The notes under the pieces: generated by a model
Database searches by the model: none
Seen by the model: only the letters and a program-made list of their open reading frames with translations
Told to the model about the DNA's origin: nothing
Part shown: in pieces, positions 1 through 64,000 of the stretch
How positions within the stretch are numbered: the first letter of the stretch is position 1
Layout: every line of letters starts with the position of its first letter
Program-made: the position numbers and the translations under genes
DNA from: Bacteroidetes bacterium 46-16
GTDB lineage: Bacteria > Bacteroidota > Bacteroidia > Chitinophagales > Chitinophagaceae
Assembly (NCBI GenBank): GCA_001897835.1
Contig: MKUN01000027.1
Location: 1-64,000 of the forward strand
Direction: 5' to 3'
Length of the DNA stretch: 64,000 nucleotides

Positions 1-1
1 T

Positions 2-610
2 TTCACCGACCCCAACCAACTCTCCCTCTTCCCCGAAAACGCAATTCCCCCTTTGAAGGGGAACAGCCCGGGATCGCCAACTTCTATTCCCCCCGCGTTC
101 CCGCCCTGGGCGGGACGAGAAGCCAGCATAGCTTCTGTGCCCGGCGCGAAGAAGCAATCTCAAGACAACACAGACCTCCAGCCAAACCAAAGTAATGAGA
201 CCAACAACACCTCCTGCTGCGCACCTGTCCCGCACCCATGCGGGAGAGAGGGTCAGGGAGAGGTCGAACAGGTAACGACAGGAAATAACTCAAACCCACC
301 ATATGACGCGCCCACAGCCACTTCCAGCGAAAACACCGAACCCCAGGAGGAAATAACACAACCCGGAAATAACCCCGAACTTCCACCACTCGCCTCATTG
401 CCAGGCACGGAGCAAGCTCAAGACAACACGGGCCACCCCAAACCCCGAAAAGAAAAAAAGCCCGCCGAAGGCGTCGCAATAGGCTACCTCGGCACCAAAG
501 ACACCGTAACACCCAAGGGCACTACCATTATAGACATCAAAAGAGAAGAACCCAACATCCAGAAGTTCTCCATCGGCGGGGCTATCTATTACATCAAAAA
601 GAAAGAATGA
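2..610 (+). CDS. Partial hypothetical protein, proline-rich and low complexity (5' end outside window)
   Basis: The reading frame is open from the left edge of the window, so this is the C-terminal part of a longer gene; a TTG inside it at 53 need not be the start. The protein is rich in Pro, Asn, Gln, Glu and Thr and looks disordered up to a C-terminal stretch of about 45 residues with more ordinary composition (GVAIGYLGTKDTVTPKG, ending IYYIKKKE). Two related segments, KKQSQDNTDLQP and EQAQDNTGHPKP, suggest internal duplication. Three GC-rich palindromes lie inside the frame (45-63, 99-115, 228-245) and resemble intergenic repeats taken into coding sequence. I do not recognise the family. 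Whether the whole frame is translated is uncertain. Confidence 0.5.
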   Translation, partial: FTDPNQLSLFPENAIPPLKGNSPGSPTSIPPAFPPWAGREASIASVPGAKKQSQDNTDLQPNQSNETNNTSCCAPVPHPCGREGQGEVEQVTTGNNSNPPYDAPTATSSENTEPQEEITQPGNNPELPPLASLPGTEQAQDNTGHPKPRKEKKPAEGVAIGYLGTKDTVTPKGTTIIDIKREEPNIQKFSIGGAIYYIKKKE

Positions 611-636
611 GCCTGCGAAACTCCCCAACACTTTAT

Positions 637-644
637 TAATTTTG
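637..644 (+). promoter_or_regulatory. Putative -7 promoter element (TAATTTTG)
   Basis: TAATTTTG matches the Bacteroidota TAnnTTTG element and lies 8 bases before the ATG at 653. I see no convincing TTTG -33 element at the usual spacing, so this is tentative. Confidence 0.3.
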
Positions 645-652
645 TATCATCT

Positions 653-2179
653 ATGAAATACTTATTGACCTTTTTATCATTGATCTTCCTGGCCAACGCT
701 CTTTCAGCCCGCGAAGACAAGCTTAAAATCACACCCTTGCACGAAATTTTAGGCATGAGCTACCCAGGCAATACCCCTTTGTATGGGCAGCATTTCGTTT
801 TCCCATACGATGTTTATAAAGCTTTCTTCGATGCGGATAGGGAGGAGATGATCTTGTTATTGAAGATGCCGGAGAAAAGGACCACGTTTGTAGAAAGAGG
901 TTATCTGCTGGTTATCGATCTTAAGACCAGTGCAATTAAGTGGAGCAGGAGCGCCGTTGCTTTCAATATGGCACAAAGCCGGAGCGACATCCTCCTCTGG
1001 GGACAGGGACCTGCAATATGCTATGATAAAAACACAGGCGATAAGCTTTGGAAAAGGCCGGCTACTAATATTGCCTATGTAGATAAGGTCAGGGATATGG
1101 CCTATTCTACTGATGTGGATGCAATTGACCTGAAAACCGGGAAACGAAAATGGCATTACGAGCATTATGGCAGGGGCTATTGGGAAAGTGTGAACTATCC
1201 TGATGATACCACCATGATAGTATCATGTACCGGAGGCATCATGGGCATTAATACGGGAACAGGCAAAGGTTGGCAATATGCTGTAAGTGATGCTAAAGCA
1301 GATGCCCTTCCGCTGGCTGCAGCTGCTGCAGGCATAGGCATAGGGCTGCTTACTGGTTTTATGTTCGTGCCTGTAGGTGGAGGCAACCCAAAACAGGGAA
1401 TGAGGTCACAGCTACTGCTTGAGGATAAGGACTTATTCTTGGCCAATAGGAAAAAAATAGCTCGTATTGACTACACATCCGGCCTTAAATTATGGGAGAC
1501 CGCACTGCCTAATACAACTAGTAAGTCTGCGTTATCCTCTTATAAGGCTAATATTATCATGGTCAACAAAGGAGTGGCTGATCGTGAAAGTGGGGCAGTA
1601 GTATTGTCCGGCACCCCTTACATTGCTTCATTCACCAGGGATAGTGGTAAGCAAAACTATTTTTTTAACATTACGGGACACGGCCCGGTCTTTCGTGAGT
1701 ATTTGTCTAATGATACCTTATCGTTATTATTCGCAAGGCATATAATTAAGTACAATGCCGCTACAGGCAGGCAAATATTTTCTAAAACCATCGAGCTAAG
1801 CGATACCAATGTCTTTTACACGGATTATGTTGATGGCTCACAGCTTTATCTGCCCGATGATACAGGCAATTTTGCCAGCTTGGCCGGCTTGTACCCCGCT
1901 TCTGAATTCCTGAATACCAATGCCGATACGGTCATTATTTACAATCAGCGATCTGAAGAGCCTGGATATGTTCGAAAAAACGAGATCCTTTCTGAATACG
2001 ATAGTGTCGCAGGAATCCACCTGCTAGTCGATCATCAGTCGATGGTTGTGATGAAGAACAACAAAAAACTGGCCTCCATAGCCTTAACGCCATATGCAAA
2101 CTGTGATGGCAAGCGTATTTGCTTTATACACGACAATAGTTTGTATATAGTAGACCTCACCTCCCTGCTGCAAAAATAA
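653..2179 (+). CDS. Secreted PQQ-like beta-propeller repeat protein
   Basis: A 508-residue protein with a clear signal peptide (residues 1-19, cleavage likely after ALSA). Several blades carry the W-containing signature of PQQ/quinoprotein-like propellers: GDKLWKRP, GKRKWHYE and GLKLWETA, each after a T/DxxTG-type turn. An Ala/Gly-rich hydrophobic stretch at about residues 215-243 interrupts the propeller and could be an extended loop or a membrane-contacting insert. No enzymatic residues are recognisable. By family such proteins are periplasmic or outer-membrane scaffolds or binding proteins; the ligand cannot be told from sequence. A palindrome follows the stop, and a TonB-like gene comes next on the same strand. 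Confidence 0.75.
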   Translation: MKYLLTFLSLIFLANALSAREDKLKITPLHEILGMSYPGNTPLYGQHFVFPYDVYKAFFDADREEMILLLKMPEKRTTFVERGYLLVIDLKTSAIKWSRSAVAFNMAQSRSDILLWGQGPAICYDKNTGDKLWKRPATNIAYVDKVRDMAYSTDVDAIDLKTGKRKWHYEHYGRGYWESVNYPDDTTMIVSCTGGIMGINTGTGKGWQYAVSDAKADALPLAAAAAGIGIGLLTGFMFVPVGGGNPKQGMRSQLLLEDKDLFLANRKKIARIDYTSGLKLWETALPNTTSKSALSSYKANIIMVNKGVADRESGAVVLSGTPYIASFTRDSGKQNYFFNITGHGPVFREYLSNDTLSLLFARHIIKYNAATGRQIFSKTIELSDTNVFYTDYVDGSQLYLPDDTGNFASLAGLYPASEFLNTNADTVIIYNQRSEEPGYVRKNEILSEYDSVAGIHLLVDHQSMVVMKNNKKLASIALTPYANCDGKRICFIHDNSLYIVDLTSLLQK

Positions 2180-2185
2180 TATTCC

Positions 2186-2215
2186 ATGTCACCCTTCGGC
2201 GGGGCTCAGGGTGAC
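2186..2215. repeat. REP-like palindrome between genes
   Basis: TGTCACCCT and AGGGTGACA form a 9-bp perfect stem around a 12-base G+C-rich loop. There is no T-run, so it is not a standard intrinsic terminator. The form, TGTCACCCT with GCC/GGC in the loop, looks like the dispersed intergenic palindromes common in bacterial genomes. Other copies cannot be counted from this window. Confidence 0.5.
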
Positions 2216-2330
2216 AATGCCCAATCATGGTTACACGCCCCCCTTGTGCATAGCGTTCTTGTGCCACTTGCATAAATAAAGCCTTATGGAAAATAAATCC
2301 ATCCTGTGTCTTTATTATAAATCAACAACT

Positions 2331-3128
2331 ATGGAACGCACAGCAATATTACAGGCCGACTATCTCGACATCCTTTACGATCATCGGAATAAAAATTATG
2401 GCGGCTACGAATTAAGGAAGCACTATTCTCACAGGGCCGTAAGAGCGACCTTATTTACACTTGTTGCACTCATACTGATCATTATTGTCAACACCATTTT
2501 AGGCAAAATGAAAAGGCAAACGGTTGTTTCAGCGCCAGCCCCGGTAGTGACCAACCTTACTGAGCTTAAGATACAACGGCCTCAACCCAAACTGGATATC
2601 CCCAAGCCTGTAGCACCGCCTGCCGTTAAGCCAACAGTAAAATTCACATCCCCGGTAATAGCCCCAGACAAAGATGTAGTAAAAGCCCCACCATCTTTGA
2701 CTGACTTGAAAGACAAAACGCCCGGTATTGTTGATGCGAAAGGTGATCCCGATGCTCTCGACCCGGCAATAAAGAAGACAGATATCACCGGTACTGGCCC
2801 TGTATCATCCACACACAAAGCACAAATAATGACCTGGGTAGAACAAATGCCCCAATTCGATGGCGACCTCGCGGCTTACCTCGCAGGACATATCCGTTAC
2901 CCTGAGCTGGCAAAGGAAAACAATATCGAAGGGCGCGTGGTGATAAAATTCGTGGTCAACGAAGATGGGTCCATAGCAGCAGCTAACGTGGAGCGTGGTA
3001 TAGGTGGTGGCTGCGATGAAGAAGCGCTTCGGGTACTCAACACTATGCCCCACTGGAAACCCGGCAAGCAAAATGGCCACCCGGTGAAAGTATATTTTAC
3101 CTTACCAATATTATTCAAACTGGGATAA
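2331..3128 (+). CDS. TonB family energy-transducer-like protein
   Basis: I chose the ATG at 2331 (MERTAILQADYLDILYDHR) because this opening is typical of Bacteroidota TonB proteins; an in-frame ATG at 2286 would add 15 unlikely residues. The 265-residue product has a cytoplasmic N-terminus with the YDHRNKNYGGYELR motif, one membrane helix (about 36-58), a Pro/Lys-rich periplasmic linker (KPVAPPAVKPTVKF), and a C-terminal TonB domain with YPELAKENNIEGRVVIKFVV and a final beta strand. TonB proteins carry proton-motive energy from ExbB/ExbD to outer-membrane receptors. No exbB/exbD is adjacent, so it may serve the receptors at 20044 or 38336 (inference). A terminator follows directly. Confidence 0.88.
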   Translation: MERTAILQADYLDILYDHRNKNYGGYELRKHYSHRAVRATLFTLVALILIIIVNTILGKMKRQTVVSAPAPVVTNLTELKIQRPQPKLDIPKPVAPPAVKPTVKFTSPVIAPDKDVVKAPPSLTDLKDKTPGIVDAKGDPDALDPAIKKTDITGTGPVSSTHKAQIMTWVEQMPQFDGDLAAYLAGHIRYPELAKENNIEGRVVIKFVVNEDGSIAAANVERGIGGGCDEEALRVLNTMPHWKPGKQNGHPVKVYFTLPILFKLG

Positions 3129-3134
3129 ACCAGG

Positions 3135-3188
3135 ATCTTCAAAGCGCCTGCACCTTTCAAACAGGTCAGGTACTTTGAAGATTTTTTC
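3135..3188 (+). terminator. Intrinsic terminator after the TonB-like gene
   Basis: ATCTTCAAAG (3135-3144) pairs with CTTTGAAGAT (3173-3182) and is followed by a T-run. The long loop contains a smaller CCTG/CAGG stem. It lies 7 bases after the tonB-like stop codon. Confidence 0.65.
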
Positions 3189-3238
3189 ACGATGCTGCAA
3201 GAAAAATGTATATCTGCGATACCGATATGCCTGGCATA

Positions 3239-3880
3239 TTATTGCTTTGTCAGCTTTCTCAGCAACTTCCCTATACGCTTCTGTTGCGACTCCTTGGGTA
3301 GTGTTCCTATACGGGCATTAAGTATTTGTAAAAAGAGTTGCATATGCTTCGGGGCCATCACCAGGGCTATTTGCTCCGCATACATTGCAAACTGGTTATC
3401 GGCAGCGGCCTGCAGGCGCTCCAGCAACAATGCGATCATTTCCTCCCTGTAAGCTTTTTGCCCACATAAGGTCACTAATATTCCCATTGCATGGTCCTTG
3501 CTTATTACCGATCCCTTGTCCGCAACATCCAGTATCTCATGCAGGCTTTCATATATTCTTTCCGGCACCTCGCTGCTTATGCAATGCAGTGCGGTCAATG
3601 CACCCCAAACCATCCGGTTATCCTTACTCTTAAGCAGGTCGAGAAACAAGCCATCATAACTTTTGATCAGTCCCGGCTTTATTGCACCCAGCTCATACAG
3701 TGTTTTGATACAGTCACTTTTTATTTTTTTGTCTTTGCCCTGTAGCAGCTCAGCAAGATCTTTTACGGCATCTTCATCATTTGCTGCTGCGATACGCTGC
3801 GCCAATTCTATATTAGGTTCCTCATCCCTGCGTCCCAGCGTGGTGGCCAGCGCTTCATACACCTTTATCTGTTTTGCCAT
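3239..3880 (-). CDS. HEAT-like repeat protein
   Basis: A 213-residue, Lys/Glu/Leu-rich all-helical protein without signal peptide or membrane helix, so probably cytoplasmic. Its helical pairs (for example AVKDLAELLQGKDKKIKSD, SKDNRMVWGALTALHCI) have the amphipathic alternation of HEAT/ARM repeats, a scaffold used for protein or nucleic-acid contacts. No catalytic motif is visible. It is transcribed alone, convergent with the TonB-like gene. The partner is unknown. The call rests on repeat character rather than a specific family match. Confidence 0.6.
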   Translation of the reverse strand: MAKQIKVYEALATTLGRRDEEPNIELAQRIAAANDEDAVKDLAELLQGKDKKIKSDCIKTLYELGAIKPGLIKSYDGLFLDLLKSKDNRMVWGALTALHCISSEVPERIYESLHEILDVADKGSVISKDHAMGILVTLCGQKAYREEMIALLLERLQAAADNQFAMYAEQIALVMAPKHMQLFLQILNARIGTLPKESQQKRIGKLLRKLTKQ

Positions 3881-4175
3881 CTTTTCAGTTTAGGTACCCT
3901 TTAGTGAATAAGCCTGCTATAAAAACCGCGGACCCATGTTTTTCAGTTTATCTGCTACAATTACGTAACTAAATTATTAAACATTCTTTACTTGGTACCC
4001 TATTCTCAGCATATGGTGTGAGGGTATATTATATACCAGGTCAGTGCAACGTAGGTTTTTGTTCATATCATCAGCATCTTCAACACCAGCACAGGCATAC
4101 ATATTACTAAAAAAAATTGCCTTTAGGGGCTTAGAGGCTTTTTTCTTAGGTTTGCACCCTATTTAAAAACCATAC
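3881..4175. other. Intergenic region between divergent genes
   Basis: These 295 bases separate the HEAT-like gene (minus strand) from leucine dehydrogenase (plus strand). They are A+T-rich. Apart from the TAGGTTTG element at 4147 I see no ORF, RNA or repeat. Confidence 0.5.
4147..4154 (+). promoter_or_regulatory. Putative -7 promoter element of leucine dehydrogenase (TAGGTTTG)
   Basis: A perfect TAnnTTTG match 21 bases before the ATG at 4176. The -33 side has no clean TTTG at 19-base spacing. Confidence 0.45.
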
Positions 4176-5249
4176 ATGCAGCAATCTGTATTCGACCATA
4201 TGCAGCAGATGGGACATGAGCAGCTCGTTTTCTGCCATGATCCGCACTCAGGCCTCAATGCTATCATAGCTATTCATAACACTACACTCGGCCCTGCCCT
4301 TGGCGGTACCCGCTTGTGGAACTACAACACCCATGAGGAAGGTATCATAGATGCCCTGCGCCTCAGTCGTGGCATGACCTATAAAGCAGCCATCAGTGGT
4401 CTTAACCTCGGTGGGGGTAAAGCGGTTATCATTGGCGATGCTTCTAAAATAAAATCCGAGGCCCTGTGGCGCCGTTATGGCAAGTTCGTTAACAGCCTTA
4501 ATGGCAAATACATCACGGCCGAAGATGTCAACACTTCAGCCCCCGACATGGAATACATTGCTATGGAAACAAGCCATGTAACCGGTGTGCCCGAATATAT
4601 GGGCGGTAGTGGCGACCCTTCACCTTTTACCGCCCTGGGTGTATATATGGGTATGAAGGCCGCAGCAAAAAAAGCATGGGGCAATGACGGACTGGCAGGT
4701 AAGAAAGTGCTGGTGCAGGGTGTGGGCCATGTGGGCCAGTATCTTGTAGGTCACCTTGTGGCTGAAGGTGCGAAGGTTATGGTTACGGATATCAACAAAG
4801 ACAAGATAAAGCAAACGAAAGACAAGTTCCATAATGTGGAAGTGGTAGATGGAGATACATTATTCGATCTCGAAATGGATATCTACGCACCCTGCGCGCT
4901 TGGCGCCACCGTCAATACCGAAAGTATTGCCAAAATGAAATGCCCCGTAATTGCAGGCGCTGCCAATAACCAGTTGGCAGACGAGAATGTACATGGCCCT
5001 ATGCTCATCGAAAAAGGCATCATTTACGTGCCCGACTTCCTCATCAATGCCGGTGGCCTGATCAATGTGGCTGCCGAGCTGGAAGAGTATAACCGCGAGC
5101 GGGTTACAGGGAATGTAGAAAAAATATATGGCCGCACACTCGAGATACTCGAGCTTTCTGACCGTGAGAAGATACATGCACAGGCAGCAGCTATGAAGAT
5201 AGCCCAAAAGCGCCTTAACGACATAGCTAATGTGAACGCACGTTTATAA
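4176..5249 (+). CDS. ldh: Leucine dehydrogenase (Glu/Leu/Phe/Val dehydrogenase family)
   Basis: A 357-residue cytosolic enzyme of usual length for leucine/valine dehydrogenases. It reversibly deaminates branched-chain amino acids to 2-oxo acids with NAD. The N-terminal substrate domain has ALGGTRLW and the lysine-bearing GLNLGGGKAVI motif. The Rossmann domain begins at KVLVQGVGHVGQYLVGHL (GxGxxG), followed by the acidic end of the next strand (VTDIN) expected for NAD. CALGATVN and AGAANNQLAD are also family-typical. It is monocistronic, ending at a strong bidirectional terminator. In Bacteroidota the product feeds branched-chain fatty acid and energy metabolism (family knowledge). Confidence 0.93.
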   Translation: MQQSVFDHMQQMGHEQLVFCHDPHSGLNAIIAIHNTTLGPALGGTRLWNYNTHEEGIIDALRLSRGMTYKAAISGLNLGGGKAVIIGDASKIKSEALWRRYGKFVNSLNGKYITAEDVNTSAPDMEYIAMETSHVTGVPEYMGGSGDPSPFTALGVYMGMKAAAKKAWGNDGLAGKKVLVQGVGHVGQYLVGHLVAEGAKVMVTDINKDKIKQTKDKFHNVEVVDGDTLFDLEMDIYAPCALGATVNTESIAKMKCPVIAGAANNQLADENVHGPMLIEKGIIYVPDFLINAGGLINVAAELEEYNRERVTGNVEKIYGRTLEILELSDREKIHAQAAAMKIAQKRLNDIANVNARL

Positions 5250-5269
5250 GCAATATATATTCAAAAAGA

Positions 5270-5301
5270 AAAGGGCAGCTTCTAAGGCCGCCCTTTCTTT
5301 T
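5270..5301. terminator. Bidirectional terminator
   Basis: AAAGGGC (5270-5276) pairs with GCCCTTT (5290-5296). T-rich runs flank it on both strands, and it sits between the convergent leucine dehydrogenase and M56-amidase genes. Confidence 0.75.
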
Positions 5302-6749
5302 TATTTACTATTCGCATAATGCACAATACCGCTTAATATGCTCCGGCAAAACTGCTCCTGTTTATTCTTATCTGTCAGCAGCGCCATTTCCTGCTCATTG
5401 TCAATATTACCGCATTCTATAAGTATGGCCGGCGATTGGGCATCGTTCAGCACAACCAGGTGTTTCTGGCTAAGCGTAGCATGTACACCTTCTTTTGCCA
5501 TTGCCGCGATCATTGCTGAGGCCAATACCCGGCTCTCTTCTGCAACCCTGTTTTTCTCTGATATATATACCTGGTAATCGGGCGCCTTCGTTCCCGGTTC
5601 ATTTTTATTCACATGCAGCGACAGGAATAATGCAGATCGGTCGCTGTTCGATTTCATTACCCTTTCGGCCAGCGTAGCATTTGCATCGCCGCTGCGGGTC
5701 ATCGTTACCGATATGTTATATTGCCCGGCAAGCTCCTTTATTTTTTGGGCCAGTTGCAGGTTCAGGTCTTTTTCTTGCAGGCCATTTAAGCCTGTTCCTC
5801 CTATATCACTGCCGCCATGCCCCGCGTCCAGCACGATGTGTATAGGCCTCTTACTTTTTAACAGGCTCGTGTCCACTACCCTGAAAGAGATCAGCAAAAA
5901 GGATGCGAACAGCATCGGTACTATCATTAATTTCCTTACGGTATTGAACCTGGTACTACTGGTTTGGCGAAGCATAGATAACCTCCTTTTGATTGGTGAG
6001 TGAAAAAATGGTTGAATAACATTTATTAAGGCTTTGCTATAGCGCGATCTTAATATCATATAGGCAAGCGATTCTGTATCGCTATCTTTTATGGCATCTT
6101 CATCTGCGAGGAATTCATGTACATGCGACAGTTCATTGGCTATAATCCAGTAAAAGGGGTTGAGCCAAAACAGGCAGACTACGAGCTGCAGGAATAGTTT
6201 ATCCAGCGTATGCCGCTGCCGTACATGGGCGATCTCATGCTGCCATATCATGACACCTTCCGGGCTGTCTATGTCGATATCCTCTTTCCAGAATACGATA
6301 TTCATAAAAGAGAATGGTGCTTTTTCAGAGCGGGTATAGATGATCGCTGTTCCCTCATGCTGGCCCTTTATACCTTTTCTTCCCAGCCTGCGGATGCTAT
6401 TTATCTTCAATAAAAGCAAGGTTAAAAGACAAATGCTAACGAGTGCATAAGCATTTGTAATAAAGACATTAAGGTCTAAATGTGAACTATGTTGCTGTAC
6501 GGCCATTTCTTCTCCCGCTTCAGCGGTCATCACCTTTAGCAATGTGAACACGCTCTCGCTTTTCGGACGTGTTACCTGGTACCATTCTAAATGTATCAAG
6601 GGTATTGCCAGGCTTATGACCACACTGATGAGCAGGTAGAACCTGTTGAACCTGTTCATCCTTTTGCCCTTTAGGAAGAGCCAATAATAGCCGGAGAACG
6701 CTGCTGCTATTGCTGTAGATTTGAGTAAATAGATCAAGAATGCCTGCAT
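5301..6749 (-). CDS. M56 (BlaR1/MecR1-like) membrane metallopeptidase fused to a periplasmic N-acetylmuramoyl-L-alanine amidase
   Basis: A 482-residue two-module protein. Residues 1-290 form an M56 membrane peptidase: helices at about 1-25, 36-56, 96-117 and 183-205, the zinc motif HEIAH at 171-175, the downstream ligand context HEFLADEDAI at 211-220, and a last helix at 272-288. Residues 303-478 are an Amidase_3 domain with DAGHGG (H311), E326, H379 in SLHVN and E445 in ILIECGN, so all zinc and catalytic positions are present. In BlaR1/MecR1 this place holds a beta-lactam-binding sensor; here it could bind or cleave peptidoglycan stems (inference). The gene follows the BlaI-type repressor by 4 bases, so the pair is a sensor/repressor operon. 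In BlaR1 systems the activated M56 domain leads to repressor removal. Confidence 0.88.
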   Translation of the reverse strand: MQAFLIYLLKSTAIAAAFSGYYWLFLKGKRMNRFNRFYLLISVVISLAIPLIHLEWYQVTRPKSESVFTLLKVMTAEAGEEMAVQQHSSHLDLNVFITNAYALVSICLLTLLLLKINSIRRLGRKGIKGQHEGTAIIYTRSEKAPFSFMNIVFWKEDIDIDSPEGVMIWQHEIAHVRQRHTLDKLFLQLVVCLFWLNPFYWIIANELSHVHEFLADEDAIKDSDTESLAYMILRSRYSKALINVIQPFFHSPIKRRLSMLRQTSSTRFNTVRKLMIVPMLFASFLLISFRVVDTSLLKSKRPIHIVLDAGHGGSDIGGTGLNGLQEKDLNLQLAQKIKELAGQYNISVTMTRSGDANATLAERVMKSNSDRSALFLSLHVNKNEPGTKAPDYQVYISEKNRVAEESRVLASAMIAAMAKEGVHATLSQKHLVVLNDAQSPAILIECGNIDNEQEMALLTDKNKQEQFCRSILSGIVHYANSK

Positions 6750-6753
6750 AAAA

Positions 6754-7110
6754 CTATTTTTTCTTTAATTGTTTTAATAAAAGCTCCAGGTCTTCCACCG
6801 ATAGCTTTTGCTCATCTACCATAAAGGATACTACATTGCTGAATGAGCCCTCAAAATATCCCTTCACCACACTATTCAGCCTCATCTTTGAATAACTTTC
6901 TTTACTGACTGCGGGGTGATAACGGTGTATCCTGCCTAGCTGCTCTATGCTTACAAATTCTTTTTCTATGAGTATCTTAAGTATGGTGGCGACAGTATTC
7001 TTATGAGGCTGTGGTTGTGGCATGGCTTCCACTATTTCCATTAACAGCCCCTCGCCAAGCTGCCATAGCACCATCATTACCTGCTCCTCTGCTTTTGTCA
7101 ATATTTTCAT
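6754..7110 (-). CDS. blaI: BlaI/MecI/CopY family transcriptional repressor
   Basis: A 118-residue winged-helix repressor with the family opening LTKAEEQVMMVLWQLGEG, the recognition-helix region HKNTVATILKILIEKEFV, and the wing GRIHRYHPAVSKESY. The C-terminal half should form the dimerisation helices. The family binds operator dyads as dimers and is inactivated through a cognate M56 membrane protease. That partner is the next gene, 4 bases downstream. Three dyads covering its own promoter indicate autorepression. The symbol is by family; the target genes need not include a beta-lactamase, and none is seen here. Confidence 0.9.
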   Translation of the reverse strand: MKILTKAEEQVMMVLWQLGEGLLMEIVEAMPQPQPHKNTVATILKILIEKEFVSIEQLGRIHRYHPAVSKESYSKMRLNSVVKGYFEGSFSNVVSFMVDEQKLSVEDLELLLKQLKKK

Positions 7111-7113
7111 TTT

Positions 7114-7176
7114 AAACTAATTGTTTAGTTCAAATGTAAAACTATATTTTTAGTTTACAAACTGTTTTTTTAGTTT
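7114..7176 (-). promoter_or_regulatory. Triple BlaI-type operator (AAACTA-N6-TAGTTT)
   Basis: Three 18-bp dyads read on the plus strand: AAACTA-N6-TAGTTC (7114-7131), AAACTA-N6-TAGTTT (7139-7156) and AAACTG-N6-TAGTTT (7159-7176). Their starts are 25 and 20 bases apart. They cover the promoter of the BlaI-type gene, from the start-point side to just upstream of -33, as expected for an autoregulated repressor. Confidence 0.8.
7131..7161 (-). promoter_or_regulatory. Consensus Bacteroidota promoter of the blaI-M56 operon
   Basis: On the minus strand: TTTG (complement of 7158-7161), a 19-base spacer, then TACATTTG (complement of 7131-7138). This is a perfect TTTG-N19-TAnnTTTG. The middle operator dyad fills the spacer. 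Confidence 0.85.
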
Positions 7177-7260
7177 AACCTTAATGCCAGAGTTATACAT
7201 TATTTTTCAACACTTTACTCATTATGCTATTTAATTCATCGACCTATTAGCCGCTTGCCC

Positions 7261-7268
7261 TATCTTTG
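7261..7268 (+). promoter_or_regulatory. Putative -7 promoter element of purC (TATCTTTG)
   Basis: A perfect TAnnTTTG 24 bases before the purC start. The -33 region is degenerate. Confidence 0.5.
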
Positions 7269-7292
7269 CACTCCATTTAATATTTTACATAT

Positions 7293-8213
7293 ATGCAGTT
7301 ACCAAACCAAACCGCGTTTTATAAAGGAAAAGTTCGTGATGTATACACGATTGCCGACAAATACATGGTCATGCTTGTTAGCGACCGTATCTCGGCATTC
7401 GATGTTGTTTTGCCAAAGCCTATACCCTACAAAGGCCAGGTATTGAACCAGATAGCAGCCCAGTTCCTGGATGCTACCAAAGACATTGTGCCCAACTGGA
7501 TGATCAATGTTCCGCTACCGAATGTGACCATTGGTTACAAATGCGAGACCTACCCCGTTGAGATGGTAGTGCGCGGAAACCTTACCGGGCATGCATGGCG
7601 TACGTATAAAAGCGGCAAGCGCGAGCTTTGCGGCGTAGCTATGCCCGACGGCATGAAGGAAAACGACTATTTTGAAAAACCCATCATTACACCAACCACC
7701 AAAGCACTGGTGGGCCATGATGAAGATATCACCCGCGATGAGATCATCAGCACAGGGCTGGTATCTAAAGAAGAATACGAGCAACTGGAAAAATATACGA
7801 TGGCCCTTTTTGAGCGTGGCCGTAAGATGGCCAAAGACCGGGGGCTCATCCTTGTAGATACCAAATATGAATTTGGCAAAATAGGTGATACCATTTACCT
7901 GATCGATGAGATCCATACACCCGATTCTTCCCGTTATTTTTACATGGAAGGCTATGAAGAGCGCCAGCAGAAAGGGGAACAGCAAAAGCAGCTATCTAAA
8001 GAGTTCGTGCGTGAATGGCTGATGGAAAATGGTTTCCAGGGTAAAGAAGGCCAGGAGATACCCGAGATGACAGAAGAAGTAGTTGCACGCATATCGGAAC
8101 GCTATATAGAACTGTATGAAGTGGTGACCGGCAAGACCTTCGTAAAGCAGGAAACTTCGCAGGAGCAAAGCGAGCAGGTATTGAAAGCGGAGATAGAAAA
8201 GCTCCTCGCATAA
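7293..8213 (+). CDS. purC: Phosphoribosylaminoimidazole-succinocarboxamide synthase (SAICAR synthetase)
   Basis: A 306-residue cytosolic enzyme of de novo purine synthesis that joins CAIR and aspartate using ATP. Family signatures include [12 protein letters not shown] near the N-terminus (ATP-binding strand), [19 protein letters not shown], the substrate region [16 protein letters not shown], and [13 protein letters not shown] followed by [14 protein letters not shown]. The length matches the longer purC type. It is followed at 34 bases by hutU on the same strand, but there is no functional link, so the two may simply be adjacent. Confidence 0.95.
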
Positions 8214-8247
8214 GCATACATTTTTTTGACTTTTGACTTTTTAGCTT

Positions 8248-9897
8248 TTGAACACGGAAAAAATAATACGGGCACCACGCGGTAACCAGCTCAATTGCAA
8301 GAACTGGGTAACTGAGGCTGCATACCGCATGATACAGAACAACCTGGACCCTGAAGTGGCCGAGCGCCCGCAGGACCTGGTAGTATATGGTGGTATCGGC
8401 AAGGCTGCCCGCGACTGGAAGAGCTTTGATAAGATACTGGAATGCCTGAAGGAGCTTGAAGAAGACCAGACCCTGATGGTACAATCGGGGAAGCCTGTGG
8501 GCGTACTGCGTTCGCATAAAAACGCACCCCGTGTTTTGATCGCTAATTCCAACCTGGTAGGTAAGTGGGCCACATGGGAACACTTTCGCGAGCTGGAAGC
8601 CAAAGGACTAATGATGTATGGCCAGATGACCGCCGGTAGCTGGATATATATCGGCTCGCAGGGTATCGTGCAAGGCACATATGAAACGTACCTCTCACTG
8701 GCCAGCCAGCATTATAAGGGCACGCTAAAAGGCACCCTGAATGTTACGGCCGGCCTGGGCGGGATGGGCGGAGCTCAGCCACTGGCCATTACCATGAACG
8801 AAGGCGTATGCCTTGCTGCAGAGATGGAAGAATGGCGTATCAAAAAACGTATTGAAACCCGCTACCTTGATAAATGGACCGCTGATATCGATGAGGCCAT
8901 CGACTGGTCGCTTGATGCAAAGAAGAATAACGAAGCTATATCCATAGGCGTATGCTGCAACGCAGTGGACCTGCTGCAGCGCCTTATAGACCGCAATATC
9001 ACACCCGATACGCTCACCGACCAGACGTCGGCCCACGATGAACTGATCGGCTACTTTCCCGAAGGCCTGAGCGTAGCGGAAGCAAATATGCTCCGCAGCA
9101 AGAACCCGGATGAATACATAAGCCGCTCGCTCGATACTATGGCTAAGCATGTAAGGCAAATGCTGGAATTGCAAAAGCGCGGGGCGATCACCTTTGACTA
9201 TGGCAACAACCTGCGCGGGCAGGCCCATGATAAACGCGGAGTGATAAATGCATTCGATTTTCCGGGCTTCGTGCCTGCTTATATACGCCCGCTCTTTTGC
9301 GAGGGCAAAGGCCCCTTCCGCTGGGTGGCACTGAGCGGCGATCCTGAAGATATTTATACTACCGATAAAGCACTCATGGAACTCTTCCCCGAGAACGGGG
9401 GGCTGCATCGCTGGCTGCATATGGCCCGCGAGCGCATTGCCTTCCAGGGCCTGCCTGCACGTATCTGCTGGCTGGGCATGGGTGAGCGTGAAAAAGCCGG
9501 GCTGCTCTTTAATGAACTGGTAAAGAGCGGGAAGGTCAAAGCCCCCATTGTTATCGGGCGCGATCACCTGGATACCGGCTCTGTAGCATCACCCAACCGT
9601 GAAACGGAAGCCATGAAAGACGGGAGTGATGCAGTGGCCGACTGGCCTATACTTAATGCGCTGATTAATACCGCAGGTGGCGCCAGCTGGGTATCATTCC
9701 ACCATGGTGGTGGCGTGGGCATGGGCTACTCGCTGCATGCAGGTATGGTGATCGTGGCCGATGGCACCGATGATGCTGCGGCACGCCTCAGCCGTGTGCT
9801 GTATAATGATCCCGCAATGGGTGTTATTCGCCATGCCGACGCCGGTTATGAAGATGCCAAACAGACTGCCGACAAATTCGGCCTGAACATCTGGTAA
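8248..9897 (+). CDS. hutU: Urocanate hydratase
   Basis: A 549-residue enzyme of histidine degradation that hydrates urocanate to 4-imidazolone-5-propionate with tightly bound NAD. Recognisable segments are [20 protein letters not shown], the NAD-binding [30 protein letters not shown], and the C-terminal [20 protein letters not shown]. The start is TTG at 8248: an in-frame stop (TAG, 8242) lies just before it, and no ATG precedes the conserved RAPRGNQ motif. The other hut genes (hutH, hutI, hutG) are not in the window. Confidence 0.95.
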
Positions 9898-9986
9898 ACT
9901 AAATTTGACCATAAAGACGCGAAGGCAATAAGTACATAGTAATTGAATGTACTTTTAGCGTTTGACTTCTTACTTTTGATTTGCAC

Positions 9987-10466
9987 ATGAGCTACCGTAT
10001 CGGACAAGGCATCGATTTCCATCAATTGGCTGAGGGCCGCGAGCTATGGCTAGGCGGCATATTGGTGCCTCACAGCAAAGGGGCTGTTGGCCACTCGGAT
10101 GCCGATGTGTTGCTGCATGCCATATGTGATGCGATGCTGGGCGCCTTGTGCCTTGGCGATATCGGTAAGCATTTCCCGGATACCGATGCTTCCCTGGAAG
10201 GTATAGACAGTAAGATCATCCTGCACCGCTGCTATGAACTGGTGCAGCAGCAGGGTTATAAAATTGTGAATATCGACAGCACTCTTCTCCTGCAGGCGCC
10301 CAAAATATTACCTTTCGTGCCGCAAATGCAGGAAGCGATAGCAGGCGTATTGGGGATACCGGTAAGCGACATCTCTATCAAAGCTACGACAACAGAACGC
10401 CTGAGTTTCATAGGCAGGGAAGAAGGTGTGGTAGCTACTGCAAATGTTTTATTACAACAAGTATGA
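9987..10466 (+). CDS. ispF: 2-C-methyl-D-erythritol 2,4-cyclodiphosphate synthase
   Basis: A 159-residue enzyme of the non-mevalonate isoprenoid pathway; it cyclises CDP-methylerythritol 2-phosphate and releases CMP. Motifs: GQGIDFHQL with the zinc D/H pair, HSDADVLLHAICDAMLGA, IGKHFPDTDAS, and the C-terminal ATTTERLSFIGREEG. I use the ATG at 9987; an upstream TTG (9981) would add two residues. A TACTTTTG at 9971-9978 could be its -7 element. Its stop overlaps the next gene by four bases (ATGA), so they are probably co-transcribed. Confidence 0.95.
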   Translation: MSYRIGQGIDFHQLAEGRELWLGGILVPHSKGAVGHSDADVLLHAICDAMLGALCLGDIGKHFPDTDASLEGIDSKIILHRCYELVQQQGYKIVNIDSTLLLQAPKILPFVPQMQEAIAGVLGIPVSDISIKATTTERLSFIGREEGVVATANVLLQQV

Positions 10467-10813
10467 TACGCACTTGTGTTATTATATTTATTAGCCTGTT
10501 ATTGTTAAGTTTTCGTCCCAGCTATGAGACAACTGTCTATGGCCATCTCATTTCAAGGTCGCATAAAAAAAATATAAGTCGGAAGTACGTTTTTGTCCGA
10601 TATTATGATCAAATATTAGCTTCCGCAACTACAAATGCAGATGGTAGATTTCGTATGAGCTTCAATATTGGCTCGGGGATTGATTCGCCCATCCGATTTT
10701 ATTACTTGCATAATACCGATACTGTTTTTTTGCGTGCAGTATATACTTTTAAAAAAAGTGAATATAGACAAGGGGAGGATCAGGCATTTAATCTAAGCTT
10801 TTACATTCCCTAA
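10463..10813 (+). CDS. Small secreted protein, paralogue of the next gene
   Basis: A 116-residue protein with a signal peptide (about 1-19). The mature part is beta-rich with the pattern G-H-L, NADGRFRMSF, then PIRFYYLHNTDTVFLR, ending in LSFYIP. The next gene has the same order: GHL, DEDGNFSID, PISIYYVNEKSDTILL, ending LTFYIK. The DGxF turn recalls carboxypeptidase-regulatory/prealbumin-like domains. It overlaps ispF by ATGA. Function unknown. Confidence 0.6.
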   Translation: MIRTCVIIFISLLLLSFRPSYETTVYGHLISRSHKKNISRKYVFVRYYDQILASATTNADGRFRMSFNIGSGIDSPIRFYYLHNTDTVFLRAVYTFKKSEYRQGEDQAFNLSFYIP

Positions 10814-10843
10814 ATTATCCTATTATTGCAATAATAATCCCGT

Positions 10844-11188
10844 ATGAAACCAATACGAATTACTATCATCTTTTTTTCCTTCTTCCTGCTCTGTAGCTTC
10901 TCTGCCGATCCCGATACTATTTCGTTAACGGGCCATTTGAAGACAAAAGCAAAGAAAGATGCCCCCACGCCGGATGGCATTTATATCTGCGCTAAAGAAG
11001 GTGAAAATCTTGCTGGTGAAACAGAAACAGATGAAGATGGCAACTTCTCCATTGATATAGAACGCCAGGATGGCGGCAAAACGCCCATCTCGATATACTA
11101 TGTCAATGAAAAATCAGATACCATCTTGCTAAAAAAAGTTGCTCACTTCAGCAGTGATAGTCCTGAACTTACTTTTTATATAAAATAG
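10844..11188 (+). CDS. Small secreted protein, paralogue of the previous gene
   Basis: A 114-residue protein with signal peptide (about 1-20, ending near CSFSA). It shares motif order and C-terminal ending with the gene 30 bases upstream, so the two are probably a tandem duplication. A short carboxypeptidase-regulatory-like beta sandwich is the best structural guess, from TDEDGNFSIDI. No function can be assigned. Confidence 0.6.
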   Translation: MKPIRITIIFFSFFLLCSFSADPDTISLTGHLKTKAKKDAPTPDGIYICAKEGENLAGETETDEDGNFSIDIERQDGGKTPISIYYVNEKSDTILLKKVAHFSSDSPELTFYIK

Positions 11189-11192
11189 CAAT

Positions 11193-11218
11193 GCTACCCT
11201 GCCTTACAACAGGATAGC
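11193..11218. terminator. Weak hairpin between convergent genes
   Basis: GCTACCCTG pairs with CAGGATAGC with one mismatch and an 8-base loop, between the secreted-protein gene and the YtxH gene. There is no strong T-run, so termination is a guess from position. Confidence 0.35.
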
Positions 11219-11241
11219 TTGCGTTTGGCTGCTCATTTTTC

Positions 11242-11541
11242 TTAGGCTATTCCGTTATTCACATGCCCCCGCACACTACGTGCTGCATCTACGCTCTCGT
11301 CCAGTATCGTTAATATCCTGTGTCTTACGTCTTCGCTTAGTCCGTCTATCTCTTGTTCCAATGTCTTGCGCAGATCAGCCAGTTCCTTGTTCGTCTTGCC
11401 GGCGATCTTGTATAGTTTCTTCTTCCACTTTTCTGCATTGTCTGCAATGTCATCGCGCAGTTCGGTACCCTTTTCGGGAGCTACGAGTAAGCCCACTAAT
11501 AAACCTATGGCTGCACCGGTGAGAAATCCTGATTTGCTCAT
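11242..11541 (-). CDS. YtxH domain-containing protein
   Basis: The start is set at 11541 (MSKSGFLTGAAIGLLVG); a longer frame would run into the upstream lipoprotein gene. The 99-residue product has the YtxH signature: an N-terminal Gly-rich helix, APEKGTELRDDI, then a charged amphipathic helix KWKKKLYKIAGKTNKELADL. Such proteins are small membrane-anchored, often stress- or envelope-associated; the biochemical role is unknown. It lies 25 bases after the small lipoprotein gene, probably as one operon. Confidence 0.75.
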   Translation of the reverse strand: MSKSGFLTGAAIGLLVGLLVAPEKGTELRDDIADNAEKWKKKLYKIAGKTNKELADLRKTLEQEIDGLSEDVRHRILTILDESVDAARSVRGHVNNGIA

Positions 11542-11566
11542 AATATTTGTTTTTATGTTGAGTTGT

Positions 11567-11734
11567 TTATTTTCCACCAAACATTTTGCCCAGCAGTACT
11601 ACGGCCAGTACTATTATACCTACAACCATAAGCACACCTACCCACACCCCTGCTTTGAAAATATCGCCTACGAGCTTGCAACTGCTCAGCGATGCGATGA
11701 TTAGAAGTAAACCTGCTATTGATATCTTTTTCAT
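11567..11734 (-). CDS. Small lipoprotein with C-terminal membrane helix (55 residues)
   Basis: Translated by hand on the minus strand. ATG at 11734 gives MKKISIAGLLLIIASLSSC, a textbook lipoprotein signal with cysteine 19, then KLVGDIFKAGVWVG and a hydrophobic helix (LMVVGIIVLAVVLLG) ending KMFGGK. The frame closes with TAA at 11567-11569. The same layout (LVGDIFKAGVWVG plus one helix) is familiar from short Bacteroidota membrane proteins of unknown role. It precedes the YtxH gene and fixes that gene's start. Confidence 0.7.
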   Translation of the reverse strand: MKKISIAGLLLIIASLSSCKLVGDIFKAGVWVGVLMVVGIIVLAVVLLGKMFGGK

Positions 11735-11893
11735 GTTACCGGCGTTTAAGGGCCTGCTTACTAAATATTAAAACCATGCCAAGGTTATATGAACTCATTA
11801 TTAAGCTTATTGCGCTTTGTTATAAATACTTGTAAATTGTTTATCGTTACATCGCATTGTTCAATTTTATCTGTTCACTGTTAACTATTTTAT

Positions 11894-12640
11894 ATGGACC
11901 AGGACAAAAAATACACGGCATTAGTAACAGGAAGTACCGGTGGCCTTGGCACGGATATGTGTAAGCGCCTTGCCGATGATGGCTTTCATGTGGTGGCCAG
12001 CTACAACAATGCGGAAAAGGCAGCCCGCTGGAAGGAAGAAATGAAAAAGCAGGGCTACGATTTTGACATGTACCAGGCCGACGTGAGCGATTATGAATCG
12101 GTGCGCAAAATGGTAGCGCAGGCCGAAAGCGATATAGGGCCTATAGATGTGCTGGTGAACAATGCAGGCATCACGCGCGATGGCCAGTTTCGCAAAATGA
12201 CCCCTGAACACTGGGATGACGTGTTAAAGACCAACCTGTATAGCGTATTCAACTGCTGTCGCAATGTGATCAACCAAATGATAGACCGGGGCTACGGCAG
12301 GATCATCAATATCTCCTCGGTCAATGGCCAACGCGGACAGTTCGGGCAGGCCAATTATTCGGCTGCCAAAGCCGGTATGCATGGCTTTACCAAGACACTG
12401 GCAATGGAAGTGGCCCGTAAAGGCATCACGGTCAATACTATTTCTCCCGGTTATATCGCTACCGACATGGTAATGGCCGTGCCTGAGGAAATACGCAACA
12501 AGATTGTAGCTGAGATACCGATTGGGCGGCTGGGCGGCACCGAGGAGATTGCACACCTTGTGTCGTTTCTAGCCTCAAAAGAGGCCAGCTTCATTACCGG
12601 GGCCAACTATGCCATCAATGGCGGGCAGCATGTGTATTGA
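11894..12640 (+). CDS. phbB: Acetoacetyl-CoA reductase (PhbB-type short-chain dehydrogenase)
   Basis: A 248-residue classical SDR. The cofactor loop is TGSTGGLG, NNAG is present (LVNNAGITRDGQF), the catalytic Ser lies in INISSVNGQRGQFGQ and Tyr/Lys in NYSAAKAGMHGF. The QFGQANYSAAKAGMHGFTK block favours PhbB over FabG. PhbB reduces acetoacetyl-CoA with NADPH to (R)-3-hydroxybutyryl-CoA for polyhydroxybutyrate. No phaA or phaC is adjacent, so a 3-oxoacyl-ACP reductase role stays possible. Confidence 0.82.
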   Translation: MDQDKKYTALVTGSTGGLGTDMCKRLADDGFHVVASYNNAEKAARWKEEMKKQGYDFDMYQADVSDYESVRKMVAQAESDIGPIDVLVNNAGITRDGQFRKMTPEHWDDVLKTNLYSVFNCCRNVINQMIDRGYGRIINISSVNGQRGQFGQANYSAAKAGMHGFTKTLAMEVARKGITVNTISPGYIATDMVMAVPEEIRNKIVAEIPIGRLGGTEEIAHLVSFLASKEASFITGANYAINGGQHVY

Positions 12641-12720
12641 TAAAGATGGGGACCCAATCATAAGATCAGGGGCGCATTTCATGATTTAGAATATGCCGCA
12701 GTTTCAGCTAATTTAGTGTC

Positions 12721-14022
12721 ATGATCTTTACGAAAAGTAAGCTCCTTATACTTTTCTTCGGTTTTGTATCTGTGTATATCATTTTCAATCTCGACAAGTG
12801 GGAACGAAAAAGAGTATTACAGTGGGATATAGCGGGGTACTACCTATACCTTCCCGCTACCTTCATCTATGGAGATACCAGGCAACTCTCCTGGTACCCT
12901 GCTATCGATAGCGCCTATAACCTGTCGGAGGATTATGGCATATACGCTGTGAATGAAGTGCCCGGAACGGGAAACAAGGTGGGTAAATATCCTATAGGTA
13001 CGGCTATATTCGAACTGCCCTTTTTCCTGGGTGCACATACTTTCACTTGCTTATCGCATGGCTACCCTCCCGATGGCTATAGTCCACCTTATGCATTGGC
13101 AATATGTCTTGCTACAGTATTTTGGGTGCTCTGCGGTTTATTCATCCTGCGCAAGGTTCTTTTGACTTACTATAGTGAAGAGGTAGTATTTGTTACAATA
13201 CTGTTGATTGCTTTCGGGACTAATTTGTATAACTATACGGCCTTCGACTGGGGCATGAGCCATTCCTTCTCTTTTTTTCTTTTTTCTGCCTTCCTGTACT
13301 GTACCCGGCGTTGGTATCTGTCCGGGCAAAAGAAATACCTGCTTTTACTGGGTGCGTTGCTGGGTTGGATCGTTATTACCCGCCCAACCAATATTATTAT
13401 TGTTTTGCTTCCGCTTCTTTGGCCATACGGTGCTATAAAGGTGAAACTGGCTTTTATTAAACAGCATTTTGCAGCACTGATCCTATCCTTCGTCTTATTC
13501 CTTATGATCATTTCAATACAACTGGCCTATTGGAAATATGCAACTGGTCATTGGTACTATGATTCTTATCCTGGTGAGGGTTTTAATTTTCTGCAGCCCC
13601 GGATATGGAAGGGCTTATTCAGCTACCGTAAAGGCTGGTTCATATATACGCCGCTCGCATTACTTGTCATACCGGGCTTTATTCTCCTGTACAGGCGCAG
13701 GCCAACCCTTCTTTTACCATTGTTGAGTTTTTTTGTAATTAACCTTTACATAGTTTTCAGCTGGCACCAGTGGTATTACGGGGGCAGCTTTAGTGCCCGT
13801 GCTTTATTGGAAAGCATTGCGATATTTAGTATGCCGATTGCGGCCTGTTCCGAATGGTTAATGTTATTACATGCAAAAAAGGTACGTAAATGGATACTGG
13901 CCCTAATGCTCTTCCTAGTAGCGCTCAATATATTCCAAACGTACCAGTTCTCACATGGCGTAATAAAGGCTGATGGTATGACCCGGGAACATTACTGGCA
14001 GCATTTTTTCGATATTGAATAA
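12721..14022 (+). CDS. Polytopic membrane protein, possible GT-C-like glycosyltransferase
   Basis: A 433-residue protein with about ten membrane helices and an aromatic-rich composition. The first outside loop after helix 1 holds WERKRVLQWDIAGYYLYLPA; other loops have FDWGMSHSFSFF, ITRPTNII and HQWYYGGSFSARALLE. A short acidic/aromatic first loop followed by many helices is the layout of GT-C transferases that use polyprenyl-phosphate sugars, but no diagnostic DxD is seen, so the assignment is tentative. It is not in a polysaccharide cluster. Confidence 0.55.
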   Translation: MIFTKSKLLILFFGFVSVYIIFNLDKWERKRVLQWDIAGYYLYLPATFIYGDTRQLSWYPAIDSAYNLSEDYGIYAVNEVPGTGNKVGKYPIGTAIFELPFFLGAHTFTCLSHGYPPDGYSPPYALAICLATVFWVLCGLFILRKVLLTYYSEEVVFVTILLIAFGTNLYNYTAFDWGMSHSFSFFLFSAFLYCTRRWYLSGQKKYLLLLGALLGWIVITRPTNIIIVLLPLLWPYGAIKVKLAFIKQHFAALILSFVLFLMIISIQLAYWKYATGHWYYDSYPGEGFNFLQPRIWKGLFSYRKGWFIYTPLALLVIPGFILLYRRRPTLLLPLLSFFVINLYIVFSWHQWYYGGSFSARALLESIAIFSMPIAACSEWLMLLHAKKVRKWILALMLFLVALNIFQTYQFSHGVIKADGMTREHYWQHFFDIE

Positions 14023-14040
14023 CCCATCATTCCCCTTACG

Positions 14041-14799
14041 TTATTCCACCTGGAAACGCTTCTTCATAAATTCCTGTGCATAGCGGTCCGCTTCCACGGT
14101 CACCATTTCGGTATGCTGGGGATTAATCGGATTGGCAAATCCCGGATCGGCATCAAAGCCATGCATTTCAAATTTATTCCCGGCATTTTCTACTTTCCTT
14201 CCAAATTCCTCCACGAAGAATTTTTGTATGTATTTATCGCGCGATGCCCATAAGTAGATCACATCGCATTTCAGGGGGCGTATATCTTTATCTTCTTTTT
14301 CCGGCGGGGCATAATACATCACACAGCCTATAGCTTGGTCTCCGGCCAGCGTGGCTGCTTTAAATGCCCATGCGCCGCCTACGCCCCAGCCCAGGGTAAT
14401 AATACGTTTGTCCTGCCCTATTTTACTTAGCAGGCCTTTTGTGAGGTTACCTACATGCTTTTCATTCATTTCCTCCCGGTATTTTTGGGCCATAGTGCGG
14501 TCTGTGGTCCACTTGCCGTCATACATATCTATTGCATATACATCTACATTCCCCAATATGGCCTGCCATTTTTGAGCTTCCTTCTTTACTTCATTGATCA
14601 GGCCCCAGGAGTCGTGAAAGATAATGAGCACATTACCCGTGGCTGAGTCGGAGGGTACATAATAAGCATTGCCTTTGGTTCCTTCAAGGGTTTCATATTG
14701 TACCATAGTGCTATGGTCCGCAGGTGGCTTCTGCTGACCGTAACTATTATATATACAGGTGAGGCTTATCGTGAAGACCGTAAAAAGTAGTTTTTTCAT
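14041..14799 (-). CDS. Secreted dienelactone hydrolase-like protein with lost catalytic residues (likely pseudoenzyme)
   Basis: A 252-residue protein with a signal peptide (about 1-21) and a dienelactone hydrolase alpha/beta fold: FHDSWGLINEVKKEAQKW, the nucleophile elbow LGWGVGGAWAF, the acid strand LWASRDKY (D188) and the final FANPINP block. Active relatives have a Cys or Ser nucleophile in the elbow (GWCxGG) and His in the ADHxFANP motif. Here the elbow residue is Gly139 (codon 14383-14385) and the His position is Pro219. Only the acid remains clear, so classical hydrolysis is unlikely; a binding role or a different chemistry is possible. The gene is intact with no frameshift. It is divergent from the DUF1800 gene. 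Confidence 0.8.
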   Translation of the reverse strand: MKKLLFTVFTISLTCIYNSYGQQKPPADHSTMVQYETLEGTKGNAYYVPSDSATGNVLIIFHDSWGLINEVKKEAQKWQAILGNVDVYAIDMYDGKWTTDRTMAQKYREEMNEKHVGNLTKGLLSKIGQDKRIITLGWGVGGAWAFKAATLAGDQAIGCVMYYAPPEKEDKDIRPLKCDVIYLWASRDKYIQKFFVEEFGRKVENAGNKFEMHGFDADPGFANPINPQHTEMVTVEADRYAQEFMKKRFQVE

Positions 14800-14912
14800 A
14801 AAGCTTGTTCTTTAATTCAGTCAAATAATATTAAAAACTATTCCAACAGCTTTATTCTATCATCCCCGATCGAATATCTCCCAGCCTGTTAAGGGCATTT
14901 TTCTCCCTTTGT

Positions 14913-14991
14913 TAACAAGCGCTTTACCACCCGCTAACAAACGCTTTGTGAATCAGTAACAACTTCTTAACTAATTGAATAACAAGCAGTT
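14913..14991 (+). promoter_or_regulatory. Phased array of four TAACAA direct repeats
   Basis: TAACAAGCGCTTT (14913), TAACAAACGCTTT (14935), TAACAACTTCTT (14957) and TAACAAGCAGTT (14980) start 22, 22 and 23 bases apart, about two helical turns each. The array ends 27 bases before a TAGCTTTG element and lies between divergent genes. This is the pattern of a cooperative activator or repressor site. Confidence 0.65.
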
Positions 14992-15017
14992 AACTCTATT
15001 TTAGCTTCCCTTGATAG

Positions 15018-15025
15018 TAGCTTTG
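15018..15025 (+). promoter_or_regulatory. Putative -7 promoter element of the DUF1800-DUF1501 operon (TAGCTTTG)
   Basis: A perfect TAnnTTTG, 42 bases before the ATG at 15068. No TTTG lies at -33; instead the end of the TAACAA array and a CAGTTAAC octamer are placed upstream, which would fit a regulator-dependent promoter. Confidence 0.5.
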
Positions 15026-15067
15026 TATGGCAAAAGAAATTATAAAAATCGCCAAAAATAAAAGATC

Positions 15068-16789
15068 ATGGGACACACAAATCGCCGTCAATTTTTTCAG
15101 CAGGTAACAGGAGGCAGTTCTGTAGCAGATACTAAAGCTTATAGCATAGCTGAGGACAAAATATTTCAGAAATATGCCAATAAAGAGCTTCCACACGGCT
15201 ACGCCAAAGCAACTGCAAGCCTTAACCCATACTCGGGGCCATGGACCGAAACACAGGTAATGCACCTGCTGCGCCGCACTACTTTTGGTGTAAAAGCCCA
15301 GGATGTTGCCACACTCAAAGGCATGACCCTAGACCAGGCGGTTTACTATCTCATAAATAATACAAACCCCAACCCTGCCCCTCCGCTTAATTATTACCAG
15401 GATACATACGCCGATCCTACCGGCGTACCGATGGGCCAAACATGGGTAAATGCCCCTTATGGTGATGGCAGCGTTAACTCTTTAAGGCGTGCCTCGCTCA
15501 AAGCGTGGTGGATAGGCCTTATGTTAAATGAAGGCATCAGCATACAGGAAAAAATGAATTTTTTCTGGCATAACCATTTCGCTACACAAACCAACGTGAT
15601 AGGCGATGCGCGCATGTGCTATAATTATCATGCTATGCTCCGTGCCAATAGCCTGGGCAACTTTAAAACAATGGTAAAGCTGGTTACCAAAGACCCGGCA
15701 ATGCTGCAATACCTGAATGGCTACCTGAATAACAAGAACGCTCCCGATGAGAACTATGGCCGCGAATTGCAGGAACTGTTCACCGTGAGCAAATACAATA
15801 ATCCCAACTATACCGAAGATGATATCAAAGCCGCTGCAAAAGTGCTTACCGGCTGGAAAATAAACACCAGCACCCTCACCAGCTATTTCGACCCCTCACT
15901 GCATGATACCAGCAACAAGCAATTCTCTTCTTTCTATGGCAATGCTGTTATCGCCGGGCAGAGTGGTATGGCGGGTGCCAATGAAACAGACCAGTTGATC
16001 GATATGCTGCTGGCTAAATTCGAGACCGCAAAATATATCTGTTCTAAGCTGTACCGCTTTTTCGTTTATTACAATATAGATGCTAATATCGACGCTACTG
16101 TGATCACCCCGCTGGCACAGATACTGGTAGATAATAACTTCGAGATCAAGCCCGTGCTTACTGCTTTATTTAAGAGCGCGCACTTCTATGATGTTAATAA
16201 TATGGGCTGCTATGTACGCACACCCCTCGAATATATATTAGGCACTTTCCGCACGTTCGATATGCAGCTTCCTGCCAACTATACAGTAGCGGATACTTAT
16301 AATGCATGGAACTACCTGCGCAATTACAGTCTTAACATAGGCCTTGACCTTGGCGACCCGCCAAATGTTGCCGGCTGGCCTGCTTTTTACCAGACCCCCC
16401 AGTATTACGAACTGTGGATCAACTCGGCAACACTGCCCAACCGTATGCTCTTTACTGATAAGGCTGTTAACTCAGGTGTAGGCAACGGCCCTAACATGAA
16501 CATTAAAATAGATGTGTTAAATTTTACACAACAATGTACTAATGCTAGTGATCCTGATGCACTTATTGATTATGTTTGTTCATACCTTTTAGGTGTTGCC
16601 GCTTCGGCTACCGAGCATGCCAGCATAAAGAGCATCCTTTTATCTGCACAGCAAAACAATTCTTTCTGGACAGATGCATGGCATGACTATGTAAACAGCC
16701 CGAATGCAACCAATACTGCGATCGTAGAAACCAGGCTAAGGTCTATGTACACATACATTACGCGCCTTGCAGAACATCATTTATGCTGA
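15068..16789 (+). CDS. DUF1800 domain-containing protein
   Basis: A 573-residue protein matching the DUF1800 family: MHLLRRTTFGVKAQDV near the N-terminus, KMNFFWHNHFATQTNV, YGRELQELFTVSKYN, VLTGWKIN, and a C-terminal NVAGWPAFY. The N-terminus NRRQFFQQV recalls a Tat-type twin-arginine start, though a typical hydrophobic core is not obvious. DUF1800 genes are usually paired with DUF1501 genes, as here (16-base gap), and are thought to act outside the cytoplasm; their activity is unknown. Confidence 0.9.
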   Translation: MGHTNRRQFFQQVTGGSSVADTKAYSIAEDKIFQKYANKELPHGYAKATASLNPYSGPWTETQVMHLLRRTTFGVKAQDVATLKGMTLDQAVYYLINNTNPNPAPPLNYYQDTYADPTGVPMGQTWVNAPYGDGSVNSLRRASLKAWWIGLMLNEGISIQEKMNFFWHNHFATQTNVIGDARMCYNYHAMLRANSLGNFKTMVKLVTKDPAMLQYLNGYLNNKNAPDENYGRELQELFTVSKYNNPNYTEDDIKAAAKVLTGWKINTSTLTSYFDPSLHDTSNKQFSSFYGNAVIAGQSGMAGANETDQLIDMLLAKFETAKYICSKLYRFFVYYNIDANIDATVITPLAQILVDNNFEIKPVLTALFKSAHFYDVNNMGCYVRTPLEYILGTFRTFDMQLPANYTVADTYNAWNYLRNYSLNIGLDLGDPPNVAGWPAFYQTPQYYELWINSATLPNRMLFTDKAVNSGVGNGPNMNIKIDVLNFTQQCTNASDPDALIDYVCSYLLGVAASATEHASIKSILLSAQQNNSFWTDAWHDYVNSPNATNTAIVETRLRSMYTYITRLAEHHLC

Positions 16790-16805
16790 TCTAAATGCTA
16801 TAAAG

Positions 16806-18386
16806 ATGAAACGCAGAAATTTTTTGAAGATACCCGCCTTCGCTGGTTTGGCCTATATGGTCAGGGGTCTTCCGATAAGAGCTTATGCGCAATCTCCGCT
16901 TTTACAGGCTATCACAAGACAAACACAGGCTACCGGCCGTGTGCTGGTGCTCATCCAACTGAATGGGGGTAACGATGGGCTTAATACTATTGTCCCGCTC
17001 GATCAGTATAGTGCATTATCCGGCCTGCGCTCCAATGTAATGGTATCGGAGAGTAAGATATTGAGCCTTTCAGGCATACAAAATACAGGTATGCACCCGG
17101 CAATGGAGGATATCCGCAATATGTATAATGGCGGCCTCGTAAATATTGTACAGGGTGTAGGTTATGCCAATCCCAATTTTTCTCATTTTCGCTCCACCGA
17201 TATCTGGACCACAGGTTCTGATGCCGACCAGAACCTCAGTACTGGCTGGCTGGGCCGTTACCTCGACCTCGAATACCCCGGTTATCCCACAGGCTATCCC
17301 AATAACGATATGCCCGACCCACCGGCCATCCAGATAGGTACTGGTATATCCAACGTATTGCAGGGATCGGCCATTAATATGGGCTATGCCATTGCCAATG
17401 TCAATAGCTTTTACGATCTCGTTAATAACTCCGTTGGTCCTGCACCTAATACGGCTGCCGGCCACGAGCTTACCTTTATTCGCAACATTGCACAGCAGAC
17501 AGAGGGTTATACCTCCATCATACAACAAGCCACAAGCCTTAATACAAACCAGGGATCTTACCCGGTCAATAATCCCCTGGCCGACCAGTTAAAGATAGTA
17601 GCCCAGTTAATAGCCGGAGGTCTGCAGACATCAATATACGTGGTCAGCCTCGGAGGTTTTGATACCCATGCCAACCAAACGGAAGGAACATACAATGAAA
17701 GCGGGCCACATGCCGCCTTGCTCAGGCAGCTTTCCGAAGCGGTAAGCGCTTTCTTTACCGACCTGCAAGGTCATGGTATCGATCAGCGTGTTACGGCAAT
17801 GACCTTCTCCGAGTTTGGTCGCCGCATCAAATCCAATCAAAGCGGCGGTACCGATCATGGTTCAGCGGCCCCTCTTATGGTCTTCGGGCCTAATGTCAAC
17901 CCACGTATCATAGGGCACAACCCGGTCATATCACCCGACACAACGGTCAATGATAATATCCCCATGCAGTTCGATTACCGTTCTGTATATGCTTCGGTAC
18001 TTACCGACTGGTTCGGTATTACTCCGCAGGCTGTAAACGGTGTCCTGATGCATGACTATCCCATACTGCCCATCTTCAGGGAAAACTCGGCAACAGCAGT
18101 TGAGGAGATCACAGGCAGCATTTCAGCAGCCGATATGCTGGGGCAAAATTATCCCAATCCTTTCTCGCGCACCGCTACCGTTAGTTTCACGAGCAAGGGT
18201 GGCACAGTTACACTGCAAATATTTGATATCAGCGGCAGGCTGGTAAGAACAGTATTGCAAAAAGACTATATCCCCGGCCGTCACGAGGTAGCTATCGACA
18301 GGTCAGGTCTTGCAGCAGGTAATTATCTGTACCGCCTCACCAATGGCAGCGACCAGGCCACTAAAAAGATGATAATAATAGATTAA
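16806..18386 (+). CDS. DUF1501 domain-containing protein with Tat-like signal and T9SS sorting tail
   Basis: I place the start at 16806 because MKRRNFLKIPAFAGLAYM is a twin-arginine signal (RRNFLK). The 526-residue product has the DUF1501 features LIQLNGGNDGLNTIVPLDQY, NFSHFRSTDIW, SLGGFDTHANQ, TFSEFGRRIKSNQSGGTDHG; the family is related to sulfatase/phosphatase-like folds. The last 85 residues are a Por/T9SS tail: GQNYPNPF, LQIFDISGRLV, GLAAGNYLYRL and a basic end. It probably exits by Tat, then crosses the outer membrane by T9SS (inference). It is paired with the DUF1800 gene. Confidence 0.9.
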   Translation: MKRRNFLKIPAFAGLAYMVRGLPIRAYAQSPLLQAITRQTQATGRVLVLIQLNGGNDGLNTIVPLDQYSALSGLRSNVMVSESKILSLSGIQNTGMHPAMEDIRNMYNGGLVNIVQGVGYANPNFSHFRSTDIWTTGSDADQNLSTGWLGRYLDLEYPGYPTGYPNNDMPDPPAIQIGTGISNVLQGSAINMGYAIANVNSFYDLVNNSVGPAPNTAAGHELTFIRNIAQQTEGYTSIIQQATSLNTNQGSYPVNNPLADQLKIVAQLIAGGLQTSIYVVSLGGFDTHANQTEGTYNESGPHAALLRQLSEAVSAFFTDLQGHGIDQRVTAMTFSEFGRRIKSNQSGGTDHGSAAPLMVFGPNVNPRIIGHNPVISPDTTVNDNIPMQFDYRSVYASVLTDWFGITPQAVNGVLMHDYPILPIFRENSATAVEEITGSISAADMLGQNYPNPFSRTATVSFTSKGGTVTLQIFDISGRLVRTVLQKDYIPGRHEVAIDRSGLAAGNYLYRLTNGSDQATKKMIIID

Positions 18387-18491
18387 AAGCACATTTCCCT
18401 TTTCCCCATTACTGTGCAATATTCACCTTGCGATTAATGTTGGGCAGTGTCCTTACGATATATATCGTCATTTTTTCTTACCTTTAACGCT

Positions 18492-18869
18492 ATGGCCTTA
18501 TTTAGAGTCATATATATTCTCCTTTTAGGCAGCTTAGGCGTTTTAAATCCCGATCCACTATTTGCCAATATAAGTCACCATGAAGAAATAACTGCCACTT
18601 GCTCTGAACAAACAGGCAAAGCCCCATTCGCTATTTTATATACTGATATTGTAAAGGACCGTTTGCTTGCTCCTCAAAACAGTATAAGCAGCAACTTTGC
18701 AAAAACATCAAATGGACAGGAAAACAACAGGGATATCTGCTATGACTTAGCCCGTTTCTGTTCTTATCAATGCGCACTATGTCTCGCTGACATCAATAAA
18801 AGATCAGCAGAAAAATATTTCACACCCATTCGTTTAAAGGACCTGTTCCCTAAACACTGGTTTTGGTGA
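18492..18869 (+). CDS. Hypothetical secreted protein
   Basis: The ATG at 18492 gives a 125-residue protein with a good signal peptide (MALFRVIYILLLGSLG); an upstream GTG would place 15 residues before it. The mature part is short, polar and contains a cysteine cluster (ICYDLARFCSYQCALCLAD) that could form disulphides or bind a metal. I recognise no family, and it could be a fast-evolving orphan. Confidence 0.45.
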   Translation: MALFRVIYILLLGSLGVLNPDPLFANISHHEEITATCSEQTGKAPFAILYTDIVKDRLLAPQNSISSNFAKTSNGQENNRDICYDLARFCSYQCALCLADINKRSAEKYFTPIRLKDLFPKHWFW

Positions 18870-18949
18870 CAGGCAATGGTTTCCACGTATTTACTGATAT
18901 CACGCTAGGCCTTTTGCCCTGGCTATTTTGTAATTATAAAACCATTTGA

Positions 18950-19468
18950 ATGAATGATACCCATTGGTATGCTGTGATCATTGTCGCAGTTATCACGCTC
19001 ATTATACTTTTATTTGTTTATAGCGCGAGAAAACAAACCAAAAAAGCCCGGATGAATATGCTTGATGTATTGTCAAAAATATCCATGGCATACGGGTTAG
19101 AGCCGGACCGGCAGGAAGTATACCATAATAAAATACTGGCCCTTGACAGCCAACGGAGATTTTTTGTTTTTGTGCATAGGGAGGAAGATGTATCCGGTGA
19201 AGCAATAGATCTGAGTAATGTCATCGAATGCAAGGTTGAGAAATTGACAACGCGCATTTCCCGCTTGCGAAAGGGTAATAAGCCTGAAATAGAAGAATCT
19301 GTCTGTAAGGTCCAATTATCCTTTTTACTTAAGGACAGAAGCGAAACATGTGTAACGATATATTCAGAGATAGGCGATGGGCTTTTTGAACAGCAGGAGC
19401 TTATAGCCGTAGCTGAGAAGTGGCAACACATAATAAGAGACGTCATACATGTACGTTTTGCGAGTTAA
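18950..19468 (+). CDS. Hypothetical protein with one N-terminal membrane helix
   Basis: A 172-residue protein: one membrane helix at about 8-26 (AVIIVAVITLIILLFVY), then a basic segment (RKQTKKAR) that should stay cytoplasmic, and a mixed alpha/beta domain. The domain has the strand pattern NKILALDSQRRFFVFVHRE ... IDLSNVIECKVE ... VQLSFLLKD, which recalls small PH-like domains, but this is a weak structural guess. Function unknown. Confidence 0.55.
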   Translation: MNDTHWYAVIIVAVITLIILLFVYSARKQTKKARMNMLDVLSKISMAYGLEPDRQEVYHNKILALDSQRRFFVFVHREEDVSGEAIDLSNVIECKVEKLTTRISRLRKGNKPEIEESVCKVQLSFLLKDRSETCVTIYSEIGDGLFEQQELIAVAEKWQHIIRDVIHVRFAS

Positions 19469-19484
19469 GCTTGCAATATAATAT

Positions 19485-19554
19485 TAGGGAATGAGAGCGA
19501 TATGCCGGTTAAGCAAAATTGTATTGTGCATGATTACATATCGTTCTCGCCCTA
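19485..19554. repeat. Long imperfect inverted repeat upstream of the XRE gene
   Basis: GAGAGCGATATG (19493-19504) and CATATCGTTCTC (19537-19548) match at 11 of 12 positions, and outer TAGGG/CCCTA arms extend the stem. The loop is 32 bases with no T-run. It could be an operator, a structured leader of the XRE gene, or a degenerate mobile repeat. Confidence 0.45.
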
Positions 19555-19648
19555 TCTCCCCTATAACTATTTGGTGTGAATGAGATAATGAGCAATCATC
19601 TAGGGACCGATCACTGGGAACTGGCAATAATGCTTTAAAAAATGCAAC

Positions 19649-19996
19649 ATGAATATTGGGAACGCTATTAAGATCATCAGAACAAAAAAGAAGATGACAC
19701 AAGCAGAACTATGCACGATGTGCGGCATATCGCAAACATCTATGTCACAAATTGAGAATGGTTATAAAAAGCCTAAAAATACTACGATCAAGAAAATATG
19801 CCATGGACTGGATGTGTCTGAATCTTTGGTATATATCCTGGCAATGCAAACAACAGACATACCTCCAAACAAGAAAGAGATAGGCGATATACTATGGCCT
19901 GCGATACAATCCTTAGCGTTACAATTGATCTCAGGTGAAATAGACGAGCCATTAAAAGACCTTACAGAAAACACAGCGGAAATATTACTCCTATAA
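19649..19996 (+). CDS. XRE family helix-turn-helix regulator
   Basis: A 115-residue protein. The N-terminal HTH_3 domain (about residues 3-60) has RTKKKMTQAELCTMCGISQ, then TSMSQIENGYKKPKNTTIKKI, the Cro/CI-type helix-turn-helix. The C-terminal half (about 61-115) is helical and may dimerise or bind a partner. No toxin gene is adjacent. A long inverted repeat lies about 95 bases upstream, so autoregulation is possible. Confidence 0.82.
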   Translation: MNIGNAIKIIRTKKKMTQAELCTMCGISQTSMSQIENGYKKPKNTTIKKICHGLDVSESLVYILAMQTTDIPPNKKEIGDILWPAIQSLALQLISGEIDEPLKDLTENTAEILLL

Positions 19997-20043
19997 CGAG
20001 CCTATAAATAATGCTACTGCCTTAAAGCCTAAAGCTCTGCTTT

Positions 20044-22350
20044 TTAGAATTTATATGTGGCGGTGATTTTGATAAAAAACGGTGTGCCGGGTGTATAGCA
20101 AATATCAGTTTGCGGAGGAATGTCTTGCGTCACTTCGCTCCTTAGCCGCGTTTCGGTGGCAAACTGTGCCTCCCTCCATTCTGTGTTCAACAGGTTTTGC
20201 ACTTGTACACCAAGCTCGTACCGAGGTCTTATATAATTGATCACCGCATCGCATACAGTATAGCCCTGCGCAACAAGCGAATTGTCTTCAATAGCGGGCC
20301 TGTCGGCCATATAACGATACCGCAATCCGGCATTCAGGTCCTTATGTATTTTAAACGTCAGCCCCCCAATAGAAGTGAAGGCAGCGGCCAGTGGCACATA
20401 GTTCTCTCCTTGTGGCTCATCCCGGTAGCGGACATGGGCATAATTGGCATCTGCATCAGCATACAGCCATTTCAGTATTTCATAACGTAGTGACAGGTCC
20501 ATACCCCGTCTCCTCGTTCGTCCCGAAGGCTCTATAACGCCCCCGTCTCCACTATAAGTAAATTCCTGCTGCAGGTCCAGCTGCCATACGGCGAAAGATA
20601 CCAGCAGTTTATCATAAGGCTTCATAATTAGTCCAAGGTCCATCGAGCTGGCAAGGGGTAATATATGGCCTATTACAGCGGCTTCTCCATGCTGCACTCC
20701 TGCCGACAAAGTTCTTGTATCATTCGAATGGAAACCTATACCGTAGCTATAGTATATCCTTGCATTATCCAGTATGTTGCAATGAATACCTGCCTTTGGG
20801 CTAAAAGCACTATTAGTATAATTATAATCCTTTCGCTCTGCAGCAGGCATCTTGTCGTGGTAGTCTTGTATGAAATAATCGAATCTTGTGCCTGCATTAA
20901 GTACAAGACCGGGCAGCAGGTCGATAGTTTCATTAAGGTATGCGTATAGGTTGCTTTCATTAATATCCCCATAGGCTATACGCTTAAGTAAAATATTTTC
21001 ATTAACAGTATGGCTCAGCTCGCTGTTCTGTATGTTGTCATATCTCATGCCTATACCCACTTCTGTTTTTGTCCTCATTCGTCCTATGTTATAGCGGGTA
21101 TTGTATGCTGCATTGTAGCCACCGAACACTCTTTGTTCTGCCTGGTGTATCTCATCGCCATTCACGGTATCTTCGAGGAAATAGGTGAAATCTGAATACA
21201 GGCTGAAATCATAATAACCGGCATAAATATTGGCTTTCAGATAGCTGTTGTTCGATATGGATTGAAAATATTGCACATTTACAGTGTACCTGCCAGTGCT
21301 GCCACCTTCGCCATCCAGCTCACCGAAACGATCTATGATACCTTCACTCACAGCCCGTTCCGGTATTTGCCCCGATGCATTCCAATAAGTATGAAAGCCC
21401 GACAGGGTAATACTTAACTTCTTCTTGTCCGAAATATAGCTAGTGTATTTGCCGCTAAGGTTGAAGCGGTTAAAGTCTTGCGACCGGTCAAAATAACTGC
21501 GGTTATAACCATATTCACCTGCCACATATGCGGTATGGCGACCTCCTGTTGTGTTCCGGTCGAAAAGGTCTATGCCTGCTGCAGCACGGAGGTACCCGTA
21601 ACTGCCTCCGTCCAGTTTTACGAAACTTTTATCAAGGTGATCTTTTGTTTTGAACTCAACCCAGCCGGCAGTGGTAAGATTACCTTTGTCGATACGGTAA
21701 GGCCCTTTACCAAAATTCAATTCGCCGACCAGCTCAGGTATGATAAAATGTGAATCTGCAAATCCCTGCCCATGTGCATGCGATATCATGTTCACAGGCA
21801 TACCATCCACACTTACATTCACATCGGTACCATGGTCGCAATCAAAGCCACGCAAAAATACCTGTTCAGCCTTGCCGCCTCCCTGGTGCTGAGATGTAAA
21901 AAGCCCCGGTACCAGCCGCATCAGGTCTTGTGTGTTGTTTACCGGTCTTTGTTTCAGGTCCAGTTCGCTTAGAGTTCCCAGGCCAATGTCTTTTTTCGAA
22001 CTGATGGCCACTTCACTCATTTTTATTGAACTGGGTTGCAGATTAAAGATTAGGCCGGTAGTAACACCATCTTCTATCTCCACTTGCCGGATAATGGTTT
22101 CAAAACCTACCAGGCTCACAGTGATCCAGTATTTCCCTTTCTGCAGCCCCTTTACAAAAAAGTGCCCCAGTGCATCTGTAGCGGCTCCCTGTCCCGTGTT
22201 TTTAACGTAAATACTTGCACCCTCAACCGGTTTCCCGCCCGGGTTTTCATATACGATACCTTTTATACTGCCCGTATGTGCAAAGGTCTCTGCTGCAATA
22301 CAGCACAGCAGGCAACATAGCAAGAGTTTGAAAGTAAAGCGATGTGTCAT
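20044..22350 (-). CDS. TonB-dependent outer-membrane receptor
   Basis: A 768-residue receptor: signal peptide (1-24), a carboxypeptidase-regulatory-like domain (about 25-110: GSIKGIVYENPGGKPVEGAS), a plug (LMRLVPGLFTSQHQGG, VFLRGFDCDHG, TDVNVSVDGMPVN), and a barrel ending in the aromatic ITATYKF. The plug contains SHAHGQGFADSHF, so several histidines lie near the ligand side. It takes up a ligand with TonB energy. It lies 12 bases after the HupE-like gene in a minus-strand operon, which suggests a shared substrate, possibly a metal complex (inference). It is not a SusC homologue and no susD is present. Confidence 0.9.
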   Translation of the reverse strand: MTHRFTFKLLLCCLLCCIAAETFAHTGSIKGIVYENPGGKPVEGASIYVKNTGQGAATDALGHFFVKGLQKGKYWITVSLVGFETIIRQVEIEDGVTTGLIFNLQPSSIKMSEVAISSKKDIGLGTLSELDLKQRPVNNTQDLMRLVPGLFTSQHQGGGKAEQVFLRGFDCDHGTDVNVSVDGMPVNMISHAHGQGFADSHFIIPELVGELNFGKGPYRIDKGNLTTAGWVEFKTKDHLDKSFVKLDGGSYGYLRAAAGIDLFDRNTTGGRHTAYVAGEYGYNRSYFDRSQDFNRFNLSGKYTSYISDKKKLSITLSGFHTYWNASGQIPERAVSEGIIDRFGELDGEGGSTGRYTVNVQYFQSISNNSYLKANIYAGYYDFSLYSDFTYFLEDTVNGDEIHQAEQRVFGGYNAAYNTRYNIGRMRTKTEVGIGMRYDNIQNSELSHTVNENILLKRIAYGDINESNLYAYLNETIDLLPGLVLNAGTRFDYFIQDYHDKMPAAERKDYNYTNSAFSPKAGIHCNILDNARIYYSYGIGFHSNDTRTLSAGVQHGEAAVIGHILPLASSMDLGLIMKPYDKLLVSFAVWQLDLQQEFTYSGDGGVIEPSGRTRRRGMDLSLRYEILKWLYADADANYAHVRYRDEPQGENYVPLAAAFTSIGGLTFKIHKDLNAGLRYRYMADRPAIEDNSLVAQGYTVCDAVINYIRPRYELGVQVQNLLNTEWREAQFATETRLRSEVTQDIPPQTDICYTPGTPFFIKITATYKF

Positions 22351-22362
22351 ACCTGCCTGTTA

Positions 22363-23022
22363 TTAACTAATGAAGAATATCCTTTCCAGGGTCCAGTATC
22401 CTGCCACCAGCGCTATAAGCAGGGAGGCAGGGATGACAACAAGCCTGCGATACCATAGCTTGCCAGCAAACTGGCGGGCCACAACCAGGTACATGAACAG
22501 GATGATGGTCAGTTGTCCCAACTCCACACCCACATTAAAACTTATTAGTGCAGTGGCAAATGCATATTGAGGCATACCCAGTTGCGATAGGGCCCCCGCA
22601 AAACCCATACCATGCACCATACCGAACAGGAATACCATCACCATCCGCCAGGGTTTTACCTTATTCGAATAAATATTTTCAACTGCAAGAAATACGATCG
22701 ATAAAGCGATCAGGGGCTCTACGATATTAGTTGGCGGTTTGATGATCCCATACATGGCCAGACCCAGTGTTATAGAATGGGCTATCGTAAACATCGATGC
22801 CTGTAGTATGATCTTCTTAAGGCTGGTATTGAGAAAAAATACACAAAGGATAAAAAGTATATGATCAAAGCCCAATGGAATGATATGCTCATAGCCAAGC
22901 ACCAGGTATTTCATAAATACCGATCCCCCGCTTTCTTTATCAAGCTGGTAATTTATGGTATGCGCCCATGCAGGAAAAGCAAAAGGCAGTAGCAATAACA
23001 GCAATAACAGGCTTTTTTTCAT
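22363..23022 (-). CDS. HupE/UreJ-like membrane protein
   Basis: A 219-residue protein with a signal-like first helix and about six further helices. It carries the conserved blocks of the HupE/UreJ_2 family: GFDHILFILCVFFL, FTIAHSITLGLAMYG, VEPLIALSIVFLAVEN and FGMVHGMGFAGAL. The conserved His/Asp residues in the helices are the likely metal sites; classical HupE/UreJ proteins are nickel permeases (family knowledge). The substrate here is unproven. It sits between the TPR lipoprotein (7-base gap) and the receptor (12-base gap), so the three are surely co-transcribed. Confidence 0.85.
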   Translation of the reverse strand: MKKSLLLLLLLLPFAFPAWAHTINYQLDKESGGSVFMKYLVLGYEHIIPLGFDHILFILCVFFLNTSLKKIILQASMFTIAHSITLGLAMYGIIKPPTNIVEPLIALSIVFLAVENIYSNKVKPWRMVMVFLFGMVHGMGFAGALSQLGMPQYAFATALISFNVGVELGQLTIILFMYLVVARQFAGKLWYRRLVVIPASLLIALVAGYWTLERIFFIS

Positions 23023-23029
23023 CGCTCTT

Positions 23030-24379
23030 CTATTTAGCGGCCAGTAAGGTCTTTTGGTCTATGCCGGGCAATATGCTCTTTGCCTCCTGCATCAATTGAT
23101 CACCTTTTAGCTGGTCGCCTGCGGCTGCATATATCATACCATTGCGATACAGGCTGATAGCATTTTTGCTATTGGTTCGCATGCTTTTAGCAGCATACTT
23201 TTGTGCTTCGGCATACCTGCCACTCTTATAATAGGCCCATGCGGCCAGTTCATTGGCATCAATATTATCAGGGCGCATTGCAAGATCATTAAGCGCATAT
23301 TTTATTGCTTTGTCTGCAGCCCCGGCATCTATATAGGCCATTGCCAGCTCCCTGTTCGTATTGTGTTTCACCACTTGGTCCGCCTGGTCTTTTTCACCTT
23401 CCAGCAGTAGTGTTATCACATCGTTACGTACCTCGTTGGCTTTTACTGTATCGTTTTTCAACTCATATAGGTCAGCAAGTTGTAAAACGAACATGGGCTG
23501 ACTCATAAGTTTAATAGCATGTTTGGTCAGGGCAATTGCTGAGTCATAATTCTTTTCGCTTTGGGCTACTTTTGCCAATCCTGCCAATGCATAAGGATAT
23601 TCGGGGCGATACATCAATGATGTACGGTAAGCGAATGAAGCGCTATCGTTATTGCCCGTATTCAGGTATAGGTTGCCCAGCATTACCCGGGCCCATTCTG
23701 TGCTTTCGTCACCGGGCCCGCCTGCTTCTACGGCCATTTTCATAGCGGCTATTGCTCCTTTGTTGTCGCCGTATATCTGCCTCAGGTATGATGCACGTGA
23801 GTAGGAGCGCAGGTCTGGCCTTAATCCCAGCATTTTATCGCAGTCTTTCACAGCATCATCATAATGCCCCATTTCTACGTTGGCATCCACCAGTGCACCA
23901 TATATGCCCGAATTCATACTGTTAATAGCTACAGCTTCCTCAGCCACATCCAGTGCTTCTTTGAACTGGTGCATGTTAAGCAGAACAACAGATTTTAAAT
24001 TGAGTGCTTCAAATTCCAGCTCTTTATTGGCTGCATGTTCATTGGTTACCCTGTTCAGTACTTTTATTGCTGCATTGCTGTAGTAGCCACTGTTGCCGGT
24101 TATACGCCCCTCGCTAATGTACACGCTGGCCAGTGATATAAATTGCCTGAGGTCGTCCGGGTTGTTTTTTAGCGAAGCAATAGCCTTATCATATGCTTTC
24201 TGTATCATATCCCTTTCTGCATCATTCCCTGCTTGTTTATCCCTGGCAAGCAGTGCAGGCACACTCAGTTCCTTGTTGATCTGCTCTTCATCTTTGCTGT
24301 TTGATGAATTACAGGCACTGTATAAGAAGGTGCTGAGCAGTAAAAAAAATCCGGATAGTAGTGTAATGTGGCTTTTCAT
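23030..24379 (-). CDS. TPR-repeat lipoprotein
   Basis: The ATG at 24379 gives 449 residues starting with a lipoprotein signal (ITLLSGFFLLLSTFLYSAC, cysteine about 23). The rest is a solenoid of tetratricopeptide repeats, for example FKEALDVAEEAVAINSMNSG, YDDAVKDCDKMLGLRPDLR, YDSAIALTKHAIKLM and RYAEAQKYAAKSMRTNSKN. It is anchored in the envelope and probably serves as a docking scaffold. It is the first gene after an internal hairpin in the DUF4331 locus and leads the HupE-receptor triplet. Confidence 0.85.
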   Translation of the reverse strand: MKSHITLLSGFFLLLSTFLYSACNSSNSKDEEQINKELSVPALLARDKQAGNDAERDMIQKAYDKAIASLKNNPDDLRQFISLASVYISEGRITGNSGYYSNAAIKVLNRVTNEHAANKELEFEALNLKSVVLLNMHQFKEALDVAEEAVAINSMNSGIYGALVDANVEMGHYDDAVKDCDKMLGLRPDLRSYSRASYLRQIYGDNKGAIAAMKMAVEAGGPGDESTEWARVMLGNLYLNTGNNDSASFAYRTSLMYRPEYPYALAGLAKVAQSEKNYDSAIALTKHAIKLMSQPMFVLQLADLYELKNDTVKANEVRNDVITLLLEGEKDQADQVVKHNTNRELAMAYIDAGAADKAIKYALNDLAMRPDNIDANELAAWAYYKSGRYAEAQKYAAKSMRTNSKNAISLYRNGMIYAAAGDQLKGDQLMQEAKSILPGIDQKTLLAAK

Positions 24380-24429
24380 GTGTCGTTGTTTTACAGTATA
24401 TACGTAGTGCTGAAGCAAATGGTTTTAAA

Positions 24430-24460
24430 AAAGTAAAAGGGCGCATGTAGCGCCCCTTTA
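24430..24460 (-). terminator. Hairpin with T-run inside the DUF4331-receptor locus
   Basis: GGGCGC (24439-24444) pairs with GCGCCC (24450-24455), extended by A/T pairs across a bulge. On the minus strand it is followed by a T-rich run. It lies between the second DUF4331 gene and the TPR gene, so it could terminate or attenuate transcription into the TPR-HupE-receptor part. Confidence 0.55.
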
Positions 24461-24479
24461 TTAACATTCATCATTACTG

Positions 24480-26528
24480 TTAGTTGTTGGCTTTCACCAG
24501 TTTCACCGATTGTATGGTTCTGCCCCCGGCACTAAGTCGGGCAAAGTATATCCCGCTAGCCAGGTTGCTGCCGTTCCAGTGTGCGGTATATTCACCCGCT
24601 TCTTTTTGTTCATCAGCTATTACCTGTACCAGCCTGCCATTCAGGTCTGTAATTTGCAATACGATATGTGTTTTTGCTGCCAGCCTGTATTTCAGGGTCA
24701 CATCGTTCACAAACGGGTTAGGATAGGCACTCATCGCTGCTATAGGGGCTGAAAGGCCTAACTCTTGTACACCTGTAGGTCCCGTATATTCATTGCCGGT
24801 AAAGCCGGGCCATGGTTGCTGCAGGTATGGGAAACATTGCTGGAAAGTTGTGTCATTATGGGTGATGCCTGCATTAAAATCCAACACATGCAACAGGTCG
24901 GGTGTTACCGGGTTGGTGGTAAAATCATCGTACCACAACCCTATAGCTGCCAGGGCCACGCCCGATACTGCCTGCAGTTCTATCGTAGTTACATCATCCT
25001 CGAGCCTGCGCCCGTTAGGGAAGCCATCCATATTGGGTATGAATTCGATATTAGTATTGTTATAGGCAGGGTCGGTCAGGCCGATCACTGCTGCCTTTAC
25101 AATACCCAGCGAGCTGAAATTGGGATCATTGCGCGGGGTTACCGGCACTGCCATGTTCAGGCGCAGCAGGTCTGCGAACTCAGGTGTACCAATTATTGGT
25201 GAGTACAGCAGGAAGTTATTGATGAATGGCTTGCCATTGGCCAATACATTCCCGCCCTTTCCTGTTGCCAGTTGATACGGTGCCAGGTTGGGCACACCCA
25301 TCAGGAAGATGGGCATGATATCTACTGAACGCGGGCTTGAGTTATCAGGCAGAAGGTAAGTACCATAGCCGCCTATATCTGCAAGCGCGGTGCCCGTCAA
25401 TGCCAGCTGGTTCGCTTTCAGGGGGTAAAGCCCTTCGTGCGTGTTGCGGAAGTCATATGCGCCCAGCGAATTGGTCTGTATGCGCAGGCTGTCAAGGCCC
25501 GGTACTGCACTGCCAAACTGCGAGTCGTCCATATACAGGCCCAGTTCAGGGTTCTCAAAATATTGCAGGAAGTTGCCATCTGCAGTATATGGGTTCGACC
25601 TGTTCCAGAGGTCTTTCATACCGATCGGGATAACCACTTCGTTGGTCAATGGCATACCCAGGCGCGATACCTGTACCCAGTTGCCCGAATAAGTTGGTTC
25701 ATCACCATTGGCACTAAGCGTGGTGATCTGTGGCCTGCTGGCCGATGCCCATACACCTATCACGAAGTTGCCATCCAGTATACTGCTGGCCTGTGATGTG
25801 CTTTGATTATTCTTTTGCAGCGTAGTGATCGGCACCTCGATTACGATCGAGTGGCAGTTGAATTTGGCCAGTCCGTCGCGTGCCTGTGCGCCGGTACGGA
25901 AGCCGCCCACATCAAAGGCGCCGCCAAGGTCCACGAAGAAGGGGTCATCCACTGGTCCGCAAAACAGCTGTTCGCCGGTGGTAGCGGTCATTACCGCTTG
26001 CTGCATCAGTGAGCCGTACGAAGCTGCACCCAGGCCTACCGTAGCGTTCTGTATCGAGCGTGGTCCTATATTGGGTGGGGGCACTATGCCGTTACTGGCA
26101 ATAGTTGTGAAGGTAGCGCCGCCGTCCATACTACGTTCGCAAGTGTAGGTGGTTTTTATATTCTGCTGCCCCAGCCTTATGTTGAAGAAGGTTGATGGGT
26201 CTTCATTCATATGCTGAAAGGTAAAGCGGTATATTATATTATCGCCTGCTGTGCTCGCATTGTTCTTAATATGTATCTCGTACCTGATGTTCTCGCCGAA
26301 GGTATAATAATTCGGCCCGCCTGCGGGATGCTCAAAGGGTATGTAATTTGCGATGAGCACTATTTTATTTGTGTCGCAGGGGCTCCTGAATGCATACAGG
26401 TCCGTATTGTCCGCTATTGGGTCAAACGCTATGAGCGGTGCCTCGCGGTGGCTCGATGCCTTTGCTTTTATCTGTGGCAATAAAAATATGATCAATATCG
26501 CCACGGCTTTACTAAATATATTTTTCAT
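24480..26528 (-). CDS. DUF4331 family protein with T9SS sorting tail
   Basis: A 682-residue secreted protein with signal peptide (1-24). The DUF4331 core begins with SSHREAPLIAFDPIADNTDL, the family's conserved opening with His, Arg and Glu, and continues with YAFRSP, ANYIPFEHPAGGPNYY, YTCERSMDGG, GPVDDPFFVDLGGAFDVGG, and near the end NGRRLEDDVTTIELQAVSG. The last 80 or so residues are a T9SS tail: AYPNPFVNDVTLKY, ITDLNGRLVQVI, LASGIYFARLSAGG. It therefore probably becomes surface-attached. It is the tandem paralogue of the next upstream gene, which lacks the tail. The molecular function of DUF4331 is not established. Confidence 0.88.
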   Translation of the reverse strand: MKNIFSKAVAILIIFLLPQIKAKASSHREAPLIAFDPIADNTDLYAFRSPCDTNKIVLIANYIPFEHPAGGPNYYTFGENIRYEIHIKNNASTAGDNIIYRFTFQHMNEDPSTFFNIRLGQQNIKTTYTCERSMDGGATFTTIASNGIVPPPNIGPRSIQNATVGLGAASYGSLMQQAVMTATTGEQLFCGPVDDPFFVDLGGAFDVGGFRTGAQARDGLAKFNCHSIVIEVPITTLQKNNQSTSQASSILDGNFVIGVWASASRPQITTLSANGDEPTYSGNWVQVSRLGMPLTNEVVIPIGMKDLWNRSNPYTADGNFLQYFENPELGLYMDDSQFGSAVPGLDSLRIQTNSLGAYDFRNTHEGLYPLKANQLALTGTALADIGGYGTYLLPDNSSPRSVDIMPIFLMGVPNLAPYQLATGKGGNVLANGKPFINNFLLYSPIIGTPEFADLLRLNMAVPVTPRNDPNFSSLGIVKAAVIGLTDPAYNNTNIEFIPNMDGFPNGRRLEDDVTTIELQAVSGVALAAIGLWYDDFTTNPVTPDLLHVLDFNAGITHNDTTFQQCFPYLQQPWPGFTGNEYTGPTGVQELGLSAPIAAMSAYPNPFVNDVTLKYRLAAKTHIVLQITDLNGRLVQVIADEQKEAGEYTAHWNGSNLASGIYFARLSAGGRTIQSVKLVKANN

Positions 26529-26557
26529 GATCGTTTCTTTTGTCTTTAATAATGTAA

Positions 26558-28306
26558 TTAGAATCTTGCCTGTGGTGTATAATCATATCCCCTCCATGGC
26601 TGCTGCTCATATGGGAACACCGCCTGGAAAGTGGTATCATTATGTGTTGGCCCTGCGGTAAACTGTAGCACAGCCTGCAGGTCGGCGGTTACAGGGCTGT
26701 TGGGCGCCATGTAATCATCATACCATAAACCTATAGCTGCCAGTGCCACGCCCGATACGGCCTGTAGTTCTATTGTGGTCACATCATCCTCAAGCCTGCG
26801 GCCATTGGGGAAGCCATCCATGTTAGGGATGAATTCGATATTCGTATTGGCATAGGTGGGGTCGGTAAGTCCCAGCACTGCTGCCTGTACGATACCCAGT
26901 GAACTGAATGCGGGATCGTTGCGTGGCGTAGGTGGCACGGCCATGTTCAGGCGCAGCATATCACCCAGCGTTGGCAGGAAGTTGTTGATGAATGGTTTGC
27001 CCTGCGCTAGCGGGTCTCCGTTTTTACCTGTAGCAAGTTGGTATGGGTCCAGGTTGGGTACACCGGTATAGAATATCGGCAATATATCTACAGCACGCGG
27101 GCTTACTGAGTCGGGTAGCAATATGGTACCAAACACAGCATCGTCAAGAGCTGTACCGGCTACTGCGGGCGAGCCCTTCAATGCCCATAAGCCTGCCTTG
27201 CCATTACGGAAGTCAAACGACCCAAGCGAATTGCTTTGTATGCGCAAAGCACTCAATGCAGGCACTGCAGCGCCATATTGCGAGTTATCCATGTACAGTG
27301 CCAGTTCGGGATTTTTAAAGTAATCGGCAAACTGTATGTCATTGGCAGGATTGCTTGCATTCCATTTGTCCTTCATACCCAACGGTATCACAGCTTCATT
27401 GGTCAGCGGCATACCCAGGCGTGATACCTGTACCCAGTTATTGGTATAAGTATCTGTACCATTGGCATTGAGCGTTTTTATTTGCCTGCGGCTTGCCGAG
27501 GCCCACACACCAATTACAAAATCACCATCCAGTATGTTAGCTGCCATGTCCGGGGTCTTGCCGTCTTTCTGTAGTGTACTGATGGGGATCTCGAGGGCTA
27601 TGCTGTGTACATTGAAGCGGGCCAGCCCGTCTTTCGTTGGGTTAGTGGCATTGCCTTCCGGCCTGAAGTTGCCTACATCAAATACACCGCCAAGGTCCAC
27701 GAAAAAAGGATCATCCACCGGTCCGCAGAATACTTTTTCACCGGTATTGGCAGTGCCTATGGCCTGTTGCATCAGGCTCATATAACTTGCTGCACCCAGT
27801 CCCACCGTGCCATCTTCTATCGAGCGGGGCCCTATATTGGGTGGCGGCACAATGCCATTACTGTATATTGTAGTAAAGGTATTGCCACCATCAGTGCTGC
27901 GCTCGCAGGTATATGTGGTTTTCAGGTTTTGCTGTCCCAGCCTGATGTTGAAAAAAGTACTTGCGTCCTGGTTGCTTTGCGCAAAGGTGAAACGATAAGT
28001 TATATCGTCCGCAGTGGTCGCCGTGCTGTTTTTGATGTGTATCTCGTAGCGCACATCCGGCGAGAAGTTGTAATAATTGGGCCCGCCCTCCGGCAATTCA
28101 AAAGGGATGTAATTAGCAATAATGATCACCTTCGTGGGGTCATCGGGGCTGCGGAAAGCATACAGGTCTGTATTATCCGCCAGCGGGTCTCGTGATATGA
28201 GTGGTGCCTCCCTGTGGCTCGATGCATAGCTCTGAAGCGTAGCGCCAAGCAAACCAAGTAGCACACCATACACCCGCAATCTTCTTAGTAAGGGATGTTT
28301 TTTCAT
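26558..28306 (-). CDS. DUF4331 family protein without sorting tail
   Basis: A 582-residue secreted paralogue of the gene 29 bases downstream, collinear over its whole length: SSHREAPLISRDPLADNTDL, YAFRSPDDPTKVIIIANYIP, GPVDDPFFVDLGGVFDVGN, NGRRLEDDVTTIELQAVSG. The signal peptide is at about 1-28. It stops just after the QQPWRGYDY segment where the paralogue continues into a T9SS tail, so it is probably periplasmic or handed over to the tailed copy. It is the first gene of the minus-strand DUF4331-TPR-HupE-receptor locus. Confidence 0.88.
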   Translation of the reverse strand: MKKHPLLRRLRVYGVLLGLLGATLQSYASSHREAPLISRDPLADNTDLYAFRSPDDPTKVIIIANYIPFELPEGGPNYYNFSPDVRYEIHIKNSTATTADDITYRFTFAQSNQDASTFFNIRLGQQNLKTTYTCERSTDGGNTFTTIYSNGIVPPPNIGPRSIEDGTVGLGAASYMSLMQQAIGTANTGEKVFCGPVDDPFFVDLGGVFDVGNFRPEGNATNPTKDGLARFNVHSIALEIPISTLQKDGKTPDMAANILDGDFVIGVWASASRRQIKTLNANGTDTYTNNWVQVSRLGMPLTNEAVIPLGMKDKWNASNPANDIQFADYFKNPELALYMDNSQYGAAVPALSALRIQSNSLGSFDFRNGKAGLWALKGSPAVAGTALDDAVFGTILLPDSVSPRAVDILPIFYTGVPNLDPYQLATGKNGDPLAQGKPFINNFLPTLGDMLRLNMAVPPTPRNDPAFSSLGIVQAAVLGLTDPTYANTNIEFIPNMDGFPNGRRLEDDVTTIELQAVSGVALAAIGLWYDDYMAPNSPVTADLQAVLQFTAGPTHNDTTFQAVFPYEQQPWRGYDYTPQARF

Positions 28307-28444
28307 GAATAAGATGTTTTTTGCGTTATCAATACAGGTATGTACGCATTAACATCCCTTTAGGTTTTTTCTACGAGCATATTTATTTTCAAACCTTCGT
28401 AATAGTGTGATTCTTATCCACCTTACGATGGTCTATGCCTATAA

Positions 28445-28475
28445 AAAAATAGCGACAAAGACTGTCGCTATTTTT
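28445..28475. terminator. Bidirectional terminator
   Basis: AAAAATAGCGACA and TGTCGCTATTTTT form a perfect 13-bp stem with a 5-base loop. It follows the AIM24-like gene on the minus strand. The rest of 28307-28549 shows nothing clear. Confidence 0.8.
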
Positions 28476-28549
28476 AGGTCTTTCATATATCGGTTGTTCA
28501 ACCTATTCAGTTTGATCAACCAATCAACTCATTCAACTTGTCAACCAAA

Positions 28550-29344
28550 TTACTGCCATCCGTCGCCGTCCAGCAGGTTGCCCAATCCGCCAAGTATACT
28601 GCCTTCACCTTTGCGCTGCACAGTAGCATACCTTAATATACGTCCCGCCAGCCTGCTGATAGGCAGTGTTTGTACCCATACGGTGCCGGGGCCGCGCAGT
28701 GTGGCAAAGAAAACACCCTCACCGCCAAATAAAGTATTCTTTATACCACCTACGAACTGGATATCATAGTCCACACTTGCGGTGAATCCCACGATACAGC
28801 CAGTATCTATTTTGATCAGTTCGCCCGGCTGCAATTCTTTTTGTAATACATGCCCACCTGCATGGGCAAAAGCCATACCATCACCTTCCAGCTTCTCCAT
28901 GATAAAGCCTTCGCCGCCAAACAGGCCCGTACCCAGTTTCTTCTGGAATTCAATTCCTATCGCTACGCCCTTAGCGGCACAAAGGAAGGCATCCTTCTGG
29001 CAGATCACCCTGCCGCCCAGCCGCATCAGGTCCAGCGCTATGATCTTGCCCGGGTATGGCGCAGCAAAGGACACCCGGCGCTTGCCTTCTGTAGCGATAT
29101 TGGTGTAGGCTGTCATAAAAAGTCCTTCACCCACCAGCATACGTTTTCCGGCTGAGAATAATTTACCCAATATCCCGCCCTGTTGCTGGCTGCCATCGCC
29201 GAAGATTGTTTCCATTTGTATGCCATCATCCATCATCATAAAGCTGCCCGGCTCCGCTACTGCGGTTTCTTCAGGGTCCAGCTCTATCTCCACATACTGC
29301 ATCTCTTCCCCAATTATCCTGTAATCGATCTCGTGGTTGCGCAT
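28550..29344 (-). CDS. AIM24 / TIGR00266 family protein
   Basis: A 264-residue cytoplasmic protein of the AIM24 (TIGR00266) family. Visible features are [28 protein letters not shown], a Gly-rich loop [20 protein letters not shown], then repeated beta segments such as [38 protein letters not shown], and [17 protein letters not shown]. It has the fold of double-psi or jelly-roll-like trimers; its biochemical role is unknown. The gene stands alone, with a strong terminator downstream. Confidence 0.88.
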
Positions 29345-29462
29345 TGTTTATTCGTTTTTTATTGTTCCAAAACTAGGAAATATCTTAATCAGCCCTGTAG
29401 TACGACCATTATTTAACACTGTATGGTACGGTCTTTTTGCCTTATACCCCAAAGACTTGATC

Positions 29463-29714
29463 ATGAAACAGAAAGATAAAGATAAGAAGATACGCAAGCC
29501 ACACGATTATGAAGAACAGCCTTCACAGGGCCGTGCTGATTTTAATCATAGTGATACTACACAGGGGGGATCAAATTATGGCCAGGGCAGCGGCGATCTT
29601 GGCCCCGAAGCTTACGACCAGGGGCAGGTAAAAAATGAGGGCAGCAACTATACTAATGAGCGCAAAAATATCCCAGGCAATAACAATCGGCAGGATATTG
29701 AATACAATGAATGA
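29463..29714 (+). CDS. Small disordered hydrophilic protein
   Basis: ATG at 29463 gives an 83-residue, highly charged, Gly/Asn/Gln-rich protein (MKQKDKDKKIRKPHDYEEQP ... NYTNERKN) with no hydrophobic segment, so intrinsically disordered and cytoplasmic. It resembles in size and composition the protein at 42346. Such small basic/acidic proteins are often stress-related (weak inference). No family recognised. Confidence 0.5.
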   Translation: MKQKDKDKKIRKPHDYEEQPSQGRADFNHSDTTQGGSNYGQGSGDLGPEAYDQGQVKNEGSNYTNERKNIPGNNNRQDIEYNE

Positions 29715-29910
29715 GAACAATGCAATGCACCTGATATAAGTGGTAGGCATATGTGATTGCCTTTGTCTTGATCTGCTATTGCCCGTTTGTATATCGGATC
29801 AAATTGATCACTTCGGTTACGTCTGCCTGTTGAGAGGGGGATGTATGATGTATTACCTATTTTTTTTATTTTTCTATACTTTTGTTTTATCCATATGTAT
29901 AAATCAATAA

Positions 29911-29958
29911 CAGTTAACTTTCAGTTAACATAACGATAATATTGCCGCAATACTTTCG
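29911..29958 (+). promoter_or_regulatory. Two CAGTTAAC repeats ahead of a TACTTTCG element
   Basis: CAGTTAAC occurs at 29911-29918 and 29922-29929, 11 bases (one helical turn) apart, followed by TACTTTCG at 29951-29958, one base off TAnnTTTG. The ATG of the large T9SS protein is 17 bases further. The same octamer occurs at 14987-14994 before the DUF1800 operon. The rest of 29715-29910 holds nothing clear. Confidence 0.4.
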
Positions 29959-29975
29959 CTCCAAATTATTTACGG

Positions 29976-32900
29976 ATGAAAAAAATGTACTTATTGAGTT
30001 ATACGCTATGGATAATTTTACTGCCATTAACGTATAGTTCTTCATTTGCTGCTATAACTAACCCAACAGGGTACAGCTTGGCTGCAAGCAATTATTCTAT
30101 GACCAGTTGGGCGGCAACAAGCCCATCAGGCACCTACCCGGCCAATATGATATTTCATTGGTTCAATGCATCGCAAACCTCACCGGTCACTACCGATGCC
30201 TATGCCGATTTCTCATGTGCATATAACCTGCCATCTGCATCCCGTATACTAGGCCTCGATGCTAACGGTTTCGCTTTTCTTAATACAAGCGGTGCCCAGG
30301 GCAATGCCTGTGCTACACCGGCTGCCACATGGGGCGGTTTTGGTGGCGATGCCGTACTTGGCCTTAACACCTCGGGCAGAACAAATATTTCTGTCACCTG
30401 GACCTCTTCAACGGTCGTTCCGGCACCGGTAGGCGGCAGGGAGTGGCGCATCAGGCTGCAATACCGTGTAGGTGCAGCAGGCAACTATACTGATGTTCCC
30501 GGACCGGCAGAATATACTTCCGATGTCAACGCCAATATACCTGTTATTGTGAACGGTACTTTACCCGCCGCATGTGAAAATCAATCGCTGGTATTTGTGC
30601 GCTGGATTTATTACGAATCGGCTGCAAACGCAGGGGGTACAAGGCCCGAGATCAATGTGGATGAAATATCCGTTACCAGCCAGCCCGGTTATTTTACAAT
30701 TAACAACCAGGTCAACCTGAACGCATTGAATACTGCCCAGCCCTTACCATCTCCGGCAGGCACGTTCCAGCTCAGCGGCACTGCATTGACTGCTGCGAAT
30801 GCGACTGTGCAATTCAGCCCGGCAACAACTAATTTTGAGCTCTCTACGAATAATATCAGCTTCTCCTCTTCACTTACATTACCGATATCAGGTGGTGGCC
30901 TCACAGGCCAGCCCGTAACTATATATGTACGCCAGACCAACACTGCGCCATTAGGACTTAATAGTGCAACAGTACAAATTAGCGCCACAGGGGCTACTAC
31001 ATCAACGCTGGGTGTAAGCGGCACAGTGAGCCCACCTGTTCCTATCATTACGCCATCGGTAGCCTCGCTGACAGGGTTCTCTGCTAACGTAGGTAATCCT
31101 TCTCCATCGCAGAACTTTTTTGTGAATGGCAACAACCTCACTGCTAATGTTACAGCAACTGCGCCCGCAGGCTACGAGATATCGCTCAATAACATTACTT
31201 ACGCCTCGTCCCTCGTGCTTCCGCAGAGTGGTGGTGTACTCGTTAACCAGCCGGTATATATTTATGTACGCATTTCAGCAGCTGCCCCTTTAGGTCCTGC
31301 GAATGGCACACTTACACTCACATCAACAGGCGCTACCACACAAAACATATCGCTGTCAGGCAATGTGATCGTTCCGCCGCCGGTTATTACTACCACTTCG
31401 CTTGTACCGGGAGGGCCGTTCAATACTATTATAGGTAACGCTTCTCCTGCACAAACCTTTACGGTTAGCGGCAATAACCTCGTGGCCAGTGTGCTGATCA
31501 CGCCGCCGGCAGCCTATGAATTGTCGCTTGATAATATAACATACTCCCCAACGCTTAGCATCAACCAGGTGGGAGGCATACTGCCCGGACAGCCCCTTAC
31601 GGTATATGCGCGTATTGCTGCTGCTGCAGCAGCAGGTCCGCAAAATGGTAACATCTCGCTGAGCTCTACAAATGCTGTAACACAAAATATTCCTGTTGTC
31701 GGCAATGTTATTGTTCCTACTGTTACAGCTACCGGCACGATCAACCTGTTCAGTACTATGTCGGGCAACGCTTCTGCTTCGCAAACACTCACCCTAAATG
31801 GCAGCAACCTGATAGGTGATGTGAATGTGAGCGCACCGGCAGGCTTCGAACTGTCTACCGATGATATTACCTATACCTCATCACTGCTTTTATTACAAGT
31901 GGCTGGCAATCTTGTTGGTCAGCCCCTGACTTTATATATACGCATAGCCGCCTCAGCTACAGGCTGGGTAAGCGGTGATGTGCAGCTCACTTCGCCAAGC
32001 GCACCGGCAGTCAATATCCACGTGCGTGGTAATGCGAACATCCCTTTCACCAATGGCAATATAGCCATTACAAGGGTAGGTGACAGCGTCACCCTCACCA
32101 ATACGGGTAGCATTGTGTTTGTGGATGAATATACGCCTGCGGGCACATTGGTGCAGAGCATCATCATGCCCTACAACGATGTTGTGGGCAACAATTTCCT
32201 TTGCAGCGGCACAGCCACCAGCGAGGGTTTCGTTACCCGTTCGCTCGATGGTCGCTACCTGGCCATAGCAGGATACAATCGTGCAGTAGGTGGTGTAGGC
32301 ACTATCAGCGGCACTACTTCTGCTACGGTCAACCGTTCTGTAGGCCTTATCAGGTATGACGGCCTTGTCGATGTATCCACTTCACTGCCTGATGCGGGCA
32401 ATACAGGTAATGCCCGTGGCGCTATTACCACCAATGGCAGCGACCTTTGGATAGGCTGCAGCACCGATGGCATCCGTTACACCACCATCAGTTCGAACAC
32501 TTCATTACAGATAGCCAGCTCACCAACCAATGTGCGCGATTTTAATATCGCGGAAACAGGCGGTGTAGCACAGCTCTTTATATCTTCAGGATCAGGTGCT
32601 ACCCGTGTAGCTACTGTTGGCACCGGCCTGCCTACCACTACCGGCCAAACAATAACCAATATCCCCGGCCCGGTATTAAGCAGCCCTTACCAGTATTTCT
32701 TTGCCGACCTGAGCGAAACAGTGCCCGGTGTTGATGTGCTCTATGTGGCCGATGACGCTATTGGCCTTGTAAGGTTCTCACTTGTAGGCGGCTCATGGGT
32801 ACAGGATGGTGTTATAGGTGCAGCTGCTGATAAATTCAGGAGCGTTGCGGGCTCTGTTGACCGCAGCACAGGCACTATGACCTTATATGCTGTAGGCGGC

Positions 32901-34622
32901 TTCGATGGCAACGCTACCGGTAATGGCGGTAACATTTATAGCTTCACCGATAATATGGGCTATGCCCCGCTTACCTTTACTGCTCCGGCGCTCACCACAC
33001 TAGTGACTGCCGGTACTAATAATAAAATATCTTATCGCGGTGTCGCTATGGTGCCTTACAACCCGGGCTGCGGTACCAATAACCTTACATGGACGGGCAA
33101 TGCAAGCAGCAATACCAAACTGGCAGAGAACTGGTGCGGCCTGGTAGCCCCCACAGCTGCCGATAATATTACCATCGACCCATTGGGCCCCATTAACCAG
33201 CCCGTTATCGATAGCCCGGGCAACGTAGCTAACAGCGTTATCGTGAGCAGCGGCGCCGTGCTGGATTTCAAAACGGGCGGTGTGCTTGACGTACATGGCG
33301 ACATACAGAACAACGGCACTTTCCATAGCAATGAAGGCAGCCTTATTTTCAGCGGTATCGGTGGGCAGGCCGCCCCCGGGCTTACTGTGGCTAACCTCAC
33401 TATGCAAGGTGTTCAGTTATACACTACCGGCAACATACAGGTAGATACTTCGCTTACAATGATCTCCGGCGATCTGTACCCCGATAACAATATGGTTATA
33501 TTGGGTACATCACCCACATCACCCGGTACACTTTCGCATACTTCTGGTCACGTACTGGGTTATATGAAACGCTGGTTTGGTGCCAGTACCAATGCAGGCG
33601 ACGCAACCGGCATGTTCCCCTTCGGACTTAATGGCAATGACCGTTTCATTACCGTTGAATATACCCAGGCACCCCTTAGCGGAGGTTCCCTCACCGGGCA
33701 TTATTTTGCCAATACCAACAACCTGACCATCAATAATAACAATCCCATCTCTGTTACCAATGTTGCACCATGTGCGGGTTCGTTCACACCGATACATGTG
33801 GATACCAATATGTGGCAGATCGTACCGGCCGATGGCTTCCCAAATACAGGTAATAATGCAAATGATGGTCTTTATGATGTGACCCTTCAATTAGAGAATC
33901 TTTATGATTATACCGATATCTGCCAGCTCACAGCTTTAAAGAGCGATGATGATATCGATTTTAACCAGGATGGTACACACCAGGCCACTACTTTGTCGGG
34001 AAGCACGGTGACCGCTAAGCGCACAGGTGCCAGCGGCTGGAGCGACTGGACCATTGCAGGCAGCGATGCCAACCCACTGTTGATAAAGCTCTTCAGTTTC
34101 GATGGCCGCAGGCTCAGTAATACACAGGCACAGCTGCAATGGCGCGCCGCTGCCGATGGCAATGAGAACTTTACACTCCAGCACAGTACTGATGGACAAA
34201 AGTTCACGGCGCTCAATACGCAGGCAGCTAAAGCTGGGCTTAACGATTACAGCTATACCGATAATATGCCGGCCAGCGGTAAAAACTATTACCGCCTCGC
34301 TACCAAAGACATCAATGGCAAGACCACCTACAGCAATGTAGTGACCATAGCCATGAACGGCAGCGGCCTGCAACTGGTGAGCATAGCGCCTAATGTCATT
34401 AATGGCAATGCTACCGTGCATATCATGAATGATGAGACTGCAACTGCTACAATGCGTATCATCGATGCGATGGGCAGCGTAGTGCTTACGGAAGCCCTGC
34501 AGCTCAATGCAGGCAGCACCTACTTCACCTTCAATGCATCGGGCCTGCGTGCAGGTGCATACATGATGCAGGTAATGAGCGCCGATGGCAGCCTGGTACA
34601 TGAGCGCTTTATTAAACAATAG
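29976..34622 (+). CDS. Large T9SS-secreted surface protein with four Ig-like repeats
   Basis: A 1548-residue secreted protein. Signal peptide 1-25. Residues about 240-700 contain four Ig-like repeats, each with a Y/FELS-x-NI-TYxxSL motif (codons 287, 400, 514 and 624; period 110-114 residues) and ending in a G(N/T)V linker. Next comes a region resembling a beta-propeller (about 700-1030: SLDGRYLAIAGYNRA, DGLVDVSTSLPDAG, DVLYVADDAIGLVRFS), a parallel beta or autotransporter-like segment (NVANSVIVSSGAVLDFKTGG) and a fibronectin-like part (AQLQWRAAADGNENFTLQHS). The T9SS tail ends LRAGAYMMQVMSADGSLVHE. It is probably an adhesin or surface-layer-type protein; no enzymatic site is seen. Confidence 0.85.
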   Translation: MKKMYLLSYTLWIILLPLTYSSSFAAITNPTGYSLAASNYSMTSWAATSPSGTYPANMIFHWFNASQTSPVTTDAYADFSCAYNLPSASRILGLDANGFAFLNTSGAQGNACATPAATWGGFGGDAVLGLNTSGRTNISVTWTSSTVVPAPVGGREWRIRLQYRVGAAGNYTDVPGPAEYTSDVNANIPVIVNGTLPAACENQSLVFVRWIYYESAANAGGTRPEINVDEISVTSQPGYFTINNQVNLNALNTAQPLPSPAGTFQLSGTALTAANATVQFSPATTNFELSTNNISFSSSLTLPISGGGLTGQPVTIYVRQTNTAPLGLNSATVQISATGATTSTLGVSGTVSPPVPIITPSVASLTGFSANVGNPSPSQNFFVNGNNLTANVTATAPAGYEISLNNITYASSLVLPQSGGVLVNQPVYIYVRISAAAPLGPANGTLTLTSTGATTQNISLSGNVIVPPPVITTTSLVPGGPFNTIIGNASPAQTFTVSGNNLVASVLITPPAAYELSLDNITYSPTLSINQVGGILPGQPLTVYARIAAAAAAGPQNGNISLSSTNAVTQNIPVVGNVIVPTVTATGTINLFSTMSGNASASQTLTLNGSNLIGDVNVSAPAGFELSTDDITYTSSLLLLQVAGNLVGQPLTLYIRIAASATGWVSGDVQLTSPSAPAVNIHVRGNANIPFTNGNIAITRVGDSVTLTNTGSIVFVDEYTPAGTLVQSIIMPYNDVVGNNFLCSGTATSEGFVTRSLDGRYLAIAGYNRAVGGVGTISGTTSATVNRSVGLIRYDGLVDVSTSLPDAGNTGNARGAITTNGSDLWIGCSTDGIRYTTISSNTSLQIASSPTNVRDFNIAETGGVAQLFISSGSGATRVATVGTGLPTTTGQTITNIPGPVLSSPYQYFFADLSETVPGVDVLYVADDAIGLVRFSLVGGSWVQDGVIGAAADKFRSVAGSVDRSTGTMTLYAVGGFDGNATGNGGNIYSFTDNMGYAPLTFTAPALTTLVTAGTNNKISYRGVAMVPYNPGCGTNNLTWTGNASSNTKLAENWCGLVAPTAADNITIDPLGPINQPVIDSPGNVANSVIVSSGAVLDFKTGGVLDVHGDIQNNGTFHSNEGSLIFSGIGGQAAPGLTVANLTMQGVQLYTTGNIQVDTSLTMISGDLYPDNNMVILGTSPTSPGTLSHTSGHVLGYMKRWFGASTNAGDATGMFPFGLNGNDRFITVEYTQAPLSGGSLTGHYFANTNNLTINNNNPISVTNVAPCAGSFTPIHVDTNMWQIVPADGFPNTGNNANDGLYDVTLQLENLYDYTDICQLTALKSDDDIDFNQDGTHQATTLSGSTVTAKRTGASGWSDWTIAGSDANPLLIKLFSFDGRRLSNTQAQLQWRAAADGNENFTLQHSTDGQKFTALNTQAAKAGLNDYSYTDNMPASGKNYYRLATKDINGKTTYSNVVTIAMNGSGLQLVSIAPNVINGNATVHIMNDETATATMRIIDAMGSVVLTEALQLNAGSTYFTFNASGLRAGAYMMQVMSADGSLVHERFIKQ

Positions 34623-34642
34623 TTTTTCATAGGGTAAATTTT

Positions 34643-34676
34643 AAGCGGCCTTCCTAATGGAAGGCCGCTTTTTTAT
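34643..34676 (+). terminator. Strong intrinsic terminator
   Basis: AAGCGGCCTTCC, a TAAT loop and GGAAGGCCGCTT form a perfect 12-bp stem followed by T's, 20 bases after the large T9SS gene. Confidence 0.9.
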
Positions 34677-34686
34677 AATGATCTGA

Positions 34687-35745
34687 TTAATAACAACTCA
34701 TTGCATCTGCCTGTTCTTTTATAAATTTGTTCCAGCGCTCCTGTTCTGTTTTTATCCTGCCATGCTGCGTCTCTTTATCGTAGCTGCCTTGCATTTGCTG
34801 CATTTCCTTGATGATCTTTTTGTGTAGATCTTCCAGTTCTTGCTGGTAATTGCTGGTTGAGAACCGGGTACTCTTTACTGAATTAGCAAGCTCGCAGGCT
34901 TTTATGCCGGTGATGTCAAAATGATGCTGCTCATGAATCATCATACCCGGCAGGTTATTCTTCGACCTCCACCACGACCTTGTTTTGTCGAACGATGCTG
35001 ATATTGTCACCTTCAGGTTTACGATATTGCCAATCCTTTGGGCCGAATATTTCATAGCTATGTTGCTGTATGTTGCAGCAGCTCCCAGGCTCAGGTCATC
35101 AGGCTCCCCGGAAAAATCTTCACGTTGTAAAGGACGGTTCCGGTCATAGTTCACGAGATCGGTATCGCCGGCTGCACCCTGTTGCACAATTACCTCTGCT
35201 ACCACTTCCGGAGCATTTGTCGGGCTTTGCCCGTTTTCATCCAACCATTTATCAAACTCTTCAAGGCTATGGTCTATGTTCTGCCTTATCATCTGTTCTA
35301 CATATCCCGTAACATCTATGCCATGCTGTATGTAACCGCTGCCTGTGTATGCTACCAATTGCGAGTCGCCTTTATAATAGGAAAGCTCCAGTTCCAGTTC
35401 TGCCTGCTCCCTGGTGAATCCTATCTTTTCTCCTACATTCAGTTTGCTGATGTGGATATTTACCGGTACAGCTTTTTTGTCCTGCGTTACATTATGCTGT
35501 ATGTACTCATCTAAGGCGGAAGCAGCTCCATTCTTCAGGTTTACATACACTTCCCTGTTGGCAAGGCCAATGTGTACCCTACCTATATTGCCGGTATCGG
35601 CCCGATCATCTTTTACCGATGTTATGTAATAATTCCGGGGACTATATGCTGCGTGTTGCTGCTTCAGTTTAATGGTCTTAAGGTCCTGGGCATGCAGGCT
35701 GTTGCTTAGCACCGACAGGATCAATAGTGTGCCAATATGTTTCAT
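34687..35745 (-). CDS. DUF922 domain-containing protein (putative secreted Zn-dependent protease)
   Basis: A 352-residue protein with signal peptide (1-19). The C-terminal half has the DUF922 core: PLQREDFSGEPD, a beta region (SNIAMKYSAQRIGNIVNLKV), then MMIHEQHHFDITGIKAC, where HEQHH is an HExxH-type motif and HFDI the family signature, and a long terminal helix. By family it is a predicted zinc metallopeptidase; proteolysis is not proven. It is transcribed alone, convergent with the large T9SS gene. Confidence 0.82.
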   Translation of the reverse strand: MKHIGTLLILSVLSNSLHAQDLKTIKLKQQHAAYSPRNYYITSVKDDRADTGNIGRVHIGLANREVYVNLKNGAASALDEYIQHNVTQDKKAVPVNIHISKLNVGEKIGFTREQAELELELSYYKGDSQLVAYTGSGYIQHGIDVTGYVEQMIRQNIDHSLEEFDKWLDENGQSPTNAPEVVAEVIVQQGAAGDTDLVNYDRNRPLQREDFSGEPDDLSLGAAATYSNIAMKYSAQRIGNIVNLKVTISASFDKTRSWWRSKNNLPGMMIHEQHHFDITGIKACELANSVKSTRFSTSNYQQELEDLHKKIIKEMQQMQGSYDKETQHGRIKTEQERWNKFIKEQADAMSCY

Positions 35746-35799
35746 TGTATGTAATTCGGTAGCGTAAAATAATGAAAATCACGGTAGGCCGCGAATTCA

Positions 35800-37596
35800 T
35801 TAGTCATCAAGCTTCAATACCGCCAGGAATGCCTCCTGCGGCACATCCACGTTGCCTATCTGGCGCATACGCTTCTTACCTGCTTTCTGCTTTTCCAGCA
35901 GCTTGCGCTTACGCGATATGTCACCGCCATAGCATTTGGCCGTTACGTCCTTTCTCATGGCCGATATCGTTTCTCTGGCCACTATCTTGGCGCCTATGGC
36001 AGCCTGTATGGCTATCATGAACTGCTGGCGGGGCAATAGCTCCTTCAGTTTCGAGCATAGTTTGCGGCCAAAGTCCTGCGCGCGGCTGCGGTGTATCAGT
36101 GCGCTCAGGGCATCCACCTTGTCGCCGTTCAGCAGTATATCCATCTTGGCTATATCGCTCTCGCGGTAGTCCAGGGGGTGGTAGTCGAAGGAGGCATAGC
36201 CCCTTGTAGATGATTTCAGTTTATCGTAGAAGTCGAATACTATTTCCGTGAGTGGCAGCTCAAATATCAGCTCCACGCGCGTAGGCGTCAGGTAGTGCTG
36301 GTTGATCAGCAGGCCGCGCTTACCAAGGCACAGGCTCATGATATTGCCTATATAGTCGGGTAATGTAATGATCTGGGCACGGATAAAAGGCTCCTCAATA
36401 CGGTCCAGCCTGCTGGGGTCGGGCATCTCGCTCGGGTTATTCACCGTTACGGCCTTGTCCTTTTCACGGGTCAGGTAAGCCTTAAAGCTAACGTTGGGCA
36501 CCGTAGTGATCACCGTTTGATTGAACTCGCGCTCCAGTCTTTCCTGTATGATCTCCATGTGCAGCATGCCCAGGAAGCCGCAACGGAAACCGAAGCCGAG
36601 GGCCTGCGATGTCTCTGGTTCAAAGGTCAGCGAAGCATCGTTAAGCTGCAACTTTTCCATGCACTCGCGCAGCTCTTCAAAATCATCGGTCTCCACGGGG
36701 AATATGCCTGCAAATACCATTGGCTTCACTTCCTCGAAGCCTTTCACTACTTCCTGTGTCGGGTTCGCCACCGTAGTGATGGTATCGCCCACTTTCACCT
36801 CTTTGGCATTCTTGATGCCGGTGATGATATAACCCACATCCCCTGCGCTCACGCTCTTTTTAGGTTGCAGGCCCAGTTTCAGTACGCCCACCTCGTCAGC
36901 ATAGTACTCGCCGCCGGTATGGTAAAACTTTACTTTATCACCTTTATTGATCGTGCCGTTCTTCACGCGGAAATACGCAATGATACCGCGGAACGAGTTG
37001 AACACGCTATCGAAGATCAGGGCTTGCAGCGGCGCATCCGGGTTGCCCTTAGGGGAGGGTATACGCTCTACTACAGCTGTCATGATGTCCTCTATGCCTA
37101 TGCCGCTCTTGCCGCTGGCCAGTATGATATCTTCCGGCTTGCAGCCTATCAGGTCCACTATCTGGTCGGTCACCTCGGGTATCATGGCGCCTTCCATATC
37201 TATCTTATTGATCACGGGTATGATCTCCAGGTCATTATCCAGTGCCAGGTACAGGTTGCTGATGGTCTGCGCCTGTATGCCCTGGCTGGCATCCACCAGC
37301 AGCAGTGCGCCCTCGCAGGCCGCCAGTGCACGGCTCACCTCGTAGCTGAAGTCCACATGACCGGGGGTATCTATCAGGTTCAGCACATATTTTTCGCCAT
37401 TGTGCTCATAGTCCATCTGTATGGCGTGGCTCTTGATGGTAATGCCCTTCTCACGCTCCAGGTCCATATCATCCAGCACCTGCGCCTGCATATCGCGTTC
37501 GCTGATGGTTTTGGTATGTTCCAGTAGGCGGTCGGCCAGGGTACTTTTACCATGGTCGATATGAGCTATTATGCAAAAATTTCTAATGTTTCTCAT
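35800..37596 (-). CDS. lepA: Elongation factor 4 (LepA)
   Basis: A 598-residue translational GTPase that acts on stalled or mistranslocated ribosomes. The G domain has [15 protein letters not shown] (G1), [10 protein letters not shown] (G2), [11 protein letters not shown] (G3), NKID (G4). The C-terminal LepA-specific domain carries [20 protein letters not shown] and ends with [14 protein letters not shown]. Length and domain order are normal. It starts from its own promoter (complement of 37616-37623). Confidence 0.97.
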
Positions 37597-37615
37597 CCTG
37601 TCTCAAAAGAGTGTG

Positions 37616-37623
37616 CAAAGGTA
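37616..37623 (-). promoter_or_regulatory. Putative -7 promoter element of lepA (TACCTTTG)
   Basis: On the minus strand TACCTTTG, a perfect TAnnTTTG, lies 19 bases upstream of the lepA ATG. The -33 side is weak. Confidence 0.5.
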
Positions 37624-37709
37624 GGGTTTTAATAGGGGAATTGACGAATTAAATAATGTGAAACTTCGTAACACAAATGCGAAACATAAAAATAACTACA
37701 CCAATATCA

Positions 37710-38279
37710 TTATTCTATTACAATATCATAGCGGGCTAGCAGACCGCTGACACCTTCAAGTGAGAATTTGGCTTTTTTAATGCGGTTGATATTGGGATCG
37801 ATGATGTAACTATACGCAGTACGCAAATCTGCCTTTTCGAGCACTGTATTTTCAAAGATAGCTCCCAGCAGGTCGCAACGCTCAAAGATCGCGGCACTAA
37901 GGTCGCATTCCGTGAAATCGGCTTCGCGTAGTTGCGTATCGTTAAACGTTATGCCCTTTAGCTTGCATTGATAAAAAGACGAGTGATCGAGCTGGCAATG
38001 CGCCAAACTAAAGGTAAGATTGAAGGGGTTACATTTGCCGAATTGCAGGCCCAGCATTTTGCAGCCAATGAACTGTACATTACGGAAAGCAGTATTCACT
38101 AATTTCAGCAGGCTAAGGTTGCAATCACTAAAAGTACATTCGGAAAAACTAAAGCCGGAGAGATCGGCATTTGAAAGGTCGCAATTGTTAAAAGTGCAGT
38201 GCTCATAATCTCCTTTCACCAAAGGCTGTTCCTTAAGATCGATCTTGTCAAAGGTCTTATCCAGTATATAATCTTCCAT
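37710..38279 (-). CDS. Pentapeptide-repeat protein (Qnr-like architecture)
   Basis: The ATG at 38279 gives 189 residues (a TTG upstream is unlikely). Much of the protein follows A(D/N)LxX pentapeptides: CDLSNADLSGFSFSECTF, CKLKGITFNDTQLREADF, CDLSAAIFERCDLLGAIF, building a right-handed quadrilateral beta-helix. The C-terminus (DPNINRIKKAKFSLEGV) is the dimerisation-helix type found in Qnr/McbG-like proteins that mimic DNA and protect gyrase, but many Bacteroidota homologues have unknown roles. Cytoplasmic. Quinolone protection is only a possibility. Confidence 0.78.
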   Translation of the reverse strand: MEDYILDKTFDKIDLKEQPLVKGDYEHCTFNNCDLSNADLSGFSFSECTFSDCNLSLLKLVNTAFRNVQFIGCKMLGLQFGKCNPFNLTFSLAHCQLDHSSFYQCKLKGITFNDTQLREADFTECDLSAAIFERCDLLGAIFENTVLEKADLRTAYSYIIDPNINRIKKAKFSLEGVSGLLARYDIVIE

Positions 38280-38335
38280 TTCCCTTGCCTGCTTTATACA
38301 AGCGTACAAGTTAGCATTTTCCCTATTAAAATATT

Positions 38336-40762
38336 ATGTTTAAGCTACAAAGCTTATGTATGCGTACAGCCCTGGTTCTTATAATATTTTGCATGTATTG
38401 CAGCCTGTCTTTTGCACAGGTTACGCAGCGCGTGCGCGGTACGGTCACGGATAAAGAATCACATGTGCCGCTGCCGGGGGTGTCGGTATCCTTCCCTGGG
38501 CTTGAAAATAAACCCGGTGCTGTAACAGATGATAAAGGACAGTTCGTTATCGATAATGTGCCCGTGGGCAAGCATGCCATCCATGTAAGCTATGTGGGCT
38601 ATAAAGATATAGACATCAGCGATGTACTGGTGACCTCGGGCAAAGAAGTGCTGCTGCCACTGGAACTGGAAGAATCGGCCACGAAAATGCAGGAGGTAGT
38701 GATCAGTGCTAAAAAGGAGCACATCAATGATATGGCCCTCGTAAGCACCAAAACCTTTGATGTGCAGGAGACAGAACGTTATGCAGGCAGCCGTTCAGAC
38801 CCAGCCCGTATGGCCTCGAACTTTGCCGGGGTACAGGGGGGCGATGATTCAAGAAATGATATCGTAGTGCGGGGCAATTCGCCGCAGGGTGTATTGTGGC
38901 GGCTGGAGGATATAGATATACCCAACCCCAACCACTTTGCCGTACCGGGTACGAGCGGAGGCCCCGTAAGCATGCTGAACAGCAAAACACTTGGCAACAG
39001 CGATTTTTTCACCGGGGCATTCCCCGCAGAATATGGCAATTCCACCGCAGGCGTCTTTGACCTAAAGTTCCGTAACGGCAATAGCGAGCGCTACGAGACC
39101 ACAGCACAACTTGGTTTCCTGGGTACAGAACTGGCTGCAGAAGGGCCGATATCCCGCAAAAGCGGCTCATCATTCCTCATCACCTACCGCTACTCTACCC
39201 TGAAGCTATTTGAAGGCCTGCATATAAAAATTGGTACCAGCTCCGTACCTACTTACCAGGATGCATCCTTCAAACTGAACTTTCCGCTGGGCAAGAAGGC
39301 CAATCTTGCTTTCTTCGGGCTTGGGGGGCTGAGCAGTGTTGATCTTATAGTGAGCGATAAGACCACACCACCCGACGAACTCTATGGCGAATCGGACCGC
39401 GACCAGTATTTCCACTCCAATACCGGGGTAGTGGGTGCAGCATTCAGTTATATCATCAACCAGGGTACCTATACTAAAATAGTGATAGGCGAAACAGGTA
39501 ATGAAATAGGCGCGCACCATGACAAGGTATTCCGTAATGTCAATTATGCCGTGGATTCGCTTAAAAGTATTTTGGACTATACCTTCGGCACCACAGCTAC
39601 GGTGGCCCACTGGTACATCAATAAAAAGATGGGTGCACAGCATACGCTGAAAGCCGGGCTGGTAAATGACCTTTATCACCTGGACCTGCTGGACAGCAGC
39701 CGCCAGTACCCGCCTACCCGGCAGGACTGGCAGCACAGGGAAGACTTCAAAGGCAATACCGACCTGCTGCAGGCATATGTGCAATATAAATTCCGGCCCA
39801 GTGACGCACTTACTTTTACCGCCGGGATACACGGCATGTATTTAACACATAATGGATCTAAGGCCCTCGAGCCAAGGGCGGGCATCAAATGGCAGCCGGG
39901 CAGATCCAACACCATAACATTGGGCTATGGCCTGCACAGCCAGGTACAGCCCTTATATCAATACTTTGCCCACCTGCCCGCAAATGCTGCCAGCTATATG
40001 CACAACTATAACGTTGATTTTACACGCAGCCATCATATTGTAGCCGGTTACGATCACCGTTTCTCGCGCACTGTGCACGTAAATACTGAAGTGTATTACC
40101 AATACCTGTTCAACATACCTGTTGAGACCCGGGCAGGTTCATCATTTTCCGCCATCAACCAGGGCTCAGGTTTCGACAGGTCATTCCCCGACGTATTGCA
40201 AAATACAGGGACAGGATATAATTACGGACTTGAACTCACAGTAGAGAAGAGTTTCAGTCATGGCTATTATATACTCTTCTCAGGAGCTGTGTATGATTCG
40301 AAAGCCAAAGGAAATGACGGTATATATCGCAATACCGACTTTAACAACCACTATGCACTGAACGTGCTTGGCGGCTATGAACTAAAGTTGGGTAAGAACA
40401 GTACTCTGATAACAGGAGCAAAAGTGACTTATACAGGTGGGCGCCTGTATTCCCCACCCGATACTGCAGCATCTAATGCCACTGGAGACTTTATCGTAGT
40501 CGACAGTTTAAGGAATACCCTGCAATTCCCCGCCTACTTCAGGACCGATGTAAAACTGGGCGTACGCATAAACGGCAAAAAAGTAAGCCACGAGATAGCA
40601 CTCGACCTGGTGAATATAACAGGACAGAAAAATCTTTTATCACTTACTTATAGCTCAGATGCTGCAGCGCAGGGGCAAGATCCCTTCCTGAAACAATACC
40701 AACTGGGCTTCTTACCCCTGTTCTACTACAGGCTCGATTTTGGTTTTGGGAAAAAGAAATAG
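38336..40762 (+). CDS. TonB-dependent receptor with carboxypeptidase-regulatory domain
   Basis: An 808-residue outer-membrane receptor. The signal peptide is at about 1-27. A carboxypeptidase-regulatory-like domain (about 28-110) has VRGTVTDKESHVPLPGVSV and HAIHVSYVGYKDIDI. The plug holds RMASNFAGVQGGDDSRNDIV and VRGNSPQGVLWRLEDIDIP; the barrel ends with FYYRLDFGFGKKK. Ligand unknown; there is no SusD partner. It is 56 bases from the divergent pentapeptide gene and transcribed alone. Confidence 0.88.
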   Translation: MFKLQSLCMRTALVLIIFCMYCSLSFAQVTQRVRGTVTDKESHVPLPGVSVSFPGLENKPGAVTDDKGQFVIDNVPVGKHAIHVSYVGYKDIDISDVLVTSGKEVLLPLELEESATKMQEVVISAKKEHINDMALVSTKTFDVQETERYAGSRSDPARMASNFAGVQGGDDSRNDIVVRGNSPQGVLWRLEDIDIPNPNHFAVPGTSGGPVSMLNSKTLGNSDFFTGAFPAEYGNSTAGVFDLKFRNGNSERYETTAQLGFLGTELAAEGPISRKSGSSFLITYRYSTLKLFEGLHIKIGTSSVPTYQDASFKLNFPLGKKANLAFFGLGGLSSVDLIVSDKTTPPDELYGESDRDQYFHSNTGVVGAAFSYIINQGTYTKIVIGETGNEIGAHHDKVFRNVNYAVDSLKSILDYTFGTTATVAHWYINKKMGAQHTLKAGLVNDLYHLDLLDSSRQYPPTRQDWQHREDFKGNTDLLQAYVQYKFRPSDALTFTAGIHGMYLTHNGSKALEPRAGIKWQPGRSNTITLGYGLHSQVQPLYQYFAHLPANAASYMHNYNVDFTRSHHIVAGYDHRFSRTVHVNTEVYYQYLFNIPVETRAGSSFSAINQGSGFDRSFPDVLQNTGTGYNYGLELTVEKSFSHGYYILFSGAVYDSKAKGNDGIYRNTDFNNHYALNVLGGYELKLGKNSTLITGAKVTYTGGRLYSPPDTAASNATGDFIVVDSLRNTLQFPAYFRTDVKLGVRINGKKVSHEIALDLVNITGQKNLLSLTYSSDAAAQGQDPFLKQYQLGFLPLFYYRLDFGFGKKK

Positions 40763-40797
40763 CCTCTGTATTGGCTATTTAAATACCGCTCTCTTGC

Positions 40798-42207
40798 CTA
40801 ATCGACCCTGATCAGCTTGCTTGTATAATGCTGACCACCCATAGCGCAATGGACAAAATACACGCCCGCAACTGGTGGCTCAAATGAATAGACGTGCTTA
40901 CCTGCCTGCTGTACTTCATTCTTTACAACTGTCTTAACTATCTGCCCGTATAAATTTGTCACAGATATACTTACCGGCGCTGTGCTGCTTAAAGCATAAG
41001 CAATATTGAAAACATCACTGGAAGGATTGGGATAGACCATGAGCATATTTCCCGTCTGTGTCGTTTCTTTTACTGAAGTAACACAACCGGGCTGCGGAAG
41101 CAATGTACCGCCAAAAGCATAAAAGTTGCTGTAAAAAGACTGGTAGTAAATATTGGCTACGGTATCGCTATGTATCACCACGGCATTCTCATCATTCTGG
41201 GTATTGGCTGATAAACTCCAATTATGTGAACCTGTTTCTACCATAGGGTCTGAACAGGCATCGGAAGGATCAATGATCACAAATTTGTTATGGTAAATAC
41301 CAGTGCCGTTATAGGATATGAAATTGCTGCCCAGGCCGCTGGTAAAGGTGCCGTATGGTGAATACGAATCGCTGAATGAATCATCAATACCGGCTACATA
41401 TACGCCTGCATTCTTACGGTTCATTATCGCAGTGGCATCGGCCTGGTAGGTGAAGCTATACATACCAAAATACAGGTCGGTATTGGCAGAGTTAATGGTG
41501 TTAATGATATGCGAATTAGTGTTATCGGATGGGCTGAAATACAATTCTACCTGGTGCCCGTCTATATAAAAGTTGTGTAAGCCGAGATCATTTTTATCAG
41601 GTCCGAATTTCGCATTTGCTGCATTCGGCGTAGCACCGGTGCTCCCCCACATCAGGTTGAATTCATTAGTATAAGCACGGGCAATAGCTGAATCCTGCAA
41701 AAAGACGACATTGTTGAAATCGGTATTGAACTGTTGTGCGCTCCAGTTCATAGAGCCTGTATAAACCACCGCATCGTCAGGATCGGCAGAGTAGGCGTCT
41801 ATGATCACTACCTTATTATGCATGATACCGTATCCCTGACTGGTGGGACTGCCCAGTGTGGGTATTGCGGCGTTAAGATGTGAAAGGCCTGAATTGGATG
41901 AGCTGCCATCATATATCCAGCGCACCTGCACACCACGGGCAAGGGCATCATTTACCGCACCTGCTATATCCGCATAAGAAGTACTGTAGGAGAAATTATA
42001 CATGGCTATATCAAGAGTATATTTTGCCCTGTTGATATAGGCTACTACCGTATCGGATATATGAGTGGAATAAACGGCGGGAACGGCTGTGGCGACAGAA
42101 TTATCGACCGGGTGGTTAAAGTATATCTTTATCTTATCGCCTGCTTTTGACACCACTGCCATACTCAGCAAATAAAGACAGGCAGCTAAACGTATATATT
42201 TTCTCAT
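40798..42207 (-). CDS. Secreted phospholipase-D-like protein with T9SS sorting tail
   Basis: A 469-residue secreted enzyme with signal peptide (1-22). It has two HKD motifs, HNKVVIID (H130, K132, D137) and HNKFVIID (H306, K308, D313), each followed by the PLD glycine/serine block (TGSMNWS, TGSHNWS); together they would make one active site, as in PLD-type nucleases and phospholipases. The C-terminus is a T9SS tail: VYPNPSSDVFNIAY, VTNLYGQIVKTVV, PPVAGVYFVHCAMGG. It is probably released or cell-surface-bound. Whether it cuts nucleic acids or phospholipids cannot be told. Confidence 0.88.
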   Translation of the reverse strand: MRKYIRLAACLYLLSMAVVSKAGDKIKIYFNHPVDNSVATAVPAVYSTHISDTVVAYINRAKYTLDIAMYNFSYSTSYADIAGAVNDALARGVQVRWIYDGSSSNSGLSHLNAAIPTLGSPTSQGYGIMHNKVVIIDAYSADPDDAVVYTGSMNWSAQQFNTDFNNVVFLQDSAIARAYTNEFNLMWGSTGATPNAANAKFGPDKNDLGLHNFYIDGHQVELYFSPSDNTNSHIINTINSANTDLYFGMYSFTYQADATAIMNRKNAGVYVAGIDDSFSDSYSPYGTFTSGLGSNFISYNGTGIYHNKFVIIDPSDACSDPMVETGSHNWSLSANTQNDENAVVIHSDTVANIYYQSFYSNFYAFGGTLLPQPGCVTSVKETTQTGNMLMVYPNPSSDVFNIAYALSSTAPVSISVTNLYGQIVKTVVKNEVQQAGKHVYSFEPPVAGVYFVHCAMGGQHYTSKLIRVD

Positions 42208-42345
42208 TACACTTTTTATCAGCCTGTGAAATTACTGAAATAATGTGATAGCGCCCCTTGTATTGAAGATGAATAAAATGCTAACAATTCATTGCAGGCT
42301 TGTGGTATGGTCTTTTAGCATATAGTGTAAACAAAAAAGATCATC

Positions 42346-42699
42346 ATGCGAAACAAAGAAGAAGAAAAACAAAACGCGAAAAACAGTAAAGTGGCTGAAA
42401 ACCATAGTGAAGAAAAACAGAAAAAAGGCAAACATAACTCAGCGTTGTATGCTGCCAGCATGGGTCGCAGTGCCAGTGCACAGGTATCGCACCACAGCGA
42501 CAGGGATCTTGCGAATACAGGCACGAATATATCTTACGAAGGGGCCACGGCACCCGGCGCAGGAGGCTCTGCAGGAACAGGTTATACATCAGGTAAAGAA
42601 GGTGTGGATGAACGCATCAATACTGACTCAGACTATGATAAGGCAAGGATAGAAAAACCTACAAAGAATAAAGATAAAGAGCCGGGTAAAAAGAAATAG
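42346..42699 (+). CDS. Small disordered hydrophilic protein
   Basis: A 117-residue Lys/Glu/Gly/Ser-rich protein (MRNKEEEKQNAKN ... KDKEPGKKK) with no hydrophobic stretch, so disordered. It resembles in composition the protein at 29463. A strong terminator follows. Confidence 0.5.
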   Translation: MRNKEEEKQNAKNSKVAENHSEEKQKKGKHNSALYAASMGRSASAQVSHHSDRDLANTGTNISYEGATAPGAGGSAGTGYTSGKEGVDERINTDSDYDKARIEKPTKNKDKEPGKKK

Positions 42700-42704
42700 A
42701 AAAT

Positions 42705-42734
42705 AAAAATGGCTGCCTTTCGGCAGCCATTTTT
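42705..42734. terminator. Bidirectional terminator
   Basis: AAAAATGGCTGCC and GGCAGCCATTTTT form a perfect 13-bp stem with a 4-base loop, between the convergent small gene and lpdA. Confidence 0.9.
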
Positions 42735-42757
42735 GATATTTAAGTCTATAAACTTTC

Positions 42758-44164
42758 CTAGAGGTGTATCGCCTCGCCCAATGCTACTTCGATAGCATCT
42801 TTTACACTTTCGCTCATGGTAGGGTGCGGGTGAATGCTGTCGAGCACTTCCTGCCATGTGGTCTCCAGTTTGCGGGCCACAACGGTTTCGGTGATCATTT
42901 CGGTAACATTGGCACCAATCATATGTGTTCCCAGCCATTCGCCGTATTTGGCATCGAAGATCACTTTTACAAAACCTTCGGTAGCACCTGCAGCGCTGGC
43001 TTTGCCTGATGCGGAGAATGGGAAACGGCCTACTTTCACCTCATAACCCGCTTCTTTGGCCTGTTTTTCCGTAAGGCCTACAGAAGCTATTTCGGGCGAG
43101 CAATAAGTACAGCCCGGTATATTGCCCATGTCCATTGGCTCGGGCACATGGTGATACTTGCCTTCTTTATTAGCTATGGCTTCCACGCAAATGATACCTG
43201 CTTTCGATGCTACGTGCGCCAGCGCGGGACCGGGCACTATATCGCCTATGGCATAAATACCCTCTACATTTGTTTTATAATATTTATCGACGAGCACTTT
43301 GCCCTTGTCGGTTTTTACACCGGCGGCTTCCAGGCCAATGTTCTCGATATTTGCACTTATACCTACTGCACTTAATACGATATCGGCTTCCAGTGTTATC
43401 TCGCCGTCCTTAGTTTTCACCGTAGCTTTTACACCTTTGCCTGAAGTGTCCACTTTCTCAACAGAAGCATTGGTCATTATTTCCAGGCCTTTCTTTTTAA
43501 AGCTGCGTTCCAGTTCTTTCGAAACATCATCATCCTCAACAGGTACAATGCGCGGCATAAATTCCACAATGGTGACCTTGGTACCCAGGCTATTGTAGAA
43601 ATAGGCGAACTCTACACCTATAGCGCCTGAGCCCACCACGATCATGCTTTTAGGCTGCTGGGGCAGCACCATGGCATCGCGGTAGCCGATCACCTTCTTG
43701 CCATCAATAGGCAGGTTGGGCAACTGGCGACTGCGGGCACCTGTGGCAAGTATCAGGTGCTTAGCCTGGTGTACAGTGGTCTTACCATCTGTGCCGGTAA
43801 CTTCCAGTTCCTTTTTGGCATTGAGCTTGCCCATACCCATGATCACGTCTATCTTGTTCTTACGCATCAGGAACTGGACACCTTTACTCATTTTATCGGC
43901 AACCCCGCGGCTGCGCTTTACCACGGCCGGGAAATCAGGCGCAAAATCTTTGGCCTGTATACCATAATCGGCAGCATGGCTGAAATATTCATAAACGTTT
44001 GCTGTCTTCAGCAAAGCCTTAGTGGGTATGCAACCCCAGTTGAGACAGATGCCGCCAAGGCTTTCTTTTTCAACGATAGCGGTTTTAAAACCCAATTGTG
44101 ATGCACGGATAGCAGCCACATAACCGCCGGGACCACTACCTACAACAATTACATCATATGCCAT
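42758..44164 (-). CDS. lpdA: Dihydrolipoyl dehydrogenase
   Basis: A 468-residue flavoprotein, the E3 component of 2-oxoacid dehydrogenase complexes and the glycine cleavage system; it reoxidises dihydrolipoamide with NAD. The FAD fold is at VVGSGPGGYVAAIRASQLG, the redox-active disulphide in GGICLNWGCIPTKALL, the NAD fold in MIVVGSGAIGVEFAYF, and the C-terminal HPHPTMSE supplies the catalytic His. It is solitary here; E1/E2 genes are not adjacent. Confidence 0.96.
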   Translation of the reverse strand: MAYDVIVVGSGPGGYVAAIRASQLGFKTAIVEKESLGGICLNWGCIPTKALLKTANVYEYFSHAADYGIQAKDFAPDFPAVVKRSRGVADKMSKGVQFLMRKNKIDVIMGMGKLNAKKELEVTGTDGKTTVHQAKHLILATGARSRQLPNLPIDGKKVIGYRDAMVLPQQPKSMIVVGSGAIGVEFAYFYNSLGTKVTIVEFMPRIVPVEDDDVSKELERSFKKKGLEIMTNASVEKVDTSGKGVKATVKTKDGEITLEADIVLSAVGISANIENIGLEAAGVKTDKGKVLVDKYYKTNVEGIYAIGDIVPGPALAHVASKAGIICVEAIANKEGKYHHVPEPMDMGNIPGCTYCSPEIASVGLTEKQAKEAGYEVKVGRFPFSASGKASAAGATEGFVKVIFDAKYGEWLGTHMIGANVTEMITETVVARKLETTWQEVLDSIHPHPTMSESVKDAIEVALGEAIHL

Positions 44165-44207
44165 AAAATGGAAATAATTTAAATGGTTAAATGCGTGATA
44201 GAACCCG

Positions 44208-44215
44208 CAAATGTA
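44208..44215 (-). promoter_or_regulatory. Putative -7 promoter element of lpdA (TACATTTG)
   Basis: On the minus strand a perfect TAnnTTTG, 43 bases before the lpdA ATG. The -33 side is not clear. Confidence 0.45.
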
Positions 44216-44354
44216 GTAAAAAGGTGTTAATTGGTAATTGTGTAATGGTAATTGCTATACGGGTCTCGGCAAAGGGGGATTACGGCAAATAATATATGAC
44301 GAAAAAAGACGGCAGAATGATCCGCCGCCTCTTCATCTAACCAAAAGCACCTGG

Positions 44355-44558
44355 CTAACTGAGCTGGCCGTTTGCAGCCGCCCTGTGGCCTTTATGCTTG
44401 TGGTTAAATAAATGTTTTACGACATGGGCATCTTCTTCTAGCCCTTCTGCAGCTTCTGCACCTTTCGCTTTAAGATATTGATACAAGCGAAGGGCAGGAT
44501 AGTAGGCTACTGTTGCACCCAAAGCTACCAAACCGATAATTCTCCAATAATTTTTCAT
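44355..44558 (-). CDS. Small membrane protein
   Basis: A 67-residue protein with one N-terminal helix (about 7-25: IIGLVALGATVAYYPALRL) and a charged His-rich tail (DAHVVKHLFNHKHKGHR). The His cluster might bind metal, but nothing else supports this. No family recognised. It stands 51 bases after the VOC gene on the same strand. Confidence 0.55.
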   Translation of the reverse strand: MKNYWRIIGLVALGATVAYYPALRLYQYLKAKGAEAAEGLEEDAHVVKHLFNHKHKGHRAAANGQLS

Positions 44559-44609
44559 AGTTCTGATTTTTTACTTAACAAGTTTTAAAAAACCAGGCCA
44601 CGAAGTTGG

Positions 44610-44999
44610 TTACAAACCTATTTTAACATTAGGAGCGGTAGTGGGCCACCATGTATTGCCAAAGGGATCTATGATGCCGCAACTGCGGCCATATCCCATA
44701 TCGGCCGGTGGCATTATGAATGTGGCACCATTTGCCAATGCTTTAGTATACGTTTCATCAGCATTCGCTACATACACGAACATACCGGCAGTACATGGCC
44801 CGAACTGGTCCGTAGCATCGGCGTACATGATCATGCTATCGCCGATTTGCAGTTCTGCATGTGCAATGGTGTGTTCATTGCGCATGACTTTATATTTTTC
44901 CGTTGCACCAAAAACCTCTTTAATAAATGCCGTGAATGCTGTAGCATCTTTGATAATGATATAGGGCATCACTTGTTGGTAATCTTCAGGTATATTCAT
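44610..44999 (-). CDS. VOC family protein (PhnB/glyoxalase-like)
   Basis: A 129-residue VOC superfamily protein of the PhnB-type. It has MPYIIIKDATAFTAFIKEVF, HTIAHAELQIGDSMIMYAD, and the C-terminal DPFGNTWWP, the family's WxxxDPxGN-like block. Members bind small ligands or metal in a cupped beta sheet. No substrate can be inferred. Cytoplasmic. Confidence 0.85.
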   Translation of the reverse strand: MNIPEDYQQVMPYIIIKDATAFTAFIKEVFGATEKYKVMRNEHTIAHAELQIGDSMIMYADATDQFGPCTAGMFVYVANADETYTKALANGATFIMPPADMGYGRSCGIIDPFGNTWWPTTAPNVKIGL

Positions 45000-45182
45000 G
45001 ATTTAAAAAATTAAAAAAGTCAAAAAAAGTTTAGGCCTTGTCAAGCGTTTTAAACAACGGCCTTCCTCAGCATCTTTGATCAATATTCCTAACCGCTTTT
45101 TTGTCCTGCCCCTCACAGGTGACAGCAGGCATGTAGTAAAGTTAAGAAAGCTCTGAGTTCACACATATTACTTGCCCAAATG

Positions 45183-45212
45183 TTTTGAATAGTTCAAAAA
45201 TTGCTATATTAG
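45183..45212 (+). promoter_or_regulatory. Candidate promoter of the 2-oxoacid:ferredoxin oxidoreductase operon
   Basis: TTTTG (45183-45187), 17 bases, then TATATTAG (45205-45212), one base off TAnnTTTG. Located 71 bases before the first gene's TTG start. The rest of 45000-45283 holds no ORF or structure I can support. Confidence 0.45.
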
Positions 45213-45283
45213 TATGATGCTGCCGGGCAATTAACAGGTACCCGACATTTTCCGGATCTCATTTCTTAAAACAGGAACAGACA

Positions 45284-47083
45284 TTGAAACCAACCGATAT
45301 TCAAAACCCGGAGTACTTCCACAAGGTTGTTGATTGCCAGTATGCCTGCCCGGCGCATACGCCAGTGCCGGAATACATCAGGCTCATCGCAGAAGGCAAG
45401 TACACGGAAGCTTACATGATCAACTGGGACTCGAATGTGTTTCCCGGTGTGCTGGGCCGCACCTGCGACCGGCCATGCGAGCCTGCATGCCGCAGGGGCC
45501 GTATAGAAGAAGAACCCGTAGCCATATGCAGGCTAAAGCGGGTAGCTGCAGACAATAAAGGGAACGTAAAACAACATATGCCGCAGGGGCCCTTTGCGCC
45601 CAATGGTAAAAAAATAGCACTCATAGGTGCAGGGCCTGCATCCCTCACCGTAGCGCGTGACCTAGCACCACTCGGCTACGAGATACACCTCTACGATGAA
45701 CAGAAAAAAGGCGGTGGCTTCATGCGCAGCCAGATACCATCGTTCCGCCTTCCCGAGCGCGTGCTGGACGAAGAAGTAAATTATATTACCGATATGGGCA
45801 TACACACCCATTACAACCAGTATGTAAGCAGCCTGAAGGAAATACTGGCTATGAACTACGATGCCGTGTTCGTTGGCTCAGGTGCGCCGCAAGGCCGCGA
45901 CCTTCCTAAATTGGAAGGACGGCAGGAGGGTGACGCGAACATACACATAGGTATCAACTGGCTGGCCAGTGTAGCCTTTGAACACACCAGTAAAATAGGC
46001 AAAAAAGTAATAGTGCTGGGCGGTGGCAATACCGCGATGGATTGCTGCCGCACCAGCCGCAGGCTGGGTGGCGATGATGTAAAAGTGATCGTACGCAGTC
46101 CCTTTGCAGACATGAAAGCATCGCCATGGGAAAAGGAAGACGCGATGCATGAAGATATACCCATCATCGATAACCATGTGCCTAAATCGTTCGTGATAAA
46201 GAATGGTAAGCTGGCAGGGATGATGTTTGAGAAAGTGGAGGCCGTGTATGACGACAATGGCAAAAGGAAACTGGTTCCTACCGGGGAGCCCGATGCTTTT
46301 TATGAAGCAGATGATGTACTTGTGGCCATAGGACAGGAGAATAGCTTTCCCTGGATAGAGCGCGACCTCGGCATTGAATTCGACAAATGGGATATGCCTG
46401 TCGTCGACCCGATCACTTACTGCTCCACCAATAAAAAAGTATTTTTCGGCGGTGATGCCGCCTTCGGCCCCAAGAACGTGATAACGGCCGTAGCACATGG
46501 ACACCAGGCCGCCATATCCATACACTTAAGTTGTGAAGGGCTGAGCATGATGGACCGCCCGGCCCCGCACGTGAACCTGGTGAGCCAGAAGATGGGCATA
46601 CACGAATGGAGCTACGACAGCATGGTGGCCGACGACGAACGCTACATAGTGCCACAGGCCGATAAAAAGATAACGCTCAGCAACCGCATGCAGGAAGTGG
46701 AGCTGGGCTTCGACCCGCTTACCGGCTTTAAAGAAGCACAGCGATGCCTGAACTGTGATGTGCAAACCGTCTTTACAGAAAATAAATGCATAGAATGCGA
46801 TGCCTGTATGGATGTATGCCCCACATCCTGTATCACATTTACAGTAAATGAAGAAGAAGATGCATTAAGAGCGCATACTAAAGTGCCTGCACACAATATG
46901 GAGCAGGACCTTTATGTATCGGATATATTACCAACCAAACGCGTAATGGTGAAGGACGAGAATGTATGCCTGCACTGCGGCCTGTGTGCCGAACGCTGCC
47001 CGACCTCAGCATGGGACATGAAAAAATTCTTTTATAACGTAACTAAAGCAGTTAATGCATGCCAGCAGGAAACAGCACTGTAA
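45284..47083 (+). CDS. FAD-dependent Fe-S oxidoreductase of GltD/NfnB type (partner of 2-oxoacid:ferredoxin oxidoreductase)
   Basis: A 599-residue iron-sulphur flavoprotein. The N-terminal Fe-S domain has CQYACPAHTPVPEYI and GRTCDRPCEPACRRG; the FAD fold is at IALIGAGPASLTVARDLAPL, the NAD(P) fold at VIVLGGGNTAMDCCRTSRRL, and FGGDAAFGPKNVITAVAHG is the second FAD block. The C-terminal part has two 4Fe-4S motifs (CIECDACMDVCP and CLHCGLCAERCP). The start is TTG, with AGGAA 9-13 bases upstream. It probably passes electrons between reduced ferredoxin from the downstream oxidoreductase and NAD(P) (inference). It overlaps the next gene by 25 bases. Confidence 0.85.
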   Translation: MKPTDIQNPEYFHKVVDCQYACPAHTPVPEYIRLIAEGKYTEAYMINWDSNVFPGVLGRTCDRPCEPACRRGRIEEEPVAICRLKRVAADNKGNVKQHMPQGPFAPNGKKIALIGAGPASLTVARDLAPLGYEIHLYDEQKKGGGFMRSQIPSFRLPERVLDEEVNYITDMGIHTHYNQYVSSLKEILAMNYDAVFVGSGAPQGRDLPKLEGRQEGDANIHIGINWLASVAFEHTSKIGKKVIVLGGGNTAMDCCRTSRRLGGDDVKVIVRSPFADMKASPWEKEDAMHEDIPIIDNHVPKSFVIKNGKLAGMMFEKVEAVYDDNGKRKLVPTGEPDAFYEADDVLVAIGQENSFPWIERDLGIEFDKWDMPVVDPITYCSTNKKVFFGGDAAFGPKNVITAVAHGHQAAISIHLSCEGLSMMDRPAPHVNLVSQKMGIHEWSYDSMVADDERYIVPQADKKITLSNRMQEVELGFDPLTGFKEAQRCLNCDVQTVFTENKCIECDACMDVCPTSCITFTVNEEEDALRAHTKVPAHNMEQDLYVSDILPTKRVMVKDENVCLHCGLCAERCPTSAWDMKKFFYNVTKAVNACQQETAL

Positions 47084-48891
47084 ATGATTTCGTAGTAAGG
47101 TTCGCAAACGTAAACGGGACAGGGTCGGCAAGTGCAAATTTTCTCTTCACAAAGTCCATTTTCCGGATGGGTATTCCCGTAACCCCGAAGAATATTTTTC
47201 CATCCAACATACAGGGCCTGCCCACATGGTACGAAGTGCGTGTGAGCGAGAAAGGCTACCTGGGCCGCAGGGAAGGCATAGACCTGATGGTATGCGTGAA
47301 CCCGCAGAGTATGATGCAGGATGTGAACAATGTAAAAGAGGGTGGCTACTTCCTGTATGACAGCACCAAGAAACTGCATGATGAATTCATACGCAGCGAC
47401 ATCAATTACATCGGCATACCGCTGATGGAAATGTGCAACAGGGAATTTACCGACCCCAGGCAAAGACAACTCTTCAAGAATATTATTTATGTAGGTGCGC
47501 TATGTGCCCTGCTGGATATTGAAGTGGCTGTATTTGAAGACCTCTTCAAAGAGCAATTCAAGGGTAAGGAAAAACTGGTGGCGCCTAATATGAAGGCCCT
47601 GCAAATGGGCATTGATTATACCAAAGAACATTTTAAATGCCCCTTGCCTATACGCGTGGAACGCCGCAACCTGTTGAAAGATGCTATAATGACTGATGGC
47701 AATTCGGCTTGCGGACTGGGCGCCGTATATGGTGGTGCGACTGTGGTAGCTTGGTATCCCATCACGCCGTCCACATCGGTTGCCGAGGCTTTTAATGACT
47801 ATGCCGAGGAATACCGTGTGGACCCGCAAACAGGAAAAAAGAATTTTGCCATAGTACAGGCCGAGGACGAACTGGCCGCTATGGGTATGGTAATAGGTGC
47901 AGGCTGGAACGGTGCACGGGCATTTACCGCTACCAGCGGCCCCGGGGTATCGCTGATGAACGAGTTTTTAGGCTTGGCCTATTTTGCTGAAGTACCCGCC
48001 GTGCTCATAGACGTGCAGCGCGCAGGGCCATCTACAGGGATGCCTACCCGGGTGCAGCAATCAGACATTATGGAAGCTGCCTACGCATCGCATGGTGACA
48101 CCAAACATATACTGGTAATACCCTCAACCCCCAAAGAATGCTTCGACATGACGGCTGAGGCGCTCGACCTCGCAGAGCAATTACAAACACCGGTCATGGT
48201 AATGACCGACCTCGACCTGGGGATGAACGACCATGTGTCGCCACCATTCGAATGGGACGACAACCGTATATACCACAGGGGCAAAGTACTTACCGCAGAT
48301 TATTTGGAGAACATGCCGCGGTTCGGCCGCTACCTTGATGTGGATGGAGACGGTATACCCTACCGCACTTATCCCGGCACACACCCTACCAAAGGGGCCT
48401 TCTTTACACGAGGCACCTCGCGCGATGAATATGCCGTATATACCGAAGACGCAGCTGCCTACAAACGTAATATGGACCGCCTGGTGCTGAAGTGGGAAAC
48501 TGCCAAAAAGATGGTACCCGCACCTGAAGTATACCAGCACAAGAATCACCAGGGGAATGGTATGCTCTTCTATGGCACATCAAAATATGCGGCCGAGGAA
48601 GCCATGGAACTGCTGAAAGAAGACGGGATACATCTTGATGCCATACGCATCAAATCATTCCCCTTCAATCATACCGTAGAACAATTCATTGCTACGCACG
48701 ATAAGATATTTGTGGTAGAACAAAACCGTGATGCACAAATGCGCAGCCTGCTGATGATAGAACTGGGCATAAGCCCCGAAAAACTGGTGCCTGTACTCAA
48801 CTACGATGGCATGCCCATAACCGCCGATGCCATAATGAAAGGGATCAAAAACAATTTAGTAAATAAGGTAAAAGAAGGACAATTGTCATGA
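47059..48891 (+). CDS. korA: 2-oxoacid:ferredoxin oxidoreductase, fused gamma-alpha subunit
   Basis: A 610-residue protein. Residues about 1-190 are the gamma domain (VNGTGSASANFLFTKSIF), about 210-610 the alpha (pyrimidine-binding) part with GGATVVAWYPITPSTSVAEA, FTATSGPGVSLMNEFLGLAY and the substrate block QRAGPSTGMPT. With the next gene it forms a thiamine-diphosphate enzyme oxidising 2-oxoglutarate or another 2-oxo acid to acyl-CoA with ferredoxin. The 2-oxoglutarate (Kor) type is the more likely of the group, but the substrate is inferred. Its stop overlaps the next start (ATGA). Confidence 0.87.
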   Translation: MPAGNSTVNDFVVRFANVNGTGSASANFLFTKSIFRMGIPVTPKNIFPSNIQGLPTWYEVRVSEKGYLGRREGIDLMVCVNPQSMMQDVNNVKEGGYFLYDSTKKLHDEFIRSDINYIGIPLMEMCNREFTDPRQRQLFKNIIYVGALCALLDIEVAVFEDLFKEQFKGKEKLVAPNMKALQMGIDYTKEHFKCPLPIRVERRNLLKDAIMTDGNSACGLGAVYGGATVVAWYPITPSTSVAEAFNDYAEEYRVDPQTGKKNFAIVQAEDELAAMGMVIGAGWNGARAFTATSGPGVSLMNEFLGLAYFAEVPAVLIDVQRAGPSTGMPTRVQQSDIMEAAYASHGDTKHILVIPSTPKECFDMTAEALDLAEQLQTPVMVMTDLDLGMNDHVSPPFEWDDNRIYHRGKVLTADYLENMPRFGRYLDVDGDGIPYRTYPGTHPTKGAFFTRGTSRDEYAVYTEDAAAYKRNMDRLVLKWETAKKMVPAPEVYQHKNHQGNGMLFYGTSKYAAEEAMELLKEDGIHLDAIRIKSFPFNHTVEQFIATHDKIFVVEQNRDAQMRSLLMIELGISPEKLVPVLNYDGMPITADAIMKGIKNNLVNKVKEGQLS

Positions 48892-49940
48892 CATACGTTC
48901 GCCCGAAATTCCGCCACCCGGAGCTAAAAAAGAATAAACTTGGCTATACCCTGAGCTACTATGAGGGGGCCCTTTCCACACTGTGCGCCGGTTGTGGTCA
49001 CGATTCTATAAGTGCAGGTATCGTGCAGGCTTGTTACGATCTCGATATTGAGCCCCACAAAGTCGCTAAATTGTCGGGGATAGGCTGTTCATCCAAAACA
49101 CCGGCCTACTTCCTGAGCAATTCGCATGGCTTCAATTCTGTGCACGGGCGCATGCCGTCCGTGGCTACGGGGGCCAATCTTGCCAACAGGGAACTGAAAT
49201 ATATAGGTATATCCGGCGATGGTGATACCGCATCTATCGGCATGGGCCAGTTCGTACACGTCATCAGGCGTAACCTGAACATGCTGTATATAGTAATGAA
49301 CAACGGTTGCTATGGCCTCACCAAAGGCCAGGACTCGGCCACTGCCGACGAAGGCTCTAAGAACAAGACCGGGCATGTGAACCTGTTCCAGTCCATAGAC
49401 CTCGCCAGCCTGGCCATAGAACTGGGTGCAACATTTGTAGCCCAGAGCTTCTCTGGTGATAAGAAACAACTGGTACCGCTTATAAAAGCAGCCATGAAGC
49501 ACCAGGGCTTTGCTTTTATCAACGTGATATCGCCCTGCGTTACCTTTAATAACAATGTGGGCTCCACAAAATCCTACGATTATGTGCGCGAACATGTAGA
49601 AGCAACAGGTACGGTGGACTTTGTGCCCGCTATGAAAGAGATAACTGCCGATTATGCCGAAGGCAATACCGAACATGTAGTATTGCACGATGGCTCAATG
49701 ATAGAGCTGCACAAACTGGCACAGGGCTGGGACCCGCATAACCGTATATCGGCCATGAACGCGGTACATCATGCCAAGAGCAAGGGAGAGATACTCACCG
49801 GTCTGCTCTATATGGAGCATGAATCCAAAGACCTCCACGATATGCTGGGTACTACAGGTAAAGCCCTCAATACCCTTGGCAAAGATGTTTTATGCCCCGG
49901 ATCGGCAAAGCTTAAAGAACTTAATGCATCTTTGCGCTGA
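48888..49940 (+). CDS. korB: 2-oxoacid:ferredoxin oxidoreductase, beta subunit
   Basis: A 350-residue thiamine-diphosphate subunit. STLCAGCGHDSISAGI is the family's N-terminal Cys motif; the ThDP site is GISGDGDTASIGMGQF with NNGCYGLTKGQDSATA, the GDG...N binding fold. ATGA overlap with the alpha gene shows translational coupling. The following protease-like gene starts 18 bases later and may be in the same transcript. Confidence 0.9.
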   Translation: MTYVRPKFRHPELKKNKLGYTLSYYEGALSTLCAGCGHDSISAGIVQACYDLDIEPHKVAKLSGIGCSSKTPAYFLSNSHGFNSVHGRMPSVATGANLANRELKYIGISGDGDTASIGMGQFVHVIRRNLNMLYIVMNNGCYGLTKGQDSATADEGSKNKTGHVNLFQSIDLASLAIELGATFVAQSFSGDKKQLVPLIKAAMKHQGFAFINVISPCVTFNNNVGSTKSYDYVREHVEATGTVDFVPAMKEITADYAEGNTEHVVLHDGSMIELHKLAQGWDPHNRISAMNAVHHAKSKGEILTGLLYMEHESKDLHDMLGTTGKALNTLGKDVLCPGSAKLKELNASLR

Positions 49941-49958
49941 TAAAACAAAAAAGAAAAG

Positions 49959-50486
49959 ATGAAGAACAAAATCCTGCCGGGCCTTTGCGCCCTATTACTA
50001 TCCCTATTGTTTATAGTACCAGCATACGCACAAAAAAGCGACTTACGGTCATTTCTTACTAAAGAAGGCTATATAGCTATAAAGCTGAACAAGCTGCTCA
50101 TCGGGCACCTGTATCTTGAAGGTACATTGAACGGCGTAAAAGGAAAATTCATCCTCGATTCAGGCGCAGGCGCTACCGTGATCGATGAGACCGTAAAAGA
50201 TAAATTCAAGCTCAATACCGATAAAGGCGGCGATATCCCTGCCGCGGGTGCAGGCAGCGCCAGCCTGACCGCTAAGATGGTAGCAGGTAATACACTGGTC
50301 TTAGGCAACTACAAGCGCGGCGATTTCTCACTGGCCGTTATGAACCTCGACCATGTGAACAATGCACTCAAAGCAGTAGGTATTTCTCCTTTCGATGGAG
50401 TTATTGGTGCCGACATACTTTCATCGGGTAAAGCGGTGATCGATTATGCCACACTCACCTTGTACCTGCAAAATATTGCCCATTAA
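49959..50486 (+). CDS. Secreted retropepsin-like aspartic protease domain protein
   Basis: A 175-residue protein with signal peptide (1-24). One retropepsin-type domain: FILDSGAGATVID (Asp67 in DSGA) and the later GVIGADILSSG block. Retropepsins work as dimers, so it could be active as a homodimer in the periplasm. Bacterial clan-AA proteins of this form are mostly uncharacterised. It follows korB by 18 bases, with no evident link. Confidence 0.8.
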   Translation: MKNKILPGLCALLLSLLFIVPAYAQKSDLRSFLTKEGYIAIKLNKLLIGHLYLEGTLNGVKGKFILDSGAGATVIDETVKDKFKLNTDKGGDIPAAGAGSASLTAKMVAGNTLVLGNYKRGDFSLAVMNLDHVNNALKAVGISPFDGVIGADILSSGKAVIDYATLTLYLQNIAH

Positions 50487-50572
50487 TAAACGGACAAAAT
50501 CGGCTTATTCACCACATAGATATGGTCACCTTATAACTGCTTTGTATATTTAATTACACTAAAGCATTTGTT

Positions 50573-51691
50573 ATGAGAAAGAAGTTTTTTTTATTGAGTG
50601 CCACCTCATGTCTGCTCATCATCAATGCCTGTAAAAAAGATAACGCCTTACTTACCACCCCCCAACAAACAAACACCGACGCCGGCAAATCCCACGACAA
50701 GGATCACGGTGGCGGGGGCAACCAAAACAACCCTATGCCCAGCCTATATGACTTTATCACACCCAGCTATGTCGAAGCCTTTTTAACGCCGAACAACAAC
50801 CCTGCCACCAATGAGGGCGTAGCCCTGGGCCGAAAGCTCTTCTATGAAAAGATGCTCAGCAACAACAGCACCATCAGCTGCGCATCATGCCACAAACAGG
50901 AGAAGGCCTTTTCCGATCCGCGCAGGTTCAGCCTGGGTACGGCAGGCAACCCCGGCAATCGTAATGCAATGGCCATTATCAACCCGGGGTGGAACACCAC
51001 GCTGTTCTGGGAAGGCCGGCGCAGCACACTTGAGGAACAGGCGCACGATCCTGTTACCAATCCTGTAGAAATGGCAAACACATGGCCCGTGGCCGTGCAG
51101 CGCCTGCAACAAGACCCCCATTATCCCGATATGTTCGAAAAAGCATTCGGCACCAGGACAATAGACAGTACTTTGGTAGTGCAGGCTATCTCTCAATTCG
51201 AACGTACGTTCATTTCCTTCAATTCGCGCTTCGACCAGCAGGAGTTCCTGGGGCAGAATGTGTTCACGGCGCAGGAGGCCCGGGGTAGGGAACTGTTCTT
51301 TGGTACAGCAAGATGCTCCGGCTGTCATAAGTCGCCCCTTATGACAGATTTCGGTTTCCGCAATATAGGCCTCGATGCCATACCCGCCGACTCGGGCCGT
51401 ATAACGGTAACACATCTTAGTACAGACTATGGCAAGTTCAAAACGCCCACGCTACGCAATATCGCCCTTACCGCGCCCTATATGCACGATGGGCGGTTCA
51501 GCACCCTCAGGCAGGTAGTTGATTTTTATACCGGGGGCGTGCAGGCCAATAGTCCTAATGTAGCCCAGGGCCTGGTCACCACACCCATACAGCTCAGCGA
51601 CCACGAGAAGGAGGATCTCATAGCCTTCCTGGAAACACTAACGGACAATTCATTTGTAACGAACCCGGAACTTTCGAGACCCAACCCTTAA
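50573..51691 (+). CDS. Dihaem cytochrome c peroxidase (MauG/CcpA family) lipoprotein
   Basis: A 372-residue protein with a lipoprotein signal (cysteine 20 in LLIINAC). Two c-type haem motifs: CASCH (C103, C106, H107) and CSGCH (C248, C251, H252). The intervening region has GRKLFYEKMLS, NPGWNTTLFWEGR and later YGKFKTPTLRNIALTAPYMHDG, as in dihaem peroxidases that reduce H2O2 in the periplasm or modify proteins. Its stop codon overlaps that of the convergent PorT-like gene. Confidence 0.92.
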   Translation: MRKKFFLLSATSCLLIINACKKDNALLTTPQQTNTDAGKSHDKDHGGGGNQNNPMPSLYDFITPSYVEAFLTPNNNPATNEGVALGRKLFYEKMLSNNSTISCASCHKQEKAFSDPRRFSLGTAGNPGNRNAMAIINPGWNTTLFWEGRRSTLEEQAHDPVTNPVEMANTWPVAVQRLQQDPHYPDMFEKAFGTRTIDSTLVVQAISQFERTFISFNSRFDQQEFLGQNVFTAQEARGRELFFGTARCSGCHKSPLMTDFGFRNIGLDAIPADSGRITVTHLSTDYGKFKTPTLRNIALTAPYMHDGRFSTLRQVVDFYTGGVQANSPNVAQGLVTTPIQLSDHEKEDLIAFLETLTDNSFVTNPELSRPNP

Positions 51692-52362
51692 CGGGCCTCG
51701 CCCTGCCCAAAAAGGCATATGAACCTCAGGGCGCAGGTATGGTTGTATTCATCCACACCCCAGCCTACAATGGCCCGTTCCTTGTTCCTGATGATGGTGA
51801 TGGAATGCTGGTAACGGAAATTGATAAAAAGGCCCTTATATAACTGGTATGTCAACCCGGCTATGCCGTTTACATCGTTCTTATTGAAATAATATTTTTC
51901 AGGATCGATATAAACGCCATAGTCGGTTACCAGGTCTTCTTTCGATTTGATCAACCTGCTATAAGAGGCACCGATACTGCAATGCAGTTTATGATCGGTG
52001 AAAAAATTGAACAGCAGCGGCACCTCTACATAATTAAGGTCGAGGTAATATTTCTGGAAGTACTGTCCTACATATTGCGAATACGATTCGCTCACCGCCC
52101 TTGCGCCCTTCTGCGAATACAGGAGCTCCAGGCTCATGCCTACCTTGGTTGAGAACTGGGCATATACGCATGCGCCAATGTTAAGCCCGGCTTTGTTGTA
52201 GCCACCATAGCCGTCGCCATCCACCTGGCACATATTCATACCGCCCACCAGGCCCCCATAAAAAACATGGGGATCATCCTTGAAAAAGTGACTTTGGGCT
52301 GCCAGCTTACCTGAAGCAATAAAACAAAGTGCAATAAGAACTATAGTGCCCTTTCGAAACAT
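51688..52362 (-). CDS. PorT-family-like outer-membrane beta-barrel protein
   Basis: I use the ATG at 52362 (224 residues), since a GTG further upstream only adds residues before the signal peptide. The signal peptide is at about 1-22. The protein is a small beta-barrel typical of the outer-membrane PorT/OMP_b-brl_2 group: GGLVGGMNMCQVDGDG, LEVPLLFN-like VEVPLLFNFFT, FINFRYQHSI. These are common in Bacteroidota; the cargo is unknown. The 3' end overlaps the stop of the peroxidase gene (TTAA). Confidence 0.78.
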   Translation of the reverse strand: MFRKGTIVLIALCFIASGKLAAQSHFFKDDPHVFYGGLVGGMNMCQVDGDGYGGYNKAGLNIGACVYAQFSTKVGMSLELLYSQKGARAVSESYSQYVGQYFQKYYLDLNYVEVPLLFNFFTDHKLHCSIGASYSRLIKSKEDLVTDYGVYIDPEKYYFNKNDVNGIAGLTYQLYKGLFINFRYQHSITIIRNKERAIVGWGVDEYNHTCALRFICLFGQGEAR

Positions 52363-52410
52363 GATACTATCCAAAATTACCACAATTAGAACGGAAAACT
52401 TTCACAATAA

Positions 52411-53495
52411 TTGCAATTCGCGTATTTTCATTCAATACCAAATCATTGCCCGTCTTTGCGCCTGCTCCTTCTTACCGGCTTTTCGCTCATTTGCCTTGCA
52501 TTGCATGCACAGAGCATGAGCGATGCGCTAAAGCTCTTTGAACAGGGGCAGCTAGATAGTGCCATAGCCATTTCAAAAAGATACACCCAAACAGAGCCCG
52601 GCGCCTACCAGGTGATCGGGCAGTCGCTGGTAAAGCAGGGAAAATATACCGAAGCCATCCCCTACCTCGAAAAAGGGAAAAATACCGTGAATGCCCGGCT
52701 TCGGTGCGGGCATGGTGCATGCACGACCTGGGTATCGCCTACTTTATGCGCGGTGCCTACGACCGTTCTAAAGAAAATCTCGATGCCTGTATCAATATGA
52801 ATGCTACTATGAACTCCATCAAATCGGCCAACGGGGCTGAACTACTTTTCGGCTCCAGCGACCTTTACGATACATGGGCCCGGGAAGAAAGTCCTCATTT
52901 CGTATTCCACTTCCAGCACATACCGGGCAATGCCGACCTCTACATAGCGGCTAATGAGGCTGCATACGATTCCATCAATCGCTTTTTCAGGGCTGTACTG
53001 CCCAAAAAGATCGACTATTTCGTATGGGAAGACCTCATGCAAGCACAACGGTTGTTCCATCAGCCCCTGGCCTTCACCAAAACCGCGTTTTGCCTCACGC
53101 ACACCAGCCTGGGCCATACGCGCGGCCACGAGATCACGCATAGCATCAGTATGTATGCTGCGAAGATCCGGCAACCCGATAAGCTCATATTTGAAGGCGT
53201 AGCCAGCTATTTCGATTTCTCGGGCCGCGACTGGATGCAGGAGCTTAAGAAGATCATTCCCCGCCAGTACAGGAACATAAGTATAAAGGATGTATGGCAA
53301 AACAGCGAACATGCCAGCGAATCGCTGCTCTACCCTTTAGGGGCCGTGCTTACAGGTGCTTTGATACAACAGTTCGGCCGCGACAAGTTCATTCAACTGC
53401 TCGCCGACCAGTCTTATGAGCATGCCCGGAAACTGTATGGCGATGAGCTGGATAAGCTCCTGGCAAAGCTGGAGCAGGAGATAGCACGCCGTTGA
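52411..53495 (+). pseudogene. Frameshifted TPR / peptidase MA-like (HExxH) protein
   Basis: Two adjacent frames look like one broken gene. The first (52411 to about 52710) has a signal peptide (RLLLLTGFSLICLALHAQ) and TPR units (ALKLFEQGQLDSAIAISKRY, YTEAIPYLEKGKN). The TPR pattern continues in the -1 frame from about 52704 (WCMHDLGIAYFMRGAYDRSKE), followed by a gluzincin-type domain with HEITH (codon 142 of the second frame) and EGVASYFD as the third-ligand context. The shift is one base and lies near 52695-52705. The second frame then runs intact to 53495. Either a real 1-base deletion or a sequencing error would explain it. No ATG precedes the first part, and a TTG at 52411 directly follows a stop. 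Confidence 0.7.
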
Positions 53496-53500
53496 ACGGC

Positions 53501-53836
53501 TTAAAATACCTGTGTGAAGCCCGCAAACACGAGCAGGATACCAACGGTAGTAAGCCCGTACAGCACAATAGCGAAACTGCTATGCGATAAAGAGAATGTT
53601 ATGGTGCAGATACAGCTTACCAGGCAAATGAGGGCCCCTGTAAGGATGAGTGAAAGGCCCAGCACCCGCTTCTTTGAGTTGCGCAGCTTAGTTACTTCCT
53701 GTAATATTTCCCGGATAAAATGCTCATCGTGGCCTTGTGCGGCCAGTTCTTCTGCTACCTGTTGCCTGTTGTAGCCCTTTGCGAAAAGTGCCAGTACATG
53801 CCCGCTGATATCTTTAGTGTCTTTTATGCTTTCCAT
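53501..53836 (-). CDS. Hypothetical membrane protein with two helices
   Basis: A 111-residue protein. The N-terminal half is soluble and helical (LALFAKGYNRQQVAEELAAQG, reminiscent of a short regulatory helix pair). Two membrane helices follow (about 57-78 GLSLILTGALICLVSCIC and 84-107). No family recognised. It is the last gene before an A+T-rich region. Confidence 0.6.
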   Translation of the reverse strand: MESIKDTKDISGHVLALFAKGYNRQQVAEELAAQGHDEHFIREILQEVTKLRNSKKRVLGLSLILTGALICLVSCICTITFSLSHSSFAIVLYGLTTVGILLVFAGFTQVF

Positions 53837-53911
53837 AAATTACTATTGATAAAATGAGGCATAGTCAAAATAGTAAAATATTTTGAACAAGCAAACCTTC
53901 CGCTAATGTAT

Positions 53912-55717
53912 TTAGTTATCGCTGGGCTTTTCTTCAACAACAGCTTCACTTTTCTTTCGTCCGAAGCCGGGTATTTTCATCGTCATCTTCGGTGCACTCA
54001 TCATGTGGTGGTGCACCAGGTAGTGGATCACCTTCTCCTCCAGCCAGTGGTGCAGGGGCAGCAGTATGGCTATCAGCACTATCTTGAAGGCCATGAACTT
54101 CCAGGGCTCACCATGGGTAAAGTCATGTATCTGGTGATCGGCGATCATGATAATGAACTCGAAGAAGAAGATAAAGGAGAAAAAGCCCAGTATCCGGATA
54201 TAGGTAGGGTGTACCTTGAACGTGCCCAATGTGGCAAGCAGTATGAAGATACCGATAATGGCAATGACCATGGCCGTATATTGCAGGTTATAGCGCCGTT
54301 CGGTGGCCTTGCGGTCCATCTCGGCCCGCAGTTCCTGTTGCCGGGCCTCGTTCTCTACCTCTAGCTGCAGCATCTCTTCTCCTTTATTTATAGCAGCCTG
54401 CTTATCCGAATACATTTTGTTCAATCCCGCATAATGGTAGGCATCTTTCATATTCCCTTCCATATAGCTGAGTGAATCGAGGTAATGTGTGCTCTCTACC
54501 AGGTAGGGGAAATAATTGGCCGCAAGTGCATACTTATAAGCACTGTCGAATTTCTGTAGGGCCATTTGTTCATTATTGTGCCTGAGCAGGAATTCGCCAT
54601 AGCGTTTATAGAAATTAGAAAGAGGTATATTACCTCCATTCCTGGTTTGCAGCCTTTTCTCAGCCATAGCATAATACATAGCTGCGGAATCTTGTTTACC
54701 GTTGGCCTCTAAAATGTAACCATTTAGACGATAATATAACGTTGTGTCTTCTTGTGCTAGCTGCTTATATTCTTCTGGATATTGTTTCTCATATAAATCT
54801 CTTAAATCAGAGAACAAAGCATTGTCAACCAAATATGTCCTGTATAATCCAAATGCAGTATTTTTTAATTGCTCACAATTATTATCCTTAGCGTATTTAA
54901 TAATGGTTTTCGTCACATTTTCTGCCTGTAGTATTTCACCTTTGTGATACAAGATATCAGCCAGATTAATATTTAGATCCATTAATTTATTAGAGTCTGG
55001 GTGCTTTTGAGCATTTAATATATTGAACTGTTGTTTCTTATAAAGTAATGACTTATCATATTTTTTTAAAAAATAATAGAAGCTTGATAGCTTCTGGTAA
55101 CAATCAAATTTCAGATCATTGCTGAGGTTTTTCTCTGCTATTAGCAATGCATCTGTATAATTTCTAAAAGCTTCAATTTTCTTATTTTCTAATTCTTTGC
55201 ATCCACCCATTAACAGCATACATTGAGCTTTCAGCACATCATTATTTATTTGGCTAACATGATAATATGCTCGATTGACATTCTCAACAGCCGAATCAAT
55301 ATTATTGTTTACAATATATGCTCTAGTCAAACAGGCATAACTGCGATATAGCAATGTATTATCATTATTATTTTTCGCTATTTGAATGGTGTTTTTTGCT
55401 AATTGCAGTGCTTTTCTGCCTGATAAATAATGATAGTCAACTGAAAAATATGATTCACAAACTTGAAATAACAAGGTATCGTCTAGTACTGAATTTTCTA
55501 CCGCAATATCATATAAAGAATCCCTTACTGTTTGTTTGTCTAATAGTAAATATTGGTAACCCAACTTTAAAAGTACATTTACCCTTTTAGCATTTGACTT
55601 ACTCTCCGCATATTTAGCCCATAAACCATTTATATTATTGAAAATATTATTATCTGCCTTAGTACTTACACCTAAGAAAACACATATAAATAATAAAATC
55701 TTAGCTTGTTTGCTCAT
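53912..55717 (-). CDS. TPR protein with C-terminal membrane helices
   Basis: A 601-residue protein. Signal peptide (1-21), then a TPR solenoid to about residue 440 (CYQKLSSFYYFLKKYDKSLL, MALQKFDSAYKYALAANYF), a coiled coil (about 445-470, EEMLQLEVENEARQQELRAE), and about three membrane helices (about 475-570). The layout resembles TPR sensor proteins of Bacteroidota whose output domain is lost. The first two thirds are unusually A+T-rich (10 G+C of 60 at 55021-55080) but the last third is not (27 of 60 at 54241-54300), so the gene may be a composite. No kinase, GGDEF or HTH domain follows. Confidence 0.75.
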   Translation of the reverse strand: MSKQAKILLFICVFLGVSTKADNNIFNNINGLWAKYAESKSNAKRVNVLLKLGYQYLLLDKQTVRDSLYDIAVENSVLDDTLLFQVCESYFSVDYHYLSGRKALQLAKNTIQIAKNNNDNTLLYRSYACLTRAYIVNNNIDSAVENVNRAYYHVSQINNDVLKAQCMLLMGGCKELENKKIEAFRNYTDALLIAEKNLSNDLKFDCYQKLSSFYYFLKKYDKSLLYKKQQFNILNAQKHPDSNKLMDLNINLADILYHKGEILQAENVTKTIIKYAKDNNCEQLKNTAFGLYRTYLVDNALFSDLRDLYEKQYPEEYKQLAQEDTTLYYRLNGYILEANGKQDSAAMYYAMAEKRLQTRNGGNIPLSNFYKRYGEFLLRHNNEQMALQKFDSAYKYALAANYFPYLVESTHYLDSLSYMEGNMKDAYHYAGLNKMYSDKQAAINKGEEMLQLEVENEARQQELRAEMDRKATERRYNLQYTAMVIAIIGIFILLATLGTFKVHPTYIRILGFFSFIFFFEFIIMIADHQIHDFTHGEPWKFMAFKIVLIAILLPLHHWLEEKVIHYLVHHHMMSAPKMTMKIPGFGRKKSEAVVEEKPSDN

Positions 55718-55839
55718 TTACCTTTACAAAATATTAATTAATTATAGTAAAGTTTACCAAATCCCTTGACAAAATATTTTAAAAACGTAAATTTATGAAT
55801 TATTACGCTCATTTACACACAAAAACTGAACATGCTTTT

Positions 55840-56496
55840 ATGAACAAGAAAATCGTATTCATTGCATCTGCCCTTATGTTGTTTGCCGCTACCGATAATA
55901 CATGGGCAGCACCGCCAACCGGCGGCAGTAATTATCAAACCATAGATGCCGCAACAGCCCAGGCATATATGAACAATTACAAGAACAATGTACAAAACAA
56001 ATTCGCAGAGTACTACACACTCGACCTCACACCCATTACCAATTATGTGAATGCCGGTGCTGCGGCCGTGCGTATGTACAATGGCCTGATGGCCGATGGC
56101 AGCAAAGTGGCCGTGATGGTACCGGTGGACGTGAATTATAACAACATAACCAATGGCAGCCAGATGGCGGCGATGAGCACTGTATGGATATGCCCGCCAA
56201 ATTGCGATGTAACCAAAAGCGGTGCCACAGCAACCATGATGAGCACATCGAATGCACAGGCCGCTACTAACAATTACAATAATAATGGCAATTACGATAG
56301 CTACAATGCCTTCCTGATCTACCCCGCTGTGCTCAATGCCCTACGCAACGTAGGCACCACTTACTATCATGTATGCAATGGCATTATTACGGGTACAGGC
56401 CAGCGCTGCATCATCTATAGGGGTGTGAATGCCAGCGGTGGTGCCACCTACTATATCGAGGACTCCGGCAGTATGAGCAGCAGGGCATCAATGTAA
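55840..56496 (+). CDS. Hypothetical secreted protein, orphan
   Basis: The ATG at 55840 gives 218 residues with a signal peptide (about 1-23, MNKKIVFIASALMLFAATD). The mature part is Asn/Tyr/Ala-rich with repeated NNY/YNN motifs and two cysteines (CPPNC), and an end YYIEDSGSMSSR. I recognise no family. It sits directly after an A+T-rich stretch, next to a perfect bidirectional terminator, and may be taxon-restricted. Confidence 0.55.
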   Translation: MNKKIVFIASALMLFAATDNTWAAPPTGGSNYQTIDAATAQAYMNNYKNNVQNKFAEYYTLDLTPITNYVNAGAAAVRMYNGLMADGSKVAVMVPVDVNYNNITNGSQMAAMSTVWICPPNCDVTKSGATATMMSTSNAQAATNNYNNNGNYDSYNAFLIYPAVLNALRNVGTTYYHVCNGIITGTGQRCIIYRGVNASGGATYYIEDSGSMSSRASM

Positions 56497-56511
56497 TGCA
56501 TAGCTCATCAT

Positions 56512-56550
56512 CAAATAATAAAGGCCCCAAAACGGGGCCTTTATTATTTG
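56512..56550. terminator. Bidirectional terminator, 17-bp perfect stem
   Basis: The arms 56512-56528 and 56534-56550 are perfectly complementary (core AAAGGCCCC/GGGGCCTTT) with a 5-base loop. A+T-rich ends serve both the secreted-protein gene and the M20 peptidase gene. Confidence 0.92.
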
Positions 56551-56565
56551 ATTTATCACTGTTGC

Positions 56566-57936
56566 TTATTTGCTCATCTCGGCAAAGTATTTATGAAAAT
56601 AAGGGATGGTCTCTATGCCCTTAAAATAATTGAATACATCATACTTCTCATTGGGCGAATGTATATTATCGTTATCGAGGCCAAAGCCCAGCAGCACGGT
56701 CTTGAGGCCCAGCACGCTCTCGAAGAGGGCTACAATAGGTATGCTGCCCCCTCCGCGCGTTGGTATCGGTGCTTTGCCAAACGAGGTTTCTACGGCTTTT
56801 GCCGCAGCCTTATAGGCTACGGAGTCGGTTGGTGTTACCACCGGTTCGCCACCATGCAGCGCGGTCACTTTTACGCTTACATAGTCCGGGGCTATACTTT
56901 CAAAATGTTTGGTGAACAGTTCTGCTGTCTCGTCCGATCCCTGTCCCGGTACCAGGCGCATCGATATCTTGGCGCTCGCCTTCGAGGGCAGCACCGTTTT
57001 GGCCCCCTCGCCCGTATAGCCGCCCCATATGCCGTTCACATCCAGCGTAGGGCGTGTGCCCGTGCGCTCCAGCGTGGTATAGCCTTTCTCGCCCCATACT
57101 TCTTTAATGCCCAGTTCCTGCTTATACTCACCCAGGTCAAAGGGGGCCTCGTTGAGCGCTTTGCGTTCGTCAGCGCTCATATCCTGTACCTTATCGTAAA
57201 AACCGGGGATGCTGATATGGTTGTTCTCATCGTGCAGCGAGGCGATCATTTGGCACAGTATGTTGATGGGATTGGCCACCGCACCGCCATAAACGCCGCT
57301 GTGCAGGTCGCGGTTTGGCCCTGTTACCTCTACCTCCATATAGGTAAGGCCGCGCAGCCCTGTCTCTATCGACGGGTGCTCCATGCTGATCATCGATGTG
57401 TCGGATACCAGCACGATATCGGCCTTCAGCTTCTCTTTATTCTCTTCCAGGAATTTACCCAGGTTCGCCGAGCCTACTTCTTCTTCCCCCTCTATCATCA
57501 GCTTCACATTGCAGGCTTGTGTGTTCGTTTTCGTCATCAGTTCCAGCGCCTTTACATGCATGAACATCTGGCCCTTATCGTCGCAGGCGCCGCGTGCATA
57601 TATCTTCTCGTCCTTGATCACCGGCTCAAAGGGGCCGCTGTGCCATAGTTCCAGCGGGTCGGGCGGTTGCACATCATAATGGCCATATACCAATACAGTG
57701 GGCAGTGACGGATCAATTATCTTTTCGCCATATACTATGGGGTGGCCGCCCGTAGGGCATATCTCGGCCTTGTCGCAGCCTGCTTTAAGCATGTTTTCCT
57801 TTACTGCTTCCGCACAGCGCTGCATATCGGGCTTATGCTTGCTGTCTGCACTCACCGATGGTATACGCAGCAATTCAAAAAGTTCATCGAGAAACCTTTG
57901 TTTGTTCTGGGATAGATAATCGTTCCAAACTTGCAT
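56566..57936 (-). CDS. M20 family dipeptidase
   Basis: A 456-residue metallopeptidase of the M20 group that hydrolyses dipeptides with two zinc ions. The ligand blocks are VYGHYDVQP, YARGACDDKGQMF, and MIEGEEEVGSA. A lid domain (about 190-340, LRGLTYMEVEVTGPNRDLHSG) is present. No signal peptide, so cytoplasmic. It is transcribed alone. Confidence 0.93.
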   Translation of the reverse strand: MQVWNDYLSQNKQRFLDELFELLRIPSVSADSKHKPDMQRCAEAVKENMLKAGCDKAEICPTGGHPIVYGEKIIDPSLPTVLVYGHYDVQPPDPLELWHSGPFEPVIKDEKIYARGACDDKGQMFMHVKALELMTKTNTQACNVKLMIEGEEEVGSANLGKFLEENKEKLKADIVLVSDTSMISMEHPSIETGLRGLTYMEVEVTGPNRDLHSGVYGGAVANPINILCQMIASLHDENNHISIPGFYDKVQDMSADERKALNEAPFDLGEYKQELGIKEVWGEKGYTTLERTGTRPTLDVNGIWGGYTGEGAKTVLPSKASAKISMRLVPGQGSDETAELFTKHFESIAPDYVSVKVTALHGGEPVVTPTDSVAYKAAAKAVETSFGKAPIPTRGGGSIPIVALFESVLGLKTVLLGFGLDNDNIHSPNEKYDVFNYFKGIETIPYFHKYFAEMSK

Positions 57937-58023
57937 GATAAGAATATTTTAGACGCCAAATGTAAAAAGCTAAATTGACAATAGGCAAAAAGGGCTTGTT
58001 AATTTAAGGCTTTGGAGCCCTTA

Positions 58024-58740
58024 TTATGCCCCCTTATTTTCAAATTTCAGCTTATGCAGCCTGCCCCGCCTGCGGTGCAACATACTGATCGGTACGCTTG
58101 TAAATGCATAAATGATACCCGAGAAAAAAGGCTGGGCGGGGAAAACTATAGCAATGGAAACAGATACCATACCTATTGCCAGGAACATTATATGCTGGTA
58201 CATTACAGTAGTGGTTTCAAATACTTCGCTTTCCGTAAGCTCCAGTTCCTCTTTATTTACAAGCGCGTGCCGGTACATCAATGCCAGCATCAGGAATACT
58301 ACGATATAGCCTGAGCCGTACACGATCATTAGTTTTGACATGTCGGTCACCGGCAGTTCCATCTTTTGCAGGAAGAGCATATCCACAAGTGTGTGCGCCA
58401 GGAACTTCAGCGGGTATACAAAAAACAGGACAATGAAAATAAGCCCCGCATTCAGCACATTGGTATATGCATCGAAAAGCCCGTAGCGGCGAAAGAACTG
58501 GTGCTGCAGGCCCCATATCCAAAACAAGAACATAAAGCCAAGCCCGAAGGGGATAAAACCGAAAAGGTCGTGCGTCAGCTCTTCGAAAGACTTGGGCACC
58601 TCCAGCGAAACGATCAGCAGGGTAACGGCAAAGGCAAAAACAGCATCTGTAAAAGCCTCTATACGCCCCACCTCGTGGCTGCGCCACCTGATACGGTCAT
58701 TCTGTTGTTTCTTGCCCATTTTTACGTGCTGGCGGATCAT
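58024..58740 (-). CDS. TMEM175-like potassium channel (DUF1211)
   Basis: A 238-residue protein with about six membrane helices. The first helix has RIEAFTDAVFAFAVTLLIVS, the RxxxF(S/T)D signature of TMEM175/DUF1211. Bacterial members form tetrameric K+-permeable channels. A further ATG at 58719 is an alternative start. Physiological role unknown. Confidence 0.85.
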   Translation of the reverse strand: MIRQHVKMGKKQQNDRIRWRSHEVGRIEAFTDAVFAFAVTLLIVSLEVPKSFEELTHDLFGFIPFGLGFMFLFWIWGLQHQFFRRYGLFDAYTNVLNAGLIFIVLFFVYPLKFLAHTLVDMLFLQKMELPVTDMSKLMIVYGSGYIVVFLMLALMYRHALVNKEELELTESEVFETTTVMYQHIMFLAIGMVSVSIAIVFPAQPFFSGIIYAFTSVPISMLHRRRGRLHKLKFENKGA

Positions 58741-58815
58741 AAAGCCTATTGTTTCTTACAAAATATAAAAACCACCGTAATATCCACTCCCGCCGCCCGC
58801 AAAATTTATTGAAAA

Positions 58816-58871
58816 GTTTACAGGCTAAATGATTCCTGTAATGTAAACACTTATATTAATTCGTATCTTTA
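58816..58871 (+). promoter_or_regulatory. Inverted repeat ahead of a possible promoter
   Basis: TTACAGG (58818-58824) and CCTGTAA (58835-58841) form a dyad with GTTT/AAAC context, 22 bases before TATCTTTA (58864-58871), a one-mismatch -7 element. The T9SS gene starts 125 bases further. The remaining part of 58741-58996 shows nothing clear. Confidence 0.4.
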
Positions 58872-58996
58872 CATGACGCAGTATACATTTTCATTCCTAT
58901 AGCCATAAGTCATACTATACCCGGCTAATACGTTCAGGAAGTTTTTCACTTAATAATAGTATTGAACCATTCTTAACCAAATAAAAATAGAGGGCT

Positions 58997-60823
58997 ATGA
59001 AAAGAAAACTTTTACTCGTTACAATTGCAGTGATTACCCCCTTGATGCTTTTTGCATGGGGCGAGGATGTTAACGTAAATAATGTTGCCTCACAGCATCA
59101 GCTTGCCGGCGATATAGATGTGGCCTTCAATGGCTGGACCTACGTTGCTTATACCTTCGATAGCGGCATTACTATACGCGAGACACGCGATCATGGTAAT
59201 ACCTGGACCACGGTAGATTCTTATTATTATGCGGGCAGCACCTATCCGCAGGTAAGGATAGCCGTAGCCGGTACCGATACCAATAACCTCAGGCTATATG
59301 TTGCCAGTGTCAACCAAAAACCTTCGGTACCTACGTATACTGTCTTCGTAGATCAGTATAATGCCACTACCCATGCATTCATACACGAATACCAGGAAGT
59401 ATCCGCAACCAAAATATACAACATAGATGTGGCTACCGATTACAAATACCCGGCAGTGGCAGCCTCACCATATAGTGTGGATATTGTTTTCACCAAAACC
59501 ACAGCATCGAAAGACTCATTGATATCACTCGTATCCCTCGATGGTGGCACCACATATACCAACCGGCAGGCTATCGCTAACTCCTCTGCCTATTATCGCA
59601 ATGTATCCGTAGCCTATGGGCGAAGCGCCAGTGCATCCAACGGGCGCTATTTCGTAGCATGGGATGAATATGCTACTTCAACCGCTCCATATGGCCACAT
59701 ATACACTTCGCGCAATGTTAGTAATGTAAATGACCCATTCATCCCACAGGTCAATATCGACTCGCTCGATGTCGGTACCCTGGGCTATGTATCCAATCCC
59801 AGTATCGCTGTATCGGTAACCGCCGCCGATAACGACAGTAGCGGCCCCACGGCGGTCATTTTGCTGGAAAGGGCCTTTAACGGCAACACATCCGATCTTG
59901 ACATCCTCGGTTTTCACAACAACCGGGCACATTACACATCATACTGGAGCAGGCTGGATGTGGACAATACCACAAACAACTGTAAACAACCATGCATCGC
60001 TTTCGACAGTGTTTACAATAATTTTCTTGTCACCTATTTCGATACCAATGCACATGTGCTTCCTTATGTAGTGAACAACTGGAACTTAGCTAACCCCAGT
60101 ACATGGGGAGTGGTCCGGAATAATTATGCCGATGATTCCGCATCATTGGTCGCACCCTGGCCAAGGCTGGAGATAGACCCCACATTTACAATGGCATCAT
60201 TCACATGGTCGCATCCCGTAGCGGGCAATAGCCTGCAGTTGTTCGATGGTGAATACCGTACCCCCAGGCCGGTCATTACATCACTCAGCCCCAACAATGC
60301 CTATGCCGGCGACCCCGGTTTCACACTCACGGTCAATGGCTATGATTTTGTCAATAATTCCACCATCATATGGGATGCCACAGCATTGACCACCACTTAT
60401 GTAAGCAGCACACAGCTTACCGGCCCCGTTACTGCGGCCATGATTGCCAATTACGGCAATATACCCGTAACCGTAGTTAATCCAACTACCCTTGGCGGTG
60501 GTACATCAAATGCCGATACTTTCCACATACTCTTTAACCTGGCCGTCAATAGCCTTACAGGCACCTACAATACCGTCAGCCTCTTCCCCAACCCCGCCAG
60601 CGATCACATCGATATTTCCTACTCTTTTACAACAAAAGACATGCTGGAAATAGTACTATATGACATGACGGGCAAAGCAGTGAGCACATTGCTGCCTGCA
60701 AATACAGTATCGGGCAATAATACCATACGGGTAAATATCGCCGACCTGCCGCAGGGTATATATGACGCTGTCATCAGGAATGGCGCTAAAACCTCTGTCA
60801 GTAAAATAGTGGTGAACCATTAA
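58997..60823 (+). CDS. T9SS-secreted protein with sialidase-like and IPT/TIG domains
   Basis: A 608-residue secreted protein, signal peptide 1-21. Residues about 25-420 are beta-rich with blade-like repeats typical of exo-sialidase/BNR folds (ETRDHGNTWTTVDSYYYAG, VSLDGGTTYTNRQ). About 430-520 is an IPT/TIG domain (SLSPNNAYAGDPGFTLTVNG). The T9SS tail has LFPNPASDHIDISYSF and DLPQGIYDAVIRNG. No sialidase active-site residues are evident, so a binding role is as likely. Terminator follows. Confidence 0.8.
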   Translation: MKRKLLLVTIAVITPLMLFAWGEDVNVNNVASQHQLAGDIDVAFNGWTYVAYTFDSGITIRETRDHGNTWTTVDSYYYAGSTYPQVRIAVAGTDTNNLRLYVASVNQKPSVPTYTVFVDQYNATTHAFIHEYQEVSATKIYNIDVATDYKYPAVAASPYSVDIVFTKTTASKDSLISLVSLDGGTTYTNRQAIANSSAYYRNVSVAYGRSASASNGRYFVAWDEYATSTAPYGHIYTSRNVSNVNDPFIPQVNIDSLDVGTLGYVSNPSIAVSVTAADNDSSGPTAVILLERAFNGNTSDLDILGFHNNRAHYTSYWSRLDVDNTTNNCKQPCIAFDSVYNNFLVTYFDTNAHVLPYVVNNWNLANPSTWGVVRNNYADDSASLVAPWPRLEIDPTFTMASFTWSHPVAGNSLQLFDGEYRTPRPVITSLSPNNAYAGDPGFTLTVNGYDFVNNSTIIWDATALTTTYVSSTQLTGPVTAAMIANYGNIPVTVVNPTTLGGGTSNADTFHILFNLAVNSLTGTYNTVSLFPNPASDHIDISYSFTTKDMLEIVLYDMTGKAVSTLLPANTVSGNNTIRVNIADLPQGIYDAVIRNGAKTSVSKIVVNH

Positions 60824-60845
60824 GAATTTTAGGTATTTCATCTTT

Positions 60846-60880
60846 AAAAGGGCTGTTTTTAATAAAAACAGCCCTTTTTT
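60846..60880 (+). terminator. Intrinsic terminator
   Basis: AAAAGGGCTGTTTTT and AAAAACAGCCCTTTT form a 15-bp perfect stem with a T-run, 22 bases after the T9SS gene. Confidence 0.9.
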
Positions 60881-60938
60881 CCACTTTTATATCGCCTCCC
60901 TATATTTCGCCCAGCCAACTAATTAATATATTTTTATG

Positions 60939-60946
60939 TAACTTTG
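60939..60946 (+). promoter_or_regulatory. Putative -7 promoter element of queA (TAACTTTG)
   Basis: A perfect TAnnTTTG 27 bases before the chosen queA ATG. The -33 side is weak. Confidence 0.5.
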
Positions 60947-60973
60947 CACACTTTTAAACAACAGTTCCAGCAT

Positions 60974-62023
60974 ATGAAGTTGTCGCAATTCAAGTTCGAT
61001 CTACCGTTAAATCTAATAGCGCAACACCCCGCAAAATCTCGTGAAGAAAGCCGCCTGATGATCGTACACCGCGACACAGGGAAAATAGAGCACAAAACCT
61101 TCAAAGATATCCTGGGTTACTTCAACGACAAGGATGTGATGGTCGTGAACAATACAAAAGTGTTCCCGGCACGCCTCTATGGCCGTAAAGAAAAGACCGG
61201 CGCCAAGATCGAAGTGTTCCTGCTGCGTGAGCTGAACAAACCCAATCGTCTTTGGGACGTGATTGTTGACCCTGCCCGTAAGATACGCGTAGGCAACAAA
61301 CTATACTTTGGTGAGAACGACGAACTGATCGCCGAAGTGATAGACAACACCACATCTCGCGGTCGCACCATCCGTTTCCTTTTCGATGGCGATGACGCAC
61401 AGTTTCGCGCTATGCTCGAAACACTGGGCGAAACACCCTTGCCCAAATACATAAAACGCAAACCCGACGAAGAAGATAAAGAACGCTACCAGACCGTATA
61501 TGCCAAACACGAAGGCGCAGTTGCAGCACCTACTGCAGGCCTGCACTTCAGCCGCGAGCTCATAAAGCGGCTCGAGATCGTTGGGGTCCGCTTTGCAGAA
61601 GTCACTTTACATACCGGCCTGGGCACCTTCCGCCCCATTGAGGTGGAAGACCTCTCCAAGCACAAAATGGATGCAGAATATTTCAAAGTAGATGATTATG
61701 CAGCCAAAGTAGTGAACAAGGCCAAGGCCGAAGGACATAACATATGCTCCATAGGCACCACAACCATGCGCGCCATAGAAAGCTCCGTTACCGCACAAGG
61801 CCTGCTGAAGCCCGAGGAAGGCTGGACCAACCTGTTCATTCATCCGCCTCACGAGTTCTCTATCGCCAACTCACTGGTAACAAATTTCCATTTGCCCAAA
61901 ACGAGCCTGCTCATCATGGTTTGCGCGTTTGCAGGTTACGATCTTGCCATGCACGCATACCAGACAGCTATTAAAGAAAAATATCGCTTCTTTAGCTATG
62001 GTGACGCTATGCTGGTATTGTAA
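60974..62023 (+). CDS. queA: S-adenosylmethionine:tRNA ribosyltransferase-isomerase
   Basis: A 349-residue enzyme of queuosine synthesis that transfers and isomerises the ribosyl part of SAM onto preQ1-tRNA. I start at the ATG of [19 protein letters not shown], the conserved beginning; a TTG upstream would add ten residues. Other blocks: [84 protein letters not shown] terminator follows, so it is monocistronic. Confidence 0.96.
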
Positions 62024-62071
62024 TAAACAATACTTTAGCACACAATATCCACATAATAAAAAACGTTTTAT

Positions 62072-62109
62072 ACAGCGTACGTCTTTTTTACGTACGCTGT
62101 TGTATTTTT
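62072..62109 (+). terminator. Intrinsic terminator after queA
   Basis: ACAGCGTACGT and ACGTACGCTGT form an 11-bp stem with a 7-base loop, followed by TTGTATTTTT. Confidence 0.8.
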
Positions 62110-62110
62110 G
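62103..62110 (+). promoter_or_regulatory. Putative -7 promoter element of gmhA (TATTTTTG)
   Basis: A TAnnTTTG match 11 bases before the gmhA ATG. It overlaps the T-tail of the queA terminator, so it may be accidental. Confidence 0.35.
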
Positions 62111-62121
62111 ATCACATACAT

Positions 62122-62694
62122 ATGCAACAGCAAATTCAAAACATACTCCGTGCATCCATCGATACCAAGCAAAAAGTTCTTAACGATGAGCAACTGCTAA
62201 ATACCATTGAGGAGGTAACCAAAGCGATCGTCAACGCTTTCAAAAACGGCAATAAAGTGCTCTTTTGCGGTAATGGCGGCAGTGCGGCCGATGCCCAGCA
62301 CCTGGCTGCCGAATTCAGCGGCCGTTTTTACTCCGACAGGAATCCCTTACCATCCGAAGCTTTGCATTGCAATACTTCGTATATAACTGCAGTGGCAAAC
62401 GATTATGGCTATGAATACGTCTATAGTAGAATAATAAAAGGGGTTGGGAGAGCCGGTGATATATTAGTAGGGCTCAGCACATCGGGCAATTCTGTTAATA
62501 TTATTAACGCGCAGGAAGAAGCAAAAAAAATTGGTATGATTAATGTATCTCTTACAGGAGAGACAGGAGGAAAGATGAAAGCGTTATCAGACTACCTGGT
62601 CAATGTACCAAGCACCGATACGCCAAGGATACAGGAATCGCATATTACGATAGGTCATATCATTTGCCAGTTAGTAGAAGAACAATTATTTTGA
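62122..62694 (+). CDS. gmhA: D-sedoheptulose 7-phosphate isomerase
   Basis: A 190-residue SIS-domain enzyme, the first step of ADP-heptose synthesis for LPS core, converting sedoheptulose 7-phosphate to D-glycero-D-manno-heptose 7-phosphate. Motifs are FCGNGGSAADAQHLAAEFSG and GLSTSGNSVNIINA, the SIS phosphosugar site. The next gene is the phosphatase of the same pathway (22-base gap). Confidence 0.92.
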   Translation: MQQQIQNILRASIDTKQKVLNDEQLLNTIEEVTKAIVNAFKNGNKVLFCGNGGSAADAQHLAAEFSGRFYSDRNPLPSEALHCNTSYITAVANDYGYEYVYSRIIKGVGRAGDILVGLSTSGNSVNIINAQEEAKKIGMINVSLTGETGGKMKALSDYLVNVPSTDTPRIQESHITIGHIICQLVEEQLF

Positions 62695-62716
62695 TCACAT
62701 TTAGAACTGAAGAAAG

Positions 62717-63298
62717 ATGAACCCTTTTGATAAGATACAAGGACAGGCAGACAAGAGCTGGACATTATTCCTCGACAGGGACGGAGTAATAAACGTAGAA
62801 ACAGTAGGCTCATACATCACATCCTGGGATGAATTCAAATTCACCGAAGGAGCACTTGAAGCGTTGCAGATACTTAACGATGTTTTCGGCACCATAGTAG
62901 TTGTGACCAACCAGCGTGGCGTAGGCAGGGGTATAATGACCCTCAACTCGCTCAAAGAGATCAGCACCAATATGACCGATACCATTACAGCAGGCGGGGG
63001 CCGTATCGATAAGATATATTCCTGCACCGCGGTATCAGATGACGATCACAATAGGAAGCCTAATACTGGCATGGCCATCCAGGCTAAAGAGGATTTTCCC
63101 AATATCGACTTTAAAAAGAGCGTAATAGTAGGTAATAGCCTGAGCGACATGGAATTTGGTAAAAGACTGGCCATGCACACCGTCTTCCTTACCACCAAGC
63201 ACGAACCTTTCAGCCTGCCGCACGACCTGATCGACCAGCAGCACAGCTCGCTGCTGCAATGGGCCCAAGCCTTGGCTGGCGCTGCCGTACCGGGCTGA
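62717..63298 (+). CDS. gmhB: HAD-IIIA phosphatase, probable D-glycero-D-manno-heptose 1,7-bisphosphate phosphatase
   Basis: A 193-residue HAD phosphatase. Motif I is LFLDRDGVIN (D20, D22), motif II TNQ, motif III lysine in NRKPNTG (K114), motif IV VGNSLSDMEF. The position after gmhA indicates the heptose bisphosphate phosphatase. The GmhB zinc loop, usually several Cys and one His before RKP, is not present: the segment is SCTAVSDDDHNRKP with one Cys. It could be a zinc-free variant. Confidence 0.82.
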   Translation: MNPFDKIQGQADKSWTLFLDRDGVINVETVGSYITSWDEFKFTEGALEALQILNDVFGTIVVVTNQRGVGRGIMTLNSLKEISTNMTDTITAGGGRIDKIYSCTAVSDDDHNRKPNTGMAIQAKEDFPNIDFKKSVIVGNSLSDMEFGKRLAMHTVFLTTKHEPFSLPHDLIDQQHSSLLQWAQALAGAAVPG

Positions 63299-63369
63299 TA
63301 CTTGCAATACAAATGCAATACAAAACAGATGAAAATTTCACCACATCTGTCAGCAATATTAAACACATT

Positions 63370-63399
63370 AAAAACGAACGTTACATAACGTTCGTTTTT
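63370..63399 (+). terminator. Intrinsic terminator after gmhB
   Basis: AAAAACGAACGTTA and TAACGTTCGTTTTT form an A/T-flanked stem of up to 14 bp with a very short central loop, ending in a T-run. Confidence 0.8.
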
Positions 63400-63446
63400 C
63401 ACTAAAAAGCCCTCCGGATAAGTACAGTTTTTTTATTTTCTGAAAA

Positions 63447-63478
63447 TTGCTCAGGAATAAATTTTTTTATTACCTTTG
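63447..63478 (+). promoter_or_regulatory. Promoter of the infA-rpmJ-rpsM operon
   Basis: TTG (63447-63449), 21 bases, then TACCTTTG (63471-63478), a perfect TAnnTTTG. infA starts 14 bases downstream. Confidence 0.65.
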
Positions 63479-63492
63479 CAGTCCTTTTAAAT

Positions 63493-63711
63493 ATGGCTAA
63501 ACAGTCTTTAATCAAACAAGACGGGACAATCGTTGAAGCTTTATCAAACGCCATGTTTCGTGTACGACTCGAAAACGGGCATGAGATACTGGCCACAATA
63601 TCAGGAAAAATGCGGATGCACTACATACGTATATTACCTGGCGATAAAGTTGGTGTAGAGATGAGTCCCTATGATCTAAGTCGGGGCCGTATCATTTATA
63701 GATATAAATAA
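63493..63711 (+). CDS. infA: Translation initiation factor IF-1
   Basis: A 72-residue S1/OB-fold protein, normal length, that binds the 30S A site with IF-2 and IF-3. Motifs are [37 protein letters not shown] and [16 protein letters not shown]. It heads the ribosomal alpha operon, ahead of rpmJ and rpsM. Confidence 0.97.
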
Positions 63712-63732
63712 ATTAATAAAGCATAAAGACTC

Positions 63733-63849
63733 ATGAAGGTCAGAGCATCTATCAAGAAGCGCAGCGCAGATTGCAAGATAGTACGCCGCAAAGGCAGGTT
63801 GTACATCATCAACAAAAAGAACCCTCGGTTTAAACAACGCCAGGGCTAA
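63733..63849 (+). CDS. rpmJ: 50S ribosomal protein L36
   Basis: Translated by hand: 38 residues, [20 protein letters not shown] ... NPRFKQRQG. It is a complete L36. Only one of the four zinc-ligand positions (Cys14) is kept, so this is the zinc-free (C-minus) form. It lies 21 bases after infA and 40 bases before rpsM, the usual order. Confidence 0.95.
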
Positions 63850-63889
63850 ACATTTTTTTTAAATTTAAAATCTTAAATACTCAATATTA

Positions 63890-64000
63890 ATGGCTCGTAT
63901 AGCTGGTATTGATCTTCCGAAGAACAAACGTGGTGAGATAGCACTTACCTATATTTATGGTATTGGCCCAAGCACAGCCCAATACATCCTTTCCAAATCC
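63890..64000 (+). CDS. rpsM: 30S ribosomal protein S13 (3' end outside window)
   Basis: The first 37 codons are present: [20 protein letters not shown] then [14 protein letters not shown], the S13 N-terminus. The gene continues beyond the window. rpsK, rpsD, rpoA and rplQ are expected to follow. Confidence 0.95.

Follow-up and report, generated by a model that had tools for sequence, protein, structure and literature searches.

A conserved DUF4331 operon in Bacteroidota as a candidate module for envelope metal capture and import

Organisation of the locus

The window, a stretch of 64,000 nucleotides from Bacteroidetes bacterium 46-16, was analysed using its list of open reading frames and profile searches, which placed five genes on the minus strand at positions 20044-28306 (Table 1). 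In operon order these encode two DUF4331 proteins (DUF4331a and DUF4331b), a TPR lipoprotein, a HupE_UreJ_2 permease and a TonB-dependent receptor, with intergenic gaps of 29, 100, 7 and 12 bases. A sequence-only reading of this DNA had described five same-strand genes of these families, separated by 7-29 bases save for one gap of 100 bases with a hairpin, and both the layout and the families agree with our results. It had also claimed that one DUF4331 protein is anchored at the surface by T9SS and that the plug of the receptor is His-rich; the T9SS C-terminal sorting domain (PF18962/Por_Secre_tail, TIGR04183) was found in DUF4331b and not in DUF4331a, and the plug motif was located in the receptor sequence.

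Table 1. Features of the DUF4331 operon in the window
Feature	Position	Strand	Evidence
DUF4331a, secreted, 582 aa, without T9SS tail	26558..28306	-	PF14224 439 bits
DUF4331a Ser29-Ser30-His31, apparent mature N-terminus, possible ATCUN site	28214..28222	-	cut read by rule
DUF4331b, 682 aa, C-terminal T9SS type A sorting domain	24480..26528	-	PF14224 420 bits; PF18962 42.6; TIGR04183 45.5
DUF4331b Ser25-Ser26-His27, apparent mature N-terminus	26448..26456	-	cut read by rule
Terminator-like hairpin in the gap between DUF4331b and the TPR gene	24434..24460	-	hairpin search
TPR lipoprotein, 449 aa counted from ATG	23030..24379	-	several TPR models over cut-off; lipobox by eye
HupE_UreJ_2 permease, 219 aa, apparent mature start His21	22363..23022	-	PF13795 156 bits; alignment
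TonB-dependent receptor, 768 aa, apparent mature start His25	20044..22350	-	Plug, barrel, CarbopepD_reg_2
Receptor His-rich plug motif SHAHGQGFADSHF	21745..21783	-	sequence, alignment

The TPR gene as listed begins at a TTG codon at position 24418, upstream of the ATG, and the lipobox of its product, read by eye, is LYSAC. The 100-base gap before this gene holds the terminator-like hairpin. Similar hairpins were present in 10 of 30 related gaps, whereas the two other kinds of gap had them in 0 of 37 and 1 of 23 cases. Across the region, 12 terminator-like sites were observed for 8.4 expected.

Conservation of the gene cluster

In Bacteroidota, the arrangement DUF4331-DUF4331-TPR-(HupE)-TonB receptor forms a conserved operon. 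The neighbourhood analysis that the sequence-only reading had proposed showed a TPR gene following DUF4331 in 37 of 42 Bacteroidota loci, with a receptor at most 5 genes away in 29 of 37 loci and HupE within the same distance in only 11 of 37; these counts omit two loci from genomes already represented (L032 and L034, from the same genomes as L046 and L047) and the split-form loci L043-L045. As judged from record titles, the arrangement recurs in Chitinophagales, Cytophagales and Flavobacteria, and it is partially present in metagenome-assembled genomes of Chlorobiota and Ignavibacteria. Since it recurs across these groups, it is more than a chance assembly. The families are thus present and clustered in other genomes, the co-occurrence on which the earlier proposal had been staked. 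Both DUF4331 and HupE_UreJ_2 were found in 32 of 395 Bacteroidota genomes (Fisher's test, 8e-9, kinship ignored), and the two were located within 10 kb of each other in 10 of the 32.

DUF4331 was also encountered in Pseudomonadota, Actinomycetota and Cyanobacteriota. A smaller core consisting of DUF4331, a TPR-like gene and a permease is carried on plasmids of Proteobacteria, Streptomycetaceae and Nostoc. We examined 22 of the 33 DUF4331 plasmid records, four of which (L127, L129, L132 and L133) were unannotated and excluded from the neighbour analysis, and the core of DUF4331, middle gene and permease was present in 11 of the 18 annotated loci. The permease was HupE in 7 of these and NicO or a 'nickel transporter' in 4. 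In a scan of middle genes from loci other than L116 and L136, the TPR matches in L118 and L124 fell below the Pfam cut-offs. All five Roseobacter-type loci contained DUF4331 without TPR or permease genes. None of 422 pattern matches in viral contigs encoded a DUF4331 relative, and a search of the open-licence literature found no paper naming DUF4331.

Sequence and structure of DUF4331

Both DUF4331 proteins score far above the PF14224 gathering score of 27, and their apparent mature start, Ser-Ser-His, is near-invariant in the family. A pattern search in which identical stretches were merged gave X-X-His at all 120 apparent mature starts; the pattern required H-x-[DE]-x-P and a D-rich stretch downstream, because of which many proteobacterial copies are missing from this number. 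The proteobacterial copies in the alignment (18 true rows of 20) all have X-X-His preceded by A or G. For starts of the Ser-Ser type, a signal cut immediately before the His is also allowed. As judged by sequence, the X-X-His tip is a possible Cu/Ni-binding ATCUN site. Other residues conserved in the alignment are D44, D47, GRR 502-504, D507 and D508.

A first fold model was based on an alignment of 44 rows (A1), two of which (L046:18956-20533 and L083:8034-9755) are not DUF4331 and were included because BLAST matched their T9SS tails. A second alignment without these two (A2) contained 55 rows, all of which match PF14224, and the model derived from it had a mean pLDDT of 71.7 and a pTM of 0.81, with residues 1-17 below 50. 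Foldseek searches of the PDB with both models yielded no match at E <= 0.001, and a PDB sequence search with DUF4331a gave three matches with E values of 0.41-0.9. VIA-align listed Ig domains for the DUF4331 model (best Z 8.1, 114 aligned residues, rmsd 3.4), a modelled likeness that may amount to no more than an arrangement common to many folds. CBM74 of Sas6 was aligned with the first (A1) model only (Z 6.5, 197 aligned residues, rmsd 4.2).

The permease and the receptor

The permease exceeds the PF13795 gathering score of 24.5 by a wide margin, and the domain begins at precursor residue 39. Its first helix reads HIIPLGFDH, that is, HxxPxGxDH, a variant of the HPxxGxDH signature given for HupE/UreJ proteins in the available text of PMC7689651, and for this reason we assign the protein to the Pfam family and not to the classic signature. 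A PDB sequence search with it gave a best E value of 0.24. The sequence has Ala before and His directly after the apparent signal-peptide cut, and a His in this position (after A or G) was present in all 16 Bacteroidota permease rows with a signal peptide, which represent 14 genomes, as well as in all 10 DUF4331-linked plasmid permeases read.

According to the portion of PMC12537917 available to us, the anglerase HupE/UreJ-2 permeases, with DUF6702/DUF4198, have a His immediately behind the signal peptide; DUF6702 is a published Ni/Cu binder; and the anglerase domain is extracytoplasmic, with a linker at about residues 175-184. The window permease likewise matches PF13795 and has the His directly after its apparent cut, and DUF6702 adjoins the permease in at least two loci of our set (L080 and L085). 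The permease partners of proteobacterial DUF4331 have a long N-terminal region (in L114, PF13795 covers residues 178-338 of 366), but in the window permease about 18 residues separate the apparent cut from the membrane domain. It lacks the anglerase domain and is not an anglerase, since PF13795 begins at residue 39. The terms DUF4331, TPR and tetratricopeptide do not occur in the same portion of that paper.

In the receptor, H155, D172, H173, D176, H193 and H541 are conserved in all 14 aligned receptors together with a common plug motif. An apparent mature start with His after Ala was read in 25 of 34 receptors and was lacking in 9, a count that leaves out L076 (a false pattern match) and L038 (no readable start). 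No other readable CarbopepD_reg_2 protein of this genome has a His after the apparent cut, a comparison that read 30 of 41 matches, of which at least one (L156) has no readable start. A PDB sequence search with the receptor gave nothing at 0.001. Uptake of glycans by a SusC/SusD-type system was not supported, as TIGR04056 scored 36 bits of the 368 needed and the five genes gave no SusD match.

The receptor has relatives on plasmids. We examined the neighbourhoods of 6 of 49 such relatives, hand-picked in part because two lie on known hydrogenase plasmids, and 5 of these 6 were located beside or near NikR or HoxN/NixA genes: NikR is adjacent in 3, and in the other 2 HoxN/NixA is either adjacent or at a distance of 4.4 kb. 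Upstream of the sixth, from M. extorquens CM4, lies an ABC set of the iron type, with cob genes at a distance of only 3.4 kb, and the Methylomagnum neighbourhood also contains siderophore and zinc-type transport genes. Homology over most of its length and the plug motif place the window receptor in this NikR/HoxN-linked family, which includes proteins from C. necator pHG1, A. carboxidovorans pHCG3, Bradyrhizobium and Methylomagnum that are about 29-33% identical to it over 80-86% of the receptor and have the plug motif and the His/Asp set in common with it; two of them also have the His start after Ala. The window receptor differs in its additional CarbopepD_reg_2 domain, and the genes around its operon include no NikR, HoxN or NiCoT gene.

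A Helicobacter receptor of the FrpB4 type is needed for nickel scavenging, as stated in the available text of PMC7689651. Like the window receptor it is TonB-dependent, a likeness drawn from its description only. We know of no link between FrpB4-type receptors and DUF4331. In HmuY/HmuR-type pairs of haemophore and TonB receptor, the surface binding protein and the receptor are encoded in one operon. The DUF4331 operon also pairs a surface protein with a receptor, but DUF4331 matches no haem-binding Pfam family.

Candidate metals

Searches for NiFe hydrogenase, urease and CobN gave no match in this genome. A role in providing nickel to either of these two nickel enzymes is not supported here, and, as judged by CobN, neither is cobalt supply for B12 synthesis. 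Matches to MM-CoA mutase are present, so the genome may use B12. Strong urease and NiFe hydrogenase matches were absent from 40 of 48 DUF4331 genomes, with G025 and G237 (hydrogenase E values of about 1e-4 to 6e-4) scored as lacking because only strong matches were counted. DUF4331 was present in 5 of the 12 genomes with strong urease matches among the 395 Bacteroidota (Fisher's test, p = 0.009, kinship ignored), an association given little weight since three of the five belong to one genus. The lack of urease and NiFe hydrogenase matches is not decisive, since a survey lists, in its available text, 10 organisms with nickel transporters and no known nickel enzyme (PMC2667541). Rfam searches of positions 12000-36000 of the window and of six related loci gave nothing over the gathering score, and thus no metal riboswitch.

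Interpretation

The NikR/HoxN genes near the receptor's relatives, the permease His and the Ser-Ser-His starts of DUF4331 point, at the level of sequence, to a probable transition-metal cargo. The guess of the sequence-only reading that the cargo is nickel or another metal gains from the receptor relatives and the N-terminal histidines, whereas the absence of NiFe hydrogenase, urease and CobN matches in the genome counts against nickel itself. Its route from surface capture through the outer to the inner membrane is compatible with the parts and with the clustering of the families; direction and ligand stand as a proposal.

The same genes could serve the maturation of DUF4331 as a secreted metalloenzyme or metalloprotein, with the permease and TPR protein supplying metal and assisting and the receptor merely topping up the supply. 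The receptor-less core in Proteobacteria, Streptomycetaceae and Nostoc is in line with this, the conserved DUF4331 residues beyond the His exceed the needs of a simple chelating tip, and the hairpin pattern suggests DUF4331 as the main product. Some permease partners are NicO proteins, and exporters, RcnA for example, belong to that family. The usual Bacteroidota partner is, however, a TonB receptor and hence of an importer class (29/37), and Foldseek recognised no enzyme-like fold; we regard maturation as unlikely.

A role of DUF4331 as adhesin or matrix protein on a TPR scaffold, with the transport genes linked for regulatory reasons, is quite unlikely. The repeated pairing with a His-tipped permease in several phyla and with a metal-linked receptor family argues against such a structure, although the DUF4331 model shows an Ig-like beta-sandwich arrangement, fasciclin (L045, L123, L130) or Big_9/cadherin-like (L114) genes are nearby in some loci, and the solitary copies of the Roseobacter type lie next to T2SS genes. 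Import of an organic molecule or a metal chelate as a whole, with metal binding by DUF4331 incidental, appears improbable. Siderophores, haem and B12 are cargoes of TonB receptors with a related domain make-up, the best NCBIfam models for the receptor are haem and siderophore receptors (far below cut-off), and the possible use of B12 would fit; but metal ions are the known substrates of small HupE/NicO permeases in the available text of PMC7689651, and NikR and HoxN genes lie beside the receptor's relatives.

Our preferred reading, to which we assign a probability of roughly 0.55, is that the operon encodes an envelope module for capture and import of a transition metal, the Ni/Co/Cu group being the most likely, and we read DUF4331 as a hitherto undescribed component of it. 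DUF4331b would be taken to the cell surface by T9SS, while the tail-less DUF4331a would probably act in the periplasm or be released, and the apparent Ser-Ser-His starts of both are potential chelators of Cu(II) or Ni(II). After hand-over, the metal or metal complex would cross the outer membrane through the receptor and the inner membrane through the permease with its apparent N-terminal His, and the TPR lipoprotein would probably keep DUF4331 close to one or the other. As a tentative extension, which we hold possible but doubtful, DUF4331 may be a widespread class of extracellular metal-capture proteins with an X-X-His tip, exported by the route of each lineage (T9SS, T2SS or sortase) and passing metal, with a TPR partner, to a His-tipped permease, via a TonB receptor in lineages that possess an outer membrane; tandem operons would then provide one copy for each side of that membrane.

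It is puzzling that a nickel/cobalt-type receptor is encoded in a genome in which none of the nickel and cobalt users that were looked for gave a match, a mismatch that points to another metal or an unrecognised metalloprotein. If true, the proposed module would provide the first testable function for DUF4331 and would make the recently described permeases with an N-terminal histidine part of a complete route from the surface to the cytoplasm.

Organization and conservation of the operon

The sequence-only reading had claimed a five-gene unit on one strand, and this arrangement was confirmed, with intergenic gaps of 29, 100, 7 and 12 bases in order and a terminator-like hairpin inside the 100-base gap (Table). 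Among the five gene products only DUF4331b carries a T9SS sorting domain, and a search of the genome returned no DUF4331 (PF14224) genes beyond these two and a single HupE_UreJ_2 (PF13795) gene. An AIM24/TIGR00266 family gene directly precedes the operon, with an equivalent neighbour at the related locus L046, and an inverted repeat with a T run separates it from DUF4331a. Two adjoining ORFs on the plus strand, which may be a DUF1800/DUF1501 pair, end in a T9SS-like tail on the second; a gene resembling this second ORF (37%, best piece) adjoins the L046 operon.

Table. Coordinates of the operon and of features at related loci
Feature	Sequence	Coordinates	Strand
Five-gene unit	window	20044-28306	minus
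DUF4331a	window	26558-28306	minus
DUF4331b	window	24480-26528	minus
TPR lipoprotein	window	23030-24379	minus
HupE_UreJ_2 permease	window	22363-23022	minus
TonB-dependent receptor	window	20044-22350	minus
AIM24/TIGR00266 gene	window	28550-29344	minus
Inverted repeat and T run	window	~28440-28480	minus
Two adjoining ORFs	window	15068-18386	plus
Small His-containing protein	L048	968-1366	
Small His-containing protein	L054	15184-15552	
Small His-containing protein	L070	16076-16540	
Small His-containing protein	L072	14109-14483	
Fasciclin-domain gene	L045	8561-9118	
Fasciclin-domain gene	L123	10818-11474	
Fasciclin-domain gene	L130	11244-11897	
ECF sigma/anti-sigma genes	L114	5591-6807	
ECF sigma/anti-sigma genes	L115	6606-7822	
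ECF sigma/anti-sigma genes	L136	4355-5559	

We compared loci L031-L085, drawn from whole genomes of relatives and from named genome records; duplicates and split forms were excluded from the TPR, receptor and HupE counts that follow. The expectation that these families co-occur elsewhere was borne out: they share genomes and also cluster. Where at least 1.6 kb of downstream sequence is available, a TPR gene lies 3' of DUF4331 in 37 of 42 loci; where this sequence reaches at least 6 kb (37 loci), a receptor lies within five genes on either strand in 29 and HupE in 11. Among 395 Bacteroidota genomes, 48 contained DUF4331, 115 HupE_UreJ_2 and 32 both (Fisher 8e-9, kinship ignored); the two genes were at most 10 kb apart in 10 of the 32, and beyond these 10 an adjoining HupE was absent from most DUF4331 genomes.

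Two long DUF4331 genes were present in 39 rows (two pairs of rows being the same genomes), and in 38 of them (all but L037) the first stops about 550-570 residues past the HREAP motif, with a longer second copy. Of 55 aligned DUF4331 proteins, pooled from both copies, 19 carry a Por_Secre_tail. Together, the lengths and tail counts indicate a usual plan of one copy without a C-terminal extension followed by one with it, the extension being a T9SS tail in many cases, the window included.

By a home-made rule, hairpins occurred between DUF4331 and the TPR gene in 10 of 30 related gaps, in none of 37 DUF4331-DUF4331 gaps and in 1 of 23 gaps 3' of the TPR gene. This distribution among gap types suggests, without proving it, that DUF4331 is produced in excess over the membrane parts.

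L043, L044 and L045 encode DUF4331 in two pieces, small genes of about 220 and 180 residues with a TPR gene next; the N-terminal half is secreted and the C-terminal half has a lipoprotein-like start. A receptor adjoins the split genes in L043 and L045, and the second half in L043 matches PF14224. Short or split forms occur in about half (25 of 48) of the DUF4331 genomes in the 395-genome set. A DUF6702 gene precedes the permease in two records titled as Chlorobiota and Ignavibacteria MAGs (L080 and L085), and there the permease itself lacks a signal peptide. Fasciclin-domain genes were seen near DUF4331 in Bacteroidota and Streptomyces alike.

Histidines at apparent mature N-termini

Cut sites in the permease, receptor and DUF4331 were all assigned by eye and by rule. 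A histidine immediately follows the apparent cut in all 16 Bacteroidota permease rows that have a signal peptide, from 14 genomes. The same holds, for HupE and NicO proteins both, in the 10 of 11 DUF4331-linked plasmid permeases that were read (all but L130). Receptors start with histidine after a cut behind alanine in 25 of 34 readable cases, and so do two NikR-linked plasmid receptors (L138 and L140); among this genome's CarbopepD_reg_2 loci (30 read, of 41 matches), only the operon receptor does. The receptors of L048, L054 and L072 are among those with another start. Small His-containing proteins of 122-154 residues precede the receptor in four loci, and a Pfam scan of those in L048, L054 and L072 gave no family over the cut-off.

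In 120 distinct DUF4331 N-termini, the motif histidine is preceded by Ser-Ser (112) or Ala-Asp (8), the residue three before it is A (114), S (4) or G (2), and the -3 place is taken by S, A, L, T, V, G or I. The apparent cut after A, S or G would give an X-X-His mature start, the pattern of ATCUN copper/nickel sites; the Ser-Ser forms also permit a cut directly before the histidine. The motif histidine is the only one conserved at ≥80% in the wider alignment, where D44, D47, GRR 502-504, D507 and D508 are also strongly conserved.

An N-terminal His "anglerase" domain that binds Cu and Ni has been described for HupE/UreJ-2 permeases, and DUF6702 and DUF4198 have been described as metal binders (PMC12537917); that paper mentions neither DUF4331 nor TPR. 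Among open-licence papers, none naming DUF4331 or PF14224 was found; work published elsewhere may exist.

DUF4331 and receptor relatives on plasmids

Of 33 plasmid records matched by tblastn with DUF4331a, 22 were opened and 18 of these were annotated. Seven combine DUF4331 and a middle gene with a HupE/UreJ gene (three Pseudoalteromonas, Marinobacter, one Comamonadaceae bacterium and two Lichenicola). In profile scans the middle gene matched TPR over the cut-off in L114 and below it in L118 and L124, and it is annotated "CDC27 family" in L115. Four loci (three Streptomycetaceae, Nostoc) combine DUF4331 and TPR with NicO or a "nickel transporter"; Miltoncostaea has DUF4331-TPR, and Adhaeribacter has the same pair adjoined by a receptor.

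At the other five, from Roseobacteraceae and Paracoccus (L117, L121, L126, L128 and L134), DUF4331 adjoins type II secretion genes, neither a TPR gene nor a permease is annotated, and DUF4331 may be T2SS cargo. A small ORF (about 70-77 residues) lies behind DUF4331 in four of the five. A sortase gene is near DUF4331 in two of the three Streptomycetaceae loci. The T9SS tail, the T2SS genes and the sortases suggest that the surface export route of DUF4331 differs between lineages, as judged from neighbours except for the T9SS tail.

With the receptor, tblastn matched 49 plasmid records at 1e-30, from which six neighbourhoods were chosen by hand. NikR adjoins the receptor in three of these six (Afipia, Methylomagnum and one Comamonadaceae plasmid), HoxN/NixA adjoins it in Bradyrhizobium and lies 4.4 kb off on C. 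necator pHG1, with hydrogenase genes close by. The M. extorquens CM4 receptor is 3.4 kb from cobalamin genes and has an iron-type ABC set upstream. Residues conserved in 14 of 14 aligned receptors include H155, D172, H173, D176, H193, D199, E206, W323 and H541. Two reviews state that cobalt or nickel is predicted as cargo of some TonB receptors and that nickel scavenging requires Helicobacter FrpB4 (PMC7689651, PMC7142613).

Predicted function

Conservation and kinship support the route proposed earlier, from surface capture through the outer membrane to the inner membrane, and the module is most likely a system for the capture and import of a transition metal. Nickel or another metal had been guessed from HupE. 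The module is not explained by the usual nickel users, because a search of this genome gave no match to NiFe hydrogenase, urease or CobN, and strong urease and NiFe hydrogenase matches are absent from 40 of the 48 DUF4331 genomes. Copper, or a metal user other than those searched, may account for the module. Rfam gave no metal riboswitch in window positions 12000-36000 or in six related loci, and a predicted DUF4331 model of middling quality had no significant match to a known fold.

ECF-type sigma and anti-sigma genes lie directly 5' of DUF4331 in three Pseudoalteromonas plasmids, with RskA_C in L114, and this pair offers a handle on the signal that induces the module.
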